Part shown: one piece after another, positions 1 to 64,000 of the stretch | Layout of the letters: each line of letters begins with the position of its first letter | Position numbering within the stretch: the first letter of the stretch is position 1 | Origin: Planctomicrobium piriforme | GTDB taxonomy: Bacteria > Planctomycetota > Planctomycetia > Pirellulales > UBA1268 | Direction: 5' to 3' | NCBI GenBank assembly: GCA_945869735.1 | Contig: CAMBPQ010000009.1 | Location: 1-64,000, forward strand | DNA length: 64,000 bases | Notes under the pieces: generated by a model | Databases searched by the model: none | The model's input: the letters and a program-made list of their open reading frames with translations, nothing else | Told to the model about the DNA's origin: nothing | Program-made: the position numbers and the translations under genes

Positions 1-2
1 AC

Positions 3-516
3 ACCGGCGGTCTGCCGATCGTCAACTATGTTGTTCAGTATTCCACGAACTACTCGGGCAACGTGAACACGGCATCGTGGACCAAGACGACCAGCGGTTC
101 GAATCAGTCGCGGGTTACCGTGGCGGTGCCGAGGGGGATCACCTATGTGTTCCGTGTGGCAGCGGTGACGGCGGGCGGCGAGGGGGCGCTTTCTGCGGTG
201 TCGCCGGCGCTGACGCCATTTTAGCCCATCGCCCTGCCGGCTGCCCCGAGCGGGTTCATGGCCACGAGCCGGAGCAGCCGGACGGCCTCACTGTCCTGGA
301 CGGCGCCGCCAGCCAACGCGGGCGGCGCCGATCTCGGGCTACGTCGTGGAATACCGGCTTACGACATCCCCGACGTGGACGAGCGTCAGCGTGGCGACGG
401 CCAGTGCCCTGATCCAGAACCTGACAAGCGGCCGCAGTTACGTCTTTCGGGTACAGGCTCGCAACTTGGCTGGCCTGGGAGCGTTCAGCCGTCAGCAGAC
501 ACTGGGGATCGCGTGA
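3..516 (+). pseudogene. 3' end of a fibronectin type III repeat gene, broken by a stop and a frameshift
   Basis: The window opens inside a coding frame (first full codon at 3) that reads as the end of a fibronectin type III domain, with IVNYVVQYS and ITYVFRVAAVTAGGEG as recognisable strands. The frame meets TAG at 222-224, but the same frame then continues into the start of another FN3 domain (APSGFMATSRSS, TASLSWTAPPANAGG) up to about 329. The rest of that domain (PISGYVVEYRL ... GRSYVFRVQARNLAGLG) is in a different frame, from about 328 to a TGA at 514-516. The domain order is intact, so the simplest reading is one gene with an in-frame nonsense codon in a linker plus a frameshift near 321-330. 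FN3 repeats are usually found in secreted or surface adhesins. An assembly or base-calling error could give the same picture. The 5' part lies outside the window. Confidence 0.7.
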
Positions 517-653
517 TAGGCGCTCGAGCGTTCGAGCTGCCAGCCGATGCAATTCGTCGCGAGCCCGTGCAGCCCGTCGGCGATCTGCTTTGCGGCTTAT
601 GGTCATCGTTGCCCAGGACCGGCCGCCCATGGCGCGCCCAGCGCGACTTGGTG

Positions 654-1955
654 TCACCAGCGGCCTTCGAGACCGAGGGTCAGGCCTTGGAGCAACGTGC
701 CGCCGTTGGTCGTCAGGGTCCCCGCCGTGGGAAACCCAGGGTTCACCTCTTGGCCGCTGAGCTGCTGCGTTGGCTGGGCCAGGCCCGTGAGCCAAAGGCC
801 GAGGTACCCGAAACGGAAGTCCAGGTTTCGGCTTATCGGCACCAAGCCGGTGATGCCAACCTCACCGACGAAACTACAGGCCGCGGGCGACTGCCATACG
901 GCAGCAGAGGCCGTCTCCAGAGTGCCGGCATTGACGACCGTATACCTCGATGTCTGTCCGGCCTCGTTGTAGTAGGCACCGGCCTTGACGACGGAGTCCA
1001 CCCGCAACCATCCCAGCGTGAGCAGACATGCGTCTACGCCGATCTGGCCGCCAAACAGGTTGTTCATGCAGTCGGTGCTGTAGAAGTCATCGATGATATT
1101 CACGCCGTCGTCCAGCCGGTCCTGAAGGGCGAACTGCTCCTGCCATTGCAGCCAGCGAAAGCCGGCCAGCCAGCGGAAGTTCGGGCCGCTGGCGAAATGA
1201 CGGTTGAGTTCGGCGCTTTGCAGGGTGGCGAGGAGCTTCACCGTGCCGGAATCGAAAGGTTGCCCCGCGTTGTTGCCGTAAATGCCGGGTGGCGACAGTG
1301 TGTAGGGAAATCCATTCACGTACGGCAGCGCACGCTGGGCCGTGAAGTTTCCGGCATACAGATAGGCAAGCTCCCAGGCATGGCCGGTGCAATCGTCGAC
1401 CCTCCAAAGCGAGCCCCGTACGCCGCCGGTGGCCGTACTGTTGAGTTGATTCGCGTCGAGGATCGGGATCGCTGCGCCGGTTCCGGCCTCAATCAAGGGG
1501 CGGGCGGGCGGCGAGTCGCGCCACAGGAGCAACGCATCGGCCCGGGCCACCCAGCACGCGCCACTTTCGGAGTGGTGATCGTGGAGCCGTTGGATCAGGC
1601 CGTCGGGATCCGGGCGGTTGCAGTGCGGCCCTCCGCACCACGCTGCCGGCTCGCACTCAACGCAAGAAGCCGCGGTGGCATCGTGGCCATCAAACACCAT
1701 TTCTTCCGGGACGGATTCCGTCTCGTAGCTGGCGACCGAAGAGGTTTCGATACCGGCCAGTTCATCGAACGACGCGGCCACGGACGGGGCATCCGGATAT
1801 GACGCGACGACGCGGCGTTGAGCGACTACACCATCCGCGCGGGTGACCAACGCGCCCGGCATCGCCACCATCGCCACCGAGAGAATTGCGATGCACAGGT
1901 TCACCTGCCAGCACGAATCGTTTTGTCGCCGCCGCCGTTGCCGGACCTGGATCAT
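654..1955 (-). CDS. BBP7-family outer membrane beta-barrel protein (DUF1551-like)
   Basis: This encodes 433 residues. A basic N-terminus and a hydrophobic stretch at about residues 20-40 (LCIAILSVAMVAMPGAL) look like a signal peptide. A Cys-rich segment follows, then WVARADALLLWRD, a motif typical of the planctomycete BBP7/DUF1551 barrel proteins. The remainder is rich in alternating aromatic and polar strands with repeated W/F-R-W-L-xG motifs (GPNFRWLAGFRWLQW), and the C-terminus is aromatic (GLTLGLEGRW), as expected for an outer-membrane barrel. The ATG is preceded by GGAGAA at a spacing of 7, which supports the start. It stands alone, convergent with the broken FN3 gene. Its molecular role is not known; family membership is inferred from motifs only. 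Confidence 0.75.
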   Translation of the reverse strand: MIQVRQRRRRQNDSCWQVNLCIAILSVAMVAMPGALVTRADGVVAQRRVVASYPDAPSVAASFDELAGIETSSVASYETESVPEEMVFDGHDATAASCVECEPAAWCGGPHCNRPDPDGLIQRLHDHHSESGACWVARADALLLWRDSPPARPLIEAGTGAAIPILDANQLNSTATGGVRGSLWRVDDCTGHAWELAYLYAGNFTAQRALPYVNGFPYTLSPPGIYGNNAGQPFDSGTVKLLATLQSAELNRHFASGPNFRWLAGFRWLQWQEQFALQDRLDDGVNIIDDFYSTDCMNNLFGGQIGVDACLLTLGWLRVDSVVKAGAYYNEAGQTSRYTVVNAGTLETASAAVWQSPAACSFVGEVGITGLVPISRNLDFRFGYLGLWLTGLAQPTQQLSGQEVNPGFPTAGTLTTNGGTLLQGLTLGLEGRW

Positions 1956-2280
1956 GACTGAGTTCTCCGTCGGATATGCCGAGCCGACGGATGGAATCGG
2001 TCATGCCGGTCGTCCGGCGGTAGGGTCGTTCCGCACGTGCCGGTCACACAACCTAGGCAAGGTGTGCGGCCATGATGCCGTGGCCCTCGGCGTCCGCCGC
2101 AGGATGGCCATGCATCCGCACACTGCCCAGACCCCCCGGGGCGCCGGGCTTCAGCGTGGCCGGCCCCCTGTGCCGCAGTTTCCGGCTGACGCCGCACTCG
2201 CGCCCGCGGATGAGCTCCTCTTCGAGGAGATCGCGGACGTGGTCGTCATCGACCGAGTTCCGAGGAAGAGTTTCAGGTCT
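1956..2280. other. Intergenic stretch without a convincing gene
   Basis: This is the upstream region of the BBP7 gene and should carry its promoter. On the minus strand a 90-codon open frame (2053-2325) includes the acidic segment DHVRDLLEEELIRGRE, but its start lies inside the neighbouring repeat, no ribosome-binding site is seen, and the rest is low in structure. It could be a gene remnant; no function can be assigned. Confidence 0.4.
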
Positions 2281-2353
2281 AGAGCGCATTCGACTTACGT
2301 GGAACGCCGGCTTCGGGGGCGGCAAAAGTCTCGTCGCTCTATCGCCGCGGCGG
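2281..2353 (-). repeat. Dispersed 159-bp repeat, copy A (right half only)
   Basis: The stretch begins with AGAGCGCATTCGACTTACGT and continues through the shared core GGCGGCAAAAGTCTCGTCG to the CGCCGCGG block. It is the right half of the repeat family described at 19562-19720, in reverse orientation. The inner end abuts the truncated 3' end of a decayed IS91-type transposase. The base before AGAGC is T, giving the TA seen at several other copy ends. Confidence 0.75.
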
Positions 2354-3230
2354 CCCGGTCGTCATGCGACTGCACGAGTTCTCCCCAGTCGGTGGGCGGG
2401 CCTCGCGCAGGTGAAAGCGGAGGTGGCTCGGGCGGTTCGCCGAGGTGCGTGAGGATCTTCCGGATCGGCACCGGCTTGGGTGTAACGCGATCAGCCGGAT
2501 GTCGCCGCCACACCCCGGGCACGCACGCGGAAACTCCTCCCCCACCCGGGCCATGAGCTTGGCCCAGGCTTTTGCGCGAGGTGTCGTGCGAGGGACAGGC
2601 ACCTGTTCCTGCGAAACACGAGCCAGTCCAAACCCCTTTGGCGAGTGCCATCACGGCCCGCCTCAGCTTGTGGTTGGGTGCAAACACCCCTAGCTTGTTT
2701 CAAGGCGGCAGGCGATGCCGGTGCTTGCGCGGCGGCGGCACGAGATCCGCGAGCCTGTCGAGAAACTCAAACGGCGAGAGCTCGACAACGCCGTTGGCCC
2801 CCGGCCGTGTGGACTTTCGCGTGCGGCCCGGGCCGACCCAGCTGGCGGCTTTGTGCCGTGGCAGCGCGGACGCGCCTGATGCGGCCGCTCGCGTCACCAG
2901 TCACAGAGAGTCGCTCCCGTGCGAAAGGCGGCCGGGCACAATACCGCAGCAGATGTTCCAAGCTCTGAAAATAGCTGGGCACGTCGCGGTCGATCAGCGC
3001 GATGCGGACGCTCGTGTCCACCGAAAACCCGCTGTTCTCCCAGGCGAGCATGTCGGCGGCCGCAGCGGCGTCGAGCAGGTGAGTGAGCCTAAACCAGCGG
3101 ATCACACGGCGGCACACCCGCTCGGTGAGCGTCGCCAGGTCGGCGTGCGTGATCGGCGAGATGGCCGCGGAGTTCCTCCTCGACGTGGCCCGGCACGGGC
3201 CGCTCGGCGCGGTCGCGCTACTCGAGCCAG
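2354..3230 (-). pseudogene. Decayed IS91-family transposase, middle and C-terminal parts
   Basis: Read on the minus strand, successive frames give an IS91 (IS801/IS1294)-type transposase in order. It starts with RRVIRWFRLTHLLDAAAAAD and the ARPPFARERLSV region, then crosses a frameshift to PFEFLDRLADLVPPPRKHRH. After further shifts come APNHKLRRAVMALA, then RVGEEFPRACPGCGGDIRLI, then IRKILTHLGEPPEPPPLSP and PARGPPTDWGELVQSHDD. At least three frame changes are needed, so it cannot make a functional protein. The N-terminal catalytic region with the HUH and tyrosine motifs is missing. The 3' end is cut off by repeat copy A. IS91 elements move by rolling-circle transposition and lack terminal inverted repeats, so element ends cannot be placed here. 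Confidence 0.7.
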
Positions 3231-3285
3231 CTCTCGAGGCTCTCGGAGACACTTCTTGTGGAGCGGTGTCTTCTCGGGGCGGGGG

Positions 3286-3541
3286 CAGTGTATGGGGGAG
3301 GAGTTTCCGCTCGAGTGCCCGAACTATGGCGGCGACATCCGGCTGATCGCCTTCATCACCGAAGCAGGACCCATTCAGAAGATTCTCACACACCTCGGCG
3401 AGCCGCTCGTACCGCCGCCACTCTCGCCGGCCCGTGGCCCGCCCACCGATTGCGGCGAGCTTGGGCAGATGCATGATGAGCGCGGCGTCTTTCAGGCGAC
3501 GGAGAGACGAGCTGCCCGCGATCGACATCCACAGCCTCTGA
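3286..3541 (+). pseudogene. Second IS91-family transposase C-terminal fragment, opposite orientation
   Basis: The plus strand encodes GEEFPLECPNYGGDIRLIAF, then IQKILTHLGEPLVPPPLSPA and ARGPPTDCGELGQMHDERGV, the same C-terminal block as the preceding minus-strand remnant. A frameshift near 3505 leads to the expected family ending DELPAIDIHSL and a TGA at 3539-3541. One Cys of the CxxCGGD zinc-ribbon-like motif is replaced (CPNYGGD). Only about 85 codons of the transposase remain. The two fragments point toward opposite strands and meet at roughly 3230-3286. Confidence 0.7.
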
Positions 3542-3751
3542 GCCGTGCCGGACGCGAGGTCACGACGAAGCGCCCAGGCGGCCGGACTCGGAGAGACTCC
3601 GCGCTGACGCCAGAAAAATGCCACTCAAGGCGGGAAGATGGCCGCTCCGGAAAACGCTTTCTGGGATCTCCGAGACGGGAACAACCGGCTCCACGCGGCT
3701 CACAAGTCGTTCAGCAGTCCGGCCATGCCGGCGGAAGTGCCATTGGCCGGC

Positions 3752-4906
3752 CTATCCTTCGGGCCGGAGGGCCTGCGCCGCCACGGCCTTGACGATCGCC
3801 TCGGCAATCCGCGGCAGTGGCACGACCTGCTCGGCAACGTTGAGTTCGATCGCCGCCCGCGGCATGCCAAACACCACCGACGTCGCCTCGTCCTGTGCGA
3901 TCGTCCGCCCACCCGCCCTCCGGATGGCCTGCATGCCCAGCGCCCCGTCGCTCCCCATGCCGGTAAGCAGCGCGGCCACGACCCGCGACCCTGCGGCCTC
4001 GGCCGCCGAGCGAAAGAGAACATCGACCGCCGGACGACAGTGGTGCACGGGGGGCGTTTCGAGCAGCCGGGCCCGGTAGGCCCCGCCCTGCCAGACCACG
4101 GCCAGATGGCGGTCGCCCGGCGCGATCACGCACCGCCCACGGCGGAGTTCCATGCCCTCCTCGGCCTCGCACACTTCGTAACCACACATCGCGTCGAGCC
4201 GCTGGGCTACGACCCGCGAAAAATAAGCCGAGATGTGCTGGACGACCGCGACCGGCGGCAGATCGGCAGGCAGCCGCGGCAGGATCGTCCGCAGGGCCTC
4301 GACGCCCCCCGTCGAGGAACCGAGCACCACGAGCTGCCGGGGATCGACCAACCCCACCGGCGGTAGCGCCACCACAGCCGCGTGCTGCGCAGGCGTGGCC
4401 GACGGCTCAGCTCCGCGGGCCAGGCTCCGGTCAGGCGCCGTCTCGAGCGGTAGTTCGGCCGGTTGCATGACTGGTTGCCGGCGGCGGCTAAACCGCGTGG
4501 AGGCCGCGGCGGCCTTCACGTGATAGGCGAGCCGCGCCCCGAGGCCGCCGATCGACATCGTGCCGTCGGGTTTGGCGAGCACGTCGACGGCGCCGGCGTC
4601 GATCGCGTCGAGGGCCGTCTGCGACCCGGCCTGCGCGAGCGAGCTCACGATCACGACCGGCAACGGATGGTGCTCCATCAGGATCCGCAGGAACGTGAGG
4701 CCATCCATCCGAGGCATCTCGATATCGAGCGTGAGCACGTCGGGATCGAACTTGAGGATCTTCTCCCGCGCGACGTAGGGATCACAGGCCGAGCCGACGA
4801 CCTCGATCTCCGGGTCGAGGGCGAGTGCATCGGTGATCGCCTTTCGGACCAACGCCGAATCGTCGACGACGAGGACGCGGATTCGGGCTGGGTATGAATG
4901 GTTCAT
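3752..4906 (-). CDS. cheB: Chemotaxis response regulator protein-glutamate methylesterase CheB
   Basis: CheB removes methyl groups from chemoreceptor glutamates and deamidates glutamines, resetting receptor sensitivity once phosphorylated by CheA. It is 384 residues long. An N-terminal receiver domain (about 8-125) has acidic D15/D16, phospho-acceptor D61 in LTLDIEMPRMDG and K112 in LAKPDG. A linker follows, and then the methylesterase domain (about 190-380) with S198 in GSSTGG, H224 in VVQHIS and D320 in TGMGSDGA as the expected catalytic triad. It is the last gene of the chemosensory operon, 28 bp after cheR, and is cytoplasmic. All key residues are present, so it should be functional. Confidence 0.95.
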   Translation of the reverse strand: MNHSYPARIRVLVVDDSALVRKAITDALALDPEIEVVGSACDPYVAREKILKFDPDVLTLDIEMPRMDGLTFLRILMEHHPLPVVIVSSLAQAGSQTALDAIDAGAVDVLAKPDGTMSIGGLGARLAYHVKAAAASTRFSRRRQPVMQPAELPLETAPDRSLARGAEPSATPAQHAAVVALPPVGLVDPRQLVVLGSSTGGVEALRTILPRLPADLPPVAVVQHISAYFSRVVAQRLDAMCGYEVCEAEEGMELRRGRCVIAPGDRHLAVVWQGGAYRARLLETPPVHHCRPAVDVLFRSAAEAAGSRVVAALLTGMGSDGALGMQAIRRAGGRTIAQDEATSVVFGMPRAAIELNVAEQVVPLPRIAEAIVKAVAAQALRPEG

Positions 4907-4934
4907 GGGTGTCGTGCCGCCACGGTGTGCTCGC

Positions 4935-5777
4935 TCATTCCGGCCGCAGGTAGACGCTTGGCCATACGGTCCGCAATCGGTGCCGGAGGCCGATCAGACT
5001 CTCCGCATGGCCCATGAAGAGCACGCCGCCGGGTGCGAGCATCGCCACCAGCCGGTCGAGCAGTTCCTGCCGCGATGGCTGGTCGAAATAGATCATGACG
5101 TTGCGGCAGAAGATCACGTCGAGCCCCGCCGGCACTGGATATTCAAGCTGAAAGAGGTTGACGTGCTGAACATGCACATGCCGCCGCAGTTCTGGTCGCA
5201 CGCGGTAGAAGCCCTCCCGCTCGCCAAAGCCGCGCAGGAAATACCGCCGCAGATCCGCGTCTGGCACCGCCACCTTCTCAGCCTCGTAGATCCCTAACCT
5301 GCAGCGGGCGAGCATGCGGTTGGAGATGTCGGAGGCGTGCACCTGCCAGGTGACGTGCGGCCGCTGCCGGGCGAACTCCGCGAGCACAATCGCGAGCGTG
5401 TAGGGTTCCTCGCCGGACGACGCGGCAGCTGACCAGATCTGTAGCGGCCGACCGGAGGCCCCGCGCCGGTCGGCAAGCCGAGGCAGCACGCGATCTGCGA
5501 GGATCGCGAAGTGTTCGGACTCGCGGAAAAAGTGCGTGTGGTTGGTGGAGACGAGATCGATGAGGCTGCCCACCTCCTCCTCGCCCTGCCGCGACTCGAG
5601 GAGCCGGCAATAGTCCTCGTAGCCCGCGAGGCCAAGACTCCGGAGCCGCTGCCCCAGCCGGCCGGTGAGGAGCGCCTGCCGATCAGGCCCGAGCTGGATA
5701 CGGCTCCGCTCATACACCAGGTTCGCGAGAAACGCGTAGGCCTGAGGCGACAGCGGTTGCTCCGGCGGGATCACCAT
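4935..5777 (-). CDS. cheR: CheR-type chemoreceptor glutamate methyltransferase
   Basis: CheR transfers methyl groups from S-adenosylmethionine to receptor glutamates, opposing CheB. The N-terminal helical CheR_N domain (LSPQAYAFLANLVYERS) precedes a SAM-binding fold with LQIWSAAASSGEEPYTLAIV, matching the family A-x-S-x-GEEPY motif, and IFCRNVMIYFD. The start chosen is ATG at 5777, with GGGAGAGGG upstream. A TTG at 5813, overlapping the stop of the preceding receptor gene, would add 12 residues and keep translational coupling. Length (280 or 292 residues) is normal for the family. It sits between a receptor gene and cheB. Confidence 0.94.
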   Translation of the reverse strand: MVIPPEQPLSPQAYAFLANLVYERSRIQLGPDRQALLTGRLGQRLRSLGLAGYEDYCRLLESRQGEEEVGSLIDLVSTNHTHFFRESEHFAILADRVLPRLADRRGASGRPLQIWSAAASSGEEPYTLAIVLAEFARQRPHVTWQVHASDISNRMLARCRLGIYEAEKVAVPDADLRRYFLRGFGEREGFYRVRPELRRHVHVQHVNLFQLEYPVPAGLDVIFCRNVMIYFDQPSRQELLDRLVAMLAPGGVLFMGHAESLIGLRHRLRTVWPSVYLRPE

Positions 5778-5809
5778 GCGGGTTCCACCCTCTCCCGACA
5801 GTCGCGACG

Positions 5810-7420
5810 TCAAAACGCCTTGAAGTACCGATCCTCGTGATCCGCCGCCACGTCGGCGACTGAAGCCTCGCGCGGCATCGGGATCCGAGCGGACATTCGC
5901 GTCCCAGCGCCGGGAAGCCCAGCGCCGGGAAGCCCACGCCGGGCGGGCGGCGGCGCGGCGGGTACGCCTGTTTGGGGCTGTTGACCCGCGGCGCGGCCCG
6001 CGAGAGCCCGCAACACGTCGACCGTCGATTGCAGCGACAGGGCCTGCGATTTCAACTCCTCAGCGGCTCCAGCACTCTGCTCGGCGTTGGCGGAGTTGCC
6101 TTGTGTGACCTGATCCATCTGCGCCATGGCCACGCCCACCTGCCGGATGCCCTGCGCCTGTTCCTTGGCCGCCATCGCGATCTCGGCCACGAGACCGTCG
6201 GCGGCCCCGACCGTGCGGACGATCTCACCAAGCGCTTCGCCCAGCCGCCCGCAGCTCGTCGACCCACGGCGGCTATTGGTAATGGCGGCCTCGATCTTTC
6301 CCGCCGTCTCCTTCGCCGCCGCGGCGCTCCGCTGGGCCAGTGCCCGCACCTCGTCGGCAACGACGGCGAACCCGGCGCCGGCCTCACCGGCCCGCGCCGC
6401 CTCGACTGCTGCGTTGAGCGCCAGGATATTCGTCTGGAAAGCGATTTCGTCGATGTCCTTGACGATCTTGGCCACCTCGGCACTCGACACCTCGATGGCC
6501 CGCATCGCGTCGTTCATATCGCCCATGGTGGTCGCGCCCGACTGCGCCGCGTCGCGGGCCTGGTTGGCGAACGTCTTGGCCTTGTCGGCGTTGTCGGCGG
6601 TGCTGCGAATCATGGCCGACATCTGCTCCAGAGCCGCGCTTGTCTCCGTCACGGCCGAGCCCTGTTCGCTGCAACCCTCAGCCAGCGATTGGCCGGCCGA
6701 GGCGAGCTGGTTCGATGCCAGTGAGGTGTGCGCCGCACCTTCCTCGAGCGCATCGGAGATCAGGCCCAGCGACGTCCGCGTCGAGGCGATGATCCAGCCA
6801 CCCAGAAGTACACCCAGGGCCAGCGCCGCGGCGAGCCCGCCACCGATGAGAAGGAAGCTCGTGGCCACGATGCGGCGGGCCTCCGCCCCCTGTTTCTCGG
6901 CGAGCAGGCTGTTGTAGTTCACGTTCTCATCAAGGGCCCCGATGCACCGCTCGAAGGCCGGATCGACTGCTTCAGCCATCATCGCCTTGGCCTCGACTCC
7001 CTTTCCCTGCCGCAGGCTCACCAGCGCCGACTCGATCGCCGTGAGATACTCCCGCCGCGCCGCACCCACCTTGGCAAACAGGCGTCGCTCCTCGTCGTCG
7101 AACAGCAGTAACTCGTATGCGGTGAGCTGCTTCTCGCCCAGGTCCTTCGTGACCTGATAGTCGGCATCGTCGAACGTGAACCCTTCGCCCTTCTCGCCGT
7201 AGGCCAGCAGCATTCGACGGACTGCCCCCCGCGATCCGTACGTCGCCTGGACGACCCGACTGAGCGTTACGACCGACGGCATCGAGTTGTCAGCCACGGC
7301 GATGACGCTGCGGCTGATACCGACGATCCGCCACAGCGCCGAGGTGCCGAGCAGGATCAGGATCGCGAGAAGCAGGGCGAAGCCCCAGGTGATGCGGGCG
7401 GGGAGCGAACGGGGAATCAT
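5810..7420 (-). CDS. Methyl-accepting chemotaxis protein (second receptor of the operon)
   Basis: This is a 536-residue transmembrane receptor. A first membrane segment lies at about 8-30 ([18 protein letters not shown]), then a periplasmic helical domain of about 150 residues resembling the four-helix-bundle MCP sensor, and a second membrane segment near 185-212. The cytoplasmic signalling helix bundle has the conserved tip [18 protein letters not shown] followed by [13 protein letters not shown], which docks CheA and CheW. The C-terminal tail is unusual: a Gly/Pro-rich linker with a 15-bp tandem repeat ([11 protein letters not shown]), ending in DRYFKAF, an aromatic tail that might recruit CheR. 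The start overlaps the cheW stop by 4 bp (ATGA). The ligand cannot be predicted. Confidence 0.92.
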
Positions 7421-7989
7421 GGGGAGTCCTGCTGGGGAAGGGCCTGCGGAGTGAGAGCCTGGTGGACGGACGTCTGCGCAACAGCCGCCGTGACGAGGTC
7501 GGCCGCCGCGATCCGATCGAGGTCGATGAGCGTGCGCACAAGGTGGCCCGACTTGGCCATGCCGGTGATGAACCGAACGTCGATCGCGCCGCCAAAGTCG
7601 GGGGTCGGCTCAATGTCGGAGGCACCGAAGGAGGCCACCTCCTCGACGCCGTCGACGACAACGCCATACAGCCGCGACCCGCCTGCCGTGCCGCCGAGTT
7701 GCGTGACGACGATACAGTTGCGGTCATGCTCGTCGGTGGTCGGTAGGTGGAAGCGGGTGCGGAGATCGACCAACGGAATGATCTTGCCGCGGAGATTGAT
7801 CACCCCGCGGACGTGAGGGGGCATGTTGGCGACCGGCGTAATCGGGCAGAGACGAATGATCTCCCGCACGGCCAGCACGGGAATGCCGTACGACTCGCCG
7901 CCCAGCGTGATCACGAGGTATTTGCCCGGCTTGGCCACCAAGGGCTGGAGGTGCGGCAGATGTGGCTCGGGTGTCGTGGATGGATGCAT
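7417..7989 (-). CDS. cheW: Chemotaxis coupling protein CheW
   Basis: CheW links CheA to receptors in the signalling array. The protein is 190 residues: an N-terminal extension of about 20 residues, the CheW/SH3-like fold ([21 protein letters not shown], here about residues 24-44), the diagnostic [20 protein letters not shown] segment, and a C-terminal tail of about 30 residues beyond the usual end ([17 protein letters not shown]). It lies between cheA (20 bp upstream) and the second receptor gene (4-bp overlap), so it is cotranscribed. Confidence 0.94.
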
Positions 7990-8009
7990 GGTGTGGTTCC
8001 GGTGGCGGC

Positions 8010-10295
8010 TCAGGCGGCGTCGCCGGCGGCGGACTTCAGTTTGACCAACGCGTTGACGTCGAGTATTAGACCTACCCGGCCATCGCCGAGGATCGCGGCG
8101 CCCGCGAAAGCAGTCCGACCGCGGAACATGTCGCCGAGGCTCTTGATCACGACCTCCTGCTTGCCAAGCAGGTCGTCGACGAGGAGACAGCGGCAGTCCT
8201 GGCCCGACTCCACCACCACCACGATACCCTCCGATCCGGCGGCGGGCGCCACGGGGCCGGGATCACCGAGAAACCGTCCGAGCCGCAACATCGGCGTCAG
8301 CCGGCCGCGTACCTCGACCACCTCGCCCCGGCCCTGGATTGTCGTCACCGCACCGGGCGTGAGCCGGAACGATTCCCGCACCGAGAGCGTGGGGACGATG
8401 TAGCGCTGGTCGCCCACCCCCACGATCAGCCCATCGATAATCGCCAGCGTGAGCGGCACGGAGAGCGTGAACGTGGTGCCGCGGCCCTCGACCGACGACA
8501 CGTCGACCTTGCCGCGAATCCCTTCGATACCCCGCCGCACGACGTCCATCCCCACGCCGCGGCCGGAGAGACCGGTGATCTGCTCGGCGGTGGAAAACCC
8601 GGGGCGAAAGATCAGGTCGAGGATGTCGGCCCGTTCCAACGGCTCGTCGGGCTGCACCAGTCCGCGTTCCACGGCCTTGGCACGGATGCGCTCGGCGGAG
8701 AGCCCGCGGCCATCGTCCTCAATCTTGATGACGATGAAGCCTCCTTGATGAAAAGCCCGCAGCGTGATCGTGCCCGTGGGCGGCTTGCCTGCCGCCACGC
8801 GGGCTGCGGGCAGCTCGATGCCGTGATCAGCGGAGTTGCGGATCATGTGAACGAGCGGATCTGCGAGTTCCTCGACCAGCGTGCGGTCGAGCTCCGTCTC
8901 CTCACCCTCGAGCCGCAGGTCGATCTCCTTGCCGAGCTCGACTGCGAGATCGCGGACCAGCCTCGCCATGCGGCGGAACGTGCCGCCAATCGGCACCATT
9001 CGTAGCGACATGGCCGTGCGCTGTAAGTCGGACGTGATTCCGCGGAGTTGCCCGAGGCAGCGGGTCAGCTCAGCGCTGCCCACCGTGGTCAACTCTGGGC
9101 TCTGGACCACCAGCGACTGGGCAACGACGAGTTCACCAACGAGATCGATGAGGCCATCGAGCTTGAGCGTATCGACGCGAACGCTGCCCGGCGCGGCAAC
9201 GGGCGTCACGGGAGCGGCGGCCGCGAGCATGGCAGGCGTGGCGGGGGCAGCGGGAGCTGGAGCAGAAACGGGTAGTTGGGCCGACACGGAAGCGGGCGAG
9301 GTAACTGGAGCCGCGAGCGGTGCCACCGGGACTGCTGCCTGCGAGAGGCGCTGCGCAGCGTGGGCCGGCGCGGGTGGTGGAGCCGGTGCCGGCGTGGACA
9401 CGGCCGGCTTCGCGGCCGCACCGAGAGCAGGAGAACGGTCGCTGAGCAGCCGCTGCACCCGCTCGATCAGGTCGGGAATCGGCAGCGGAATGCTCCGGCC
9501 GCGGTCGTGGCCCGCGAGTTGCGCGAGGATCTCGGCCACGTACCGCCGCAGCACGTCAGCGCCGGCGAGGATCAGGTCGATCGCCTCCCGGCCGAGCACG
9601 AGCTTTCCGCGACGAGCCGCGTCGAGCACCGACTCCAGCTCATGCGTCAGCCGCTGCAACACGACCAACTTGAGTACACCGGCGTTGCCCTTGAACGTGT
9701 GGAAGACGCGGAACACGACATCGATTGAGGCAGCGTCGGCCGGATTTCGCTCCAGCACGAGCACCCCCTGCTCAACCTCCTGGAGCAGATCCTGCGATTC
9801 CGCGCAGAAGAGCTCAGTCATTTCGTCGTCGAAGCCCTCGGGCAGCACCGTCACGTCGAGCGTCTCGCCGGCAGGAGCAACCTCACTGCTCGACCGGCCG
9901 CCAGACGCGCCGCTGGCCGCGCCGCCAGACGCGTTACCAGCGAAGAGCCCTGCTTCGGCCGCGGCGGCCCACGCCGCCGGCATGCCGGCCAGGGGTTGGC
10001 CGCGATCCCAGGCGAGTGCCGCGGCCACCATCCACGGCTGCCAGTCGTTGATCGCGCGGATCGTCTCGGCCGTCAGTTGGCCGTGGGCCGCGTCTTCGGC
10101 GACCCAGTGGCGGCAGGCCGTTACCGCCTGCCGGATCGGCTCCGGTGCGGCGGCGCAGGTCGCAGTGAGTTGTTCGAGCACGTCACCGATCGGCGGCGGC
10201 ACCGCGGCACCGGCCGCGGTGAACGCGAGTTCGAGCGCGAGCTGCTCGAGGAGGTCGCTGGCTCGCGCCGCGTTGCCGGGGACGTCGGGCGTCAT
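8010..10295 (-). CDS. cheA: Chemotaxis histidine kinase CheA with displaced HPt domain
   Basis: CheA autophosphorylates on a histidine in its HPt domain and passes the phosphate to CheY and CheB. The 761 residues show an Ala-rich N-terminal region of about 150 residues with no recognised domain. The HPt domain follows (about 150-262) with H199 in [17 protein letters not shown], then a Pro/Ala linker (about 290-370) where a P2 domain would normally lie, and a dimerisation helix ([19 protein letters not shown]). The ATPase domain has an N box ([12 protein letters not shown], 483-494), G1 (DDGRGLS) and G2 ([12 protein letters not shown]). A CheW-like domain forms the C-terminus. The start overlaps the upstream receptor stop (ATGA). 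The N-terminal extension and apparent lack of P2 are unusual. Confidence 0.94.
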
Positions 10296-11794
10296 GTCGC
10301 CGCCCTCCGAAGGGTCGTGAGTTCGCGACCCGAACGGCCCGCGCCGACCATCGCCTCGAGGGCCACCGACACGTCCTTCAAGCCGGCGGCCTGAGCCGTG
10401 AGCTCTTCGGCCGCCGCGGAGCCCTGCTCCGCGGCGGCTGCCGACTGGAGCGTGACCTTCTCGATCTGGGAGAGCGCCGCGCTAATGCCGCCCACAGCCT
10501 GCTGCTGCTCGCCGCTGCCACGCCGCACCTCGTCGACAAGCGCCTGCACACCCGCCGCTTGCCGCGCAAGTCCGCCGATCGCCGCGGCGACGGCATCGAC
10601 CCGCTCACGGCCCGACTGCGTCCGCACGATCGACTCGTCGATGAGCGCTGCCGTTTCCCGGGCCGCCTCGGCGCTGCGGCGGGCGAGCGCCCGGACCTCG
10701 TCGGCCACGACGGCAAATCCCAGCCCGGCCTCACCGGCACGAGCCGCCTCGACGGCGGCGTTGAGGGCCAGAATGTTGGTTTGAAACGCGATCTCATCGA
10801 TCACCTTGTTGATCTTCGAGATTCGGCCCGAGGCGGAGTCGATCTCTCCCATCGCGGTCACGAGCGCCGTGAGCTGCACCTGCAGGGCCTCGAGCTCGGC
10901 CCGCTCGCGGCGCACCTGTTCGCTCGCGGACTGCGTCCGCTGCACGTTGCCCGCCGCCATCCCGCTCACTTCGCGGGCCGATGTCGTGATCCGCTCCACC
11001 GCGGCCACTTGTTCGGCCGTGCCGTCCGCCAGCGACCGGCTGGCCGCGGCCACCTGCGTCGCTCCAACCGCTACGTAGGTCGATGTTGACGCCAGTTCAC
11101 CCACGGCGTGCCGCAGCAGCGCTGCATGCCGCCGCAGGCTCACGGCCGCCACGACCGCCGCGATGGCGGCCACCGCGATGCCCACGAGCAGTGCCGCGTT
11201 GCCGCGGCGGTGGGCGACGGCCACGGCGGCGTCGGTTCGCCCAGTCAGTAGCGTCTCGAAATCTCCGATCGGGTTCATGATCACCGACTTGTCCGCGTGA
11301 TACGCGGCGTCGTGCATGATCCGGCGGGCCATGTCGGCATCGGAAGGTCCACGTTTCGTGTAGCCTCCCTTGCCGTCGGCGAACTCCCCCTTCATGGCAT
11401 GCATGGCGATGGTTTCGGTGGTCACCAGGGCGTTGGAGTTGTCCTCGGCCTCCTTGAGCTTCGCAAACTCGGCGGCGGTAAAGCCCTGCTCCTGCATCAG
11501 TGTCCGCAGTGGCACCTTCCGCCCGTCGGCCCGCGGCTCGGTGCCGTTGCGGACCGCGAGCACGTGCCAGTACTGCCGCTCGTAGTCGGGATCGGCGGTG
11601 ACCACGTAGGTGCGGGCCAGCCTTGTCAGTTCGTCGGAACTAAAGCGGAGCTCGTTGGCCAGCCGCACCGACTCGTGGCGGTTGGCCTCGGCGCGATGCA
11701 CGTCCTGCTGGATCGCGTAGGAGAAGACCGACAACCCCGCGAGGACAAGAATGGGTCCCAGCGTGGCCAGCTGCAGCCGTTGGATGGTGTTCAT
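10292..11794 (-). CDS. Methyl-accepting chemotaxis protein (first receptor of the operon)
   Basis: This 501-residue receptor begins the chemosensory operon. ATG 11794 was chosen because it directly precedes a membrane segment ([20 protein letters not shown]); upstream codons in the frame are not protein-like. The periplasmic part (about 28-185) includes [20 protein letters not shown] and [15 protein letters not shown], a sensor type I recognise from other receptors and sensor kinases but cannot tie to a ligand. A second membrane segment lies near 190-213. The cytoplasmic domain has [18 protein letters not shown] and [18 protein letters not shown]. No HAMP domain is obvious between membrane and signalling domain. 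The stop overlaps the cheA start. Confidence 0.92.
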
Positions 11795-12174
11795 GGGGAC
11801 AAGGGAGCCTTCCGAGCCGGCAAACTCAACGCAAACACTCCAGTGTAGTTCGCGTTTTGGGACGGGGCGCCGGCCCTCCAAACCCACCAGCCCGCACGTT
11901 CGGCCGAAAACGACCCCCTCCCAAAACTTTCCAGAGGCTCTGGTGCCACTCCATCCACGGCACGGCGGATGCCCACCGCTCGTCGTCATGCCGCTTGGCA
12001 TGCTTTTTAATCCGCTTTTCGCGTGGCTCGAAACTCGCCCAGGGTCCGCGGCTACAACTAAAGCCACCGTCAGTGGCCCCATCTCCACCCACGGGGGAGT
12101 GTCCCTGCAGTCCCGTCGAAAGCCCGACTCACCAAGAACCGGGATGGTCCATCAAGAAAGGCGAGGAAGTGGCG
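11795..12174. other. Divergent intergenic region between chemoreceptor and SMR genes
   Basis: This stretch of about 380 bp separates the minus-strand chemosensory operon from the plus-strand SMR gene and must hold both promoters. No gene is supported. A short GC hairpin with an ACGG loop lies near 12098-12110, but no complete riboswitch fold was recognised. GAGGAAG at 12163-12169 is the ribosome-binding site of the SMR gene. Confidence 0.5.
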
Positions 12175-12504
12175 ATGCACTGGTTCTATCTTGCGATCGC
12201 GATCGTGGCGGAGGTGGCGGCGACGAGCTGCCTCAAGGCCTCGGCCGGCTTCACAAAACTCGGCCCGAGCCTGCTGGTGCTCGCCGGCTACGGCGTCGCG
12301 TTCTTCTTTCTATCGCTGACGCTCAAGGACATCCCCGTCGGCGTCGGCTACGCGATCTGGTCGGGCGTGGGCGTCACGCTGATCGCCCTCATTGGCTGGC
12401 TCGCATTCGGTGAGAAGCTCGATCCGCCCGCGATCCTCGGCATGTCGCTGATCGTGGCCGGCGTCGTTGTGCTCAACCTGTTTTCGAAGACGACCGCCCA
12501 TTAA
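12175..12504 (+). CDS. Small multidrug resistance (SMR/EmrE-type) efflux protein
   Basis: This is a 109-residue integral membrane protein with four hydrophobic helices, the usual SMR size. The essential membrane glutamate is present at E13 ([19 protein letters not shown]), and the family motif [19 protein letters not shown] forms the third helix. SMR proteins work as dimers that exchange protons for cationic drugs, guanidinium or related compounds; which substrate applies here cannot be told. The start at 12175 has GAGGAAG at a good distance. The TAA stop (12502-12504) overlaps the first bases of a dispersed repeat copy, so the gene's 3' end may have been set by that insertion. Confidence 0.93.
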
Positions 12505-12590
12505 AGCGCGTCCGACTGAGGTGGATCGCCGGCTCGGGGGCGGCAAAATTCTCGTCGCCAAGGCGAGGATACGCCCGACGCGAACGTCCG
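12503..12590 (-). repeat. Dispersed 159-bp repeat, copy B (partial)
   Basis: The copy starts AAAGCGCGTCCGACTGAGGT right at the SMR stop codon, has the core GGCGGCAAAATTCTCGTCGCC, and shares GAGGATACGCCCGA with copy D before similarity fades near 12590. It is in reverse orientation relative to copy C and lacks the other end. TA precedes the terminal AAGC. Confidence 0.7.
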
Positions 12591-12661
12591 GCTCTCAGGG
12601 CACGGGCAGCCCAGAATCGTCGCCACGTTCTCTGGTTGCGGCCGAGAGGCCGCGTTATGAG

Positions 12662-13423
12662 TCAGAGCAGCAGCTTCGCACTGGCGATCACGAGCACAGC
12701 CGCCATTAGCAGCCGGATGGCCTGCACGGGCAGCCGGAAGGCGCCGAGCGATGAACCGATCGCACCGCCGGCGGCGGCCGCAGCCGCCAGCGCGAGTTCG
12801 GGCACCGGGATCGGCCGGCCCGCGGCGAATCCACCGGCGAGCCCGGCCAGGGAGTTGACGAGAATGAAGGCGGCGGTGACGGCGGCGACGGTCTTCACCG
12901 GCGCCGTGCGGAAAGCCAGCAGCACGGGCGTGAGGAACACGCCGCCCCCCACGCCGGTGAGCCCGGAGAGCAGGCCGATCGCGCCGCCGCTGAGTGCCAG
13001 CACGCCGAGCCGAGCCGGCGAGCTCCCGGCCCACCAGTCGGAGACGTCGGGATCACGAGCGGGCTGGGCACTCGGCAGCGACGCGGCGACGATCCGGATT
13101 GCAGACACGGCAAGCACCGCGCCGAGCAGTTTTACAAACATGCCAGTCGGCAGCGCCAGCCAGCCGCCGAAGGTAGCGCAGGGAACACTCGCCAGTGCCA
13201 ACGGCAGGAAGAGCCGGCGGTCGAAGTGGCCGGCCCGCGCGAACTGCACCGTGCCGATCGTCGCCACGACCACGTTGAGCACGAGCGCCGTCGGCCGGAT
13301 GAAAGAGGGGGCTACGCCAAACAGAGTCATCACGGCGATGTAGCCGGTGGCGCCGGCGTGGCCGACCGAAGCGTAGAGCGCCGCCACGGCCGCCACGGCG
13401 GGGACGAGCAGCCAGGTCGTCAT
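12662..13423 (-). CDS. TauE/SafE-family permease (sulfite exporter type)
   Basis: The product is a 253-residue polytopic membrane protein. It shows the internal twofold pattern of the TauE/SafE family: an N-terminal half with LYASVGHAGATGYIAVMTLF and a C-terminal half with GLLSGLTGVGGGVFLTPVLL. Family members export sulfite, sulfoacetate or other organosulfur anions across the inner membrane; the substrate here is unknown. ATG 13423 is used because residues upstream in the frame are Arg-rich and overlap the neighbouring gene. The start overlaps the stop of the DUF2237 gene by 4 bp (ATGA), so the two are translated together. Confidence 0.88.
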   Translation of the reverse strand: MTTWLLVPAVAAVAALYASVGHAGATGYIAVMTLFGVAPSFIRPTALVLNVVVATIGTVQFARAGHFDRRLFLPLALASVPCATFGGWLALPTGMFVKLLGAVLAVSAIRIVAASLPSAQPARDPDVSDWWAGSSPARLGVLALSGGAIGLLSGLTGVGGGVFLTPVLLAFRTAPVKTVAAVTAAFILVNSLAGLAGGFAAGRPIPVPELALAAAAAAGGAIGSSLGAFRLPVQAIRLLMAAVLVIASAKLLL

Positions 13424-13827
13424 GCCGGGTGCGCGGCGTGTCGCTTGAGTAGGTCGAGCGGCACGATCGAGAGCGTCTTCTCGTGCGTCGCTTCGAGAAC
13501 GACCGGCGGCGCCCGACCGGCCTCCGATGCCTCCAGCCACCGGGCCGCGCAGAGGCACCAGCGGTCGCCGGCTACGAGCCCCGGGAAGCCCCACTGCGGA
13601 TGGGGCGTGACGAGATCGTTACCCGCCTTGACTGTGAAGGCAAGGAAGTCAGCTGTCATCACCGCACAGACGGTGTGCACGCCCACATCACCCTCGCCGG
13701 TGCGACAGCAGCCGTCCCGGAAAAAACCCGTTAACGGATCCCGCGAGCAGGCCACGAGCACGCCGCCGAGCACGTTTCGCTCGGGTGGCTGCCGCGTTGC
13801 GTCCAAAGGCCGGTCAAAGGCGATCAT
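13420..13827 (-). CDS. DUF2237 family protein
   Basis: This 135-residue protein matches the small, strongly conserved DUF2237 family. Recognisable parts are NVLGGVLVACSRDPLTGFFR, DGCCRTGEGDVGVHTVCAVM and GFPGLVAGDRWCLCAARWLE, ending in PPVVLEATHEKTL. The conserved cysteines (GCC, HTVC, WCLCA) suggest metal binding or redox roles, but no function is established for the family. It is the first gene of a two-gene unit with the TauE/SafE permease and is divergent from the miaE-like gene, 42 bp apart. Confidence 0.9.
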   Translation of the reverse strand: MIAFDRPLDATRQPPERNVLGGVLVACSRDPLTGFFRDGCCRTGEGDVGVHTVCAVMTADFLAFTVKAGNDLVTPHPQWGFPGLVAGDRWCLCAARWLEASEAGRAPPVVLEATHEKTLSIVPLDLLKRHAAHPA

Positions 13828-13869
13828 GCGGCGACCTCAGGTGTGAGACAGTGCGGGAGATGACTCGAT

Positions 13870-14541
13870 ATGATGACAGTCACGTCGACAGACAGCAACC
13901 GTCCGGCGGTAGCCTGTCGCCGCTGTGCCCACGCGGCCGCCCCACACACTTGGGCCATCCCCTTCATGCTCAGCCTCCGCTCCCCGTCGTCGGAACGCTG
14001 GCTCACCCAGGTCGACGCCCATCTCGACGATATCCTCATCGACCACGCCCATTGCGAGAAGAAGGCCGCCGGCGTGGCGATGAACCTACTCTTTTCATAC
14101 GTCGATCACGTCGTGCTCAGCCGTGCGATGACGGAGATCGTGAACGAGGAACTCGAACACTTCCGGCTCGTCCTCGACCTGCTCGAGCGCCGTGGCGTCC
14201 CGTTCCGCAAGCTCACTCCGAGTTCCTACGGCCAGCGGCTCCACGAACGGATCCGTAAGGACGAGCCGGCCCGAGCCGTCGACCGCCTGCTCATCGCCGG
14301 CCTGATCGAGGCCCGCAGCTGCGAGCGATTTTCACTGCTGGCCGACCATCTAACCGACCCGGAGCTGAAGGCCTTCTACGAAAGCCTGTTCGAGTCGGAA
14401 GCCCGGCACCACAGCACCTACGTCCGGCTGGCCTGCGAGTTCCTCCCGGAGGAGGACGTTCGCGCACGGCTCCACGAACTCGCCGCCGATGAGGCCGAAA
14501 TCATCGACCGCGGCGACGCCTTCGCCCGCATGCACAGTTGA
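13870..14541 (+). CDS. miaE: tRNA-(ms2io6A)-hydroxylase MiaE-like
   Basis: MiaE is a non-haem di-iron oxygenase that hydroxylates the isopentenyl group of ms2i6A at position 37 of some tRNAs. The 223 residues form a ferritin-like helical bundle with family motifs: [49 protein letters not shown] and [13 protein letters not shown]. These supply the Glu/His ligands (EKK, EELEH, EAR, EARHH). The ATG at 13870 has GGGAG upstream; the first 32 residues are not family-like, and ATG 13966 is an alternative. It is followed closely by the P-type ATPase gene. The partner genes miaA and miaB are not in the window. Confidence 0.88.
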
Positions 14542-14552
14542 GGGACGTGACA

Positions 14553-16523
14553 ATGCCCAAGATCGCCCCGGCCGGCGCAGCATCACGGCCAACGTTTCCG
14601 CTCAACGAGACGATCGCCGTAGGGGCGATCCTAGCGCTCGTGATCTGGGCCGTGCTCGCGTGGTCGGGCGTCGGCGGACGACCATTAGTGCTCGGCCCAC
14701 TCTCGCTTGGCCCACTCGACCTCGGCCGGTTCTTTTCAGGCCGCGGCCTCACGATCGCCGACGTGCCGCTGATCGCGATGCTGCTCCTCGGCGGCGTGCC
14801 GCTCGTCTGGGATCTGCTCACGAAACTCGTCGCGGGCACGTTCGGCTCCGACCTGCTCGCTGGGATCTCAATCATCACGAGCGTGCTGCTCGGCGAATAC
14901 CTGGCCGGGGTGCTCGTCGTGCTCATGCTCTCAGGCGGCGCGGCGCTCGAGGCCCGGGCTGTGAGCCGGGCCGGCGACGTGCTCAACGCGTTGGCCCGCC
15001 GAATGCCCCTGCTCGCTCACAGGAAAACGGTCGCGGGAATCACCGAGGTCGCCCTCGGTGACGTCGTCGTCGGCGACGTGATTGTGGTCCTGCCACACGA
15101 GATCTGCCCGGTCGACGGCATGGTCGTGACGGGCCGCGGGTCAATGGACGAGAGTTACCTCACCGGCGAGCCCTACCGGATGGCCAAGGCGCCGGGATCG
15201 GCCGTGCTCTCGGGCGCCATCAACGGCGAGGCAGCGCTCGAGATTCGCACCGAGCGGGTGGTGGGCGACAGCCGCTACGCGAAGATCATGGAGGTGCTGC
15301 GGACGAGCGAGGAACGGCGGCCGCGGCTCCGGCGAATGGCCGACGCCCTCGGAGCCTTCTACACGCCGCTGGCCATCGCAATCGCCGCGGCGGCCTGGTA
15401 CTTCAGCGGCTCAGCCACCCGCTTCCTGGCCGTGCTCGTCGTGGCCACGCCCTGCCCGCTGTTGATCGCGATTCCGGTGGCGATCATCGGCGCAGTGTCG
15501 CTGGCTGCTAAGCGGGGGATCGTGATCCGCGACCCGGCGATCCTCGAACGGCTCGACACCTGCCGCATCGCCATCTTCGACAAGACCGGCACGCTGACCT
15601 ATGGCACACCGCATCTCACCGAGGTGCTGACGGTCGCACACCTTCCTGAGACTGACGCCCTCGCCCTCGCCGCGAGTCTGGAGGCGTACTCGAAGCATCC
15701 GCTTGCCGCGGCCGTCACGGAGGCCGCCGCGGAACGGGGCCTGCAACTCCTGGAGGTGGCGGCGGTCGCCGAGAAGCCAGGGCAGGGGCTCACGGGCCGC
15801 GTCAAGCGGCAAGGCGGCATCGATGCCCCTCACGACGTGGCGATCACCAGCCGGCAGAAACTTGCGGTGGTCGATCCGCTGGGCGTCGCCCACCTGCCAC
15901 CGGCTGCCGGTGGCCTCGAGTGCGTGCTGGTGGTCGATGGCACGACCGCAGCACTTTTTCGATTCCGCGACTCACCCCGAGCCGACGGCCGGTCATTCGT
16001 CAGCCACCTGGGCCCGTCGCACCGCTTCGACCGCGTGATGCTCGTCTCCGGCGACCGCGAGAGCGAGGTCAAGTGGCTCGCTGATACGGTCGGCATTGAA
16101 GAGGTACATGCCGGCATTCAGCCCGAGGGCAAGCTGCGACTCGTCGAAGCTGCTGTTCGGGAGGCGCCAGTCGTCTTCGTCGGCGACGGGATCAACGACG
16201 CGCCGGCGCTCGCCGCGGCGACGGTGGGCATCGCGATGGGCACGGCCAGCGATGTGACCAGCGAGGCGGCGGGCGCGGTCATCATGGATTCATCGCTGGA
16301 GCGGGTCGACGAACTCTTTCACATCGGCCGGCGGCTGCGGTCGATCGCCCTGCAAAGCGCGGTCGGGGGCATGGCTGCGAGCCTGATCGGAATGGGGTTC
16401 GCGGCGGCCGGACTCCTACCACCGGCGGCAGGCGCGCTGTTGCAGGAGGCGATCGACGTGGTGGCGGTCCTCAATGCCCTGCGGGTATCGTGGAATCCAG
16501 GGTCACTTTCCGACTACGACTGA
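14553..16523 (+). CDS. P1B-type heavy-metal-translocating ATPase with a TPC membrane motif
   Basis: This 656-residue P-type ATPase pumps a transition metal across the inner membrane. It has the actuator motif TGEPY, the phosphorylation loop [10 protein letters not shown] (D343), the P1B-type HP motif in SKHPLAAAV, and [20 protein letters not shown] in the hinge. The metal-site helix reads [16 protein letters not shown], that is TPC (residues 299-301) rather than the CPC of copper or zinc pumps. There is no N-terminal HMA or CxxC metal-binding domain. The TPC class has been less studied, so metal choice is uncertain. GAGGG precedes the ATG; the frame opens only 12 bp after the miaE stop, suggesting cotranscription. 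Confidence 0.92.
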
Positions 16524-16541
16524 GGAGACGAGCTCGAGGCC

Positions 16542-17489
16542 ATGCATCACCTCTCCTGTCTTTACAGTGCATGCTGTCCATCGTGTTTCCGCTGGATTAC
16601 CGGCTCCTGGGCGGCGAGGATCTGGCTGGTCTTCGCGGCGGCGCCGGTCTGCGCACCCTCGCGCAGCGCGATCATCACCGGGATAATGCCGACCACGCTC
16701 GGCAGCCTGCCGATGCGGTGCAAGGCGACGCCACCGCCACATGTCGTGGGTTTTCCAACGCGGCTCCGCAATGCGGGCTACTGGTGCACCAACAACGCGA
16801 AGACCGATTACAACCTCGACCACTCGTTCCAGCCCGGCTGGCATGAGTCGGGACGCACGGCCCATTGGCGCACCAGGCCCGATTCCACGCAGCCCTTTTT
16901 CGCCGTCTTCAATCTGCATGTCACGCACGAGAGCATGCTCTTCGGCGACAAGCCGGTCGCGGCGACACGCGGCCTGCCCGACGCGGCACGACGCACCGCC
17001 GCCGACATTCGCGTGCCCCCCTATTACCCAGACACACCCGGCATCCGGCTGGCCCTCGCGCAGCGGCTCGAACTGGCTGCCGTTCTCGACACCGACGTCG
17101 GCAGGATCCTCGATGAGCTGGCCGCCGACGGCCTCGTCGATGACACGATCGTGTTTTTCTGGGGAGACCACGGCGAGGGCATCCCGCACGGCAAGCGAGC
17201 GCTCACGGAGCACGGCCTCCGCGAGGCGGTGCGGATCGCGGCAGCGCACTGGCTGCTCAAGGCCGGAGCGACGTCTTCCGCTGACGCGTTGGCGACGCTC
17301 ACCGCGGAGACCCGGGCCGATGATGCGGATCTCCTGTTGGCCGCCCTGGTGGCGATCGACGACGTTGGTGATGCCGGGTGAACGCTCTGGCGCGACGCCG
17401 CCACACTCATTTTCGACAAGGACGAGGAATACGCCCGCCGCACCGTCGAGCGCATCCGCGCGAAGCTCGCCCTCGGCCAGGAAAACTGA
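16542..17489 (+). pseudogene. Sulfatase remnant (truncated, internally deleted, with a nonsense codon)
   Basis: The sulfatase active-site signature is readable (AAPVCAPSRSAIITG, with the Cys that becomes formylglycine), followed by HVVGFPTRLRNAGYWCTNNA, FFAVFNLHVTHES and VFFWGDHGEGIPHGK. The N-terminal part with the first metal-binding aspartates is missing. After GDHG...PHGK the frame jumps to a C-terminal HEAT-like tail (LREAVRIAAAHWLLKAG), so the domain core between is deleted. A TGA at 17379-17381 interrupts the tail, which continues in the same frame (LWRDAATLIFDKDEEYARR) to TGA 17487-17489. An intact version would be a secreted polysaccharide sulfatase of the kind abundant in planctomycetes. 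Confidence 0.82.
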
Positions 17490-17502
17490 CCACAGTCCGC
17501 CC

Positions 17503-18282
17503 TTACCGCACCCGCTGGTCCTCGTCCCTGACGAGCCGCTTCGCAGTCTGCCGCGTCGCGGCCGTGGCGGCCGTCGCCGCAGCCGATCCACCGAGCCACA
17601 TCGTGGCGCCTGCGACGGCGCCCGCGAGCATGCCGGCCGGCCCGGCGGCGGCGCCGGCCACCGCGAAGGCGACGGCACTGGCCGCGAGCCCGGCCGTCTC
17701 GCCCGCCCGCCGGCTTTCCCGCTCGCTTGCGCCCGCTTGGTGGGCCCGCCACTCCACTGCCAACGCTGCGACCTCGCCGACGAGTGCCGCCGGCACCATC
17801 GTCTTGAGGCCCACACGCACCGTCGAGCCGAGGACCGTGCGGAAGGCAACGCGCTCGGTAACCCCGACTGCGGCGCGGGTGGAGACGGCTGCCGTGGTCC
17901 GCGAGACGGCCGCAGCCATGCGGGCCATCACGATGTCGACCTGTCGGCTCGCCCGGCGGCCTGTGGAGCACCAGGTGGCAAAGTGCTCGCAGTTGTCGAT
18001 CACGAGGTCGTATCCCTCGCGACCCTCGTGCGACAGGGCCCGCTCGGCCACCTCGTCAGGGGAGTATCTCGCCGGGGGCTCATTCCGGACCTTCATGGCC
18101 GCTCCCTGGGAGAAATCATCGCGGCTGGTGCGAACGACGCGGCCACCGCCGAAGGGATGACGGAAGTCGTACGGCCGGGCATGGACGACCGTGCCGTCTC
18201 CCAGATCGATGCCGTAATGCTGATAGGTAACGGTCGAGCCGATGATCCGACGCTCGACTTCGAGACGGTCCCCTCGCGCCAT
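17503..18282 (-). CDS. LRAT-domain (NlpC/P60-like) protein with hydrophobic C-terminal half
   Basis: This protein of about 259 residues has an N-terminal LRAT-type fold. DRLEVERRIIGSTVTYQHYG carries the catalytic-type His, GDGTVVHARPYDF follows, and NCEHFATWC carries the Cys nucleophile. LRAT-like and H-rev107-like enzymes are papain-fold acyltransferases or phospholipases. The second half (about 130-259) is Ala/Val-rich with several membrane-like stretches (ETAGLAASAVAFAVAGAAAG). ATG 18282 has GGAGAG upstream and sits directly before the domain; a longer reading from 18375 is possible. It is convergent with the sulfatase remnant. Substrate and cellular role are unknown. Confidence 0.75.
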   Translation of the reverse strand: MARGDRLEVERRIIGSTVTYQHYGIDLGDGTVVHARPYDFRHPFGGGRVVRTSRDDFSQGAAMKVRNEPPARYSPDEVAERALSHEGREGYDLVIDNCEHFATWCSTGRRASRQVDIVMARMAAAVSRTTAAVSTRAAVGVTERVAFRTVLGSTVRVGLKTMVPAALVGEVAALAVEWRAHQAGASERESRRAGETAGLAASAVAFAVAGAAAGPAGMLAGAVAGATMWLGGSAAATAATAATRQTAKRLVRDEDQRVR

Positions 18283-18562
18283 GTGGAATGCTCTCCATGC
18301 GATCACTCCGCGGCCGGGGTCTGGCTGGCCCGACCGGGCTCTCGGCGGCCCACACTCTCCGGATAATCGCACCATTCCGCGATTTGATCAACGTTCGGCC
18401 TGCAAAAGACGACACGCTACTATTGTAGGTGGTCGGATGTCGTCCTGACGATCGGCGAGCCTATTCCGGGCAAACCTTCGACAACCATTCTCCCGGCCGC
18501 TAGGCTCTTGGGTCGATGTTCCAGCATTGGACAACTGTCCGCCTTCAAGGGTGACGAGCAGC

Positions 18563-19555
18563 ATGGCGATCGGGCTCGAAGACGTCCGTACCAAGAAGCC
18601 CACACCGGCCGTCGATGTTCCGTCGGTGGTGGTCGCGGCAGAGGTCCCGCCGGCCGAGCGGCGGCTCGACCTGCCCGCAGCCGTGCAGCCGTTGCGAATC
18701 TCCTGGGAATATGCGATTCCCCTGACGCTGGTGCACGTGCTGTCACTGCTCGCTTTCGTCCCCTGGCTCTTCAGCTGGACAGGACTCGTCGCGGCGATCG
18801 TCACGCACTTCGTGTTCGGCGTGCTCGGCATCACGGTCGGCTACCACCGGCTACTCACCCATCAAGGCTTCACCTGCCCCAAGTGGCTCGAGCACACCCT
18901 CGCGATCTTCGGCATCTTCACGCTCCAGGATTCTCCCGCCCGCTGGGTCGCAATCCACCGCCTGCATCACAAGGAATCGGACCACCAACCCGACCCCCAC
19001 TCCCCGCTCGCCGGCTTCTTGTGGGGCCACATGGGCTGGCTCTACGTCAGCAGCCGGGACCATCAAAACATCTACTGTTTTGAGCGGTATGCCCGCGATC
19101 TGTTGCGCGACCCGTTTTATTTCCGGCTGGAAAAGAACCTCGCCTGGTTCATGATCTACATCGCTCACGCGCTGGCCTTCGCGGCCGTCGGCGCAGTCAT
19201 CGGCTGGTGCTCAGGTGGTACGGCACTCGAGGCCGGCCGGATGGCGCTGAGCATGCTCGTCTGGGGCGTGTTCGTCCGCACGGTCCTCGGCCTGCACCAC
19301 ACCTGGGCCGTGAACTCGGCATCTCACATCTGGGGCTATCGCAACTACGAGACCAGCGACAACAGCCGCAACAACTGGATCGTCTCTCTGCTCGCGCATG
19401 GCGAGGGCTGGCATAACAATCACCACGCCGACCAGCGGTCCGCGGCACATGGCCACCACTGGTGGGAGTTCGACATCTCGTGGTGGGTGATTCGCGGCCT
19501 CGAGGCGGTCGGCCTCGCGAAGAACGTGGTCCGCCCCAAGGCGTGGAAGACCTGA
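18563..19555 (+). CDS. Acyl-CoA/fatty acid delta-9-type desaturase
   Basis: This 330-residue integral membrane di-iron enzyme introduces a double bond into fatty acyl chains, adjusting membrane fluidity. The three histidine boxes are intact: HRLLTH, HRLHH and HNNHH, separated by hydrophobic pairs of helices (IPLTLVHVLSLLAFVPWLF and others). The spacing and the sequences WVAIHRLHHKESD and GEGWHNNHHA match bacterial acyl-CoA desaturases. The start at 18563 has AAGGGTG about 10 bp upstream; a TTG start at 18527 would add 12 residues. The N-terminal 50 residues are Pro/Val-rich and variable. Repeat copy C begins 6 bp after the stop. Confidence 0.9.
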   Translation: MAIGLEDVRTKKPTPAVDVPSVVVAAEVPPAERRLDLPAAVQPLRISWEYAIPLTLVHVLSLLAFVPWLFSWTGLVAAIVTHFVFGVLGITVGYHRLLTHQGFTCPKWLEHTLAIFGIFTLQDSPARWVAIHRLHHKESDHQPDPHSPLAGFLWGHMGWLYVSSRDHQNIYCFERYARDLLRDPFYFRLEKNLAWFMIYIAHALAFAAVGAVIGWCSGGTALEAGRMALSMLVWGVFVRTVLGLHHTWAVNSASHIWGYRNYETSDNSRNNWIVSLLAHGEGWHNNHHADQRSAAHGHHWWEFDISWWVIRGLEAVGLAKNVVRPKAWKT

Positions 19556-19561
19556 CGCGTC

Positions 19562-19720
19562 AGAGCACATCCGCTTGTGGTGTAGCGGCGAGATGGCACC
19601 TTGGTGGAGTAGGCAAGGGGATCGGCGAACGCTCGAGGAGCGCCTGACCCGCCGCGGCGATAGAGCGACGAGACTTTTGCCGCCCCCGAGCCGGCGTTCC
19701 ACGTACGTTGGATCCGCTCT
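19562..19720 (+). repeat. Dispersed 159-bp repeat, copy C (full length)
   Basis: This is the reference full-length copy. The left end is AGAGCACATCCGCTTGTGGT and continues GCGGCGAGATGGCACC; the middle is GGATCGGCGAACGCTCGAGG; the right half has GCGACGAGACTTTTGCCG and ends TCCACGTACGTTGGATCCGC plus TCT. The ends form an imperfect inverted repeat (AGAGC-CATC...GTGGA). It fills the gap between two convergent genes, the desaturase and nupC; its last bases plus the next A give the TAG stop of nupC. No open frame of note is present. Other copies: A 2281, B 12503, D 22971, E 34332, F 36875, G 56252. Confidence 0.85.
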
Positions 19721-20951
19721 AGGGCATGATCACGCCGGCGATGGCGGCCGAGAGCGCGCTTGAGAGCGTGCTGATGACGAGCATCTTCACGCCGAGCTGG
19801 GCAAGGTCCGCCCGCCGCTCTGGGACGAGGGCCCCGATGCCACCGAGCTGGATCCCGATACTCGAGATGTTGGCGAAGCTGCACATCGCGATCGTGGCGA
19901 TGGAAAACGCCTTCGGCGTGAGCGTGTCCTTCATCTTCCCCAAGTCGAAGTAGGCGATCAGCTCGTTGAGCACCGTCCGCGTGCCGAGCAGCCCGCCGAT
20001 CACCTCGCAATCCTGTGTGGGCACGCCGAGGAGCCAGGCAAACGGCGCGAAGACCAGCGCGAGGATTCGCTGGAGCGAGAGCTCCGGCCGGCCGACGAGG
20101 CCACCAAGCCAACCGAGCGCCAGATTGGCCAGCGCCACCAGCGCGATGAACGAGATCAGGATGGCACCGACGTTCGCCGCCAGCATCATTCCCTCTCGAG
20201 TACCGCGGGCGGCGGCATCGAGGACGTTGGAGTCGATCCGCTCGTTTGCCACTTGAAGCGTGCCGAGCGTCTCGGGGTCGCCGGTCTCCGGAATGAACAT
20301 CTTTGTGAGGTAGATCGTGGCCGGAAAACTCATCAAGATTGCGGTCAGCAGGTCGCGGATGTCACAGCCGGCCGCGGCATAGGCCCCGAGGATGCCTCCC
20401 GAGACCAGCCCCATGCCGCTGACCATCACCACGGCAAGTTCCGACCGCGTGAGCCGCGGGAGGTAGGGGCGAATCACGAGCGGGGCTTCGGTCTGGCCAA
20501 GAAAGATCGAGGCGGCGGCGTTGAGCGTCTCGGCGCCGCTCGAACCCAGAATCTTGGCCGTCACCCAGGCGAATGCCCGCACCACCACCTGCATGATGCC
20601 GAGGTGGTAGAGCACGGCAAAGAGCGCCGCCACGAACACGATCGTGGGAAGCACACGAAAGGCGAACACGAAGCCCATTGGCCCGGCGGGGTCGGCGAGT
20701 TTGTCACCGAACACGAACCGGCTGCCGGCATCGGAGCAGGCGAGCACCGTATCCACCCACTTCGCTGCAGCCTCCAGCACCCCCTGGCCCGTCGTGGACC
20801 GCAGCAGGACGAAGCCGAAGACGCACTGCATCGCCAGGCCGCCGAGCACCATCCGCGGCGAGATCTTTCGGCGGTTTTCGGAGAACAGCCAGGCGGCGCC
20901 GAGAATCGCCGCCACGCCCAGCAGCCCACGGAACCGGTCGAGATCGCCCAT
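19719..20951 (-). CDS. nupC: Concentrative nucleoside transporter (NupC/CNT family)
   Basis: This is an inner-membrane nucleoside:cation symporter of about 410 residues with multiple hydrophobic segments. The CNT signature is present: IFLGQTEAPLVIRPYL, then MVSGMGLVSGGILGAYAAAG and later AFSIATIAMCSFANISSIGI. ATG 20951 fits the GAGG ribosome-binding site (spacing 7) better than the ATG two codons earlier at 20957. It leads a run of nucleoside-salvage genes on the same or opposite strand (phosphorylase, uracil phosphoribosyltransferase, cytidine deaminase), which supports a role in nucleoside uptake. The stop codon lies in the end of repeat copy C. Confidence 0.93.
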   Translation of the reverse strand: MGDLDRFRGLLGVAAILGAAWLFSENRRKISPRMVLGGLAMQCVFGFVLLRSTTGQGVLEAAAKWVDTVLACSDAGSRFVFGDKLADPAGPMGFVFAFRVLPTIVFVAALFAVLYHLGIMQVVVRAFAWVTAKILGSSGAETLNAAASIFLGQTEAPLVIRPYLPRLTRSELAVVMVSGMGLVSGGILGAYAAAGCDIRDLLTAILMSFPATIYLTKMFIPETGDPETLGTLQVANERIDSNVLDAAARGTREGMMLAANVGAILISFIALVALANLALGWLGGLVGRPELSLQRILALVFAPFAWLLGVPTQDCEVIGGLLGTRTVLNELIAYFDLGKMKDTLTPKAFSIATIAMCSFANISSIGIQLGGIGALVPERRADLAQLGVKMLVISTLSSALSAAIAGVIMP

Positions 20952-20978
20952 CGACATACCTCGTGATAGAAAAAAGGG

Positions 20979-22289
20979 TCAGAGCCGTTCGAGAATCAGC
21001 GACCGCGTCGGTTCCGCTACGCCGGCGATCGTCGTCGCCTCGCGAAGCATCGCCACAACCTCGGGAAGCGCGGCTGCGTGGGCTGGGTTGAGATGGATCT
21101 CGGCGATCACGTCCCCAGCGCGGACCTCGTCACCGACAGTCTTTAAGAACAGGATGCCCGCGGCAGGATCGATCGTGGAGTCGACACGGGCGCGGCCCGC
21201 TCCCAAGAGCATCGAGGCCTGACCCACTGGCCAAGCGCGAATACCCGCGATGAAGCCGGCACGATCGGCGCAGAAGGCCTCCACCGTGGTCGCCCGCGGC
21301 AGGACGCTGGCGGGATCGTCGCAGACCAGCACGTCGCCCCCCTGCGCGGCGATCACCCCCCGGAACCGCTCAAGTGCGGAGCCATCGGCGATCGACTGCC
21401 GGCATTTCCCCAGCGCGTCTTCCCGCGTCCTGGCGACGCCGCCGAGTATGAGCATCTCTGCAGCGAGTTCGAGCGACACCTCCATCAGATCGGCGGGGCC
21501 ACGGCCCTTCAGGCACTCGATCGACTCTCGCACCTCCAGCGCATTACCGACAGCACGGCCGAGGGGCGCGTCCATGCTCGTGATCAACGCGTGCACGGGC
21601 TTGCCGAGTTCGCGGCCAATCCGCGTCATGCTCTCGGCGAGCGCGCGGGCGTCCTCCCGCTTTACCATGAAGGCGCCGTCGCCGGTTTTCACGTCGAGCA
21701 CGAGGCTGTCGATCCCCTCGGCCAGTTTCTTGGAGAGGATCGAGGCGGTGATCAGCGGAATCGATTCGACGGTCGCCGTGGCGTCGCGAAGCGCGTAGAG
21801 GACGCGGTCGGCGGGCGCGATCTCGGCCGTCTGACCGCTGAGGACCAGACCGCATTCCCGCGCGATCCGGCGATAAGAAGCGAGGTCGAGATCGACCTGA
21901 AAGCCGGGGATGCTCTCGAGCTTGTCGAGCGTACCGCCGGTATGGCCCAAACCACGGCCGGAGACCATCGGCACCGTGACGCCACAGGCGGCAGCCACCG
22001 GGGCGAGGATCAGGCTCGTCTTGTCGCCCACGCCCCCCGTCGAGTGCTTGTCGACCTTCGGGCCGGGAATATCGGAGAGGTCGATGACGGTACCCGAATG
22101 AAGCATCGCGTCGACGAGTGCGGCCGTTTCCCGAGGGCTCATGCCCCGCCAGAGGATCGCCATCGTCAGAGCCGACCACTGGTAGTCGGGCACCTCGCCA
22201 GTGGCGATGCCTCCAATCAGGAAGCGAATCTCCTCGGCGGTCAGTTCGTTGCCATCCCGTTTTCTGCGGATGAGATCGACAGCCCGCAT
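20979..22289 (-). CDS. Pyrimidine-nucleoside / thymidine phosphorylase
   Basis: The enzyme splits thymidine or uridine with phosphate into base and (deoxy)ribose-1-phosphate. The roughly 436 residues carry the family signature VDKHSTGGVGDKTSLILAPV and MVSGRGLGHTGGTLDKLESI, with DVKTGDGAFMVK in the phosphate site region. The C-terminal domain of about 80 residues (VGDEVRAGDVIAEIHLNP) is typical. ATG 22289 has GGAG at a spacing of 9; an upstream ATG at 22304, just 4 bp past the upp stop, would add five residues. It is placed between upp and nupC, so imported nucleosides can be cleaved and the free uracil passed to UPRT. DeoA and Pdp types cannot be separated with confidence. Confidence 0.93.
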   Translation of the reverse strand: MRAVDLIRRKRDGNELTAEEIRFLIGGIATGEVPDYQWSALTMAILWRGMSPRETAALVDAMLHSGTVIDLSDIPGPKVDKHSTGGVGDKTSLILAPVAAACGVTVPMVSGRGLGHTGGTLDKLESIPGFQVDLDLASYRRIARECGLVLSGQTAEIAPADRVLYALRDATATVESIPLITASILSKKLAEGIDSLVLDVKTGDGAFMVKREDARALAESMTRIGRELGKPVHALITSMDAPLGRAVGNALEVRESIECLKGRGPADLMEVSLELAAEMLILGGVARTREDALGKCRQSIADGSALERFRGVIAAQGGDVLVCDDPASVLPRATTVEAFCADRAGFIAGIRAWPVGQASMLLGAGRARVDSTIDPAAGILFLKTVGDEVRAGDVIAEIHLNPAHAAALPEVVAMLREATTIAGVAEPTRSLILERL

Positions 22290-22308
22290 CGGGATTGGCT
22301 CCATGGAT

Positions 22309-22944
22309 TTAGAGGTCGGTGGACGTTCCAAACTGCCGATCGCCAGCGTCACCCAGACCCGGCACGATGAAGCCTGCGTCATTGAGCCCCTCGTCGAGCG
22401 CCGCGATGTGGATCGACACGTCGGGCATCGCCGCCTCCAGCCGCGCCACACCCTCCGGCGATGCAATCAGGGCCAGGAAGACGATCCGGGGAATGCCCGC
22501 CTTCCGCAGAATCTCGCAGGTGCGGACCGCGGAGCCGCCGGTCGCGAGCATCGGATCGACCACGATCGCCGTCGAAGCACCGAAGTTGGCGGGTAGCTTG
22601 TTGTAGTACTCCTGCGGGCGGAGGGTCGCCTCGTCTCGGGAGAGACCGATGTGCCAGACCTCGGCGTCGGGGATGAGTTCGAGGAGGCCCTCGGCCATGC
22701 CGAGGCCAGCTCGCAAAATCGGGACGATCGCGATCCGCTCCGCGATCCTCCGACCGGGCGCCTCGCCAAGCGGCGTGGGCACACGGACGTCGACCGTCGG
22801 TAATGCAGCCGTGGCCTCGACCGCGAGCAGCCGAGACAGTTGGCCGACGACCCGCCGAAACTCCGCTGGGCGGGTCGCGGGATCGCGGAGAGCGATCACA
22901 TGGTGGGCGACGAGAGGATGGGTCGACACGTGAACCAGCGGCAT
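22309..22944 (-). CDS. upp: Uracil phosphoribosyltransferase
   Basis: UPRT joins uracil to PRPP to make UMP. The 211 residues have RIAIVPILRAGLGMAEGLLE, the PRPP-binding loop VVDPMLATGGSA and the C-terminal uracil-site segment GLNDAGFIVPGLGDAGDR, all as expected. The ATG at 22944 has an excellent ribosome-binding site (GGAGGG, spacing 9), so the longer upstream frame, which runs into a repeat, is not used. It is followed directly by the nucleoside phosphorylase gene. Its upstream region holds repeat copy D. Confidence 0.95.
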   Translation of the reverse strand: MPLVHVSTHPLVAHHVIALRDPATRPAEFRRVVGQLSRLLAVEATAALPTVDVRVPTPLGEAPGRRIAERIAIVPILRAGLGMAEGLLELIPDAEVWHIGLSRDEATLRPQEYYNKLPANFGASTAIVVDPMLATGGSAVRTCEILRKAGIPRIVFLALIASPEGVARLEAAMPDVSIHIAALDEGLNDAGFIVPGLGDAGDRQFGTSTDL

Positions 22945-22970
22945 GCCGTCGTACCCTCCGTTAGTTATAG

Positions 22971-23128
22971 TGAGCCGCATTCGACTTACGTGGAACGCCA
23001 ACTCGGGAGCGGCAAAAGTCTCGTCGGCGGGGGGAGGATACGCCCGAGGCTCCTCGAGCGTTCGCCGACCCCCTTGCCTCCCTCGTCGAAGGTGCCATCT
23101 TGCCACTCTAGAACAAAGGCAAATGAAC
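22971..23128 (-). repeat. Dispersed 159-bp repeat, copy D (near full length)
   Basis: Read left to right it is the reverse of copy C: TGAGCCGCATTCGACTTACG, AGCGGCAAAAGTCTCGTCGG, GCTCCTCGAGCGTTCGCCGA, CCCCCTTGCCTCCC, and GGTGCCATCTTGCCACTC near the far end. The terminal AGATGCGCTCT is degraded to AAATGAACAAA. It occupies most of the 329-bp gap between the divergent upp and cdd genes, so any promoter for these must lie inside or beside it. Confidence 0.8.
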
Positions 23129-23273
23129 AAACGCAGATGCGCTTTCGCGTTCGCAGCATGATAAGGATTGATCTAGCCGTGTCGACCGTACGGGGCGCAC
23201 GAAGCCGGATACACTTCCTTCTCGGCCGGTGGCAGCCGAACACCATCTCGGAATCCCGACGTGAGACCCCGCC

Positions 23274-23747
23274 GTGTCTATTTCCCAGCCGCACCTTGGC
23301 GACGAATGCCTGCTCGCCGAGGCACGCGCGGCGGCCGCCAACGCTCATTCCCCCTATTCCGGCTGGCGAGTCGGAGCGGCGGCCGTCTTCACGGAGACTG
23401 CTGCTGCGATCTTCCGCGGCGCTAACGTGGAAAACAGTTCCTACGGCCTCACGATCTGCGCCGAGCGGTCGGCGATCTGCGCGGCTGTCGTGGCGGGTGG
23501 CCGCCGGCTCGTACGGATCGCCATTACTTGTCGCGATCCGAACGGACAACTGATCACAAAGATCGCCCCATGCGGAGCCTGCCTGCAGGTGATCGCCGAG
23601 TTTGGCACGGCCGACACCGCGATCGTGATCGACGGCAGGGGCAGCTTTCGACTCGCCGACTTCCTGCCGCGGCCCTTCGAGGCCGACACGCTCAAAACCC
23701 ACGATGACGTGCCGAGCACCGTCACGGCGCTACATCGAGGCAACTGA
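23274..23747 (+). CDS. cdd: Cytidine deaminase
   Basis: The enzyme converts cytidine and deoxycytidine to uridine forms. The 157 residues show the two zinc-site motifs: NVENSSYGLTICAERSAIC (Cys ligand plus catalytic Glu) and APCGACLQVIAEF (two further Cys ligands). This is the homotetrameric type with three Cys ligands. A GTG start at 23274 is used. Function fits the neighbouring nucleoside-salvage genes, from which it is divergent. The 3' end overlaps the 3' end of the opposite-strand beta-propeller gene by 26 bp. Confidence 0.93.
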   Translation: MSISQPHLGDECLLAEARAAAANAHSPYSGWRVGAAAVFTETAAAIFRGANVENSSYGLTICAERSAICAAVVAGGRRLVRIAITCRDPNGQLITKIAPCGACLQVIAEFGTADTAIVIDGRGSFRLADFLPRPFEADTLKTHDDVPSTVTALHRGN

Positions 23748-24972
23748 GCGTGCGGTCGTCACGGACATAGAGGTGGCCGCCGGCGATCGCCGGGAGGGCT
23801 CGCACGGCGCCACCGGCCGGATCATCGGCGAATGGCTGGGCTCGGGCGAGCACCTCGAACTCCGCCGCATTCGGACGCACGAGGACCAGCTCCCCATCGG
23901 TCTTGACAACGATCAGCTTGCCATCGGCAAGGAGCACCGTGCCGTACCCGAATCCCGGTTCACTCCACAACACCCGGCCGGTTTGCCGGTCGATGCATTT
24001 GAAGTCGGCCGGCGGCATGTCGTCGCGGCCATCGATGCAATAGAGCCGGCCGTTCACATCAATCGGTGTCGCATACTGACTCGCGAGCGACTCCGGGCCC
24101 TGCCAGACAGGCGTCGCAGCCCGCGCGTCGAACGCCGCGTAGACCGAGCCGATGCCGTAGGCCGCGGTGACGAGCAGGTGGCTGTCCTCGAAGACGAGCG
24201 GAGAGGCCGCATTGACCGTCGGCCCCCGCTGGCCGAAGGGGAACGTCCAGCGGACGTTCCCGGCGGCCGGTTCGATGAGCAGACACTGGTAGCGCGTGAC
24301 CACGATCACGTGGTCTTGCCCGCCGACCCGCACCCGCACCGGCGCCGCGTAACTCGCCTGCTCGCTCGTCGCCGTCCAAAGCGTCTCGCCGGTGTCTACG
24401 TCAAAGGCCACGACGCCGGCGTTTCGCTTCGCGCCCCCGACGTTCACGATCACGCGCCGGCCGACGATGAGCGGCGTGGAGCCCGCGCCAAAATAGCCCT
24501 CATTCGCGCCGAAATCCCGATGCGTATCGCGGCTCCAGAGCCGCTTCCCCGTAGCGGCATCGACGCAGGCAAGCACGCCCTGGGCGCCGAAGATGACGAC
24601 GCATCGCTCGTGGACAAGAGGCGTGCAGAGGGGCCCGTCGCTGCCCCCCACCTGCGGAGAAAACGAGGTCGGATGCGAATCGCTCCAGAGCGTCCGCCCT
24701 GTGGTCGCATCGAGCGACTCGAGTGTCTCACGGTCGTCAACGCGATGGAACAGATACACGCGGCCGCCCGCAACGGCCACGCCGGCAACACCCGCACCCA
24801 CCGTTCGCCGCCAGACGTGCCGCGGTCCCGCGGCGGGCCAGGTGTCGGCGAGCCGTTCGTCGGCCGCCGCGACACCGTTCCGGGCGGGCCCAAGAATCTG
24901 TGGCCAGTCGCCAGCCCGGACAACCGCCATCGCCGCGATCACAACCGCGGCGGCGAGGCATGTAACGCGCAT
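23722..24972 (-). CDS. Secreted PQQ-like beta-propeller repeat protein
   Basis: This protein of about 416 residues has a signal peptide (VTCLAAAVVIAAMAVVRAGD) and an immediate DWPQILGPARNG motif, common in planctomycete PQQ-like (YWTD/quinoprotein-type) propellers. Repeats of the form AATGKRLWSRDT, DVDTGETLWTAT, TGRVLWSEPGFG mark propeller blades; the Trp-docking motif is loose. Most such proteins do not bind PQQ and have unknown scaffolding roles. ATG 24972 overlaps the kinase stop (TGATG), so it is translationally coupled to the kinase and could be part of the same signalling unit. Confidence 0.85.
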   Translation of the reverse strand: MRVTCLAAAVVIAAMAVVRAGDWPQILGPARNGVAAADERLADTWPAAGPRHVWRRTVGAGVAGVAVAGGRVYLFHRVDDRETLESLDATTGRTLWSDSHPTSFSPQVGGSDGPLCTPLVHERCVVIFGAQGVLACVDAATGKRLWSRDTHRDFGANEGYFGAGSTPLIVGRRVIVNVGGAKRNAGVVAFDVDTGETLWTATSEQASYAAPVRVRVGGQDHVIVVTRYQCLLIEPAAGNVRWTFPFGQRGPTVNAASPLVFEDSHLLVTAAYGIGSVYAAFDARAATPVWQGPESLASQYATPIDVNGRLYCIDGRDDMPPADFKCIDRQTGRVLWSEPGFGYGTVLLADGKLIVVKTDGELVLVRPNAAEFEVLARAQPFADDPAGGAVRALPAIAGGHLYVRDDRTLSCLDVAP

Positions 24973-26666
24973 CAGTCCATCCGATTCCGCTGGCGGTAAT
25001 ACTTGAAGCCCGGCACGAAGAAGCACGCACCGCTTACGAGTCCGAAGATAATGTGCTGGTAATCGGGCATGAGACACATGACCAGCGCCGTCGCGAAGAG
25101 CGCGGCCGCCTGCACGTAGAACGCCCCGGAAAGAATGCCGGCCTTCGCGAAAAATACCAGCCCCGCGAACAGGGCCAGCACCGGTGAGAGCTTGAGCACG
25201 GGGAGGTTCAGTAACTCCTCCATCGAGAACAGGAGTGTGCTGGCGATCATGCTCCCCGCCCAGACGTGCGCGATCTGCCGCTCGACCGCGGTTACGGGTC
25301 CGTTGCGGTGCCGCAGCGCCCAGAAGATCGGCGCCCAAAGCGCAAGCCCACCCCCCCAGAGCACGACATACGGCCAGCGGGTCACCACGCCCTGCCAAGC
25401 CAGCACATCGGTGACCATGCACAGCGCGAGGACTACCACCGAGTGCCACATCCAGAGGAGGCCCCAGTTTTCGAGCACGACCGCATGATGTGTCTCGCGG
25501 AACAGCCGGGAGACCACGTCGGCCAGGCCGCCCGTGCGGGCCGCGACCGGTTCACCCGCGAGCGCCGCCCGCAAGTCCGCCGCCAGGTCCGCCGCGGTGG
25601 CATACCTCAGATCCTGGGGCTTCTGCAGGCTCTTGATCGCGATCATCTCCAGATCGCGGTCGACGCCCGGAAAGACCGTGCGTGGCATCGGCGGGTCGGT
25701 CTCAAGCACGGCGAGGAGGGTGTCCATCGGTGTCGACGCCTGAAATGGCGGGCGGCCGCACATCGTCTGATAGAGGATCGCGCCCAGACTCCAGACGTCG
25801 CTCGCTGGGCCGACGTCGCCGCGGCTACCAGCCGCCTGCTCGGGCGACATGTAGCAGGGAGTCCCGAGAATGGCGCCGGTGTGCGTGACTGAGTCGGCGT
25901 CCTCGAGCCGCTTGGCGAGGCCGAAGTCGGAGACGAGCGGCTCTCCAGCCGCGTCGATGAGGATGTTCGACGGCTTCAAGTCCCGGTGCAGAACGCCCCG
26001 GTCGTGGGCCGCCTGCACGGCGTCGGCTACTTTCGCCAGGAGCACCGCCGTCTCCCGCGGCGGTAGCGGCCCAGCCCCGAGCCGTTTGGCGAGCGTCGTG
26101 CCCTCGATGAACCGCATACTGTAGAAGGGGAGCCCGTCGGACTCTCCGACCTCGAAGATCGGGACGATACCCGGATGATCGAGGTGGGCCGCCGCCTCGG
26201 CCTCGCTACGAAACCGGGTCAGGTCGGCGGCACTCGCCAGGTCGCGCCGCAAGAGCATCTTGATCGCGACGGTGCGACCGAGGCTCAACTGGACAGCGCG
26301 GTAGACGATGCCCATGCCACCGCGACCGATTTCCTCCACCAGTTCGTAGTCGCCGAACGCCGTCGGTAGCGGCGTGACTCCCGGCATGAATCCGCCGCGC
26401 CGGTCTGGTGCCAGGGCGGCGGACTGTGACCGTGCGGCGGCCTCGAGCATGATCGTCGATACGTCGGCGATCGCGTCGGCCACTGACATCGCCGAGAAGA
26501 GTTCCCGCAACTGTCCGGCGAGATCCGGGTGCGCAGCCGCCATTGAATCGAGCAGCTGCTGCGCCTCGGGGCCGTCGTGATCGGAGAGTTCATCCACGAG
26601 CGCCGCGAGCGCCTCCTCGCGGTCGGGAGGAAGGACCGTGTCGATAGCCCGCGTGGAGGTCGGCAT
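24972..26666 (-). CDS. Membrane-anchored Ser/Thr protein kinase
   Basis: The protein has 564 residues. The N-terminal 100 residues are helical and acidic. The eukaryotic-like kinase domain (about 106-375) has the glycine loop EEIGRGGMGIVYRA, K136 in VAIKML, the catalytic loop HRDLKPSNIL (D229), DFG (D247) and SPEQAAG for the activation segment end. Then come several hydrophobic helices (about 400-555) predicted to lie in the inner membrane. It phosphorylates Ser/Thr of unknown partners. It lies downstream of a sigma-factor gene and is coupled to the propeller gene, an arrangement common in planctomycetes; the kinase might act on the sigma factor or on an envelope target, which is inference. 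Confidence 0.93.
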   Translation of the reverse strand: MPTSTRAIDTVLPPDREEALAALVDELSDHDGPEAQQLLDSMAAAHPDLAGQLRELFSAMSVADAIADVSTIMLEAAARSQSAALAPDRRGGFMPGVTPLPTAFGDYELVEEIGRGGMGIVYRAVQLSLGRTVAIKMLLRRDLASAADLTRFRSEAEAAAHLDHPGIVPIFEVGESDGLPFYSMRFIEGTTLAKRLGAGPLPPRETAVLLAKVADAVQAAHDRGVLHRDLKPSNILIDAAGEPLVSDFGLAKRLEDADSVTHTGAILGTPCYMSPEQAAGSRGDVGPASDVWSLGAILYQTMCGRPPFQASTPMDTLLAVLETDPPMPRTVFPGVDRDLEMIAIKSLQKPQDLRYATAADLAADLRAALAGEPVAARTGGLADVVSRLFRETHHAVVLENWGLLWMWHSVVVLALCMVTDVLAWQGVVTRWPYVVLWGGGLALWAPIFWALRHRNGPVTAVERQIAHVWAGSMIASTLLFSMEELLNLPVLKLSPVLALFAGLVFFAKAGILSGAFYVQAAALFATALVMCLMPDYQHIIFGLVSGACFFVPGFKYYRQRNRMD

Positions 26667-26732
26667 GGGTTTGAAAGACCGTGAATCGAACTCGGAGGCC
26701 GGACCTCTTAGGAATGATAGACCCGAGGCGAT

Positions 26733-26750
26733 CCCGGGGAGAGCCCCGGG
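26733..26750 (-). promoter_or_regulatory. Perfect GC stem-loop between sigma-factor and kinase genes
   Basis: A 7-bp perfect inverted repeat (CCCGGGG / CCCCGGG) with an AGAG loop lies 10 bp after the sigma-factor stop and 67 bp before the kinase start. There is no T-run on the minus strand. It could reduce read-through or protect mRNA ends between the two genes. The structure is visible; the function is inferred. Confidence 0.45.
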
Positions 26751-26759
26751 CGGCCCCTT

Positions 26760-27494
26760 TTAGGTCTCCACCTCGTCACCTTCAAGCAGCACCCGAAGCC
26801 TGCGCATCGCCCGCAGGTAGCGCATTCCGGCAGCCGGCTTGGACAGCCCAATCACCTCGGCCGCCTCCGCGGTCGAGAGATGCTCGAAATGCTTGAGCAG
26901 CACAATCTGCCGGTCAGTCTCGTCGAGCAGTTCGACCGCAGACGCGAAACGCCGCTCGAGCTCGTGCCATGTCGCCGCGGCCGCGGGGGTGAGCTCCCGG
27001 TCGGCAATCTGGCCCATGAAGTCGACCTGTGAATGCCCGCCGTCACCCGGCATGATGAGCGGCACCTCGCGATCGAGACTGCGGCTGGCGGCGACACGGT
27101 GGCGACGATGCGCGTCGATGAGCCTGTCCCGGGCCATGTGCCGCAGCCAGAGGCGAAACGGCATGGTGGGATTGGCGAGATAGTCACCGAGCCGACGGTT
27201 CGCCTCGATCATCACGTCCTGCACGATGTCGCTCGCGTCAACCCGCCGTTCGATCACGCGGTCCATCCGCTGGTCGATCATCCGGCGAATCGCGGCCCGA
27301 TGCCGTTCGAGCAGACCGTTGACCGCAGCGGCGTCGCCGTCTCGGACGCGGTCGAGCAGCACCATAGTCGGCGGCGGCGAGTCGCCGGCCGGAAGATTCG
27401 GCCCGGCAGCAGTGCCACCGGGAACGGACGAGTTGGTGGGTCTGGTCACGCGGAACGTGATGCTGATGACGGGACGGGGTAATACCTGCTCCAT
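26760..27494 (-). CDS. RNA polymerase sigma-70 family (ECF-like) factor
   Basis: This sigma factor of about 244 residues has region 2 (LLERHRAAIRRMIDQRMD, DASDIVQDVMIEANRRLGDY, FRLWLRHMARDRLIDAHRRH) and region 4 (LDETDRQIVLLKHFEHLSTA, EVIGLSKPAAGMRYLRAMRR, a helix-turn-helix). The N-terminal 45 residues are variable. The linker between regions 2 and 4 is longer than in classical ECF factors (about 55 residues). ATG 27494 was chosen as the first ATG beyond non-coding-like sequence; ATG 27365 is possible. It precedes a Ser/Thr kinase gene; no anti-sigma factor is adjacent. Confidence 0.88.
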   Translation of the reverse strand: MEQVLPRPVISITFRVTRPTNSSVPGGTAAGPNLPAGDSPPPTMVLLDRVRDGDAAAVNGLLERHRAAIRRMIDQRMDRVIERRVDASDIVQDVMIEANRRLGDYLANPTMPFRLWLRHMARDRLIDAHRRHRVAASRSLDREVPLIMPGDGGHSQVDFMGQIADRELTPAAAATWHELERRFASAVELLDETDRQIVLLKHFEHLSTAEAAEVIGLSKPAAGMRYLRAMRRLRVLLEGDEVET

Positions 27495-27612
27495 CCTACC
27501 AACGTGTCGTCCGACGCGGTGGTGACGGTCATGCACGGCGTATCGCCGGGAACCGGGAACGGGGCGACGTTTTTCCAAGGCAGCGGCCCCTTTTTTTGCC
27601 CGACGCCCAATC

Positions 27613-29415
27613 GTGATCCATAATCGCGGGCGGTCAATGGAGCGACCGCTGGATGCCGCGACCACTCGCGGCCCCCCGCGAACGGATGCCCACGTGCCAC
27701 TCGTCTGCCCGCCGACGTCGCACAGTCCCTGCTGGCCCCGCGTCAGCGGGTGGATGTTTGGCTTGGTGCTGGCGACCTGCGGGATCGCGGGAGCCGCGGA
27801 TCCGACGGCGGCATGGCCGCCGATTGCTCCGGCACCGGCCGACGTGCAGCCGTCGACAGTGTATGTCCCGCACGAGGATCTGGCGTCCCGCACCACGGCG
27901 CTCGTGCACCAGGGGCGCTGGTCCGATGTCGTGAGCATCTGCGAGATGGCCGCCCGCAAGGGAACTCTCGCTCCTGCCCTCCATCAGCAATATGACCTCG
28001 CCAAACTCCACTGCGACGTCGCCCGGCGGCACGCCGAGCCCGCCTTCCGCAACCAGTTGGGCGCTCTTTCCGAGGCTGACGCCCGCCGCGTCTATGCGGA
28101 GGTGCTGTCGCGGATTGGCTCGCATCACGTCGAAATCCCCGACTACGCCCGGCTCGTTGGACGCGGGCTCAAAGCCGTCGACATCGCCCTCGACGAGCCC
28201 TCGTTCGCGGCCGCCCACGCCGCTCAGGCCACGCCCGAGCGGCGGAGCCTCTATCGAGAACAGGTTGCACGGATCGCTGCCACGCAGCCGGTATCATCCC
28301 AAGCCGAGGCGGAGTCGCTCGCGGCCTGGGTCGCACGGGCTGCTCATTCGATCCTGGGCGTTCCCTCCGCGGTGACGCTGATGGAGATGGCGGCAGCCGC
28401 CGTGGGCGGACTCGACGAATACTCCGCGTTTCTCACCAACGGCCAACTCGACGACCTCTACGCGCAGATCGAAGGCAACTTCGTGGGTCTGGGCGTGGAA
28501 CTCAAAAGCGCCTCCGATGGCCTGCTCGTCGTGCATGTCATCCCGGGAAGCCCGGCCGAGCGGTCCGGGATCCGTGCGGGCGACCATCTCGTGGGCGTCG
28601 GCAGCCGCTCGATCGGCGGGATGAGCGTCGACGAGGCCGCCCACCTGCTTCAGGGTCCGGAGGGCTCGCTGGTGACGCTCGCGATCCTGAGAGCTCCATC
28701 GCCCGCCCGCGCGGTGACGGTCCGCCGGGAGTACGTCGAAGTGCCGAGTGTCGAGCAGGCGCGAATGCTGGATGCGTCTGCCGGCATCGCCACCCTCAAA
28801 CTCACGTCGTTTCAGAAGACGACCGCCGCCGACCTGGAGGCGGCGCTTCGCAAGCTCGACGCGGCCGGCATGCGGTCGCTGGTGATCGATCTGCGTGGCA
28901 ACCCCGGCGGCCTGCTCTCGGCAGCGGTCGATGTGGCCGACCTGTTCCTCGAACGAGGGCTGGTCGTCGCGACCCGCGGCCGCAGCCCTGACGAGGACTT
29001 CAACTACTCGGCGGGCCGGCCAGGCACGTGGCGGATGCCGCTGGTGCTCCTGATCGACGGTGACTCGGCAAGTTCCAGCGAAATCTTCGCTGGCGCGATC
29101 CGTGACCACCGTCGCGGATCGATCGTCGGGTCACGGAGCTACGGCAAGGGTTCGATCCAGGGTATCTTCCCGCTGGATGCGGCGGGAGTCGGGATGCGGC
29201 TGACGACCGCGAAGTTCTTCTCGCCCCACGGCCTGCCGTATAGCGGCGTCGGGGTGGAGCCCGACGTGCCGGTCCAGACTGTGGCCCGTCCCGTCGACGG
29301 GACGTTCGTCCCCGGATCGGCCGATACCGGGTTGGCCGCCGCCACCGACGTGGCCCGCCGAATGACGCCCCGTCCAGCCACCCGTCCTTCGGGCCGCTCG
29401 ACGGCCGCCCGCTGA
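27613..29415 (+). CDS. S41-family carboxy-terminal processing peptidase (CtpA-like)
   Basis: This periplasmic serine protease of up to 600 residues carries a hydrophobic signal segment (WMFGLVLATCGIAGAA). After a helical N-terminal region of about 220 residues comes a PDZ domain (GNFVGLGVELKSASDGLLVV, GSPAERSGIRAGDHLVGVG). The protease domain follows, with the nucleophile in DSASSSEIFAGAI (Ser about 487) and the catalytic Lys in GSRSYGKGS (about 512). Family members trim C-termini of envelope proteins. The GTG at 27613 or the ATG at 27637 may be the true start; neither has a clear ribosome-binding site. It is divergent from the sigma-factor gene, with which its 5' region shares about 118 bp. 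Confidence 0.9.
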   Translation: MIHNRGRSMERPLDAATTRGPPRTDAHVPLVCPPTSHSPCWPRVSGWMFGLVLATCGIAGAADPTAAWPPIAPAPADVQPSTVYVPHEDLASRTTALVHQGRWSDVVSICEMAARKGTLAPALHQQYDLAKLHCDVARRHAEPAFRNQLGALSEADARRVYAEVLSRIGSHHVEIPDYARLVGRGLKAVDIALDEPSFAAAHAAQATPERRSLYREQVARIAATQPVSSQAEAESLAAWVARAAHSILGVPSAVTLMEMAAAAVGGLDEYSAFLTNGQLDDLYAQIEGNFVGLGVELKSASDGLLVVHVIPGSPAERSGIRAGDHLVGVGSRSIGGMSVDEAAHLLQGPEGSLVTLAILRAPSPARAVTVRREYVEVPSVEQARMLDASAGIATLKLTSFQKTTAADLEAALRKLDAAGMRSLVIDLRGNPGGLLSAAVDVADLFLERGLVVATRGRSPDEDFNYSAGRPGTWRMPLVLLIDGDSASSSEIFAGAIRDHRRGSIVGSRSYGKGSIQGIFPLDAAGVGMRLTTAKFFSPHGLPYSGVGVEPDVPVQTVARPVDGTFVPGSADTGLAAATDVARRMTPRPATRPSGRSTAAR

Positions 29416-29417
29416 TC

Positions 29418-29434
29418 AGCCCGACCCGCGGGCT
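29418..29434 (+). terminator. Possible hairpin terminator after the S41 peptidase gene
   Basis: AGCCCG / CGGGCT forms a 6-bp stem with a 5-base loop, starting 3 bp after the stop codon. There is no U-tract, so if it terminates transcription it would be an imperfect or Rho-assisted site. Confidence 0.3.
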
Positions 29435-29643
29435 GCCGCTTGAATTGGCAGTTGCCCACGGCTAGTCTGCACGAGGTTGATTGAAGGCCCGCCGCTGAAC
29501 TTCTTCTTCTGGCTGCGTCGGGTCGGACGTGATTCTCAAGACCACGTGCGTGAGCGGACGCGCGTGGACCGCGTCAGCGTTTCCCGTTTCGCCAGATTTC
29601 CGTCAGGAAACTCCCGCCTGCCAACCCCAGAAGGACTCTCCCT

Positions 29644-31818
29644 ATGACCATCGCCAGATCGAATGCCATCGCCGCCATCAACAACTATAAGCCGACCGGC
29701 CAGGCCTGGAACTTCCGCGAGACTCCGACGAGCGAAATCTTCGGCTCCAATGTCTTTAGCGAAACGGTCATGAAGGACCGGCTCCCGAAGAGTGTCTACA
29801 AGGCGATGCAGGCGACGATCAAGCAGGGCAAGCCGCTCGACTCAAGTATCGCCGACGCCGTGGCGCTCGCGATGAAGGACTGGGCGATTGAAAAGGGCGC
29901 CACGCACTACGCACATGTCTTCTATCCGCTCACCGGCATCACCGCCGAGAAGCACGACAGCTTTCTCACTCCCACCGGTGACGGCGACGCGATGGCCGAG
30001 TTCTCGGGCAAGGAACTGATCCAGGGGGAGCCCGATGCGTCAAGCTTCCCATCGGGCGGACTACGGGCCACATTCGAGGCCCGCGGCTACACCGCCTGGG
30101 ACCCGACGAGCCCGGCCTACATTCTCGACAACCCCAACGGCACCACGCTCTGCATCCCCACGGCCTTCTGCTCGTGGACAGGCGAGGCGCTCGACAAGAA
30201 GACGCCGCTCCTGCGGTCAATGCAGGCGGTCGACAAGCAGGCCCATCGCGTGCTGGCGATGTTTGGCCACAAGGACATCGGCCAGGTGACAGCCTCGTGC
30301 GGTCCGGAGCAGGAATACTTCCTGATCGACCGCAACTTCTTCTTCGCTCGCCCCGACCTGACAATGACCGGCCGCACGCTCTTCGGTGCCAAGCCGCCGA
30401 AGGGGCAGGAATTCGAGGACCAGTACTTCGGCGCGATCCCCGAGCGGGTATTGGCCTGCATGCTCGATGGGGAGCGGGAGCTCTTCAAGCTCGGCGTACC
30501 CGTCAAGACCCGGCACAACGAGGTGGCGCCCAGCCAGTACGAAATCGCGCCGCTCTATGAAAACGCCAACATCGCGACCGACCACCAGCAGACGATCATG
30601 CAGGTTCTGACGCGTGTCGCGCAGAAGTACGGCATGTCCTGCCTGCTGCACGAGAAGCCCTTCGCGGGGATCAACGGCTCGGGCAAGCACGTCAACTGGT
30701 CGATCGGCTGCAGGCTCGGCAACCTCCTGGAGCCGGGCGAGACACCACACGCCAACATGCAGTTCCTGGTGTTCTGCGCCGCGGTGATCCGTGCGGTGCA
30801 CCTGCACGCCGATCTGCTGCGGGCCGTCGTAGCGGCCAGCGGCAACGACCACCGGCTCGGTGCCAACGAGGCCCCGCCGGCGATCATCTCGATTTTCCTC
30901 GGCGAACAGCTGGCGGATGTGTTCGAGCAGATCGAGAAAGGCAAGGCGACGAGCTCCAAGTCGACTGGCACGCTGACCGTGGGCGTCGACACGCTGCCCT
31001 CGCTGCCCAAACACGCTGGCGACCGCAACCGTACGAGCCCGTTTGCCTTCACCGGCAACAAGTTCGAGTTCCGTGCCGTCGGCTCGAGCCAATCGATCGC
31101 GGGGCCACTCGTGGCCTTGAACACGATCATGGCCGAGAGCCTCGACTACGTGGCCACAGAGCTGGAAAAGGCCACCGGCGGCGATATGTCGAAGCTGGCC
31201 GGGGCTGTGGAAAAACTGCTCCAAAAAATCATCTCCGAGCACAAGGCGGTGATCTTCAATGGCAATGGCTATTCGGCGGAGTGGCACGAAGAGGCCGCCA
31301 AGCGGGGCCTACCCAACCTCAAGGCCACGCCCGAAGCTCTCGACGTGCTCGTGGCTCCAAAGAACATCGCCCTGTTCGAGAAGTACGGTGTGCTCTCCGA
31401 GCGTGAGCTCCGCAGCCGGTACGACATCTACATGGAACGCTACTGCAAAGACATCAACACCGAGGCCTTGTCGGCGTTGCAGATCGCCAAGACCATGATC
31501 CTGCCAGCCGGCTACCGCTATCAGGGTGAACTGGTCGACATCGCCACCAAGCTCAAGAGTCTGGGCCAGTCGCCGCATCTGGGCACGCTCGACAAGCTCA
31601 CGAAGCTCGTGGGCGATTTCGAAGGACGGATCGAGGCTCTGGAGAAGGTGCTGGCCCACCACGGTGCCGCCGACCTGCGGGCCGAGGTCACGCACTTCCA
31701 CGACGACGTGATCCCCGTGATGGTCGCGCTGCGGGAAACGGCCGACCAGATTGAGGTCATTCTGCCTGATGACCTCTGGCCGCTGCCGACCTACCGCGAG
31801 ATGCTGTTCATCAAGTGA
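29644..31818 (+). CDS. glnN: Type III glutamine synthetase
   Basis: The enzyme makes glutamine from glutamate, ammonia and ATP in the cytoplasm. At 724 residues it has the length of GSIII, much longer than GSI or GSII. The GSIII N-terminal region is present ([20 protein letters not shown]), as are the catalytic segments [70 protein letters not shown] and [21 protein letters not shown] long helical C-terminal domain follows. AGAAGGA precedes the ATG at about 9 bp. The stop overlaps the rsmG start. No PII gene is nearby. Confidence 0.97.
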
Positions 31819-32486
31819 GTCACTCAGACCTCGTAGCATCGATCGTGGCGGAGTGCGATCGGCTCGGGCTCGCAGTGCCTCCGGAGGCCATGCCCGGGCT
31901 GGCCGCGTATGCGGCCAGCCTCTGGGCGTGGAATGAGAAGCTCAACCTCACGCGTCACACCGATGTGGAGCGGTTTGTGTCTCGCGACGTAGCCGACGCG
32001 GTGGCGATCGCCCCGCATCTTGCGCGGGGCGAACGTCTGCTCGACGTGGGCACCGGCGGTGGCACGCCCGGTGTCATCCTGGCCATGCTGCGTCCGGATC
32101 TCCGTGTCGAACTCGTCGACAGCGTCGCCAAGAAGGCCCGTGCGGTTGGGGAGATTGTTCGGGAGATCGGCTTCGACATCCCGGTCCACGAGGGATCAGC
32201 CCAGGCGCTCGTGGCCGGGCGGCCGTCGGGCCCCGAGCGATTCGACACGCTCGTGGTCCGCGCGGTGGCCCCGCTCGCGAAGCTCCTCAGCTGGTTTGAG
32301 CCGATCTGCGACGCCTTCGGACGGATGCTCGTCGTGAAGGGACCGCGCTGGGAGGAGGAGAAGACCGAGGCCGTGTTTCGTGGTCTCGTGAGGAAAGTTA
32401 CCGTCCGCCGGATCGCCTCCTGGCCGATCCCAGGCAGTGATAACGAGAGCGTGTTGCTCGAAATCGCCAAGCGTTCGAGTTCGTAG
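31815..32486 (+). CDS. rsmG: 16S rRNA (guanine-527-N7)-methyltransferase RsmG
   Basis: RsmG methylates N7 of G527 in 16S rRNA. The 223 residues show the GidB family pattern: [19 protein letters not shown], the SAM-binding [39 protein letters not shown] and [17 protein letters not shown]. The GTG start at 31815 shares GTGA with the stop of glnN, so it is translationally coupled to glutamine synthetase, an unusual pairing because rsmG commonly sits with rsmG/parAB genes. The C-terminus is complete. Confidence 0.94.
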
Positions 32487-32522
32487 CGGCCCGCGCTTCG
32501 CCGCACCGGCTTGCCGCCGTGA

Positions 32523-32562
32523 CCTCCCGTCAGGAAGCCCCAAGCGCGAGCGCGGGGAATAC
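32523..32562 (+). repeat. REP-like palindromic repeat, copy 1
   Basis: CCTCCCGTCAGGAAGCCCCA is followed by AGCGCGAGCGCGGGGAATAC. The middle forms a hairpin (CCCC...GCGC-GA-GCGC...GGGG). A second copy lies 210 bp downstream at 32733-32772. Both sit in the 305-bp gap between rsmG and the next gene, which has no supported gene of its own. Confidence 0.65.
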
Positions 32563-32732
32563 GGACGGCATCGAGACGGTGCCGGATTGGTTCGCCGGCG
32601 GAGACATGCTCGCCGCCGGGGGATTTTGCTACAGGATGCCCGCGTGGCCGACGGGGCGTCGCTTGTGAGTCGCAAAGATTCCCCGGCGTCTGCGCGTGCC
32701 ACCCCGGCTCCTCACGATCGGAAGCGGGAGTG

Positions 32733-32772
32733 GCCTCCGTCAAAAAGCCCCAACCGCAAGCGCGGGGAATAC
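32733..32772 (+). repeat. REP-like palindromic repeat, copy 2
   Basis: CCTCCGTCAAAAAGCCCCAA is followed by CCGCAAGCGCGGGGAATACT. It matches copy 1 over about 38 bases with few differences, including the CTCC-GTCA leader and the GGGGAATAC tail. It ends about 20 bp before the stop of the minus-strand hypothetical gene. Confidence 0.65.
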
Positions 32773-32791
32773 TGCCACCGCCGGACGATGG

Positions 32792-33283
32792 CTAGAGATT
32801 CATTCCGAGGTAGCCGCCGGCTGCGTCGCTGGCGGCCTGCTCGCGGGCCAGACGTTCCAAGGCTCGCGAGAGGTCGCCCGCCGCGATGTAGCGGTCAAAC
32901 TCCACCTCAACGGCATGCTTGGTCGCAAGCCTGAGCCACTCGACCGCCGGCTGCGTCAGCCAGTCGCAGGTCTCCTGATCGAGGACGATCTCGAGATCGG
33001 CACCGATCGTCCTGGAGTCGGTGTCGTCAGTGAGCAGGGTGCCCTCGAACCGAAACCGCACCCACCCCACCTCCGGATCGTTGGTAAAACGGAAGGTGCA
33101 GCCGCCGTCTGTCAGGTAATACGTGTTTCGGGTGCCGTGCCGGGCCACCGCCTGCTGCATCCTTTCGAGTCGGGCCCGATAGGTTGGTGAGGCATCGAGT
33201 GGAATATCAAGCCGCGGCACGCTCCTCAAGGGCGTGCACTCGAATGAGATCGCAACGGCAGGACGGGACGATTCATCGCTCAT
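32792..33283 (-). CDS. Conserved hypothetical protein, head-to-head with the ApbE gene
   Basis: This 163-residue soluble protein has no signal peptide. The sequence has globular character: TRNTYYLTDGGCTFRFTNDP, VGWVRFRFEGTLLTDD, and a C-terminal helical part (EFDRYIAAGDLSRALERLA). I do not recognise a domain; it reads like a planctomycete-restricted protein. The start is well supported: GAGGTG lies 5 bp before ATG 33283. That ATG is complementary to part of the start codon of the opposite-strand ApbE gene (both in CATG at 33281-33284), so its ribosome-binding site lies inside the first codons of ApbE. Confidence 0.7.
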   Translation of the reverse strand: MSDESSRPAVAISFECTPLRSVPRLDIPLDASPTYRARLERMQQAVARHGTRNTYYLTDGGCTFRFTNDPEVGWVRFRFEGTLLTDDTDSRTIGADLEIVLDQETCDWLTQPAVEWLRLATKHAVEVEFDRYIAAGDLSRALERLAREQAASDAAGGYLGMNL

Positions 33284-34325
33284 GATCACCTCAGTGTATC
33301 GCCGTCATCGGCTCACGGCACTCGCCGCCATGACCGCCATGACCGCCTGCCTGGCCGGCGGCTGCGGAGTCGACACCTACGACGGGCCAAGCGTGCGCGT
33401 GGCGGACACCCGACGCTGCATGGGCGTGCCCTGGACGATCACGGTCTGTGCGGCAGACCGGGCCGCCGGACTGGCGGCGATCGCCGCGGCCTTTTCAGAG
33501 GTGGATCGGCTGGAACGGATCTTGTCGGACTACGACCCGACGAGCGAACTAAGCAGGCTGTCCGCCACGAGCCCGTCGGCAGCACCGGTCGCTGTCAGCG
33601 ATGACCTGTGGGCCGTGCTCGTCCGCGCCGCCGAGATCACGGACGGCACCGACGGGGCCTTCGACGTCACGGTGGGCCCGCTCACCGTGCTCTGGCGGCA
33701 GTCGCGGCGGTCCGGATATCTGCCGCGGCCCGACAAACTCGCGGCGGCCAGGGCGGCGGTCGGCTCCGATGCGATCGTCCGCGACGATGCCTCGCGGGCC
33801 GTGTCCCTCTCCCGCCCTACCATGCGGCTTGACCCGGGCGGGATCGGCATGGGCTACGCAGCCGACCGCGTGCTTGAGCTGCTCGCCCGGCATGGCATCA
33901 CGTCGGCGATGGTGGACGCCTCGGGCGACGTCGCCGTCGCCGCGGCTCCACCCGGAGCAGCGGGCTGGCGCATCGCCGTCGCCGGGCTGCCCGGAGCGGG
34001 AAAAACGGCCGGCGGCACGCTCCTCCTTCAAAACGCCGCGGTCACGACATCCGGGGATGCCAATCAGGCCGTGGAGATCGACGGCCGCCGGTACAGCCAC
34101 GTCGTCGATCCCAGAACGGGGATTGGCGTGGCTGGCCCCGCTGCCGTCACCGTGATCGCCCCGGACTGCACCACCGCCGATGCCCTGGCGACGGCGGCCA
34201 ACGTCCTGGGTCCCGAAGCCGGCCCCGCCGTGATCGGACGGTTTCCCGGCTGCTCAGCCCGATTCACCTGGCGGGAGGGAGACGCCACGCGGAGCCTGAA
34301 CACGCCCGGCTGGCCGATTCCTTGA
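33282..34325 (+). CDS. apbE: ApbE-family FAD:protein FMN transferase, exported
   Basis: ApbE attaches FMN covalently to target proteins such as Nqr or Rnf subunits in the periplasm. The 347 residues start with a lipoprotein-like signal (RRHRLTALAAMTAMTACLAG, Cys following). Family motifs are present: MGVPWTITVCA, EVDRLERILSDYDPTSELSR, GAFDVTVGPLTVLW, RLDPGGIGMGYAADRVLELL, MVDASGDVA and RYSHVVDPRTGIG, the last being the metal/FAD-site signature. The start ATG shares CATG with the divergent gene. No flavinylation target gene is in view. A dispersed repeat begins 7 bp after the stop. Confidence 0.92.
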   Translation: MITSVYRRHRLTALAAMTAMTACLAGGCGVDTYDGPSVRVADTRRCMGVPWTITVCAADRAAGLAAIAAAFSEVDRLERILSDYDPTSELSRLSATSPSAAPVAVSDDLWAVLVRAAEITDGTDGAFDVTVGPLTVLWRQSRRSGYLPRPDKLAAARAAVGSDAIVRDDASRAVSLSRPTMRLDPGGIGMGYAADRVLELLARHGITSAMVDASGDVAVAAAPPGAAGWRIAVAGLPGAGKTAGGTLLLQNAAVTTSGDANQAVEIDGRRYSHVVDPRTGIGVAGPAAVTVIAPDCTTADALATAANVLGPEAGPAVIGRFPGCSARFTWREGDATRSLNTPGWPIP

Positions 34326-34331
34326 TTGCTC

Positions 34332-34482
34332 AATCACATCTCGGATAGCTGTCGCGGCGACTTGGCAAACTGGAAAAGGGAGGCAAGGTGGTCGGCGAAC
34401 GCTCAAGAAGCGTCGGGCCACCGCGGCGCGACGAGACTTTTGCCGCCCTCAAGCCGGCGATCCACGTACTTTGGATGCGCTC
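34332..34482 (+). repeat. Dispersed 159-bp repeat, copy E (full length, diverged)
   Basis: AATCACATCTCGGATAGCTG aligns base for base with the left end of copy C over 57 positions, and GGTCGGCGAACGCTCAAGAA, GCGACGAGACTTTTGCCGCC and GATCCACGTACTTTGGATGC follow in order. It is about 8 bp shorter than C in the middle. It takes up a third of the 415-bp gap between the apbE and TolC-family genes; the remaining part (34483-34740) shows no feature. Confidence 0.78.
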
Positions 34483-34740
34483 CGATCTTTCAAGCTTGCC
34501 CAGCCTGCCGTACGAGCGGCGGACTCTGCTGATTATTCCAAGTTTGCGGGCAGGACCGTCGATACCTCCGATGCTGCCGCTGCGCCTCGGTGCATGCGGT
34601 GCGGGCACGGAGTCGGGGGGCGACGTGCCGGGACGTCAGCGCTGGCATCAGCGGTGACATCCCCTCGGGCGCAGCGGCGGCATTTTAGATCACTCGATAC
34701 CGACCACGAGACCGCCGGCACCCCGCCGGCGTCCCCTACC

Positions 34741-36921
34741 GTGCTGCGACTTACCCGACAACTCTGGGTGGCTCTCACGAGCCTTACGCTCGTCGCCAGT
34801 GGGTGTGCGCCCCGGCAACCGTTCTACTTCTTCGAGGATGGCGACCTCTCGCACTACGTCGGCGCGATCCAGAAACTCGAATACCCCGACGGCGACCAGG
34901 CTCCGCTCGACGAAGCGGCCGGGACCGTCGAACCGCTCACGCTTTCGAACCCCAGCTTTGACAACATCTGGGAAGTCTCGCTCGAGGAGGCGGTCCGCAC
35001 GTCGCTCGAAAACGGCAAGGTGCTCCGTAACCTCGGCGGCCGATTCGGCAGCTTCGGCGGTCCGCGACCCCAGACCGGTGAGCCGCCCGTGTCGCTGCTC
35101 ACGAACCCGCAGGCCACGCCGAGCATTTACGACCCGGCGATCGTCGAGACCGATCCCTTCCGCGGTGTCGAGAGCGCGCTGTCTCTGTTCGATGCCCAAC
35201 TCTCCAGCTCGCTCACCTGGGAGCGGCAGAACCGCCCACAGAATATCGGTGGCATCGGCACCGTGATTTTCCAGCAGAAGTTCCTCGGTGACACCGGCAA
35301 CTTGACGACCGGGATCCAGAAGCGGACCGCGACGGGTGCCACGTTCGGCGTCGCCAACACGACGCTTTACGACAACAACAACTCACCAATCCGCCAGGAC
35401 GGGGTGCCGTCGACCTGGACGACCAACTACGACTTCACGTTTAGCCAGCCGCTCCTCCAGGGTGCCGGCGTGACCTACAATCGGATCGCCGGCCCCGACG
35501 CCTTTGACAACATTTACGGCCGGCCGAACTTCCGCGGCGTGCTCCTGGCGCGGATCAACGCCGACATCTCGCTGGCCGACTTCGAGGCGGGGGTCCGCAA
35601 CCTCGTCAGCGACACGGAGCAGTCATACTGGGAGCTCTACTTCGCCTACCGCAACCTCGAGGCTCGCAAGGCTGGCCGCGACAGTTCGCTGGAGGCCTGG
35701 CGGAAGGTGCATGCCCTGTATGTCGAGCAGTCCCGGGGCGGCGAGGCCGACAAGGAGGCCCAGGCCCGCGAGCAGTATTTCTTCTTCCGGAGTGAGGTCG
35801 AGCAGGCCCTCACCGACGTCTACCGCTGCGAGAACCGGCTGCGGTACATGATGGGTATCTCCGCCAGTGATGGCCGGCTGATCCGTCCGTCAGACGAGCC
35901 GACTACGGCCCGGATCTCGTTCGACTGGCAGCAGTCGCTCGTCGAGGCCCTGTCGCGGTCGGCCGAACTCCGTAAGCAGAAATGGATCATCAAACAGCGG
36001 GAGCTCGAGCTCACCGCCGCCAAGAACCTGATCATGCCCCGGCTCGATATGGTTGGCCGCTGGCGGTTCCTCGGCATGGGCGAGGAGCTGCTCAATCAGA
36101 ACTATTCCGACTACGACGCCAACGGTAGCGATCCGCTCGCTGGCACCGACGCCTACTCGACGCTCTTGAGCGGCCGGTTCCAGGAGTGGCAGGCGGGGGC
36201 ACAGTTCCTCATGCCGCTCGGCTTCCGCCGTGAACTCGCGACCGTGCGTCACCACCAACTCCAGCTGGCCCGCGAACGGGCCCGGCTCCAGGACGAGGAA
36301 CTCGAGGCCTCCCACGCGCTGGTCGAGGCGGTGCGGAACGTCGACACGAACTTCGCACTGTCCCAGACCAACTTCAATCGTCGGGTGGCCGCCGAGCGGC
36401 AGGTCGAGGCGGTGCAGGCGGCCTACGACGCCAACACCGTCACGCTCGACCAACTCCTCGACGCCCAACGGCGGCGGGCCGAGGCGGAGAGCGCCTACTA
36501 CCGCTCAGTCGTCGACTACAACCGCTCGATCTCACAGTTGCATTACCGCAAGGGATCCTTGCTCGAATACAACGGCGTATTCCTCGCCGAGGGCCCATGG
36601 CCGGGCAAGGCCTATTTCGACGCCCACCGCCGGGCCCGCCAGCGAGACGCCAGCCTGTATCTCGACTACGGCCACTCGCGGCCCGGTGTCTTCAGCCGCG
36701 GTTCGATCTCACAGAACTTCGAGGAACTCGGTGCCGCCGCCCCCGCCACCCAACTCCCGCCCCGCGACCCTGCGACGCGACCGGAAACCCTGCCGGCACA
36801 ACCGCTCCCAACGGCCCCCGGCACCAAGCCCGAGCCAACGGCACCCGGCCTGCTGCCCCCGCCTCCGCAGGCCTCAAGCGCATTCCCCTTGATGAGAGCG
36901 GCGAGATCGTATCTTGGATGA
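34741..36921 (+). CDS. TolC-family outer membrane efflux protein (lipoprotein-type signal)
   Basis: TolC-family proteins form trimeric outer-membrane channels for efflux or type I secretion. From a GTG at 34741 the protein has 726 residues, beginning with a signal peptide and lipobox (LTSLTLVASGC). The two long helical repeats are seen in ISLADFEAGVRNLVSDTEQS, YWELYFAYRNLEARKAG and in ARERARLQDEELEASHALVE, QTNFNRRVAAERQVEAVQAA. DANTVTLDQLLDAQRRRAEA is typical of the family end. It is longer than usual because of an inserted beta-rich segment near residues 90-200 and a Pro-rich tail. The last 15 or so codons and the stop lie in repeat copy F. The start is uncertain. Confidence 0.87.
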   Translation: MLRLTRQLWVALTSLTLVASGCAPRQPFYFFEDGDLSHYVGAIQKLEYPDGDQAPLDEAAGTVEPLTLSNPSFDNIWEVSLEEAVRTSLENGKVLRNLGGRFGSFGGPRPQTGEPPVSLLTNPQATPSIYDPAIVETDPFRGVESALSLFDAQLSSSLTWERQNRPQNIGGIGTVIFQQKFLGDTGNLTTGIQKRTATGATFGVANTTLYDNNNSPIRQDGVPSTWTTNYDFTFSQPLLQGAGVTYNRIAGPDAFDNIYGRPNFRGVLLARINADISLADFEAGVRNLVSDTEQSYWELYFAYRNLEARKAGRDSSLEAWRKVHALYVEQSRGGEADKEAQAREQYFFFRSEVEQALTDVYRCENRLRYMMGISASDGRLIRPSDEPTTARISFDWQQSLVEALSRSAELRKQKWIIKQRELELTAAKNLIMPRLDMVGRWRFLGMGEELLNQNYSDYDANGSDPLAGTDAYSTLLSGRFQEWQAGAQFLMPLGFRRELATVRHHQLQLARERARLQDEELEASHALVEAVRNVDTNFALSQTNFNRRVAAERQVEAVQAAYDANTVTLDQLLDAQRRRAEAESAYYRSVVDYNRSISQLHYRKGSLLEYNGVFLAEGPWPGKAYFDAHRRARQRDASLYLDYGHSRPGVFSRGSISQNFEELGAAAPATQLPPRDPATRPETLPAQPLPTAPGTKPEPTAPGLLPPPPQASSAFPLMRAARSYLG

Positions 36922-37033
36922 GGGAGGCAAGGGGGTCGGCGAACGCTCGAGGAGCGGCTAAGCCGCCGCGGCGATAGAGCGACGAGACTTTTGCCGCCCC
37001 TGAGCCGGCGATCCACGTACGTTGGAGCGCTCT
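36875..37033 (+). repeat. Dispersed 159-bp repeat, copy F (full length), overlapping a coding end
   Basis: It begins CAAGCGCATTCCCCTTGATG inside the TolC-family gene, shares AGCGGCGAGAT, GGGAGGCAAGGGGGTCGGCG, AACGCTCGAGGAGCGGCT, GCGATAGAGCGACGAGACTT and GATCCACGTACGTTGGAGCG with copy C, and ends at CTCT 37033. It provides the final codons and TGA of the TolC-family gene and reaches to within 18 bp of the stop of the convergent inositol-phosphate synthase gene. Confidence 0.83.
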
Positions 37034-37050
37034 CAGTGGCTGCACTCGGC

Positions 37051-38253
37051 TCACGCCACGTGCTTCACGGCCCAGGCGTGGAGCATCGCGACCTGCTTTG
37101 CGAAGTCCTGCTCCGTCACGCCGAGCGGGCTCTTGAAGAAGCAAGCCAGCCAGTCCATGGCCCCGTATTCACCGGCCCGGTGGGCCCGCTCGATCAGCCG
37201 CACGAGGTCGAGTACCAGCGGGGCCGCAAGGATGGAGTCGCAGCCCTGCCAGGTAAACTGCATCGTCATCGGAGTGTCGAGGAAGCCGCGGAAGTGGATG
37301 TGATCCCACGCGGTCTTCCAGTCGCCGAGGCTCTTGATGTATTCGATCGAGACGTGCGTCTGCGGCGGATAACCGAGGATGCTCGCGAGCAGGTGGTCCT
37401 TGCTTCGCACCTTGGCGGCCTTGTTCCGCGGGTCGTCGAGCACCATTCCGTCCATGTTGCCGAAGATGTTGTGGCCGACCCAGCTCATCACCTCGAGGTT
37501 GCGGGCGGCGAACATCGGGGCCAGCACGCTTTTGAGGAGCGTCTCGCCCGTCTTGCCATCACAGCCGGCGTGCGCGATCCGCCGTTCCCTGGCCACTTCC
37601 TGCAGCGCCTCCGGCGTCGAGCCCGCCGAGGGGGTGAAGTTGACGTAGGAACACCCCGCCTCTGCGGCCGCGAGGAAGTAGAGGCTGCTGGCCGGCAGCG
37701 GGCATTGAGCGGCATCATCGAGCAGCGGCTCGATCTCGGCGAAATCCTTGGGAATCGGCCGGGACGGCGGGGGCTCCGTCGAGGCCACGTTCACGACGAT
37801 CACGTGGGCGAGGCCTTCGGCCTTCTGGAAGGCCTCGATGTCGGCGCGAATGCGGGCGATCGCATCACGGGGCGTTTCGACGACGGCCACGGACGCCATG
37901 TCCGCCAGACTGCGAATCCGGTCACCGGTCGCCACGATCGTGCCCGGACGCAGGCGAGACTCGACCTCGGAGAAGTACCCGGCCGCCCCGTCGAGCATTT
38001 CCGGCGTGATCGCCCGGCTCTCGACCCACATCCGCCGGGCCTCGTCAAAGAGGTTGCCTGAGCGGATGTCGTGGCCACCGACGACGATCTCGCCGAATCC
38101 GACAAGGGACAGCCCGGTAAACGGGGCCGTTTCCGTGACGAGGCCCACGGGCTCCATGGCGTCTCGGCGGAGGGCCGCCAAGCCCGTCATGAGCGTCGTC
38201 GAGATGCCCCCCTTCGCGCCGATGAGCCAGAGGCCGATGCGGTTGTCAGACAT
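37051..38253 (-). CDS. Inositol-3-phosphate synthase
   Basis: The enzyme cyclises glucose-6-phosphate to 1L-myo-inositol 1-phosphate with NAD. The 400 residues have the N-terminal nucleotide-binding segment IGLWLIGAKGGISTTLMTGL. The signature region follows (YVNFTPSAGSTPEAL, CDGKTGETLLKSVLAPMFAA, MSWVGHNIFGNMDGMVLDDP) and then the NKAAKVRSKDHLLASILGYP segment with catalytic-type lysines. ATG 38253 is the first ATG before the Rossmann motif. Inositol may feed phosphatidylinositol-type lipids or compatible solutes. It is monocistronic as far as can be seen, convergent with the TolC-family gene. Confidence 0.92.
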   Translation of the reverse strand: MSDNRIGLWLIGAKGGISTTLMTGLAALRRDAMEPVGLVTETAPFTGLSLVGFGEIVVGGHDIRSGNLFDEARRMWVESRAITPEMLDGAAGYFSEVESRLRPGTIVATGDRIRSLADMASVAVVETPRDAIARIRADIEAFQKAEGLAHVIVVNVASTEPPPSRPIPKDFAEIEPLLDDAAQCPLPASSLYFLAAAEAGCSYVNFTPSAGSTPEALQEVARERRIAHAGCDGKTGETLLKSVLAPMFAARNLEVMSWVGHNIFGNMDGMVLDDPRNKAAKVRSKDHLLASILGYPPQTHVSIEYIKSLGDWKTAWDHIHFRGFLDTPMTMQFTWQGCDSILAAPLVLDLVRLIERAHRAGEYGAMDWLACFFKSPLGVTEQDFAKQVAMLHAWAVKHVA

Positions 38254-38379
38254 GGGGCGGCTTTCAGGGGGGCTCAAAGAGGGGCGGGATCGTTCGGCGG
38301 CACGGTACCCGACGTGTGGCCCATTCTTCACCGGGCCTGGGAGGCGTCAAGCGACCGGGGTGCAGCTTGGGGGGCGAAC

Positions 38380-38979
38380 CTACCGCGTCGATGCCGCCGG
38401 GGAGAGCACCCACTGGGCGCAGGGCCGTTCCGCGGGCTGGTACTCGTCGATTGCCGCGCCGATGAGCAGTTCCGCGCAGCCCGCGAGCGGCACGCGGACG
38501 GGGCCCAGGGCTGGATGCTCCCCCACGAGCATGTCGCCGTCCACGACAGACGCCGCGAGTTCCACGGCGCGGATAAACCCGACAGGGATCGTGGCCTCCC
38601 GGTCGGTGGCGATCCTGATCCGCACATGCGCCTCATCCGCGGTGAGCAGCACAGCAGCGATCGCGTCGCCCGTGCGGAAATGCACCGTGGCCGGGCCCGG
38701 AGCCCGGTGCCGCAGGGCCAGTGCCCGCTCGAGGACGTCCTCTGGGGCCGCGCCGGCGAGATCATCGCGGCCACGCTCGTCCCGCACGAGTGGAATCTCC
38801 TCGATGGCCTCGTCCACCAGGCAGCCGAGCATTTTTGTCTCGCACGCCACCAGCCGGCCCACCGGCCCCGGCAGTCCGCGCTCCACCTCCCCCGGCTCCG
38901 CCGCGGCCGTGGAGAAGCCAACAACGCAGGCCAGGCAAGCCCACGCGAGCGCGGATCGTGGCCAGCCTGCAGCCATCAT
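38380..38979 (-). CDS. Secreted hypothetical protein, last gene of the MoxR operon
   Basis: A signal peptide (SALAWACLACVVGFSTAAA) precedes about 165 residues of beta-rich, acidic sequence (VHFRTGDAIAAVLLTADEAH, RIRIATDREATIPVGFIRAV). No domain is recognised. Two adjacent ATGs (38979 and 38976) overlap the preceding stop, so it is translationally coupled to the helical-repeat gene upstream. Its position at the end of the operon implies an envelope role; this is inference from context only. Confidence 0.68.
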   Translation of the reverse strand: MMAAGWPRSALAWACLACVVGFSTAAAEPGEVERGLPGPVGRLVACETKMLGCLVDEAIEEIPLVRDERGRDDLAGAAPEDVLERALALRHRAPGPATVHFRTGDAIAAVLLTADEAHVRIRIATDREATIPVGFIRAVELAASVVDGDMLVGEHPALGPVRVPLAGCAELLIGAAIDEYQPAERPCAQWVLSPAASTR

Positions 38980-39959
38980 GGCTGCGGCGCCTCGAGAATC
39001 CCCTGTTGCTCGATCCATGACTGCATCGACTTGCCCTGGTTCAACAGGAGCCCGAGTGTCCGCCATTGCCGCTCGCTGACCGCGGCTTTGATGCGATCGG
39101 TGTCAGCCCCGGACAGGACCATCGCCACGAGCATCTGTCGCACGTGGTCGTTGTCCTGCTGTGGCCCGAGTTCATCGACGCGAAGCGCTGGCTCGCGGGC
39201 GATCAGCGTCGCCTCAAGCAAGTCGTGTTGCGCCTGGTCAAGCCCCAGCGTGTCGTCCAGCTTCACGAGCACCGCCACGACCATCGCCCTCCAGCGAAAC
39301 GAACGCCGGGCCCGCGTCTCCCGCTCGATGCCCGCGAGCTGCCGTTCGTCGAGCGTCGTGGGCAGCACCTTGGCGAACAGCGACCCGGAGGAGGAGAGCC
39401 CCCGCAGCCGCAGCCGGCACTGTTGCACATCCTGCTGGAACTGGTGCCACTGCTTCTGCCCCTGCTGGTCGTTGAAGTTGACGCGGACGCCCACATACCG
39501 CCGGCGGATGACATCGACGTCCTCGGTGACTCGCCTGATGTCCGACTCGATCGCGAGCCGGAGCTTGTGCCGCTGCCTATCGTCGAGCTCGCAGGCATCG
39601 TCGATGCGCGCCAGGTGTTTCTCGGCCAAGGCCCGCAACCGGGCGAACGTGGGGGACTCCGGCGGCCGCACCTCATCGCTCGCGACGGCTGGCCGCCCGA
39701 TCCGCCGACCGTTCTCGATCAACTGCAGGCCGTTGTCGCCCCGCATGACCCAGCCGCTGCCCTGCTGCTCGAAGAGGTTGGCGTCGAAGTTGGCTCCGAG
39801 GTCGACGAGTTGCTGCTGCTCGGCCTGCGGCTGCAGTGCCACCGGCTCCTCGACCATGAGGTCATCTTCGCCACGCGACGCCGGCACCACGAGCGCCGTC
39901 ACCAGCGCCACAGTCAGAGCGGCCATGGACGGGGGGTGGAATACCGACGAAATCGACAT
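38976..39959 (-). CDS. Secreted helical protein with LTxxQ-like motifs (paralogue 1)
   Basis: This 327-residue protein has a signal peptide (MAALTVALVTALVVPASRG). The mature part is helical, with repeated motifs of the kind L-x-D-x-x-Q/R: CELDDRQRHKLRLAIESDIR, LPTTLDERQLAGIERETRAR, LGLDQAQHDLLEATLI and AVSERQWRTLGLLLNQG. These recall the LTxxQ repeats of Spy/CpxP-type periplasmic chaperones, but similarity is only at motif level. It aligns with the next gene product over FRWRAMVVAVLVKLDDTLGL versus RHQAARIAIVSKLDRRLDLT. It starts 5 bp after the preceding stop. Confidence 0.7.
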   Translation of the reverse strand: MSISSVFHPPSMAALTVALVTALVVPASRGEDDLMVEEPVALQPQAEQQQLVDLGANFDANLFEQQGSGWVMRGDNGLQLIENGRRIGRPAVASDEVRPPESPTFARLRALAEKHLARIDDACELDDRQRHKLRLAIESDIRRVTEDVDVIRRRYVGVRVNFNDQQGQKQWHQFQQDVQQCRLRLRGLSSSGSLFAKVLPTTLDERQLAGIERETRARRSFRWRAMVVAVLVKLDDTLGLDQAQHDLLEATLIAREPALRVDELGPQQDNDHVRQMLVAMVLSGADTDRIKAAVSERQWRTLGLLLNQGKSMQSWIEQQGILEAPQP

Positions 39960-39964
39960 GCGGC

Positions 39965-40861
39965 TCACTTGGTCCACCAGTCGTCCTCCTGATGCAGCCC
40001 CTGCCCATTGGGATTCAAGCCGACGTGCACGTGCATGCCGACGACGGCAGAGCCGGCGGCCTTTCGCCAGCGCTGCCACTGGGCCTTCTGTGCTTCGTCG
40101 AGATGGGGTGCGATGCACACGTCGGCGTAGTCCGGCGCGGGACGCTCGTTGTTCATGATCACCCCCCGGTCGTCGAGCTCGCGAACCCACGACGCCTCCC
40201 AGTGGCGTTCGAGGTCCACCTCGATGGCCCGCCGCTGGGCCTCGGTAAGGTCGAGACGGCGGTCGAGCTTGGAGACGATCGCGATGCGGGCTGCCTGATG
40301 CCGGCGCTCACCCCGCAGCCGCTGCTGTCGCTGGTACGTGGCGAACTCGTCGGCGGAAACAAGCGGCTCGACCGCCTGGGCAAGTGGCTCCTGGATGCCC
40401 TTCTGCGCGTCGAAGTCCCGGCTTCCAGCACCTCCCTGAATTTCCCACGTCGCGAATGCCAGCGCCGTCTTCGTGACCGCAGCCCTGCCCGCGGCGAGCA
40501 CCTCCCGCCGGGCCTCGGAAGAGAGACTGCCGCAGCTCCGACGAATCATCTCCAGTTCGGTCCGCAGCGCCGGCTGGAACGCCTGCTCCAAGTGCTTCGC
40601 GTGCTCACGGATCTGCTTCCGCTGCTGCCAGAACTGGGCCTGCCGTGGATCTCTCGGCATCTCGCCATCGTCAGCTTCGTCGAGCAGCAGCAACTCGTCG
40701 ACCTCGACAAAGACTTCGACAACGCCATTGGGCACTCGGTCATCGACCTTGATCGTCCCAGCGGCCGGAGCCTCGCGGAGCGGCCGTGGCGGCTCGTCTG
40801 CCTCCGCCTCAATGACCAGGCACCACGCTGCCGCGACGAGCCACCGCGAAGCCACGTTCAC
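39965..40861 (-). CDS. Secreted helical protein with LTxxQ-like motifs (paralogue 2)
   Basis: From a GTG at 40861 (GTGA overlap with the preceding stop) the protein is 298 residues, with a signal peptide (RWLVAAAWCLVIEAEA). An acidic segment (VEVFVEVDELLLLDEADDGE) precedes a helical region: ELEMIRRSCGSLSSEARREV, VSKLDRRLDLTEAQRRAIEV and PHLDEAQKAQWQRWRKAAG. The ending (GMHVHVGLNPNGQGLHQEDD) is His-rich. It is probably a diverged duplicate of its downstream neighbour. No known domain is identified; the Spy/CpxP-like label is a motif-level suggestion. Confidence 0.7.
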   Translation of the reverse strand: MNVASRWLVAAAWCLVIEAEADEPPRPLREAPAAGTIKVDDRVPNGVVEVFVEVDELLLLDEADDGEMPRDPRQAQFWQQRKQIREHAKHLEQAFQPALRTELEMIRRSCGSLSSEARREVLAAGRAAVTKTALAFATWEIQGGAGSRDFDAQKGIQEPLAQAVEPLVSADEFATYQRQQRLRGERRHQAARIAIVSKLDRRLDLTEAQRRAIEVDLERHWEASWVRELDDRGVIMNNERPAPDYADVCIAPHLDEAQKAQWQRWRKAAGSAVVGMHVHVGLNPNGQGLHQEDDWWTK

Positions 40862-41981
40862 CGTTCGTACACCGGGAGGAACTTGTAGTTGACCGCCAAG
40901 GACAAAAGCGCCAGCGCCGTATCGACCGTACCGCCGAATCCGCCACCCCGGCCGGCAAAGCCGGCAAAGCTGCCATCCTTGGCCTGCTTCGTCTTGAGTT
41001 CCTTGACAAGGCCCGCGTTCCACTTTTCCCAGGCGTCGACGTCGCCCTGAAAGAGCGCCTGCGCGCGGTAGTAGCGGGTGTAGGTCGGATATCCCCCTGC
41101 ATACTGCTCGATGGTGGCGGAGCGACCCTTGAGATAGGCTACGGCCTTCCCGTATTGCGGCAGGCCTTTCTGGCCGGCGATGGCGAACACGAGCACGCCG
41201 ATACTCGTCACCGCGTCACTGCCGTCGCCAGCGCCGCCTGAATAGCCGAGTTGGCCGTTGGGTCCCGTCATCGTCGTGAAGTATTTGATCGCCCGGTCGA
41301 TCGTTTCGTCCGGCACCTCGATACCGGCATTCCGTGCCGCGAGCAGACCCATGAGCACCGCGCCGCTCACCGACGTATCGGCGTCCTTCGCATCGGCCGA
41401 ATACCGCCAGGCCCCGAGCGGATTGTTCTGGGCGCTGGTCACGGCGCAGCGGGCGGCGAGTTCGAGCGCCTGACCGAGCGACCTTCCTTTCTGGCTGCCG
41501 GCCGATGCCTCCGTCCAGAGGCTGCGATCATCGACGGCGCCATAGGCTTCAGCGAGCGCGAGCATCCCGAAGCCGTGCTGGTACATGCTGTCGTGCCCTT
41601 GGCCCGACCCAAGAAAACCTGTCTCCGAATTCTGCGCGAGCATCATGTTCCGCAGTGCCCTTCGGATTGGCACGCGGTAGGGCCCGTGGTTTGGATCCTC
41701 GCCCGAGGCGAGCAGCGCCATCACCGCCATGCCGGTCACCCCGGGCCCGGCCTGTCCATCCTTCCAGCCTCCCGAATCGTCCTGCGTCTTGAGCAGGTAG
41801 CGGAGGCCGGCGTCGTACATCTCGCGGACGTCGCGGGGTACAGGATCGCCATACCGTACGAGCGGCCCTTCGCCGCGGGCCACCGCAAGCGATAAGGCCG
41901 TCACGACCATCAGCGCGACCACCAACGCGGCCAGTGGCGTTCCCAAGCGCCGTGTCGGCAGAAGGTCGCAGCGAACCGCCA

Positions 41982-41982
<1 letters not shown>
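40858..41982 (-). CDS. Prenyltransferase/squalene-oxidase repeat (alpha-toroid) protein, exported
   Basis: This 374-residue protein starts with a signal anchor (LAALVVALMVVTALSLAVA). Its repeats of the squalene cyclase type include LRYLLKTQDDSGGWKDGQAG, TGMAVMALLASGEDP, FGMLALAEAYGA and TKQAKDGSFAGFAGRGG. These build an alpha/alpha toroid. The catalytic DxDD of cyclases is not seen, so it is more likely a binding or scaffold protein than an enzyme. Similar proteins recur beside MoxR/VWA genes in planctomycetes. The ATG overlaps the stop of the 1176-residue gene (TGATG), so it belongs to the same operon. Confidence 0.85.
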
Positions 41983-45512
<3,530 letters not shown>

Positions 45513-45589
45513 GCCAACGTCTCCACCAGAGGTGATATCGTGTTTCACGCTGACCGGTCTATTCCAAGTGTCGCTTCCAATCTTATCCA

Positions 45590-47782
45590 TTACACGAGCC
45601 CCTGGCGTTTGCGGCCGATCCAGAACAGGCCCAGGAGCGTCACCAGCCCCGCGGCCACCAGCGGATGACTCCAAAACTGCAGCCGCCGGACCGCGGGGGG
45701 CGGGTCGGGAAGGGCCGCCAGCGAATCGACGAGTCCAGCGATCTCCTCGGGGCGCACCACGCGACCCCGTGTCAACTGGGCGATCTCGGCGAGCACCTCC
45801 GGCCGCGCCGCCTTGCCGATCCCCTCCTCGGCCGATCCCTGCACGAACAGCGACACTTCGAGCGTGTCGCCCGTCTCCCGGCAGGTGAGCACCACCGCGT
45901 GCATCCCCGGCTCCGTGGGCGCGAACGTCGCCGCGAACACACCCCACTCACCGTCGCCGCCCGGGGGCGTGAACCGCACCGTCTCGACGGCGCCCGACGG
46001 CGCCGTGATCCGCGCCAGCACTTCGCCCCGTGACAGCGGCTCACCGCTGGCCTCCGCCACGCGGGCATCCAGAGCGATCGTCTGGCCGAGCTCCGGCTGC
46101 TCCGGTGCGAACGACAGGCTCATGCGTTCACCCTTGGCCATGTTGCGGCGGTAGGCCATCCAGCGGACGACCTGTCCCCAGAAGCGATAATGGTATTTGT
46201 CCTCGACCCCCTTCCGCCAGCGCCACGCCCCGTCGGTGGCCATGTAGAGCACCTTGCCGGCGCCGAAGGTGCGGGTGACGAGCAGCGGGATCCGGCCATA
46301 CTCGTTGGTGGCGTCTTCGTGGACGGCGAGCACTTCGCTGCCAGCCTTGGCGCGGAGCACGGGGCCGTACCACTGGCCGCCCGGCAGGCTCTCCCAGACG
46401 GCGAGATTCTCTTGGGCGTTGTCGGCGAGCTTCGTGAGCAGGCTCTTGCGGCCCACCTCGGTGAGCACGAGACGCCGCGGGCCGTCGGATACGGTGCCAT
46501 CGGGACGCGCAGAATCGATCACCACCGGGCAGAGGTCTTCCAGCGGCGTGCCTGCGAGCGCTGCCTGCTCCCCACGCCAGCCCGGCATGAACACCAGACC
46601 GCTGGCCTGATACTCGACGAGCCCCTTCAGCAGCCGGCAGTCCTCGTCGGTGAGTTGGCCGTTGCCCACGCCCACGTCACCGAGGAACACCACGTCATAC
46701 CGCGAAAGCTCATCGAGCCTGGAGGGAAACTTCTGGATGTAGTCCTTGTTGCCGCCCCCCCGCTTCGTGAGACCCGGCTGGAAGAGAAGGCACGAGACGT
46801 CGATGCCCGGGTCGCGAGACAGCGCGTTGCGAAGATAGCGGTATTCCCACCGCGGCACGCTCTCGATGACGAGGACCTTGAGCTTCTCCTGCCGGATCGC
46901 GATCGGCGCGGTCCGCGTGTTGTTGTCCGGCAGGATCTCTCCCTGCTCCACCGGAATCGAGAGCGTGACGGTGTAGTCGCCCACCGCGGGAGGCGTCCAG
47001 TAGATCCAGTCGGTGACGGTGGACATCGCAGGGATCCGCACCTCCTTGACGAGGCTTTCGCCCGTCGACGGAGCGAGCGTCGCGACCACCACTCGCTCCG
47101 TTGGCAGCGACGAGACCACAGTAAAGGGCACGCGGACCGGCTTGCCCGCCACGCCCATCGTGGGGCAGTCGAGGCTCTGGAGATCGATGTCCGGTAGCTT
47201 CGTGGCGCTCCCCGCCGGCACGGCATAGACCGGCACCTGCGCGAGCCTGAGCGTCTGCGCCGCATCGAGCGGCGGCCGGCCCTTGTTCCAGTCACCGTCG
47301 GAGGCAAGCACCACCGCCCGCAGGGTCGCGTGTCGCTCGAGCGCCTGTTCGAGCGGCTCGCCCAGATCGGTGGCCGTGCCCGGCGGCCCCGGCGCGAACG
47401 GTTCCACCACCACGTCGAACCGTTCCGTGAGCGGCTTCCAGAACTCGCTCTCTGCGAGCGGCGCGATGATCTCGCGGCGGGTTCGCGGGCCGCCGGCCGA
47501 GACGACGTCCCTCGTGTCCATGCTCCGCGAGGCGTCGTGAAGCACTACCACGGTCGGCTTCTCATTTGGCCGGTACTCCTCCACCCACTCCGGCTGATTG
47601 AGCAGCACCACCACGAGGCCCGCGATCGCCAAGCGGAGCAGTTCGACCAGCCCCGTGCCGACGGCGAATCCGCTCCGCCGCCACGTCAGGAAGGCGACGA
47701 CGGCGACCGCCACCATGAGCGCCGCCGAGAGGCCGATCATCCACGGGGTCGTGAAGAACCGCACCGCTGTTTCCGAGTTCAT
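45590..47782 (-). CDS. Membrane VWA-type protein with glutamine-amidotransferase-like core
   Basis: The product has 730 residues. It has N-terminal membrane helices (WMIGLSAALMVAVAVVAFLT and LLRLAIAGLVVVLLN), then a von Willebrand A-like domain with a MIDAS-type motif (VVVLHDASRSMDTRD). A beta-sandwich region follows, and then a class I glutamine-amidotransferase-like fold (LKVLVIESVPRWEYRYLRNA, YDVVFLGDVGVGNGQLTDED, GLVEYQASGLVFMPGWRGEQ) without evident catalytic residues. A C-terminal membrane helix (PLVAAGLVTLLGLFWIG) ends the protein. It overlaps the batA-like gene by 4 bp (ATGA). It probably forms an inner-membrane complex with the other VWA proteins and MoxR. Confidence 0.85.
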   Translation of the reverse strand: MNSETAVRFFTTPWMIGLSAALMVAVAVVAFLTWRRSGFAVGTGLVELLRLAIAGLVVVLLNQPEWVEEYRPNEKPTVVVLHDASRSMDTRDVVSAGGPRTRREIIAPLAESEFWKPLTERFDVVVEPFAPGPPGTATDLGEPLEQALERHATLRAVVLASDGDWNKGRPPLDAAQTLRLAQVPVYAVPAGSATKLPDIDLQSLDCPTMGVAGKPVRVPFTVVSSLPTERVVVATLAPSTGESLVKEVRIPAMSTVTDWIYWTPPAVGDYTVTLSIPVEQGEILPDNNTRTAPIAIRQEKLKVLVIESVPRWEYRYLRNALSRDPGIDVSCLLFQPGLTKRGGGNKDYIQKFPSRLDELSRYDVVFLGDVGVGNGQLTDEDCRLLKGLVEYQASGLVFMPGWRGEQAALAGTPLEDLCPVVIDSARPDGTVSDGPRRLVLTEVGRKSLLTKLADNAQENLAVWESLPGGQWYGPVLRAKAGSEVLAVHEDATNEYGRIPLLVTRTFGAGKVLYMATDGAWRWRKGVEDKYHYRFWGQVVRWMAYRRNMAKGERMSLSFAPEQPELGQTIALDARVAEASGEPLSRGEVLARITAPSGAVETVRFTPPGGDGEWGVFAATFAPTEPGMHAVVLTCRETGDTLEVSLFVQGSAEEGIGKAARPEVLAEIAQLTRGRVVRPEEIAGLVDSLAALPDPPPAVRRLQFWSHPLVAAGLVTLLGLFWIGRKRQGLV

Positions 47783-49791
47783 GCCGCGGCCTCCACCGAC
47801 CCAACGCCCCGCGCAGCGGGCTGGGCGGCCGCCAGCCTCGGCAAGCCGAGGAGCCCCTCGCCGACAAGTGCCAACAGCATCGCGATCAGGAACGCCCGCC
47901 AGATCTCCCGCACGAGGCGGTCGGTGTCACCGGCGGTGCCGGCGATCCGGGCGAAGGAGAGCCCGCGAAAAAGCGTGTCGACCTGTTTGTCGGCCACCGC
48001 CAACGCGGCGTCCTCCGCGGCGGGACGGTTCACCGCCACGAGTCGGTCACCGGCGGCGAACACTCCCGCATGGAGGCCCGCCTCCGTCGACGGGGCGTTG
48101 GCTGCTCCCGCCCGCCGCGTCCACGGTGCGCCGGCCGCCGCGAGTGCGGCCGTGGCCGCCCCGGCGTCGGCTTGCCGCGCGTTGCCCAGCACCGCAAGCC
48201 CCCGGTCGATCGCCCGCTGCACCACCGCATAGAGCACGATGCCTTCCGCGGCGAGCGACGAGTCGCGGGGGGCGGGAGTCGTGCCACAGAACGTGATCGC
48301 GTCGGCGCGGCTCGACCGCGCCACCAGCGGTCCGCCCCCGGGAAGCGACGCCAGCGACACGGCGTCGCCTGCGAGGCTGCACGAACGACGGATCTCGACC
48401 TCGCCCAACGGCAGTGCCGTTCCCGCGAGCGTGTTGGCCAGGAGGTCCTGGTCGGTCCGCCACGATTCGGCCGTCACCGGCGTGCCGTGTGCCGTCCACT
48501 CGCCCCACACGCCGCCGGCGAACTCGGCCGCGGTCGGCCGATCGGGCGGGAAGAAGATGACCTGTCCGCCGCGGTCAACGAAGGCCTGCACGAACTCGGC
48601 ATCTCGGCCCTCGGGCAGCGGGGCCTGCCAGAGGAGGGCGGCGGCGGTGTCCCAGGACGCCGTGGCCAGCCCGGCCGGTGGAACCAGCTCGACGGTCGCC
48701 GCGGCCTTGTCGGGAGCGATGCCGGCGACGAGCTCGAGCACCCGCCCCGCGGCCGGATCCTCCGCGACCACCAGCGTCCGCCGCTCCGCGGGCGCGGCGT
48801 AAACGAAGAAAAAATCGTTGTCGGCTGGATTGGCGTCGGCGGAAATCGAGACCTTGCCCCAGCCCTTGGCCTCGGCCGAGCGCTCGAGCGGGATCACGTG
48901 GTTCGTGAGCACCGCTTCGCGGCCCGTCAGCTCCACGTCGACGGCACTGGTAACGCCACCGATCTCGAATCGCACCGGCAGCGTGCGACGATCGCCATCC
49001 TCCTGCCGCGACACGGCGAGAGTGACCACGAGCCGACGGTCGCGGCCGAGCGTCTCCAGCCGCACGCTCGACACGCGGAGGGCGACGTTGCCCGTGGCCG
49101 GCGCGGAATAGGCGAGAAACTGGAAGCGGACCTGCTGCGGCAGCTTGGTGAACGCGTCACGGATGCTGGCCCACGCACCGTCGTCGGGCCGCCAGTCGTT
49201 GGCCCGCTGGTCGGAGCAGATCCAGACCTCCGTCGTGCCCGCAGCGTTTTCGCGGATGAAGTCGTAGGCCGACTGGAGCAGGGCGGGCAGGTCGGCAGCC
49301 GCAGCGGTCGGCCCAGCCGTCGCCAGATCCGCGATCGCCTCCGATGAGGCCACCTCCTCTGGTCCCCGGACGGGATCGCTGACCACCAAAACGCGGCCCG
49401 CGCGGAGCGTGGCGAGCGAGTCGGCGAGCTGCCGGCGGCCGGGGTCGAGCTTCGACTCGCCACCGTCCGGGCCGCGGGCCTGCATGCTCGGGCTGCGATC
49501 GAGGACCACGATCGCCGAGTCGGGCCGGCCGCCGCCGGCCAACGCCAGCCAGCCCCGCGACAGGGGCCGGCCCACCGCGAGGATCACCGCCGCCACGGCG
49601 AGCATCCGCAGCAGCAAAATCAGCCAGTGCCGCAGCCGTGAGTAGCCCCGTGAGAGCGCCTTAGCCGCGAGCAGAAACTGCATCGCCGCCCACGGTACAG
49701 TCTGGAACCGCCGCTGGTTGATCAGATGGATGATCACCGGCAGCGCCGCCAGCGGCAGCGCCACCAGCACCCAGGGCTGGAGAAACGTCAT
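47779..49791 (-). CDS. BatA-domain VWA membrane protein
   Basis: This protein has 670 residues. The N-terminal BatA/aerotolerance-type segment is clear (LVALPLAALPVIIHLINQRR, FQTVPWAAMQFLLAA), with a second helix (LILLLRMLAVAAVILAVG). A von Willebrand A domain with an intact MIDAS motif (VVLDRSPSMQ) follows. A long extracytoplasmic beta-rich region (RVSSVRLETLGRDRRLVVTL, ADNDFFFVYAAPAERRTLVV) leads to a C-terminal membrane helix (IWRAFLIAMLLALVGEGLLG). It overlaps both neighbours by 4 bp. Bat proteins are thought to work with MoxR ATPases in envelope stress or protein maturation. Confidence 0.9.
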   Translation of the reverse strand: MTFLQPWVLVALPLAALPVIIHLINQRRFQTVPWAAMQFLLAAKALSRGYSRLRHWLILLLRMLAVAAVILAVGRPLSRGWLALAGGGRPDSAIVVLDRSPSMQARGPDGGESKLDPGRRQLADSLATLRAGRVLVVSDPVRGPEEVASSEAIADLATAGPTAAAADLPALLQSAYDFIRENAAGTTEVWICSDQRANDWRPDDGAWASIRDAFTKLPQQVRFQFLAYSAPATGNVALRVSSVRLETLGRDRRLVVTLAVSRQEDGDRRTLPVRFEIGGVTSAVDVELTGREAVLTNHVIPLERSAEAKGWGKVSISADANPADNDFFFVYAAPAERRTLVVAEDPAAGRVLELVAGIAPDKAAATVELVPPAGLATASWDTAAALLWQAPLPEGRDAEFVQAFVDRGGQVIFFPPDRPTAAEFAGGVWGEWTAHGTPVTAESWRTDQDLLANTLAGTALPLGEVEIRRSCSLAGDAVSLASLPGGGPLVARSSRADAITFCGTTPAPRDSSLAAEGIVLYAVVQRAIDRGLAVLGNARQADAGAATAALAAAGAPWTRRAGAANAPSTEAGLHAGVFAAGDRLVAVNRPAAEDAALAVADKQVDTLFRGLSFARIAGTAGDTDRLVREIWRAFLIAMLLALVGEGLLGLPRLAAAQPAARGVGSVEAAA

Positions 49792-50699
49792 CGCAGGCCC
49801 CTCCCGGACGCCCGACCCACCAGAAACCCTGCCACCGCCTGCTCGTAGGGCTCGCTGGTGAGAACGCGGTGGTAGTCGACGGCCGATTCCAGCACGATTC
49901 GCTTCATGTCGGCGAGGTAGGCCTGCACCGCCCTGTGGTAGCGGTCGGAGATGTCGATCGGGTCGGTGAAGATCGCCTCGCCCCCCTCCATGTCGAGAAA
50001 CCGCGTCGGTCGCTGGAACTGAAACGCGATCTCCTGCGGATCCAGCAGTTGGAAGGCGGCGACGTCGTGCCGGCGGAACCGCAGGTGGCTGAACGCCGAC
50101 GCCAGCGCCGCCGCATCACAGAACAGATCAGACACGATCACGACCACAGCGCGCTGCCGGATCGTCTCGGCCAACTCGTGGAGTACCTCCGGGAGCCGCG
50201 TCGGTCCTGCGGGCCTGACCTCGTCAAGCATGTCAAACGCAAGCCGGAGATGCGCTGCGTTGCGTCGCGGAGGGAGCGTCTGCACGATGCCGTCGGCCAC
50301 GCAGGAAATCCCGACCGCGTCGCCCTGCTGCGAGGCGAGGTACGCCAGCGCCCCGCAGATCCGCCGCGCGAAGTCGATCTTCGTCACCTCGCCTGACGCG
50401 AAGTTCATCGAGCCCGAGGTGTCGAGGACGAGGACGAGCCGCAGGTTGGTGTCTGCCTCGTACTCCTTGACGTAATGGCGGTCAGACCGGCCGAACGCCC
50501 GCCAGTCGAGCCGGCGAAGATCATCGCCCGGCACGTATTTACGGTATTCCGCAAACTCCACGCTCGAACCGCGGTGTGGGCTCGCATGCCGCCCCGACAC
50601 GCTGCCTACCATCGGACGCCGCGCGAGCAGGGGCACCGCGGAGAGCCTCGCGAGCACCTGCGGGTCGAGAAACGATCGCGGCTGACGGTCGGTGAACAT
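49788..50699 (-). CDS. DUF58 (VWA-like) protein
   Basis: This 303-residue protein has the DUF58 signature (GSSVEFAEYRKYVPGDDLRR, LDWRAFGRSDRHYVKEYEAD) followed by a VWA-type fold with MIDAS motif DTSGSMNF and SDLFCDAAALASAFSHLR. DUF58 proteins are the usual partners of MoxR ATPases. ATG 50699 is selected because upstream codons lack family similarity. It is 94 bp after moxR and overlaps batA (ATGA). Confidence 0.92.
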   Translation of the reverse strand: MFTDRQPRSFLDPQVLARLSAVPLLARRPMVGSVSGRHASPHRGSSVEFAEYRKYVPGDDLRRLDWRAFGRSDRHYVKEYEADTNLRLVLVLDTSGSMNFASGEVTKIDFARRICGALAYLASQQGDAVGISCVADGIVQTLPPRRNAAHLRLAFDMLDEVRPAGPTRLPEVLHELAETIRQRAVVVIVSDLFCDAAALASAFSHLRFRRHDVAAFQLLDPQEIAFQFQRPTRFLDMEGGEAIFTDPIDISDRYHRAVQAYLADMKRIVLESAVDYHRVLTSEPYEQAVAGFLVGRASGRGLR

Positions 50700-50793
50700 G
50701 CGGCTTACGGAAGATCCCAAAGGTGCGGTGCGCTGGATGGAATGCCCGGCGATCGAATAGGCCAAGGCCTTGTGGGGCTTGCTCCACGTGTTG

Positions 50794-51828
50794 TCAGCCC
50801 ACCTGCTCCTCGATGGTCTCCTTGACGAGGCGGGCGACGATCTGTTTGGCGTCGATTCCCTCGGCCTGCGCGGCGAACGTGGTGATCAGCCGGTGCGTGA
50901 GCACGGGTGCCGCCACCGCTTCAACGTCTTCGAGGCGGACCATGTAACTGCCAGAGATCGCGGCCCGCGACTTGGCACCGAGCACGAGGTTTTGCACGGC
51001 CCGCGGCCCGGCACCCCAGGAGACGAGCGGCTTGAGCCACGCCGGGGCCGAATCCCCCTTGGGCCGCGTCTTGCGGACGAGCTTCGCGGCGAACCGGTAG
51101 ATGTGGTCGGGCACTGGCACACGACGCACGAGTTGCTGGTAGTCGATGATCTCAGCCGCGGTCATCACGTGAGCCAGGGCGGGGGCCGGCTCGCCGGTCG
51201 TCGTCCGCGCGATCGCCACTTCCTCTTCCTCGTTTGGATAGTCGAGCTCGATCAGGAACATGAACCGGTCGAGCTGGGCCTCCGGCAGCGGATAGGTGCC
51301 TTCCTGCTCGACGGGGTTTTGTGTCGCGAGCACGAAGAACGGCGGGGCGAGTTGTGAGGTCTTGCCGACCACCGTCACCTTGTGCTCCTGCATCGCCTCG
51401 AGCATCGCCGCCTGCGTCTTGGGCGGTGCGCGGTTGATCTCGTCGGCGAGGACGATGTTCGCGAACACCGGACCGGGAACGAAGAGGAACTCCCGACGGC
51501 CGGCGGCCGTTTCCTGGAGGATGTCGGTGCCGGTGATATCCATCGGCATGAGGTCGGGGGTGAACTGGATGCGGCTGAACTTCAGCGAGACGGTTTCCGC
51601 GAGCTTGCTGACCAGGAGCGTTTTCGCGAGGCCCGGCACGCCCATCAAAAGCGCGTGTCCCCGGGCAAACAGACAGATCGTGAGCCGCTCGATCGTCTCC
51701 TCTTGGCCGATGATCACCCTGCCCAACTCCTGCTTGAGCCGCCCGTAGACGGAGCGCAGCCGGTCGAGCGCGGCCACGTCGTCGACATTGAGTTTGGTCG
51801 CTGGAGGAGACGCCGATGCGGTGATCAT
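50794..51828 (-). CDS. moxR: MoxR-family AAA+ ATPase
   Basis: MoxR ATPases are cytoplasmic AAA+ chaperones acting with VWA proteins. The 344 residues have Walker A (LLMGVPGLAKTLLVSKLAE), Walker B (IVLADEINRAPPKTQAAMLE), sensor 1 (FFVLATQNPVEQEGTYPLPE) and the arginine-finger and lid regions (AQLDRFMFLIELDYP). The ATG at 51828 has GAGG at 6 bp. It opens an operon of nine minus-strand genes reaching to 38380. The 134-bp gap upstream holds a terminator of the preceding glycan genes and therefore presumably also the operon promoter. Confidence 0.95.
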   Translation of the reverse strand: MITASASPPATKLNVDDVAALDRLRSVYGRLKQELGRVIIGQEETIERLTICLFARGHALLMGVPGLAKTLLVSKLAETVSLKFSRIQFTPDLMPMDITGTDILQETAAGRREFLFVPGPVFANIVLADEINRAPPKTQAAMLEAMQEHKVTVVGKTSQLAPPFFVLATQNPVEQEGTYPLPEAQLDRFMFLIELDYPNEEEEVAIARTTTGEPAPALAHVMTAAEIIDYQQLVRRVPVPDHIYRFAAKLVRKTRPKGDSAPAWLKPLVSWGAGPRAVQNLVLGAKSRAAISGSYMVRLEDVEAVAAPVLTHRLITTFAAQAEGIDAKQIVARLVKETIEEQVG

Positions 51829-51902
51829 GGAGTGCCTCTGGGATCCGCGGGGCAGGGACGGCCGTGCATCGACCGCCAACGACCGCACCGGAAAGATAAC
51901 TT

Positions 51903-51940
51903 AAAAAAAAGACGCCGTCTCGGTCGCCTCAGCCGCGACC
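51903..51940 (-). terminator. Rho-independent terminator of the glycosyltransferase operon
   Basis: Read on the minus strand, GGTCGC-GGCTGAG-GCGACC forms a 6-bp stem, followed by a shorter AGAC-GGC-GTCT hairpin and a run of eight T. It lies 23 bp after the last glycan gene of the 56.0-52.0 kb unit and 75 bp before moxR, separating the two units. Confidence 0.65.
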
Positions 51941-51962
51941 CCGAAATCATCCGTATTTCAGC

Positions 51963-53003
51963 CTACGCAGCGGCGCGGACGGCGGCTTTGTCGGCCACCC
52001 GCCCGGCGGGCCGCGGCGTGGCGGCGGGGGGAAAGAGCGTCCGCTCACGGTGCCGACCCGACACCGCGACCCAGACATCGAGGAGCCGCTCGACCGTCCG
52101 GTCACCGAACCGCCGGCGGCGGCCGTAGACGAGAATCTGACTCGGATTGAGAAACAGCCGGGACCGACCGCGGGCGATCAACTCGCGATGGAACGTCGCA
52201 TGCTCGAGATCGTCGGTGGCATAGCGGCCGGCTCGGTAGGCATCCATCGTGTAGATGCCGAGGCCGCCGAAGCACGAGGTGACGGGCACGAGGGGCTCAC
52301 CGCGGCCGTAGACGAGACCGCCGGCCGCGGACGTCGTCAGCGGCGTGAGGTCGTCGTCGAACCGCAACGCCCAGGTGTCGTACTGCCGCAGCGCGTTCAT
52401 GGTGAGATTGTCGCGGCGGTAGACAAGGCCATTCGAGCCGATGAAGTCCCAACCGTGATGGCCGAAACTGTTGGCGATGCCGTCGACGCTCCAACCGCCG
52501 AGGACGTCGAGGTCGATGAGGATTGTGAAATCGAAGCGACCACAGCGGGCAAGCACGTCCTGCTGGCAACGGTGGCGGTAGAGGGCCATCCGTTCCGCCC
52601 GCGCGAGGCAGCGGGTGGTGGGATTGACGGGGTCGCTGAGATCGTCACAGGTGATGTGCACCCGGGAATTGGACCGCGTCCATCCCCGCAGGACAGGCCG
52701 GGTGTCATCGATCGAATCGTTCTCGTAGACGAAGACGCGGTAGTCGGCGAACCACCGGCCCAGGTCCTCGATGCGTCGGATGGCCAGCGGCAGGACGCCG
52801 CCGACGTTCCGGGCCAGACCCGCAATCGCGACCCGCGACTCCCCCATAGCGGCGTAGCCGCGGCGGCAGGCGAGCTGAAAGTCGTCGCCGGTTCCCATGA
52901 CCGGAGGGAACGCGTGCTCGGGAAACATGCTGCCCAGGAAATCGGCTTCTTCGGTCTGCGGCAACGGGGCACGGCGGATGCGGTAGCAGGTTTGCGTCTT
53001 CAT
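51963..53003 (-). CDS. Probable glycosyltransferase (GT-A-like, possibly capsule mannosyltransferase type)
   Basis: This 346-residue soluble protein starts with a Rossmann-like segment (ESRVAIAGLARNVGGVLPLA), then YRVFVYENDSIDDTRPVLRG, as in enzymes that use nucleotide sugars. FTILIDLDVLGGWSVDGIAN supplies a DxD-type acidic pair, and GWDFIGSNGLVYRR and CFGGLGIYTMDAYRAGRY look like acceptor-site segments. The pattern resembles CAP59-type mannosyltransferases, a motif-level match only. The start overlaps the stop of the GT4 gene (ATGA); it is the last gene of the unit. Confidence 0.68.
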   Translation of the reverse strand: MKTQTCYRIRRAPLPQTEEADFLGSMFPEHAFPPVMGTGDDFQLACRRGYAAMGESRVAIAGLARNVGGVLPLAIRRIEDLGRWFADYRVFVYENDSIDDTRPVLRGWTRSNSRVHITCDDLSDPVNPTTRCLARAERMALYRHRCQQDVLARCGRFDFTILIDLDVLGGWSVDGIANSFGHHGWDFIGSNGLVYRRDNLTMNALRQYDTWALRFDDDLTPLTTSAAGGLVYGRGEPLVPVTSCFGGLGIYTMDAYRAGRYATDDLEHATFHRELIARGRSRLFLNPSQILVYGRRRRFGDRTVERLLDVWVAVSGRHRERTLFPPAATPRPAGRVADKAAVRAAA

Positions 53004-54427
53004 CGGGGAACCGGGTAGGTGAGCGCGAGGTTCATGGCCGAGTGGCGTGTGAAGCGCCGCAGCCGGCGGAACAGGCCGCGGCCAAGGATGGAGGCGACGG
53101 CCGGGGTCATCCCGAGCGGCCTGACGGCGCCCTGGCCGCCGCCCCCGGTGTGGCGGTCGATGAGAGTTTCAGCGAGCTCGAGAAACCGGCCGGCGACGTG
53201 CCGCGCTTCCCAGTCAGCCGTAGCCCGCGCGCGTGCCCGCGTCGCAGCCGCGGCGACGGCGCTGCCGTCACGGGCCAGGCGTGCGAGAATCTTACCGGCG
53301 GCGACGGCATCGCCCCACGGCACGAGCCAGCCATCGACGCCGTCGTCGATCATCTCCGGCAGTCCGCCGACGGCCGTGCCCACCACGGGCACGCCGCAGG
53401 CCATCGCCTCCATCACGGTGTTGGGCAGGTTGTCCGCGCGGGTCATGGTGAGGTGGATGTCGCTGGCGTGAACCGCTTCGATGACCCCCGATTCGTCGAG
53501 CGTGCCGAGATGCCGCACCTGGACACCCTCGATCGTGGCCTTGCCAGCCCCGTAGGTGAGCACGAAGGGAGACGGCCCCGTATGCCGGGCATCGTGGAGC
53601 AGCGCGGCCATCGCCGCGATCGCAGCCACAGCCTCGCGGGCGCCCTTGCGGGCTTCGTCAAGCGACACACTGCCGATCAGAATACCCAGCCCTTCCTCGG
53701 GCAGGCCGAGCCGGCGCCGAACCGCCCGCCGGTCGACTGCTGGCACATACCGCTCGAGGTCGATGCCGTTGGGAATCACGTGGATCTCGTGCACCCGTCG
53801 ATCGAACACGCTCGACCGCGCGAGCTCTCCGGCAAGCCAGCGGCTACCGCTCACAAACACGAGGGGCACGCCCCGCAGCCGGCGGATGGCGAGGGACAAG
53901 GCGCGGCGGGGCGACTCCGCAAAGGCCGCAGAGAGCTGCGGGCACGAGTGGCAGCCGGCGGTAAAGCCGTCGCACCCGAAGGCGTAATGGCAGCCGCCCG
54001 TGAAGGCCCGCTGGTCGTGCAGCGTCCAGATCACGGGCTTGCCTGAGTCGACAAGCCGCCGAATCGACTCGGGTCCCAAGAATCCTGCAACCCAGTGGAC
54101 GTTCACGAGGTCGGCCGCCGCCACGGCAGGATGAGCCGACACGTCCCACGCCGGCCAGTCGGTGGTGAACATGGTGTTACTGACGTCGGAGCGTGCGTGC
54201 CTGACGATCCGCCGCACGCGCCGCTCGAGCGGCACCCGTTCTCCGACCACGGAGGCGCGGGTGACCACGTCGACCTCGGCACCCCGGGCACGCAGACCCG
54301 CCGCCAGACGCTCCATTGCGATCGCGGCCCCGCCCGCATGGCCGCCCTGCGTGCTCAGGCAGGCAACGCGGATTGCTGCCGCGCCGTCCGAGCCAGAAAG
54401 GAAGCCGCGAGCCGGCTGCGTGATCAT
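53000..54427 (-). CDS. Glycosyltransferase family 4 protein
   Basis: This 475-residue GT-B enzyme has the N-terminal donor/acceptor domain (RVACLSTQGGHAGGAAIAME, LVNVHWVAGFLGPESIRRLV, VIWTLHDQRAFTGGCHYAFG) and the C-terminal GT4 domain with IHVIPNGIDLERYVPAVDR and LTMTRADNLPNTVMEAMACG followed by VPVVGTAVGGLPEMI, containing the EX7E-type motif. The Cys-rich GCHYAFGCDGFTAGCHSC stretch is typical of one GT4 subgroup. ATG 54427 overlaps the methyltransferase stop. It takes part in assembly of an extracellular or surface polysaccharide; sugar and linkage are unknown. Confidence 0.9.
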   Translation of the reverse strand: MITQPARGFLSGSDGAAAIRVACLSTQGGHAGGAAIAMERLAAGLRARGAEVDVVTRASVVGERVPLERRVRRIVRHARSDVSNTMFTTDWPAWDVSAHPAVAAADLVNVHWVAGFLGPESIRRLVDSGKPVIWTLHDQRAFTGGCHYAFGCDGFTAGCHSCPQLSAAFAESPRRALSLAIRRLRGVPLVFVSGSRWLAGELARSSVFDRRVHEIHVIPNGIDLERYVPAVDRRAVRRRLGLPEEGLGILIGSVSLDEARKGAREAVAAIAAMAALLHDARHTGPSPFVLTYGAGKATIEGVQVRHLGTLDESGVIEAVHASDIHLTMTRADNLPNTVMEAMACGVPVVGTAVGGLPEMIDDGVDGWLVPWGDAVAAGKILARLARDGSAVAAAATRARARATADWEARHVAGRFLELAETLIDRHTGGGGQGAVRPLGMTPAVASILGRGLFRRLRRFTRHSAMNLALTYPVPR

Positions 54428-55254
54428 GGCCGCACCGCTTCCATAAAGAGCGAGTCGGGCTTGTGCGGCCGAGCCTCGGCGTCGGCATCGAGTTCGTACC
54501 CGGCAAATCCGGGGATCGACGATTCGGCCGGGCCAACGCGGCGGGCCGCAGTGAAGCCGGTGGCGGCCAACATGTCGGCGAGCGAGATGCGGTCGTACAT
54601 CCACTGGTGCCGCTCGCCGCGCGCGGCGAACCGCAGGGCCTCGCGGGCCGCGCCGGGCTCTACCATGAGAATCGAACCGGGAGCAGCGGCCGCCGTGCCG
54701 TCGCGGGCGCGGTCGCCGGCCAGCGCCGTCATCGCGGCGGTTGCCTCGGCGCCCAACCGCGACTCGATCAGGTCGCGGCACGGGATCGGATCGCACGACC
54801 ACCAGCGGCGCATGATTCCGCCGGATCGGCCACGAACGAGCTGGTCGAGCAGTTCGACCGTCATCCACCGATGCCGCCAGCGGGCTTCCTCTCCGCCGTT
54901 CGGCACCGCGTCGAGGCTGCCGAGATAGGCCCGCACGATGCCCTCGAGGTCTGGAACCACGATCCGCACGATGCCGCCGGGCGCGAGCACCCGATGTGCC
55001 TCTCGCAAGAGACGATCAGCCTCGACGGGTGCGAGATGCTCGATCACATGCGACGCGTAGACCGCCGTGAACGACGCCGCAGCGAAGGGGAGCGGCCGCC
55101 GAAGATCGACCGCCAGGACATCGGCTGCAGATGGCACGAGGTCGGCGTTGGTCCAGTTGGGATGGTGGCGGCGGCCGCAGCCGAGGTTGAGCAGCGGCTT
55201 CACCGCAGCCGCCGGCCGGCGGCCACGCATGGCGAGCGTCGATAACTGCAGCAT
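54424..55254 (-). CDS. Class I SAM-dependent methyltransferase in the glycan cluster
   Basis: The protein has 276 residues, with motif I LLNLGCGRRHHPNWTNADL, an acidic motif II (VLAVDLRRPLPFAAASFTAV) and HVIEHLAPVEADRLLREAHR, then VLAPGGIVRIVVPDLEGIVR, the pattern of small-molecule or sugar methyltransferases (Methyltransf_11 type). GGAG lies 8 bp before the ATG. It is 37 bp downstream of the TylF-like gene and overlaps the GT4 gene, so the methyltransferase probably decorates the same glycan. Confidence 0.88.
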   Translation of the reverse strand: MLQLSTLAMRGRRPAAAVKPLLNLGCGRRHHPNWTNADLVPSAADVLAVDLRRPLPFAAASFTAVYASHVIEHLAPVEADRLLREAHRVLAPGGIVRIVVPDLEGIVRAYLGSLDAVPNGGEEARWRHRWMTVELLDQLVRGRSGGIMRRWWSCDPIPCRDLIESRLGAEATAAMTALAGDRARDGTAAAAPGSILMVEPGAAREALRFAARGERHQWMYDRISLADMLAATGFTAARRVGPAESSIPGFAGYELDADAEARPHKPDSLFMEAVRP

Positions 55255-55291
55255 GTCGTCTTCTCCAGTATCCGTTCGCTGGGCGCCGCCC

Positions 55292-56020
55292 TCAGGGATC
55301 GATCTTCACACCAATCCGACCCGTGGTATCGATGCGGTTGAGAAGCATGCGGCCGCCGTTTCTGGAAAAATACTCGTCGACAGCCTGCCGAGCGCCCTGC
55401 CAATGTCCGTAGTCATCGATGATCAGCACGCCCCCGACGGCGAGCCGCGGGTAGAGATGCCTCAGTTCGTGTCGCGTCGACTCATACCAGTCAGTGTCGA
55501 GGCGGAGGATCGCGATCCTGTCGGGCGCCTCGTCCGGAATGGTCTCTTCGACGCGACCCCGCACGAACCGCACGTCCGTCTCCGGGTAGCCGCTGGCGAG
55601 CACGTTGCGGCGAACCTCCTCCAGCGGACTTCGAGCCCAGACCATGCCCGTCTCCCAGTCCTCGGCAGCCATGAGGTTGGCCGCGTGAACGCCCATCCGG
55701 TCGCGATCCTCCGCGCCAGGAGGAGGCATGCCGTCGAATGTGTCGAAGAGGTGCAGACGGCGGCGCTCGCCGAGTTCGAGGAGCGTCCGCGCGACGGCGA
55801 GCATGCTGCCCCCACGCCACACGCCGCATTCCACAATGTCGCCGGCAATGGCGTGGCGGGAGACGTGTCGCACGGCCTCGACGAGCGCCGCGATCCGCTC
55901 GGGGCTCGTCATCGTGAACGGGGCGACCTCGCGACAGACTGCCGCGACAGACGGATCGAAGTCCGACGGTAGCCGGCGGGGCCGGTCTGTTGAACGGAGA
56001 AAACGCGGCATGCGAATCAT
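55292..56020 (-). CDS. TylF/MycF-family O-methyltransferase
   Basis: This protein of 242 residues is related to macrocin O-methyltransferase. It has IVECGVWRGGSMLAVARTLL, LHLFDTFDGMPPPG, IAILRLDTDWYESTRHELRH and GGVLIIDDYGHWQGARQAVD; the conserved D-T-D-W-Y-E-S-T and DDYGHW supply metal and SAM site residues. TylF-type enzymes methylate sugar hydroxyls. It is the first gene of a four-gene unit with the class I methyltransferase, the GT4 and the final glycosyltransferase, ended by a terminator. Confidence 0.92.
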   Translation of the reverse strand: MIRMPRFLRSTDRPRRLPSDFDPSVAAVCREVAPFTMTSPERIAALVEAVRHVSRHAIAGDIVECGVWRGGSMLAVARTLLELGERRRLHLFDTFDGMPPPGAEDRDRMGVHAANLMAAEDWETGMVWARSPLEEVRRNVLASGYPETDVRFVRGRVEETIPDEAPDRIAILRLDTDWYESTRHELRHLYPRLAVGGVLIIDDYGHWQGARQAVDEYFSRNGGRMLLNRIDTTGRIGVKIDP

Positions 56021-56251
56021 GAATCACGCCAAGCCTGAGCGGAGGGGGAGCGCACCCGGGGAGCTATCCCACACCGGGGCCGCCCGTCGCAATCCCGATG
56101 GCGGCCCGCTGCGGCGTGCGGTCCGCGGCCAGACAGCCCAGTCTGCGCAGGCTTCGTTCAATTGCTCGCCGGGGCCGGCCACGACACGCGCCTGCGGACC
56201 ACCCATCGCACGACGAGAGCGCGGCCGCAGGCCAAAGGAAACCAGTGGCTT
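56021..56251. other. Intergenic stretch upstream of the TylF-like gene
   Basis: About 230 bp of GC-rich sequence with no supported gene. Together with repeat copy G it makes a gap of about 318 bp. It should contain the promoter of the four-gene glycan unit; no motif is recognised. Confidence 0.4.
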
Positions 56252-56338
56252 AGAGCGCATCTGCCTTTGGTGGAGCGGCGAGATGGCACCGTCGAGGTGG
56301 GAGGCTCGGGGGTCGGCGAACGCTCGCGGACCCGCTGA
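56252..56338 (+). repeat. Dispersed 159-bp repeat, copy G (left half only)
   Basis: AGAGCGCATCTGCCTTTGGT, GGAGCGGCGAGATGGCACCG, then GGTCGGCGAACGCTCGCGGA. It matches the left half of copy C and stops at the 3' end of the small secreted protein gene. The base before AGAGC is T (TA). Confidence 0.75.
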
Positions 56339-56725
56339 TCAGAACTTCACGCCGCCCGGTGCGCCGACCAGTGTGGCCGTCGTGCCGTCCTGCGACGCAT
56401 AGAGGTAGATCGTCTTGAACGTGCGGGTGTCGAATGACTGCACCTTGTTGACGACCCTCGGCGCCGAGGGCTTCGCGGCAGCCGCAGTGAATACGCCACG
56501 CTTCACCAAGAACTGGGCCACGGCATTCGGGGAGATGTTTCTGCCACCAGTCAATAACTTAGACGACGCCGTGGAACCGGACATGGCGTTGACGCCGACG
56601 GACTGTCGGCCGACGTTCTTCATCCGCACCGGAATTGTCGCGCCAGAACCACCCGCGAATGCGGGCAGCGGGAGCACCATACCTACAGCGATAACCACGG
56701 CGATCATCAGACGGCGACGGATCAT
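56339..56725 (-). CDS. Small secreted hypothetical protein
   Basis: The 128-residue protein has a signal peptide (LMIAVVIAVGMVLPLPAFAG). The mature part (about 100 residues) is basic and Ser/Thr-rich, with VRMKNVGRQSVGVNAMSG and TFKTIYLYASQDGTTATLVG. I do not recognise a family. AGGAG at a spacing of 9 supports ATG 56725. The stop codon directly adjoins repeat copy G. It is the neighbour of the DUF1559 gene on the same strand, about 150 bp downstream of it. Confidence 0.65.
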   Translation of the reverse strand: MIRRRLMIAVVIAVGMVLPLPAFAGGSGATIPVRMKNVGRQSVGVNAMSGSTASSKLLTGGRNISPNAVAQFLVKRGVFTAAAAKPSAPRVVNKVQSFDTRTFKTIYLYASQDGTTATLVGAPGGVKF

Positions 56726-56875
56726 CGGAAAGTTCTCCTGCTGGGAGCGACAATTGACTTGGCTGGGAAGCACGGAACGACGCTCTTCCACAGAGTAAAA
56801 GCGTATCGGACCGGGGGCCTCTCGCAAAGCCTGGGTGAAATGCGGCGAAAAGTCTCGTTTTTTCGGCTGGGGGGC

Positions 56876-57733
56876 CTAGGGGATTTTGCCGGCCGGCTCA
56901 CCGCCGTCTTTCGTGCATGCGGCCGCCAGCAGATCGGGGGGCGTGTCTTCGCTGATGAAGGCGACGCGGCCGTCGGCGAACAGGCCGTGGACCCCGCCGG
57001 GGTGATGGCTTCGGAAACCATCGATGTCGGGGGTGTTCAGCACCCGTGAGCTGAGCAGAAAACAGTTGGTGCCGCAGGCCCATCGGCTGTTGCCGATTCG
57101 TGAATCGCCATCCATCTCGGAAAACCCCCGATCGACCCCCTCCGACACCGTCAGCGTGTGCGTCATGCCATCGGTGATCGTCGCCACCCGCACCGGCCGG
57201 GGATGATCGTCATCAGTGGCACGCAGCACGCCGGCCCGGTCCCAGCCGGGGGGCAGAGGCCGTTCGGGATCGAGCGAGATGCCGACGCCGAGCACGCCGC
57301 CGTAGTCCTGCTTTCCCGGAAACATGCGGATGCCGGACGGGCAGACATAGGTCGGCAGGATCGTCTCGGCGATCTCGGCGTTGCCACCGTCGGCGTTCCA
57401 GGGTCGCGTGTAGTCGATTCGGCTGGCAACGGTCGCGGCATCGAGAAAGGGGAGGATGAAAGACGACCAGGCGTGGTGCCGTCCGGTCGCGGCGTCGCTT
57501 CCCGGGGGAAACTCGCGGCGGGCTGACTCGTAGGCGGCGAGCGCCAGGCCCATCGAACTGAGATTCACGCCGCACTGCGTCCGCCGCGCCGACTCGCGGA
57601 CCCGCTGCACCGCGGGCAGCACGAGCGCGATGAGCGTGCCGAGGATTCCGATCACGACCAGCAACTCCACGAGGCTGAATCCCCGGGGGCTACCGGCGGC
57701 GGTGTCGCTCTTGATGGCGGTGATGTCGCTCAT
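56876..57733 (-). CDS. DUF1559 domain protein with prepilin-type N-terminus
   Basis: This 285-residue member of the expanded planctomycete DUF1559 family begins with a leader ending in Gly before FSLVELLVVIGILG, the type IV prepilin cleavage and N-methylation motif, and a hydrophobic helix (TLIALVLPAVQRVRESARR). The C-terminal DUF1559 part has GRHHAWSSFILPFLD, TYVCPSGIRMFPGKQDYGGV and FRSHHPGGVHGLFADGRVAF, the last being the family's SxHPGGxN-type segment. These pseudopilin-like proteins are exported by a type II/IV pilus machine; their role is unknown. ATG 57733 is used. Confidence 0.9.
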   Translation of the reverse strand: MSDITAIKSDTAAGSPRGFSLVELLVVIGILGTLIALVLPAVQRVRESARRTQCGVNLSSMGLALAAYESARREFPPGSDAATGRHHAWSSFILPFLDAATVASRIDYTRPWNADGGNAEIAETILPTYVCPSGIRMFPGKQDYGGVLGVGISLDPERPLPPGWDRAGVLRATDDDHPRPVRVATITDGMTHTLTVSEGVDRGFSEMDGDSRIGNSRWACGTNCFLLSSRVLNTPDIDGFRSHHPGGVHGLFADGRVAFISEDTPPDLLAAACTKDGGEPAGKIP

Positions 57734-57780
57734 GTCGTTCTCGCGGCCACCGTTGAAGCCTACGCCACCTTGCCCTGAGG

Positions 57781-58509
57781 TCAATTTTCTCTCGGCCGCG
57801 ACGACTCTCGTCCGCCCCGGACCAACCCCGCGAAGTCTCCGATCTGGCGAACGGCCGACTTCCGCGACCGCCAGCCCCTGCGGTCGACCACCAGCGCCTT
57901 GCGGTCACCGACGTCGGCCGTCGTGAGCTTGGGAAAGAGCAGGGGCCCCCGATAGCTATCGTGATCGGTCCAGGTGCGGACCGCCGAGGCGTGGTGGTGA
58001 CGGCAACGGATCGAGAGGGCCGGATTCACAACGGCGATCCCGGCCGCGGCCGCCTCGAAAGCGAGGCGGTTTTCGCAGGCCGGCAGGCCGAGGCGGAAGC
58101 CGCTTTCAAACGGAGGCAGCCCGCCGGCAACGAACACCCAGGCGTCCTGCGAATGGGAATAGAAGGTCCAGCTATCGGGATCGACGCGGCCCTCCATCGA
58201 CGGCGCGACGTCGTCGTCCCACCGGGTCAGCGACACGAGCAGGGGGCCGGCCGCAGCGGCGAGGATCTTGTCGGCCAGGCAGATCGACGCGTCGAACGCG
58301 ATGTCGCTGTTGGCGATCACGCAGGTGCGTCCGGGAAACCGCTCCGCCGCCAGCCGAAAGAAGTCGCTGAACGACATGCGGCTGGTGCCGGGATCGACGA
58401 GCTCGACGCGGGAGAAGCGGCCGGCGACCGAGTTGGTCTCGCGAACCTCCTGCAACTCCGCTTCGCGGCGGGGATCGGGAGACGTGTACCGCTGTTGGAT
58501 GAGGATCAT
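57781..58509 (-). CDS. Hypothetical protein associated with glycan genes
   Basis: The 242-residue protein contains FPGRTCVIANSDIAFDASIC, LLVSLTRWDDD, SQDAWVFVAGGLPPFESGFR and GLPACENRLAFEAAAAGIAV, then VVNPALSIRCRHHHAS. I have seen this pattern (NSDI, SQDAW, CENR, H-x-H-S) in proteins encoded near glycosyltransferases, and the spaced acidic residues suggest a nucleotide-sugar-type fold, but I cannot name a family. It lies on the minus strand, opposite to the epimerase gene, and is probably expressed from the shared 150-bp gap. No signal peptide is seen. Confidence 0.6.
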   Translation of the reverse strand: MILIQQRYTSPDPRREAELQEVRETNSVAGRFSRVELVDPGTSRMSFSDFFRLAAERFPGRTCVIANSDIAFDASICLADKILAAAAGPLLVSLTRWDDDVAPSMEGRVDPDSWTFYSHSQDAWVFVAGGLPPFESGFRLGLPACENRLAFEAAAAGIAVVNPALSIRCRHHHASAVRTWTDHDSYRGPLLFPKLTTADVGDRKALVVDRRGWRSRKSAVRQIGDFAGLVRGGRESSRPREN

Positions 58510-58663
58510 GCGGAGGGCGCAGGCGGCGGCTGGGTCGGTGGCCGCAGACCGCGGCGAGATTATGCTACCGTCCCGTGTCAACGGGTCACACATGAGGTCG
58601 GAGGAGGCCCCCAGCCGCCCAGTTTTTCCGAGCCTGCCACCCAACCCTGCGAAACCACGACTC

Positions 58664-59629
58664 ATGAAAATCCTAGTGACCGGCGGCGCGGGATTCATCG
58701 GCAGCCACATCGTCGACCTGCTGGTGCGCGAGGGCCACGCCGTCGCGGTGATCGACGACCTTTCGAGCGGCTCCCGCAATAACCTCCCTGCGACGGTGCC
58801 GCTGCATGTTGTCGATATCGTCGACACAGCCGCGGTGGCACGCGCGGTAGCGGCGGAGAAGCCCGACGCGGTCTGCCACCAAGCGGCGCAGATGTCGGTG
58901 AGTCGCTCGGTCCGCGAGCCCCTCTTCGATGCGCAGGTCAACTGCATTGGCCTGATCAACGTGCTCGATGCAGCCGTCCACGCAGGCTGCCGGCGGTTCG
59001 TGTTCGCCTCCAGCGGTGGCGTGCTCTACGGCGACGTCACGACGCCCGCACCGGAGTCGACGCCGGCCAACCCCGTAAGTCCCTACGGCATCACGAAGTG
59101 GGTCGGGGAGCGTTACCTCGCGTTCTACGCGGCCGAGCACGGGATCACCGCGGTGGCGCTCCGCTATTCCAACGTCTACGGTCCCCGGCAGAATCCCCAC
59201 GGCGAGGCGGGCGTGGTCGCCATCTTCTCAAAGAAGCTGCTCGCCGGAGAGTCGGCGACTATCAACGGTGACGGCCACTACGTCCGCGACTACGTGTATG
59301 GCCCCGACGTCGCCCGTGCCAACGTGCTCGCACTCTTGGACCCGTCGTCCCACTGCACCCCCGGTGCGGTCACGAGTCTCAACATCGGCACCGGGATCGG
59401 GACAGATGTGGTCGAGCTCGAGGCGCTGATTCGGCAGGCGGTCGCCGCGACGGCAGGGGCTCGTGCCGGCCAGTTGCCCCTGCCGCTGCACGGCCCGGGC
59501 CGGGCCGGCGACCTACGGTCGAACCTCGTCGATGCCACGCTCGCCGGGAGGGTGCTCGGCTGGAAGCCGACGGTGCCGCTGGCCGAGGGCGTCGCCCTGA
59601 CGGCCGATTGGTTTGCGAAACGGGCGTGA
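58664..59629 (+). CDS. NAD-dependent sugar epimerase/dehydratase (UDP-glucose 4-epimerase-like)
   Basis: This 321-residue short-chain dehydrogenase of the extended type has the Rossmann motif ILVTGGAGFIGSHIVDLL, VCHQAAQMSVSRSV, FVFASSGGVLYGD, the catalytic SPYGITKWVGE (Tyr-x3-Lys) and LRYSNVYGPRQNPHGEAG in the substrate loop. It most resembles GalE-type UDP-sugar 4-epimerases; substrate is unproven. It is followed after 47 bp by the GDP-mannose dehydratase gene on the same strand, so it supplies activated sugars for the nearby glycosyltransferases. Confidence 0.9.
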   Translation: MKILVTGGAGFIGSHIVDLLVREGHAVAVIDDLSSGSRNNLPATVPLHVVDIVDTAAVARAVAAEKPDAVCHQAAQMSVSRSVREPLFDAQVNCIGLINVLDAAVHAGCRRFVFASSGGVLYGDVTTPAPESTPANPVSPYGITKWVGERYLAFYAAEHGITAVALRYSNVYGPRQNPHGEAGVVAIFSKKLLAGESATINGDGHYVRDYVYGPDVARANVLALLDPSSHCTPGAVTSLNIGTGIGTDVVELEALIRQAVAATAGARAGQLPLPLHGPGRAGDLRSNLVDATLAGRVLGWKPTVPLAEGVALTADWFAKRA

Positions 59630-59676
59630 AAGGTGGCGTTTCGCGGGGTGGGAGCGGCTGCTATCGTCCCAACCCG

Positions 59677-60687
59677 ATGAACTCCCCCCAGACCCCCGTG
59701 TCCATCGGCCGCACCGCACTCATCTGCGGCGTGGGCGGCCAGGATGGCGGCTACCTCGCGAAGCATCTGCTTGGCCTCGGCTACACAGTCGTGGGCACGA
59801 GTCGCGATGCGCAGGCCGGGCGGTTCACGGGCCTCGAGCGGCTCGGTATCCGCGACGAGCTGATGCTCGTCTCGATGTCGCCGACCGACTTCCGTTCGAC
59901 GTTTCAGGTGCTCGCACAGACGGAGCCTGACGAGATTTACAACCTCGCCGGCCAGTCGTCGGTGGGCCTGTCGTTTGACCAGCCCGTGGAGACGTTCGAG
60001 AGCATCGTCGTCGGGACGATCAACCTGCTCGAAGCGATCCGCATGCTCGGGGCTCCCATCCGCCTCTACAGCGCCGGAAGTTCGGAGATGTTCGGCAACT
60101 CCGGTGACCAGCCAGCCGACGAGCGGACCGTGCTCAAGCCGCGGAGCCCCTACGGCATCGCCAAGGCGACGGCGTTCTGGCAGCTCGCACAGTACCGCGA
60201 GGCCTACGGGCTACGAGTCGCGACGGGCATTCTCTTCAACCACGAGAGTCCGCTGCGTCCCGAGCGGTTCGTGACCCAGAAGATCGTGGCGGCGGCCTGC
60301 CGCATCGCCGCGGGGGGGCAGCAGCCGCTGTGCCTCGGCGACCTCTCGGTGCAGCGCGACTGGGGCTGGGCGCCAGAGTACGTCGTCGCGATGCACCGCA
60401 TGCTGCAACTCGACGCGCTCGAGGACTTCGTGATCGCCACTGGCCGGACGCATTCCCTCGAGGAGTTCGTGGCGACGGCATTCGCGGCGGTTGGCCTCGA
60501 CTGGAGGCGGCATGTGGTCCGCGACCCGGGACTCGTGCGGCCCACCGAAATCGACCGCGGACGGGCCCAGACGTCGCGAGCCACCGAGCGGCTCGGCTGG
60601 ACCGCCCAGCACATGATGACCGACGTCGTCCGCATGATGGTCGAGGCCCGGCTCGCGGAGCAGCCCGCCACGCGGCGGGCGGCCTGA
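59677..60687 (+). CDS. gmd: GDP-mannose 4,6-dehydratase
   Basis: The enzyme converts GDP-mannose to GDP-4-keto-6-deoxymannose, the precursor of fucose, rhamnose-type or perosamine sugars. The 336 residues have TALICGVGGQDGGYLAKHLL (the usual GITGQDGSY motif, slightly changed), YNLAGQSSVGLSFDQPVET, LYSAGSSEMFGN, the catalytic SPYGIAKATAFW and FNHESPLRPERFVTQKI, a Gmd hallmark. ATG 59677 follows the epimerase gene. No GMD-reductase (GDP-fucose synthase) gene lies next to it, so the final sugar may be made elsewhere. Confidence 0.92.
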   Translation: MNSPQTPVSIGRTALICGVGGQDGGYLAKHLLGLGYTVVGTSRDAQAGRFTGLERLGIRDELMLVSMSPTDFRSTFQVLAQTEPDEIYNLAGQSSVGLSFDQPVETFESIVVGTINLLEAIRMLGAPIRLYSAGSSEMFGNSGDQPADERTVLKPRSPYGIAKATAFWQLAQYREAYGLRVATGILFNHESPLRPERFVTQKIVAAACRIAAGGQQPLCLGDLSVQRDWGWAPEYVVAMHRMLQLDALEDFVIATGRTHSLEEFVATAFAAVGLDWRRHVVRDPGLVRPTEIDRGRAQTSRATERLGWTAQHMMTDVVRMMVEARLAEQPATRRAA

Positions 60688-60712
60688 GTCGCGCCGCCCC
60701 TCTGCTTTGGAA

Positions 60713-61717
60713 TCAGTCGCCGTTCAGGCCGGAGACGGCTCCGGAGGCGATCCGTCGCGCAAGCGTTGGCGATTCGAGGTACAGCGGAAATGCGTGCCGC
60801 TTCCCGACGATCGATGCGGCGTCGGTAGCGGTGAACTCGACGCCCTTCGGCAGCCACCGCCGCGGCATGCCCACCGTCCCGAGCGCGTCAGCTCCCTCCA
60901 CGCGGTCGAGGTGGGGAAACATCCGCAGGGCCAGGTCGCGGGGGTTGATCACGAGAGTCAAGCGATTGATGCCGACGACGGCGGCTGCGTGGGGGCCGCG
61001 AGGGGAAAGCGCGTTGGAAGGCAGGGCTGGCGCCACCAGAACGAGATGCGAACGGCCGGTCCGCTCGACCCACGGGCCACTTCCGGTGGCGTGTCCCGTC
61101 TCGACCAGATCCTCGATCGCTTCGACTGCGATCTTGGCACCCAGGCTGTAACCGATGATGGCCACGGGCTGCGCGGGGTCGAGTTGGCCCAGCAACCACG
61201 CGAGGTAGTGGGCTTCGGCGGCAGAGCGGTGGTAGCTTTCGCGGATCGAGGGAATAAGCCGCCCCTGCTGCGAGCTTGGCCACGAGAAGACGACCGTGCG
61301 TGCACGGCCGCCCGCCGGGCAGATGCCCGCCACTTGCCTGGCAACCGTCAAACCCTGCGACTTGGCGTCGTGGGACTCGTAGTGGTTGCCGTGGATGAAG
61401 ATCACCAACGGCCGCGACGGATCATCGAGCAGGTTCGTGAGGTCCGACCGCTCCCAGCGGCTGCCGCATCGCTGCTCAACGTCGGGTGCTGCCTGCGCGG
61501 GCAGGCGGCAGATGCCGGGCAACCGCCGCGTGCTCACCAACCAGACATCGGTATCGGGGCAGGCTGCAGTCTGACACCCCTCCTCGCTGGCAGTCGCGCG
61601 AACGCCTGCGAGGAGCCCCGCGAACGCCGCGAGGGTGTGGAGAAGGCGACGGGATGACAGGCTTGTGAAGCGGGGCATGGCGGCGAGGGACGTTTGAGAT
61701 ACGGTTCGTGATTGCAT
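60713..61717 (-). CDS. Secreted alpha/beta hydrolase (DUF900-like)
   Basis: This protein of up to 334 residues has a signal peptide (LLHTLAAFAGLLAGVRATA). The alpha/beta-hydrolase fold is seen in RPLVIFIHGNHYESHDAKS, TVVFSWPSSQQGRLIPSIR and the nucleophile elbow VAIIGYSLGAKIAVEAI. DUF900-type hydrolases share this HGN and GYSLGA combination. The substrate is unknown. ATG 61678 could be the real start instead of 61717. It is convergent with gmd and divergent from the lipoprotein gene. Confidence 0.8.
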   Translation of the reverse strand: MQSRTVSQTSLAAMPRFTSLSSRRLLHTLAAFAGLLAGVRATASEEGCQTAACPDTDVWLVSTRRLPGICRLPAQAAPDVEQRCGSRWERSDLTNLLDDPSRPLVIFIHGNHYESHDAKSQGLTVARQVAGICPAGGRARTVVFSWPSSQQGRLIPSIRESYHRSAAEAHYLAWLLGQLDPAQPVAIIGYSLGAKIAVEAIEDLVETGHATGSGPWVERTGRSHLVLVAPALPSNALSPRGPHAAAVVGINRLTLVINPRDLALRMFPHLDRVEGADALGTVGMPRRWLPKGVEFTATDAASIVGKRHAFPLYLESPTLARRIASGAVSGLNGD

Positions 61718-61932
61718 GGTCGTGAGATGTGTTGCCGGCGGCGGTCACAGCGCAACTCTAGCACCGGATGCCGCGCCATCTTTCGCAGTCGGTATTTGAG
61801 CCATCCATCCGCACGACTCGCACGATCCGCACAATCCGTGGCCACGGCGCCACTGGGTGGCTGGTCGCGGGAATGGGGAAAAAAATCCTTCCGACAGCAT
61901 CCCGTGCCGTGAACGTGAGGTAGGGTTTTAGT

Positions 61933-61950
61933 GGCGTCGACGACGACGCC
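61933..61950 (+). promoter_or_regulatory. Perfect stem-loop upstream of the lipoprotein gene
   Basis: GGCGTCG-ACGA-CGACGCC gives a perfect 7-bp stem with a 4-base loop, 56 bp before the lipoprotein ATG. It could be an mRNA leader structure or a dyad operator; no family is recognised. Confidence 0.35.
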
Positions 61951-62006
61951 GCAAGCGAGGCTGCCGCCCGCCTGCCCCGTCTGAATCTGTGTCGGAGATC
62001 ATTCCC

Positions 62007-62294
62007 ATGGCTCGTACGTTGTGTCTGGTGATCGCGGTGGTAAGCCTCGCGGCGGCCCCGGGCTGCAGCAGCTGCATGGGCGGCGCGAGCAGTTGCCGCC
62101 GGCCATCGTTCATGGAGTTTCGCTCGTGCGGGTCGCCAGCCGCCGCGCCCTGTGCGGCCCCCGCTCCCGTCTGTGCACCGGCGTGCGAGCCGGCCTGCGG
62201 CCCCGCGGCGCCATGCTGCGAGGGGGGAGAGGCAGGCATGTCGATGCCGGGGGCGACCCCTATCGTCGTCGGCCAGCCGGGCACGTTTAGTTGA
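62007..62294 (+). CDS. Small Cys/Pro/Ala-rich lipoprotein
   Basis: This 95-residue protein has a lipoprotein signal (LCLVIAVVSLAAAPGC). The mature part contains 12 or more cysteines in spaced pairs (CSSCMGG, PCAAPAPVCAPACEPACGPA, APCCEGG) with Pro and Ala between, then a short acidic/Ser end. Such Cys-rich tails may bind metals or form disulfides, but no family is known to me. GGAG lies 9 bp before ATG 62007. It precedes ffh by about 200 bp on the same strand. Confidence 0.65.
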   Translation: MARTLCLVIAVVSLAAAPGCSSCMGGASSCRRPSFMEFRSCGSPAAAPCAAPAPVCAPACEPACGPAAPCCEGGEAGMSMPGATPIVVGQPGTFS

Positions 62295-62497
62295 TCTGTC
62301 CCGCGACTGCGGCCGGAGGGGCTGCCGTCGCGAATGTCTCCGCCTGGTCCTCCCTCCGGTGACGCGCCGTTCACGCCGGCCACGCGTTGGGCCAGCGGCA
62401 CAATGTGTGTCCGCTCCCGATTCGAGCGGCTCGTCACCGGGGGGAGAATGCGTTTTCCAGGGCGGTATACTCGCCGGCTCGCCAATCCGGAGCCGCC

Positions 62498-63985
62498 ATG
62501 TTCGAGTCGCTGACCGCGTCCCTCTCGTCCGCCATCAACTCCCTGCGCGGTCGCGGCAAGCTCACCGACGCCAATATGCGGGAGGGCCTCGGGGCTGTGC
62601 GGACCGCCCTGCTCGAGGCCGACGTCGCTTACGACGTCGCCGACGGATTCCTCGCCCGAGTCGCTGAGGGCGCTATGGGCGCGAAAGTGCTCGAGTCGCT
62701 CGACCCCGCGCAGCAACTCGTCGGCATCGTGCATCAGGAGCTCGTCGGCCTGATGGGGCCGGTCGACCACTCGCTCCATCTCCAGTCGGGCACGACCACC
62801 GTTTTCATGCTCTGCGGCCTGCAGGGCTCCGGAAAGACGACCTCGTGCGCCAAGCTCGCCCGAAAGATCAAGGAACAGGGGCAGGGCGTGATGCTCGTCG
62901 CGGCCGACCTCCAGAGGCCCGCGGCCATCGAGCAACTCGCCGTGCTCGGCCGGCAACTCGGCGTGCCGGTGCACACACCAGCCGATATGCCGACGGGTAG
63001 CACTGATCCCGTCGCGGTCTGCAACGCCGGCGTCGCCCGCGCGAGGAAGGAAAACATTTCCGTCGTCATCCTCGACACCGCCGGTCGACTGGCGATCGAC
63101 GAGGAGCTGATGCGAGAGCTCGCGAAGATCGACCGCACAGTGGGCCCCGATCAGGTCTACCTCGTCGTCGACGCGATGACGGGCCAGGATGCCGTCAGGA
63201 GTGCCCAGGCCTTCAACGACGCCCTCGAACTCGACGGCGTGATCATGACGAAGCTCGACGGCGATGCCCGCGGCGGCGCCGCGCTGTCGGTCAAGAGCGT
63301 GACCGGCGTGCCGATCAAGTTCATCGGTACCGGCGAGCAGATCGAGGCCCTCGAGGACTTCCATCCAGAGCGGATGGCAGGACGAATCCTCGGCATGGGT
63401 GACGTTGTCTCGCTCGTGGAAGAGGCGCAGCGGAAGTTTGACCAGGACGAGATGAAGCGGCAGGAGGAACGGCTGAAGGCGGGCGAGTTCACGCTCGACG
63501 ACTTCAAGAAAATGCTCCTCCAGACGCGGCGACTCGGTCCCCTCGGCAAGGTGCTCGGCATGATCCCGGGCATGGGTGGCATGCAGGAGATGCTCGGCGG
63601 CGCCGACCTCGAGAAGGACATGAACCGGCTGTTCGGAATTATCGACTCGATGACGCCCGACGAGCGTCGCAATCCCTCACGGTTCGTCGATCAGTCGCGC
63701 CGCCGCCGCATCGCCGCTGGGGCGGGCGTCGAGGCCCACGAGGTGAGCGATCTCGTCAAGCAGTTCGACGGCATGAGCGCGATGATGAAGGGTATGGCGG
63801 GCCTCGGTATGCGAGAGCGGATGCAGCAGGTTCAGCAACTCCAGGCCCAGTTCGCGAACCCTTCCGCCCGGCTCGGCAGGCCCAAGGGCGACACCGGCAA
63901 GCGGCTCACCGCCGACGAGCGGCGGAAACTCAAGAAGCAGCGTGACAAGGACACCCGCCGTAAGAAGCGCGGAGACCGCGCCTGA
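62498..63985 (+). CDS. ffh: Signal recognition particle protein Ffh (SRP54)
   Basis: Ffh is the GTPase of SRP that recognises signal sequences and targets ribosomes to the membrane. At 495 residues it has the N domain ([20 protein letters not shown]), the G domain with [35 protein letters not shown] and [18 protein letters not shown], and a Met-rich M domain ([38 protein letters not shown]). The lysine-rich tail ([20 protein letters not shown]) is longer than in many bacteria. GGAG lies 5 bp before ATG 62498. A new ATG overlaps its stop (TGATG), suggesting a downstream coupled gene. Confidence 0.96.
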
Positions 63986-64000
63986 TGCCAGTCACATTCC
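63984..64000 (+). CDS. Possible start of the next gene, cut by the window end
   Basis: ATG at 63984 overlaps the ffh stop (TGATG) and reads Met-Pro-Val-Thr-Phe before the window ends. The coupling pattern suggests a cotranscribed gene; identity cannot be judged from five codons. Confidence 0.25.

What the first reader, a model, noticed from the sequence alone, without database searches (positions are those of the whole stretch)
19562..19720. Dispersed ~159-bp intergenic repeat with imperfect terminal inverted repeats, seven copies in 64 kb
Copies align by eye at 2281-2353, 12503-12590, 19562-19720, 22971-23128, 34332-34482, 36875-37033 and 56252-56338, in both orientations. Four are near full length (151-159 bp) and three are halves. 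The ends share AGAGCGCAT followed by GTGGA about 10 bases on, in inverted form. Interior blocks (GTCGGCGAACGCTCGAGGAG and CGACGAGACTTTTGCCGCC) are well kept. No coding frame explains them. The base next to AGAGC gives TA at four ends (2280, 12502, 19721, 56251), as expected for TA-target elements such as IS630/Tc1-derived MITEs. I do not know a described family for it.
Basis: partly seen in the sequence, partly recalled or inferred. Interest (0 to 1): 0.78.

Follow-up and report, generated by a model that had tools for sequence, protein, structure and literature searches.

The report
IS630-driven miniature transposon in freshwater planctomycetes
The repeat is real: a ~160-base hairpin-shaped piece of parasitic DNA, present in roughly 300 copies in this planctomycete genome and almost certainly moved by the enzyme of a known transposon family (IS630); it is unusual mainly because its middle is better preserved than the ends that the enzyme should recognise.

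Summary
Observation and interpretation both hold. All seven copies are recovered independently. They belong to a genome-wide family: 46 copies in an unselected 460 kb, about 317 per 3.17-Mb genome, so the window is not special. The unit is a ~160-bp imperfect palindrome, TA-GAGCGCATC…GATGCGCTC-TA, whose consensus folds at -89 kcal/mol (z -4.2). Fourteen near-identical copies in a sister species all have TA at both ends, mostly within CTAG, IS630's preferred target. Full-length 1,017-bp IS630-type elements in the same bacterial family carry matching ends, and a wrecked copy sits beside a repeat in this genome. A syntenic relative lacks four of the window's copies. It is therefore a MITE, undescribed in the papers I could search, of the same kind as pneumococcal RUP. 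Less ordinary: copies avoid divergent promoters, 12 of 46 supply a neighbour's TAG/TAA stop codon, and copies are mosaic. A ~62-nt inner stem (the core) keeps 85-97% identity across species while shoulder and hairpin tip turn over; a search by the ends alone found 12 elements, all 12 with this core. What the core does is unknown.

The parts
2280..2357 (-). half copy (model 82-156, one TIR), fused at the hairpin tip to another dispersed repeat (2353-3760)
   Evidence: neighbour repeat
12502..12581 (-). half copy (model 78-156); its terminal TAA is the stop codon of the SMR-family gene 12169-12504; absent from the syntenic site in G009
19562..19721 (+). full copy between convergent genes; its right-hand TA+G is the TAG stop of the nucleoside-transporter gene 19719-20957(-)
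   Evidence: orthologous site lacks it in relatives
22971..23146 (-). full copy with a short insertion near its 5' end; clean absence in G009
34330..34484 (+). full copy 8 bp after the stop of an ApbE-family gene; joined flanks align to G009 over 82 bp without a gap
36875..37034 (+). full copy; absent in G009, where the upstream gene has TGA in place of this genome's in-frame TCA (36874), so the gene now reads into the element to 36921
56250..56338 (+). half copy (model 1-82), broken at the hairpin tip

Best explanation
[quoted passage not shown] Inferred mechanism: an IS630/Tc1-type transposase, supplied in trans by ~1-kb relatives, binds the ~30-bp imperfect ends (TAGAGCGCATC...), cuts the element out and pastes it into a TA, preferably in CTAG, duplicating the TA. 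Because the first base after the TA is G, an insertion into the TA of a TAG or TAA stop codon recreates a TAG stop, so insertions at gene ends do little harm; insertions in genes and divergent promoter regions are lost by selection. Shown here: the unit, its ends, TA/CTAG flanks, matching IS630 ends, presence/absence between species, recent amplification in sister genomes, depletion from promoters and genes. Inferred: the act of transposition and the identity of the active transposase. The conserved inner stem is not explained by this mechanism alone.
For: 46 copies in 460 kb, none inside a predicted gene apart from partial overlap of one gene end. Fourteen near-identical copies in G014, all with TA at both ends, 10 CTAG and 4 CTAA/TTAG; a second burst in G025. 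Five complete IS630-type elements (994-1,017 bp; HTH_Tnp_IS630 in ORF1 and DDE_3 in ORF2) begin and end with the same sequence: each of the 10 IS ends matches a MITE end at 17-23 of 30 positions, against 18 of 10,604 control 30-mers reaching 17 (controls include the true ends). In G014 the left MITE end resembles the right IS end and vice versa. A degenerate IS copy directly abuts a MITE copy in the own genome. G009, syntenic for >40 kb, lacks the copies at 12503, 22971, 34332 and 36875. Consensus fold -89 kcal/mol, z -4.2. IS630-family ISY100 needs only ~24-30 bp of each end and duplicates TA (PMC2170065); that paper's reference list gives Tenzen and Ohtsubo 1991 on preference for TA in CTAG.
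Against: No intact IS630 element was found in the own genome (only fragments), though MAGs often lose IS. The TA duplication is inferred from flanks and one gapless joined site, not from strain pairs. The 30-bp end match between IS and MITE is good but not perfect (best 23/30). Transposition was not observed.
Confidence: 0.9

Rival explanations
1. The repeat is primarily a host-useful structured element (RNA 3'-end stem, terminator, or protein-binding hairpin) that once arrived by transposition and is now kept by selection; the inner stem is the functional part.
For: Core mismatch rate 3.4% against 9.8% in the TIRs and 7.4% in the shoulder within one genome (Fisher p 1e-7 and 7e-5). Core 85-97% identical to the reference in 15 other species while shoulder falls to 33-58% in most, and one gene used as a yardstick is only 69-85% identical within the genus. 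The tip is replaced by unrelated sequences that mostly still fold as hairpins. Copies prefer convergent 3' ends (21 seen, 9.8 expected). One copy is shared at an orthologous place by two species.
Against: Orientation relative to tandem neighbours looks random (12 same, 9 opposite, counted), so a strand-specific RNA role is unlikely. Four of the window's copies are missing from a syntenic relative. The shared copy is no better conserved than its flanks. Compensatory changes in the inner stem are almost absent because it hardly varies.
Confidence: 0.25
2. It is a REP/BIME-type repeat spread by a RAYT (Y1 tyrosine) transposase.
For: Palindromic, intergenic, hundreds of copies; a true REP-like hairpin repeat (CTTGGGGCTTCCTGACGG) is grafted into some copies.
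Against: No Y1_Tnp protein in the own genome, while the control genomes ring; REPs are 20-40 bp with GTAG/CGTC tags and no TA duplication (PMC3733652); TIRs match IS630.
Confidence: 0.02
3. A structured non-coding RNA family or riboswitch present in many copies.
For: Strong fold of the consensus and conserved inner stem.
Against: No Rfam match in the window; both orientations relative to genes; ends behave as transposon ends; copies differ between close species.
Confidence: 0.04

Closest known systems
RUP (repeat unit of pneumococcus), mobilised by IS630-Spn1
   Same: Short non-coding intergenic unit, about 100 or more copies, TA target, ends matching an IS630-family element (PMC2229807).
   Different: RUP is 107 bp with no internal motif reported and 108 copies in S. 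pneumoniae; here 160 bp, about 300 copies, a conserved inner stem, exchangeable shoulder and tip, and a different bacterial phylum.
Correia elements / NEMIS of Neisseria
   Same: 100-160-bp palindromic MITE with TA at the termini, long stem-loop, internal motif, and modular length variants (PMC2229807).
   Different: Different sequence and host. Correia's internal motif is an IHF site; here it is an unrelated ~62-nt stem of unknown role. The matching autonomous element is identified here.
IS630/Tc1 family insertion sequences (ISY100, IS630)
   Same: TA target duplicated on insertion, CTAG preference reported for IS630, ~24-30-bp imperfect ends, DDE transposase (PMC2170065).
   Different: The repeat carries no transposase gene; only its ends resemble the IS.

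Membership tests
MITE | Short (<~300 bp), non-coding, high copy number | tested here: met
   ~160 bp; 46 copies in 460 kb, ~317 per genome; no gene predicted within copies
MITE | Terminal inverted repeats | tested here: met
   TAGAGCGCATC... at both ends; helix of 23 pairs between ends, 76% of cells paired over 43 diverse copies against 33-47% overall for slid versions of the whole structure
MITE of IS630/Tc1 type | Flanked by TA, preferably CTAG | tested here: met
   14/14 recent copies TA at both ends; 20/30 CTAG
MITE of IS630/Tc1 type | TA is a duplicated target (single TA at the empty site) | tested here: inconclusive
   Flanks joined with one TA align to G009 over 82 bp without a gap for the 34332 copy, but the site has diverged and the dinucleotide there is not TA
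MITE of IS630/Tc1 type | Ends match an autonomous IS630-family element | tested here: met
   10/10 ends of five 994-1,017-bp IS elements match MITE ends at 17-23 of 30; Pfam HTH_Tnp_IS630 and DDE_3
MITE of IS630/Tc1 type | Mobile: presence/absence between close genomes | tested here: met
   Four window copies absent from syntenic G009
MITE of IS630/Tc1 type | Trans-mobilisation by the transposase | not testable with these tools
   needs an in vitro or E. coli transposition assay
REP/BIME with RAYT | RAYT (Y1_Tnp) gene in the genome | tested here: not met
   0 matches to PF01797 in the own genome; control genomes positive
Rfam RNA family | Match above the gathering score | tested here: not met
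   no match in the whole window

The most novel reading that the evidence does not exclude
The element is a two-part mobile unit: IS630-type ends plus a separately selected inner hairpin stem (GGCGAGGGGGTCGGCGAACGCTCGAGGAGC...GCGACGAGACTTTTGCCGCCCCCGAGCC), with exchangeable shoulder and tip. The stem does something essential, either helping the element copy itself in a way not known for IS630 elements or binding a host factor or acting at transcript ends, which would explain why every element found by its ends alone carries it.
Probability: 0.3. Interest if true: 0.65.

Novelty: new member of a known kind. Interest (0 to 1): 0.42.

Why it matters
Planctomycete genomes have few described small mobile repeats. 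This one makes up roughly 1.5% of the genome and seems to have shaped gene ends, including replacing stop codons and adding a C-terminal tail. With both the MITE and its likely helper IS known, mobility can be tested directly. The inner stem, conserved beyond anything the known IS630 mechanism needs, gives a concrete question: what besides the transposase keeps a MITE's interior intact?

Tried and rejected
Rfam scan: nothing. RAYT/Y1 transposase as mover: none in the genome. Other elements with the same ends but another interior: none; all 37 close end pairs in 1.15 Mb overlap the same model, and a pattern search by ends alone in 72 genomes of the family found 12 elements, 0 in the reversed control, all with the core. 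Insertion inside genes of G014 as a source of clean empty sites: none of 14 interrupts a frame. Covariation as proof of RNA structure: too little variation in the core; only the end helix varies, and shuffles reach or exceed several of its measures (one search used a structure string shifted by one column and is superseded). Pattern search for the ~1-kb IS by its ends: gap too long for the tool. Stop-codon enrichment: significant against all non-coding TA (p 2e-5) or an adjusted CTAG baseline (p 4e-4) but not against a generous CTAG baseline (p 0.17), so target preference alone may explain it.

Full report
What was checked. The seven copies are real. A blind repeat search returns them as the strongest short dispersed family in the window. 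A profile built from ten copies, nine of them outside the window, finds the same seven at E-values from 1e-11 to 1e-45, and no Rfam family matches anything in the window. The own genome (3.17 Mb, 128 contigs) gave 280 first-look candidates with the best 40 all below 2e-34. In 460,665 bases taken without regard to the repeat's position on most contigs, a refined profile finds 46 copies, which scales to about 317 copies and 48 kb. The window's density (7 in 64 kb) is not different from the rest (p 0.83).

Anatomy. The consensus runs TA-GAGCGCATCTGCCTTTGGTGGAGCGGC (end and sub-end), a shoulder, the 5' arm of an inner stem (GGCAAGGGGGTCGGCGAACGCTCGAGGAGC), a variable tip, the 3' arm (GCGACGAGACTTTTGCCGCCCCCGAGCC), and the mirrored end GGCGATCCACGTAAGTCGGATGCGCTC-TA. 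The whole folds as one long hairpin: -89 kcal/mol against -70.7 for shuffles, z -4.2; the complementary strand gives -75.7, z -3.4. Over 43 diverse copies, 86% of structure cells pair, against 36-47% when partners are slid.

Target. Fourteen near-identical copies in a sister genome, G014, each end in TA on both sides; ten sites are CTAG and four CTAA/TTAG. Among all copies with TA at both ends, 20 of 30 are CTAG. This is what IS630-type elements do: ISY100 inserts almost only into TA and duplicates it, and IS630 prefers TA in CTAG (PMC2170065 and its reference to Tenzen and Ohtsubo 1991). The duplication itself is inferred, not shown by a strain pair.

The likely helper. DDE_3 transposases occur in 9 of 18 related genomes searched. 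Five complete elements of 994-1,017 bp have the repeat's end at both of their ends. Each of the ten ends matches a MITE end at 17-23 of 30 positions; only 18 of 10,604 control 30-mers from the same loci do so, and those controls include the true ends. The G014 element has HTH_Tnp_IS630 in one frame and DDE_3 in the next. The own genome has only fragments; one, on contig C26, lies directly against a MITE copy.

Mobility. Contig C78 of G009 is syntenic with the window for more than 40 kb at roughly 75-89% identity and lacks the copies at 12503, 22971, 34332 and 36875. For the 34332 copy the window flanks joined with one TA align to G009 over 82 bp without a gap. At 19562 several relatives lack the element. 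One copy elsewhere is shared by G000 and G009 at the same place, so some are old.

Where copies sit. Of 44 copies with both neighbours known, 21 lie between convergent genes (9.8 expected from intergenic length), 21 in tandem gaps (25.1) and 2 in divergent gaps (9.1); chi-square p 7e-5. In 12 of the 46 copies the neighbouring gene's TAG or TAA stop is formed by the element's terminal TA. Since the element's next base is G, insertion in a stop codon's TA regenerates TAG. The excess over chance depends on the baseline chosen. The 36875 copy follows an in-frame TCA where G009 has TGA, so that gene now ends inside the element (and the sequence).

Mosaic structure and the core. Some copies have the shoulder replaced by a module containing a separate REP-like repeat (CTTGGGGCTTCCTGACGG). 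Tips fall into several unrelated sequences that mostly still form hairpins, and in G025 the tip is reduced to a few bases. Half copies break at these same boundaries. The inner stem behaves differently: within this genome its mismatch rate is 3.4%, against 9.8% in the ends and 7.4% in the shoulder, and against 15 other species it keeps 85-97% identity where the shoulder mostly falls to 33-58%. Copies in that comparison were found by similarity, which could flatter the core. An independent search by the ends only, in 72 genomes of the bacterial family, found 12 elements and none in the reversed control; all 12 carry both core arms. IS630-type transposition needs only the ends (PMC2170065), so the core calls for another reason: a founder effect with gene conversion, a role in mobility, or a host role. 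I cannot decide among these.

Distribution. Twenty of 21 same-genus relatives and many of the same family have it, and none of 23 genomes from other families of the order. In 298 genomes of the class, only family members matched, apart from one 38-base match in another family (G208) that on inspection looks like a degenerate relative.

Verdict. A new MITE family of IS630 type in a family of (apparently aquatic) planctomycetes. The kind is known; the member is not described in the papers I could search. The unexplained part is the conserved core.

Noticed in passing
window 32527-32562 and 32737-32772: A separate REP-like hairpin repeat (CCGTCAGGAAGCCCCAAGCGCGAGCGCGGGGAATAC); its CTTGGGGCTTCCTGACGG part has 35 copies in 460 kb and is grafted into the shoulder of some MITE copies. 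No RAYT gene was found in the genome to account for it.
   Followed up: partly
window 2351-3760: A long imperfect inverted repeat (arms of 118 and 61 bp around ~750 bp); pieces recur on both strands in G009 and G017, so it is another dispersed family. The 406-aa ORF in it has no Pfam match.
   Followed up: partly
window 36874-36921: In-frame TCA where the relative G009 has the stop TGA; the OEP-family gene now takes its last ~15 codons and stop from the MITE.
   Followed up: partly
window 12582-12615: The half copy at 12503 is fused to part of yet another repeat (GAACGTCCGG...GGGCACGGGCAGCC) that has several matches in G009 and resembles the sequence at the 19562-equivalent site there.
   Followed up: no
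window 43366-43601: 113-bp tandem duplication, 96% identical.
   Followed up: no
L213 (G208:C49:15500-17300), around record position 16339: A degenerate relative of the MITE, including the 5' core arm, in a genome of another family of the class; the family may be older or wider than the close relatives suggest.
   Followed up: partly
L087 1012-2028: The IS630-type transposase is split over two overlapping frames (HTH ORF and DDE_3 ORF), which suggests a programmed frameshift.
   Followed up: no
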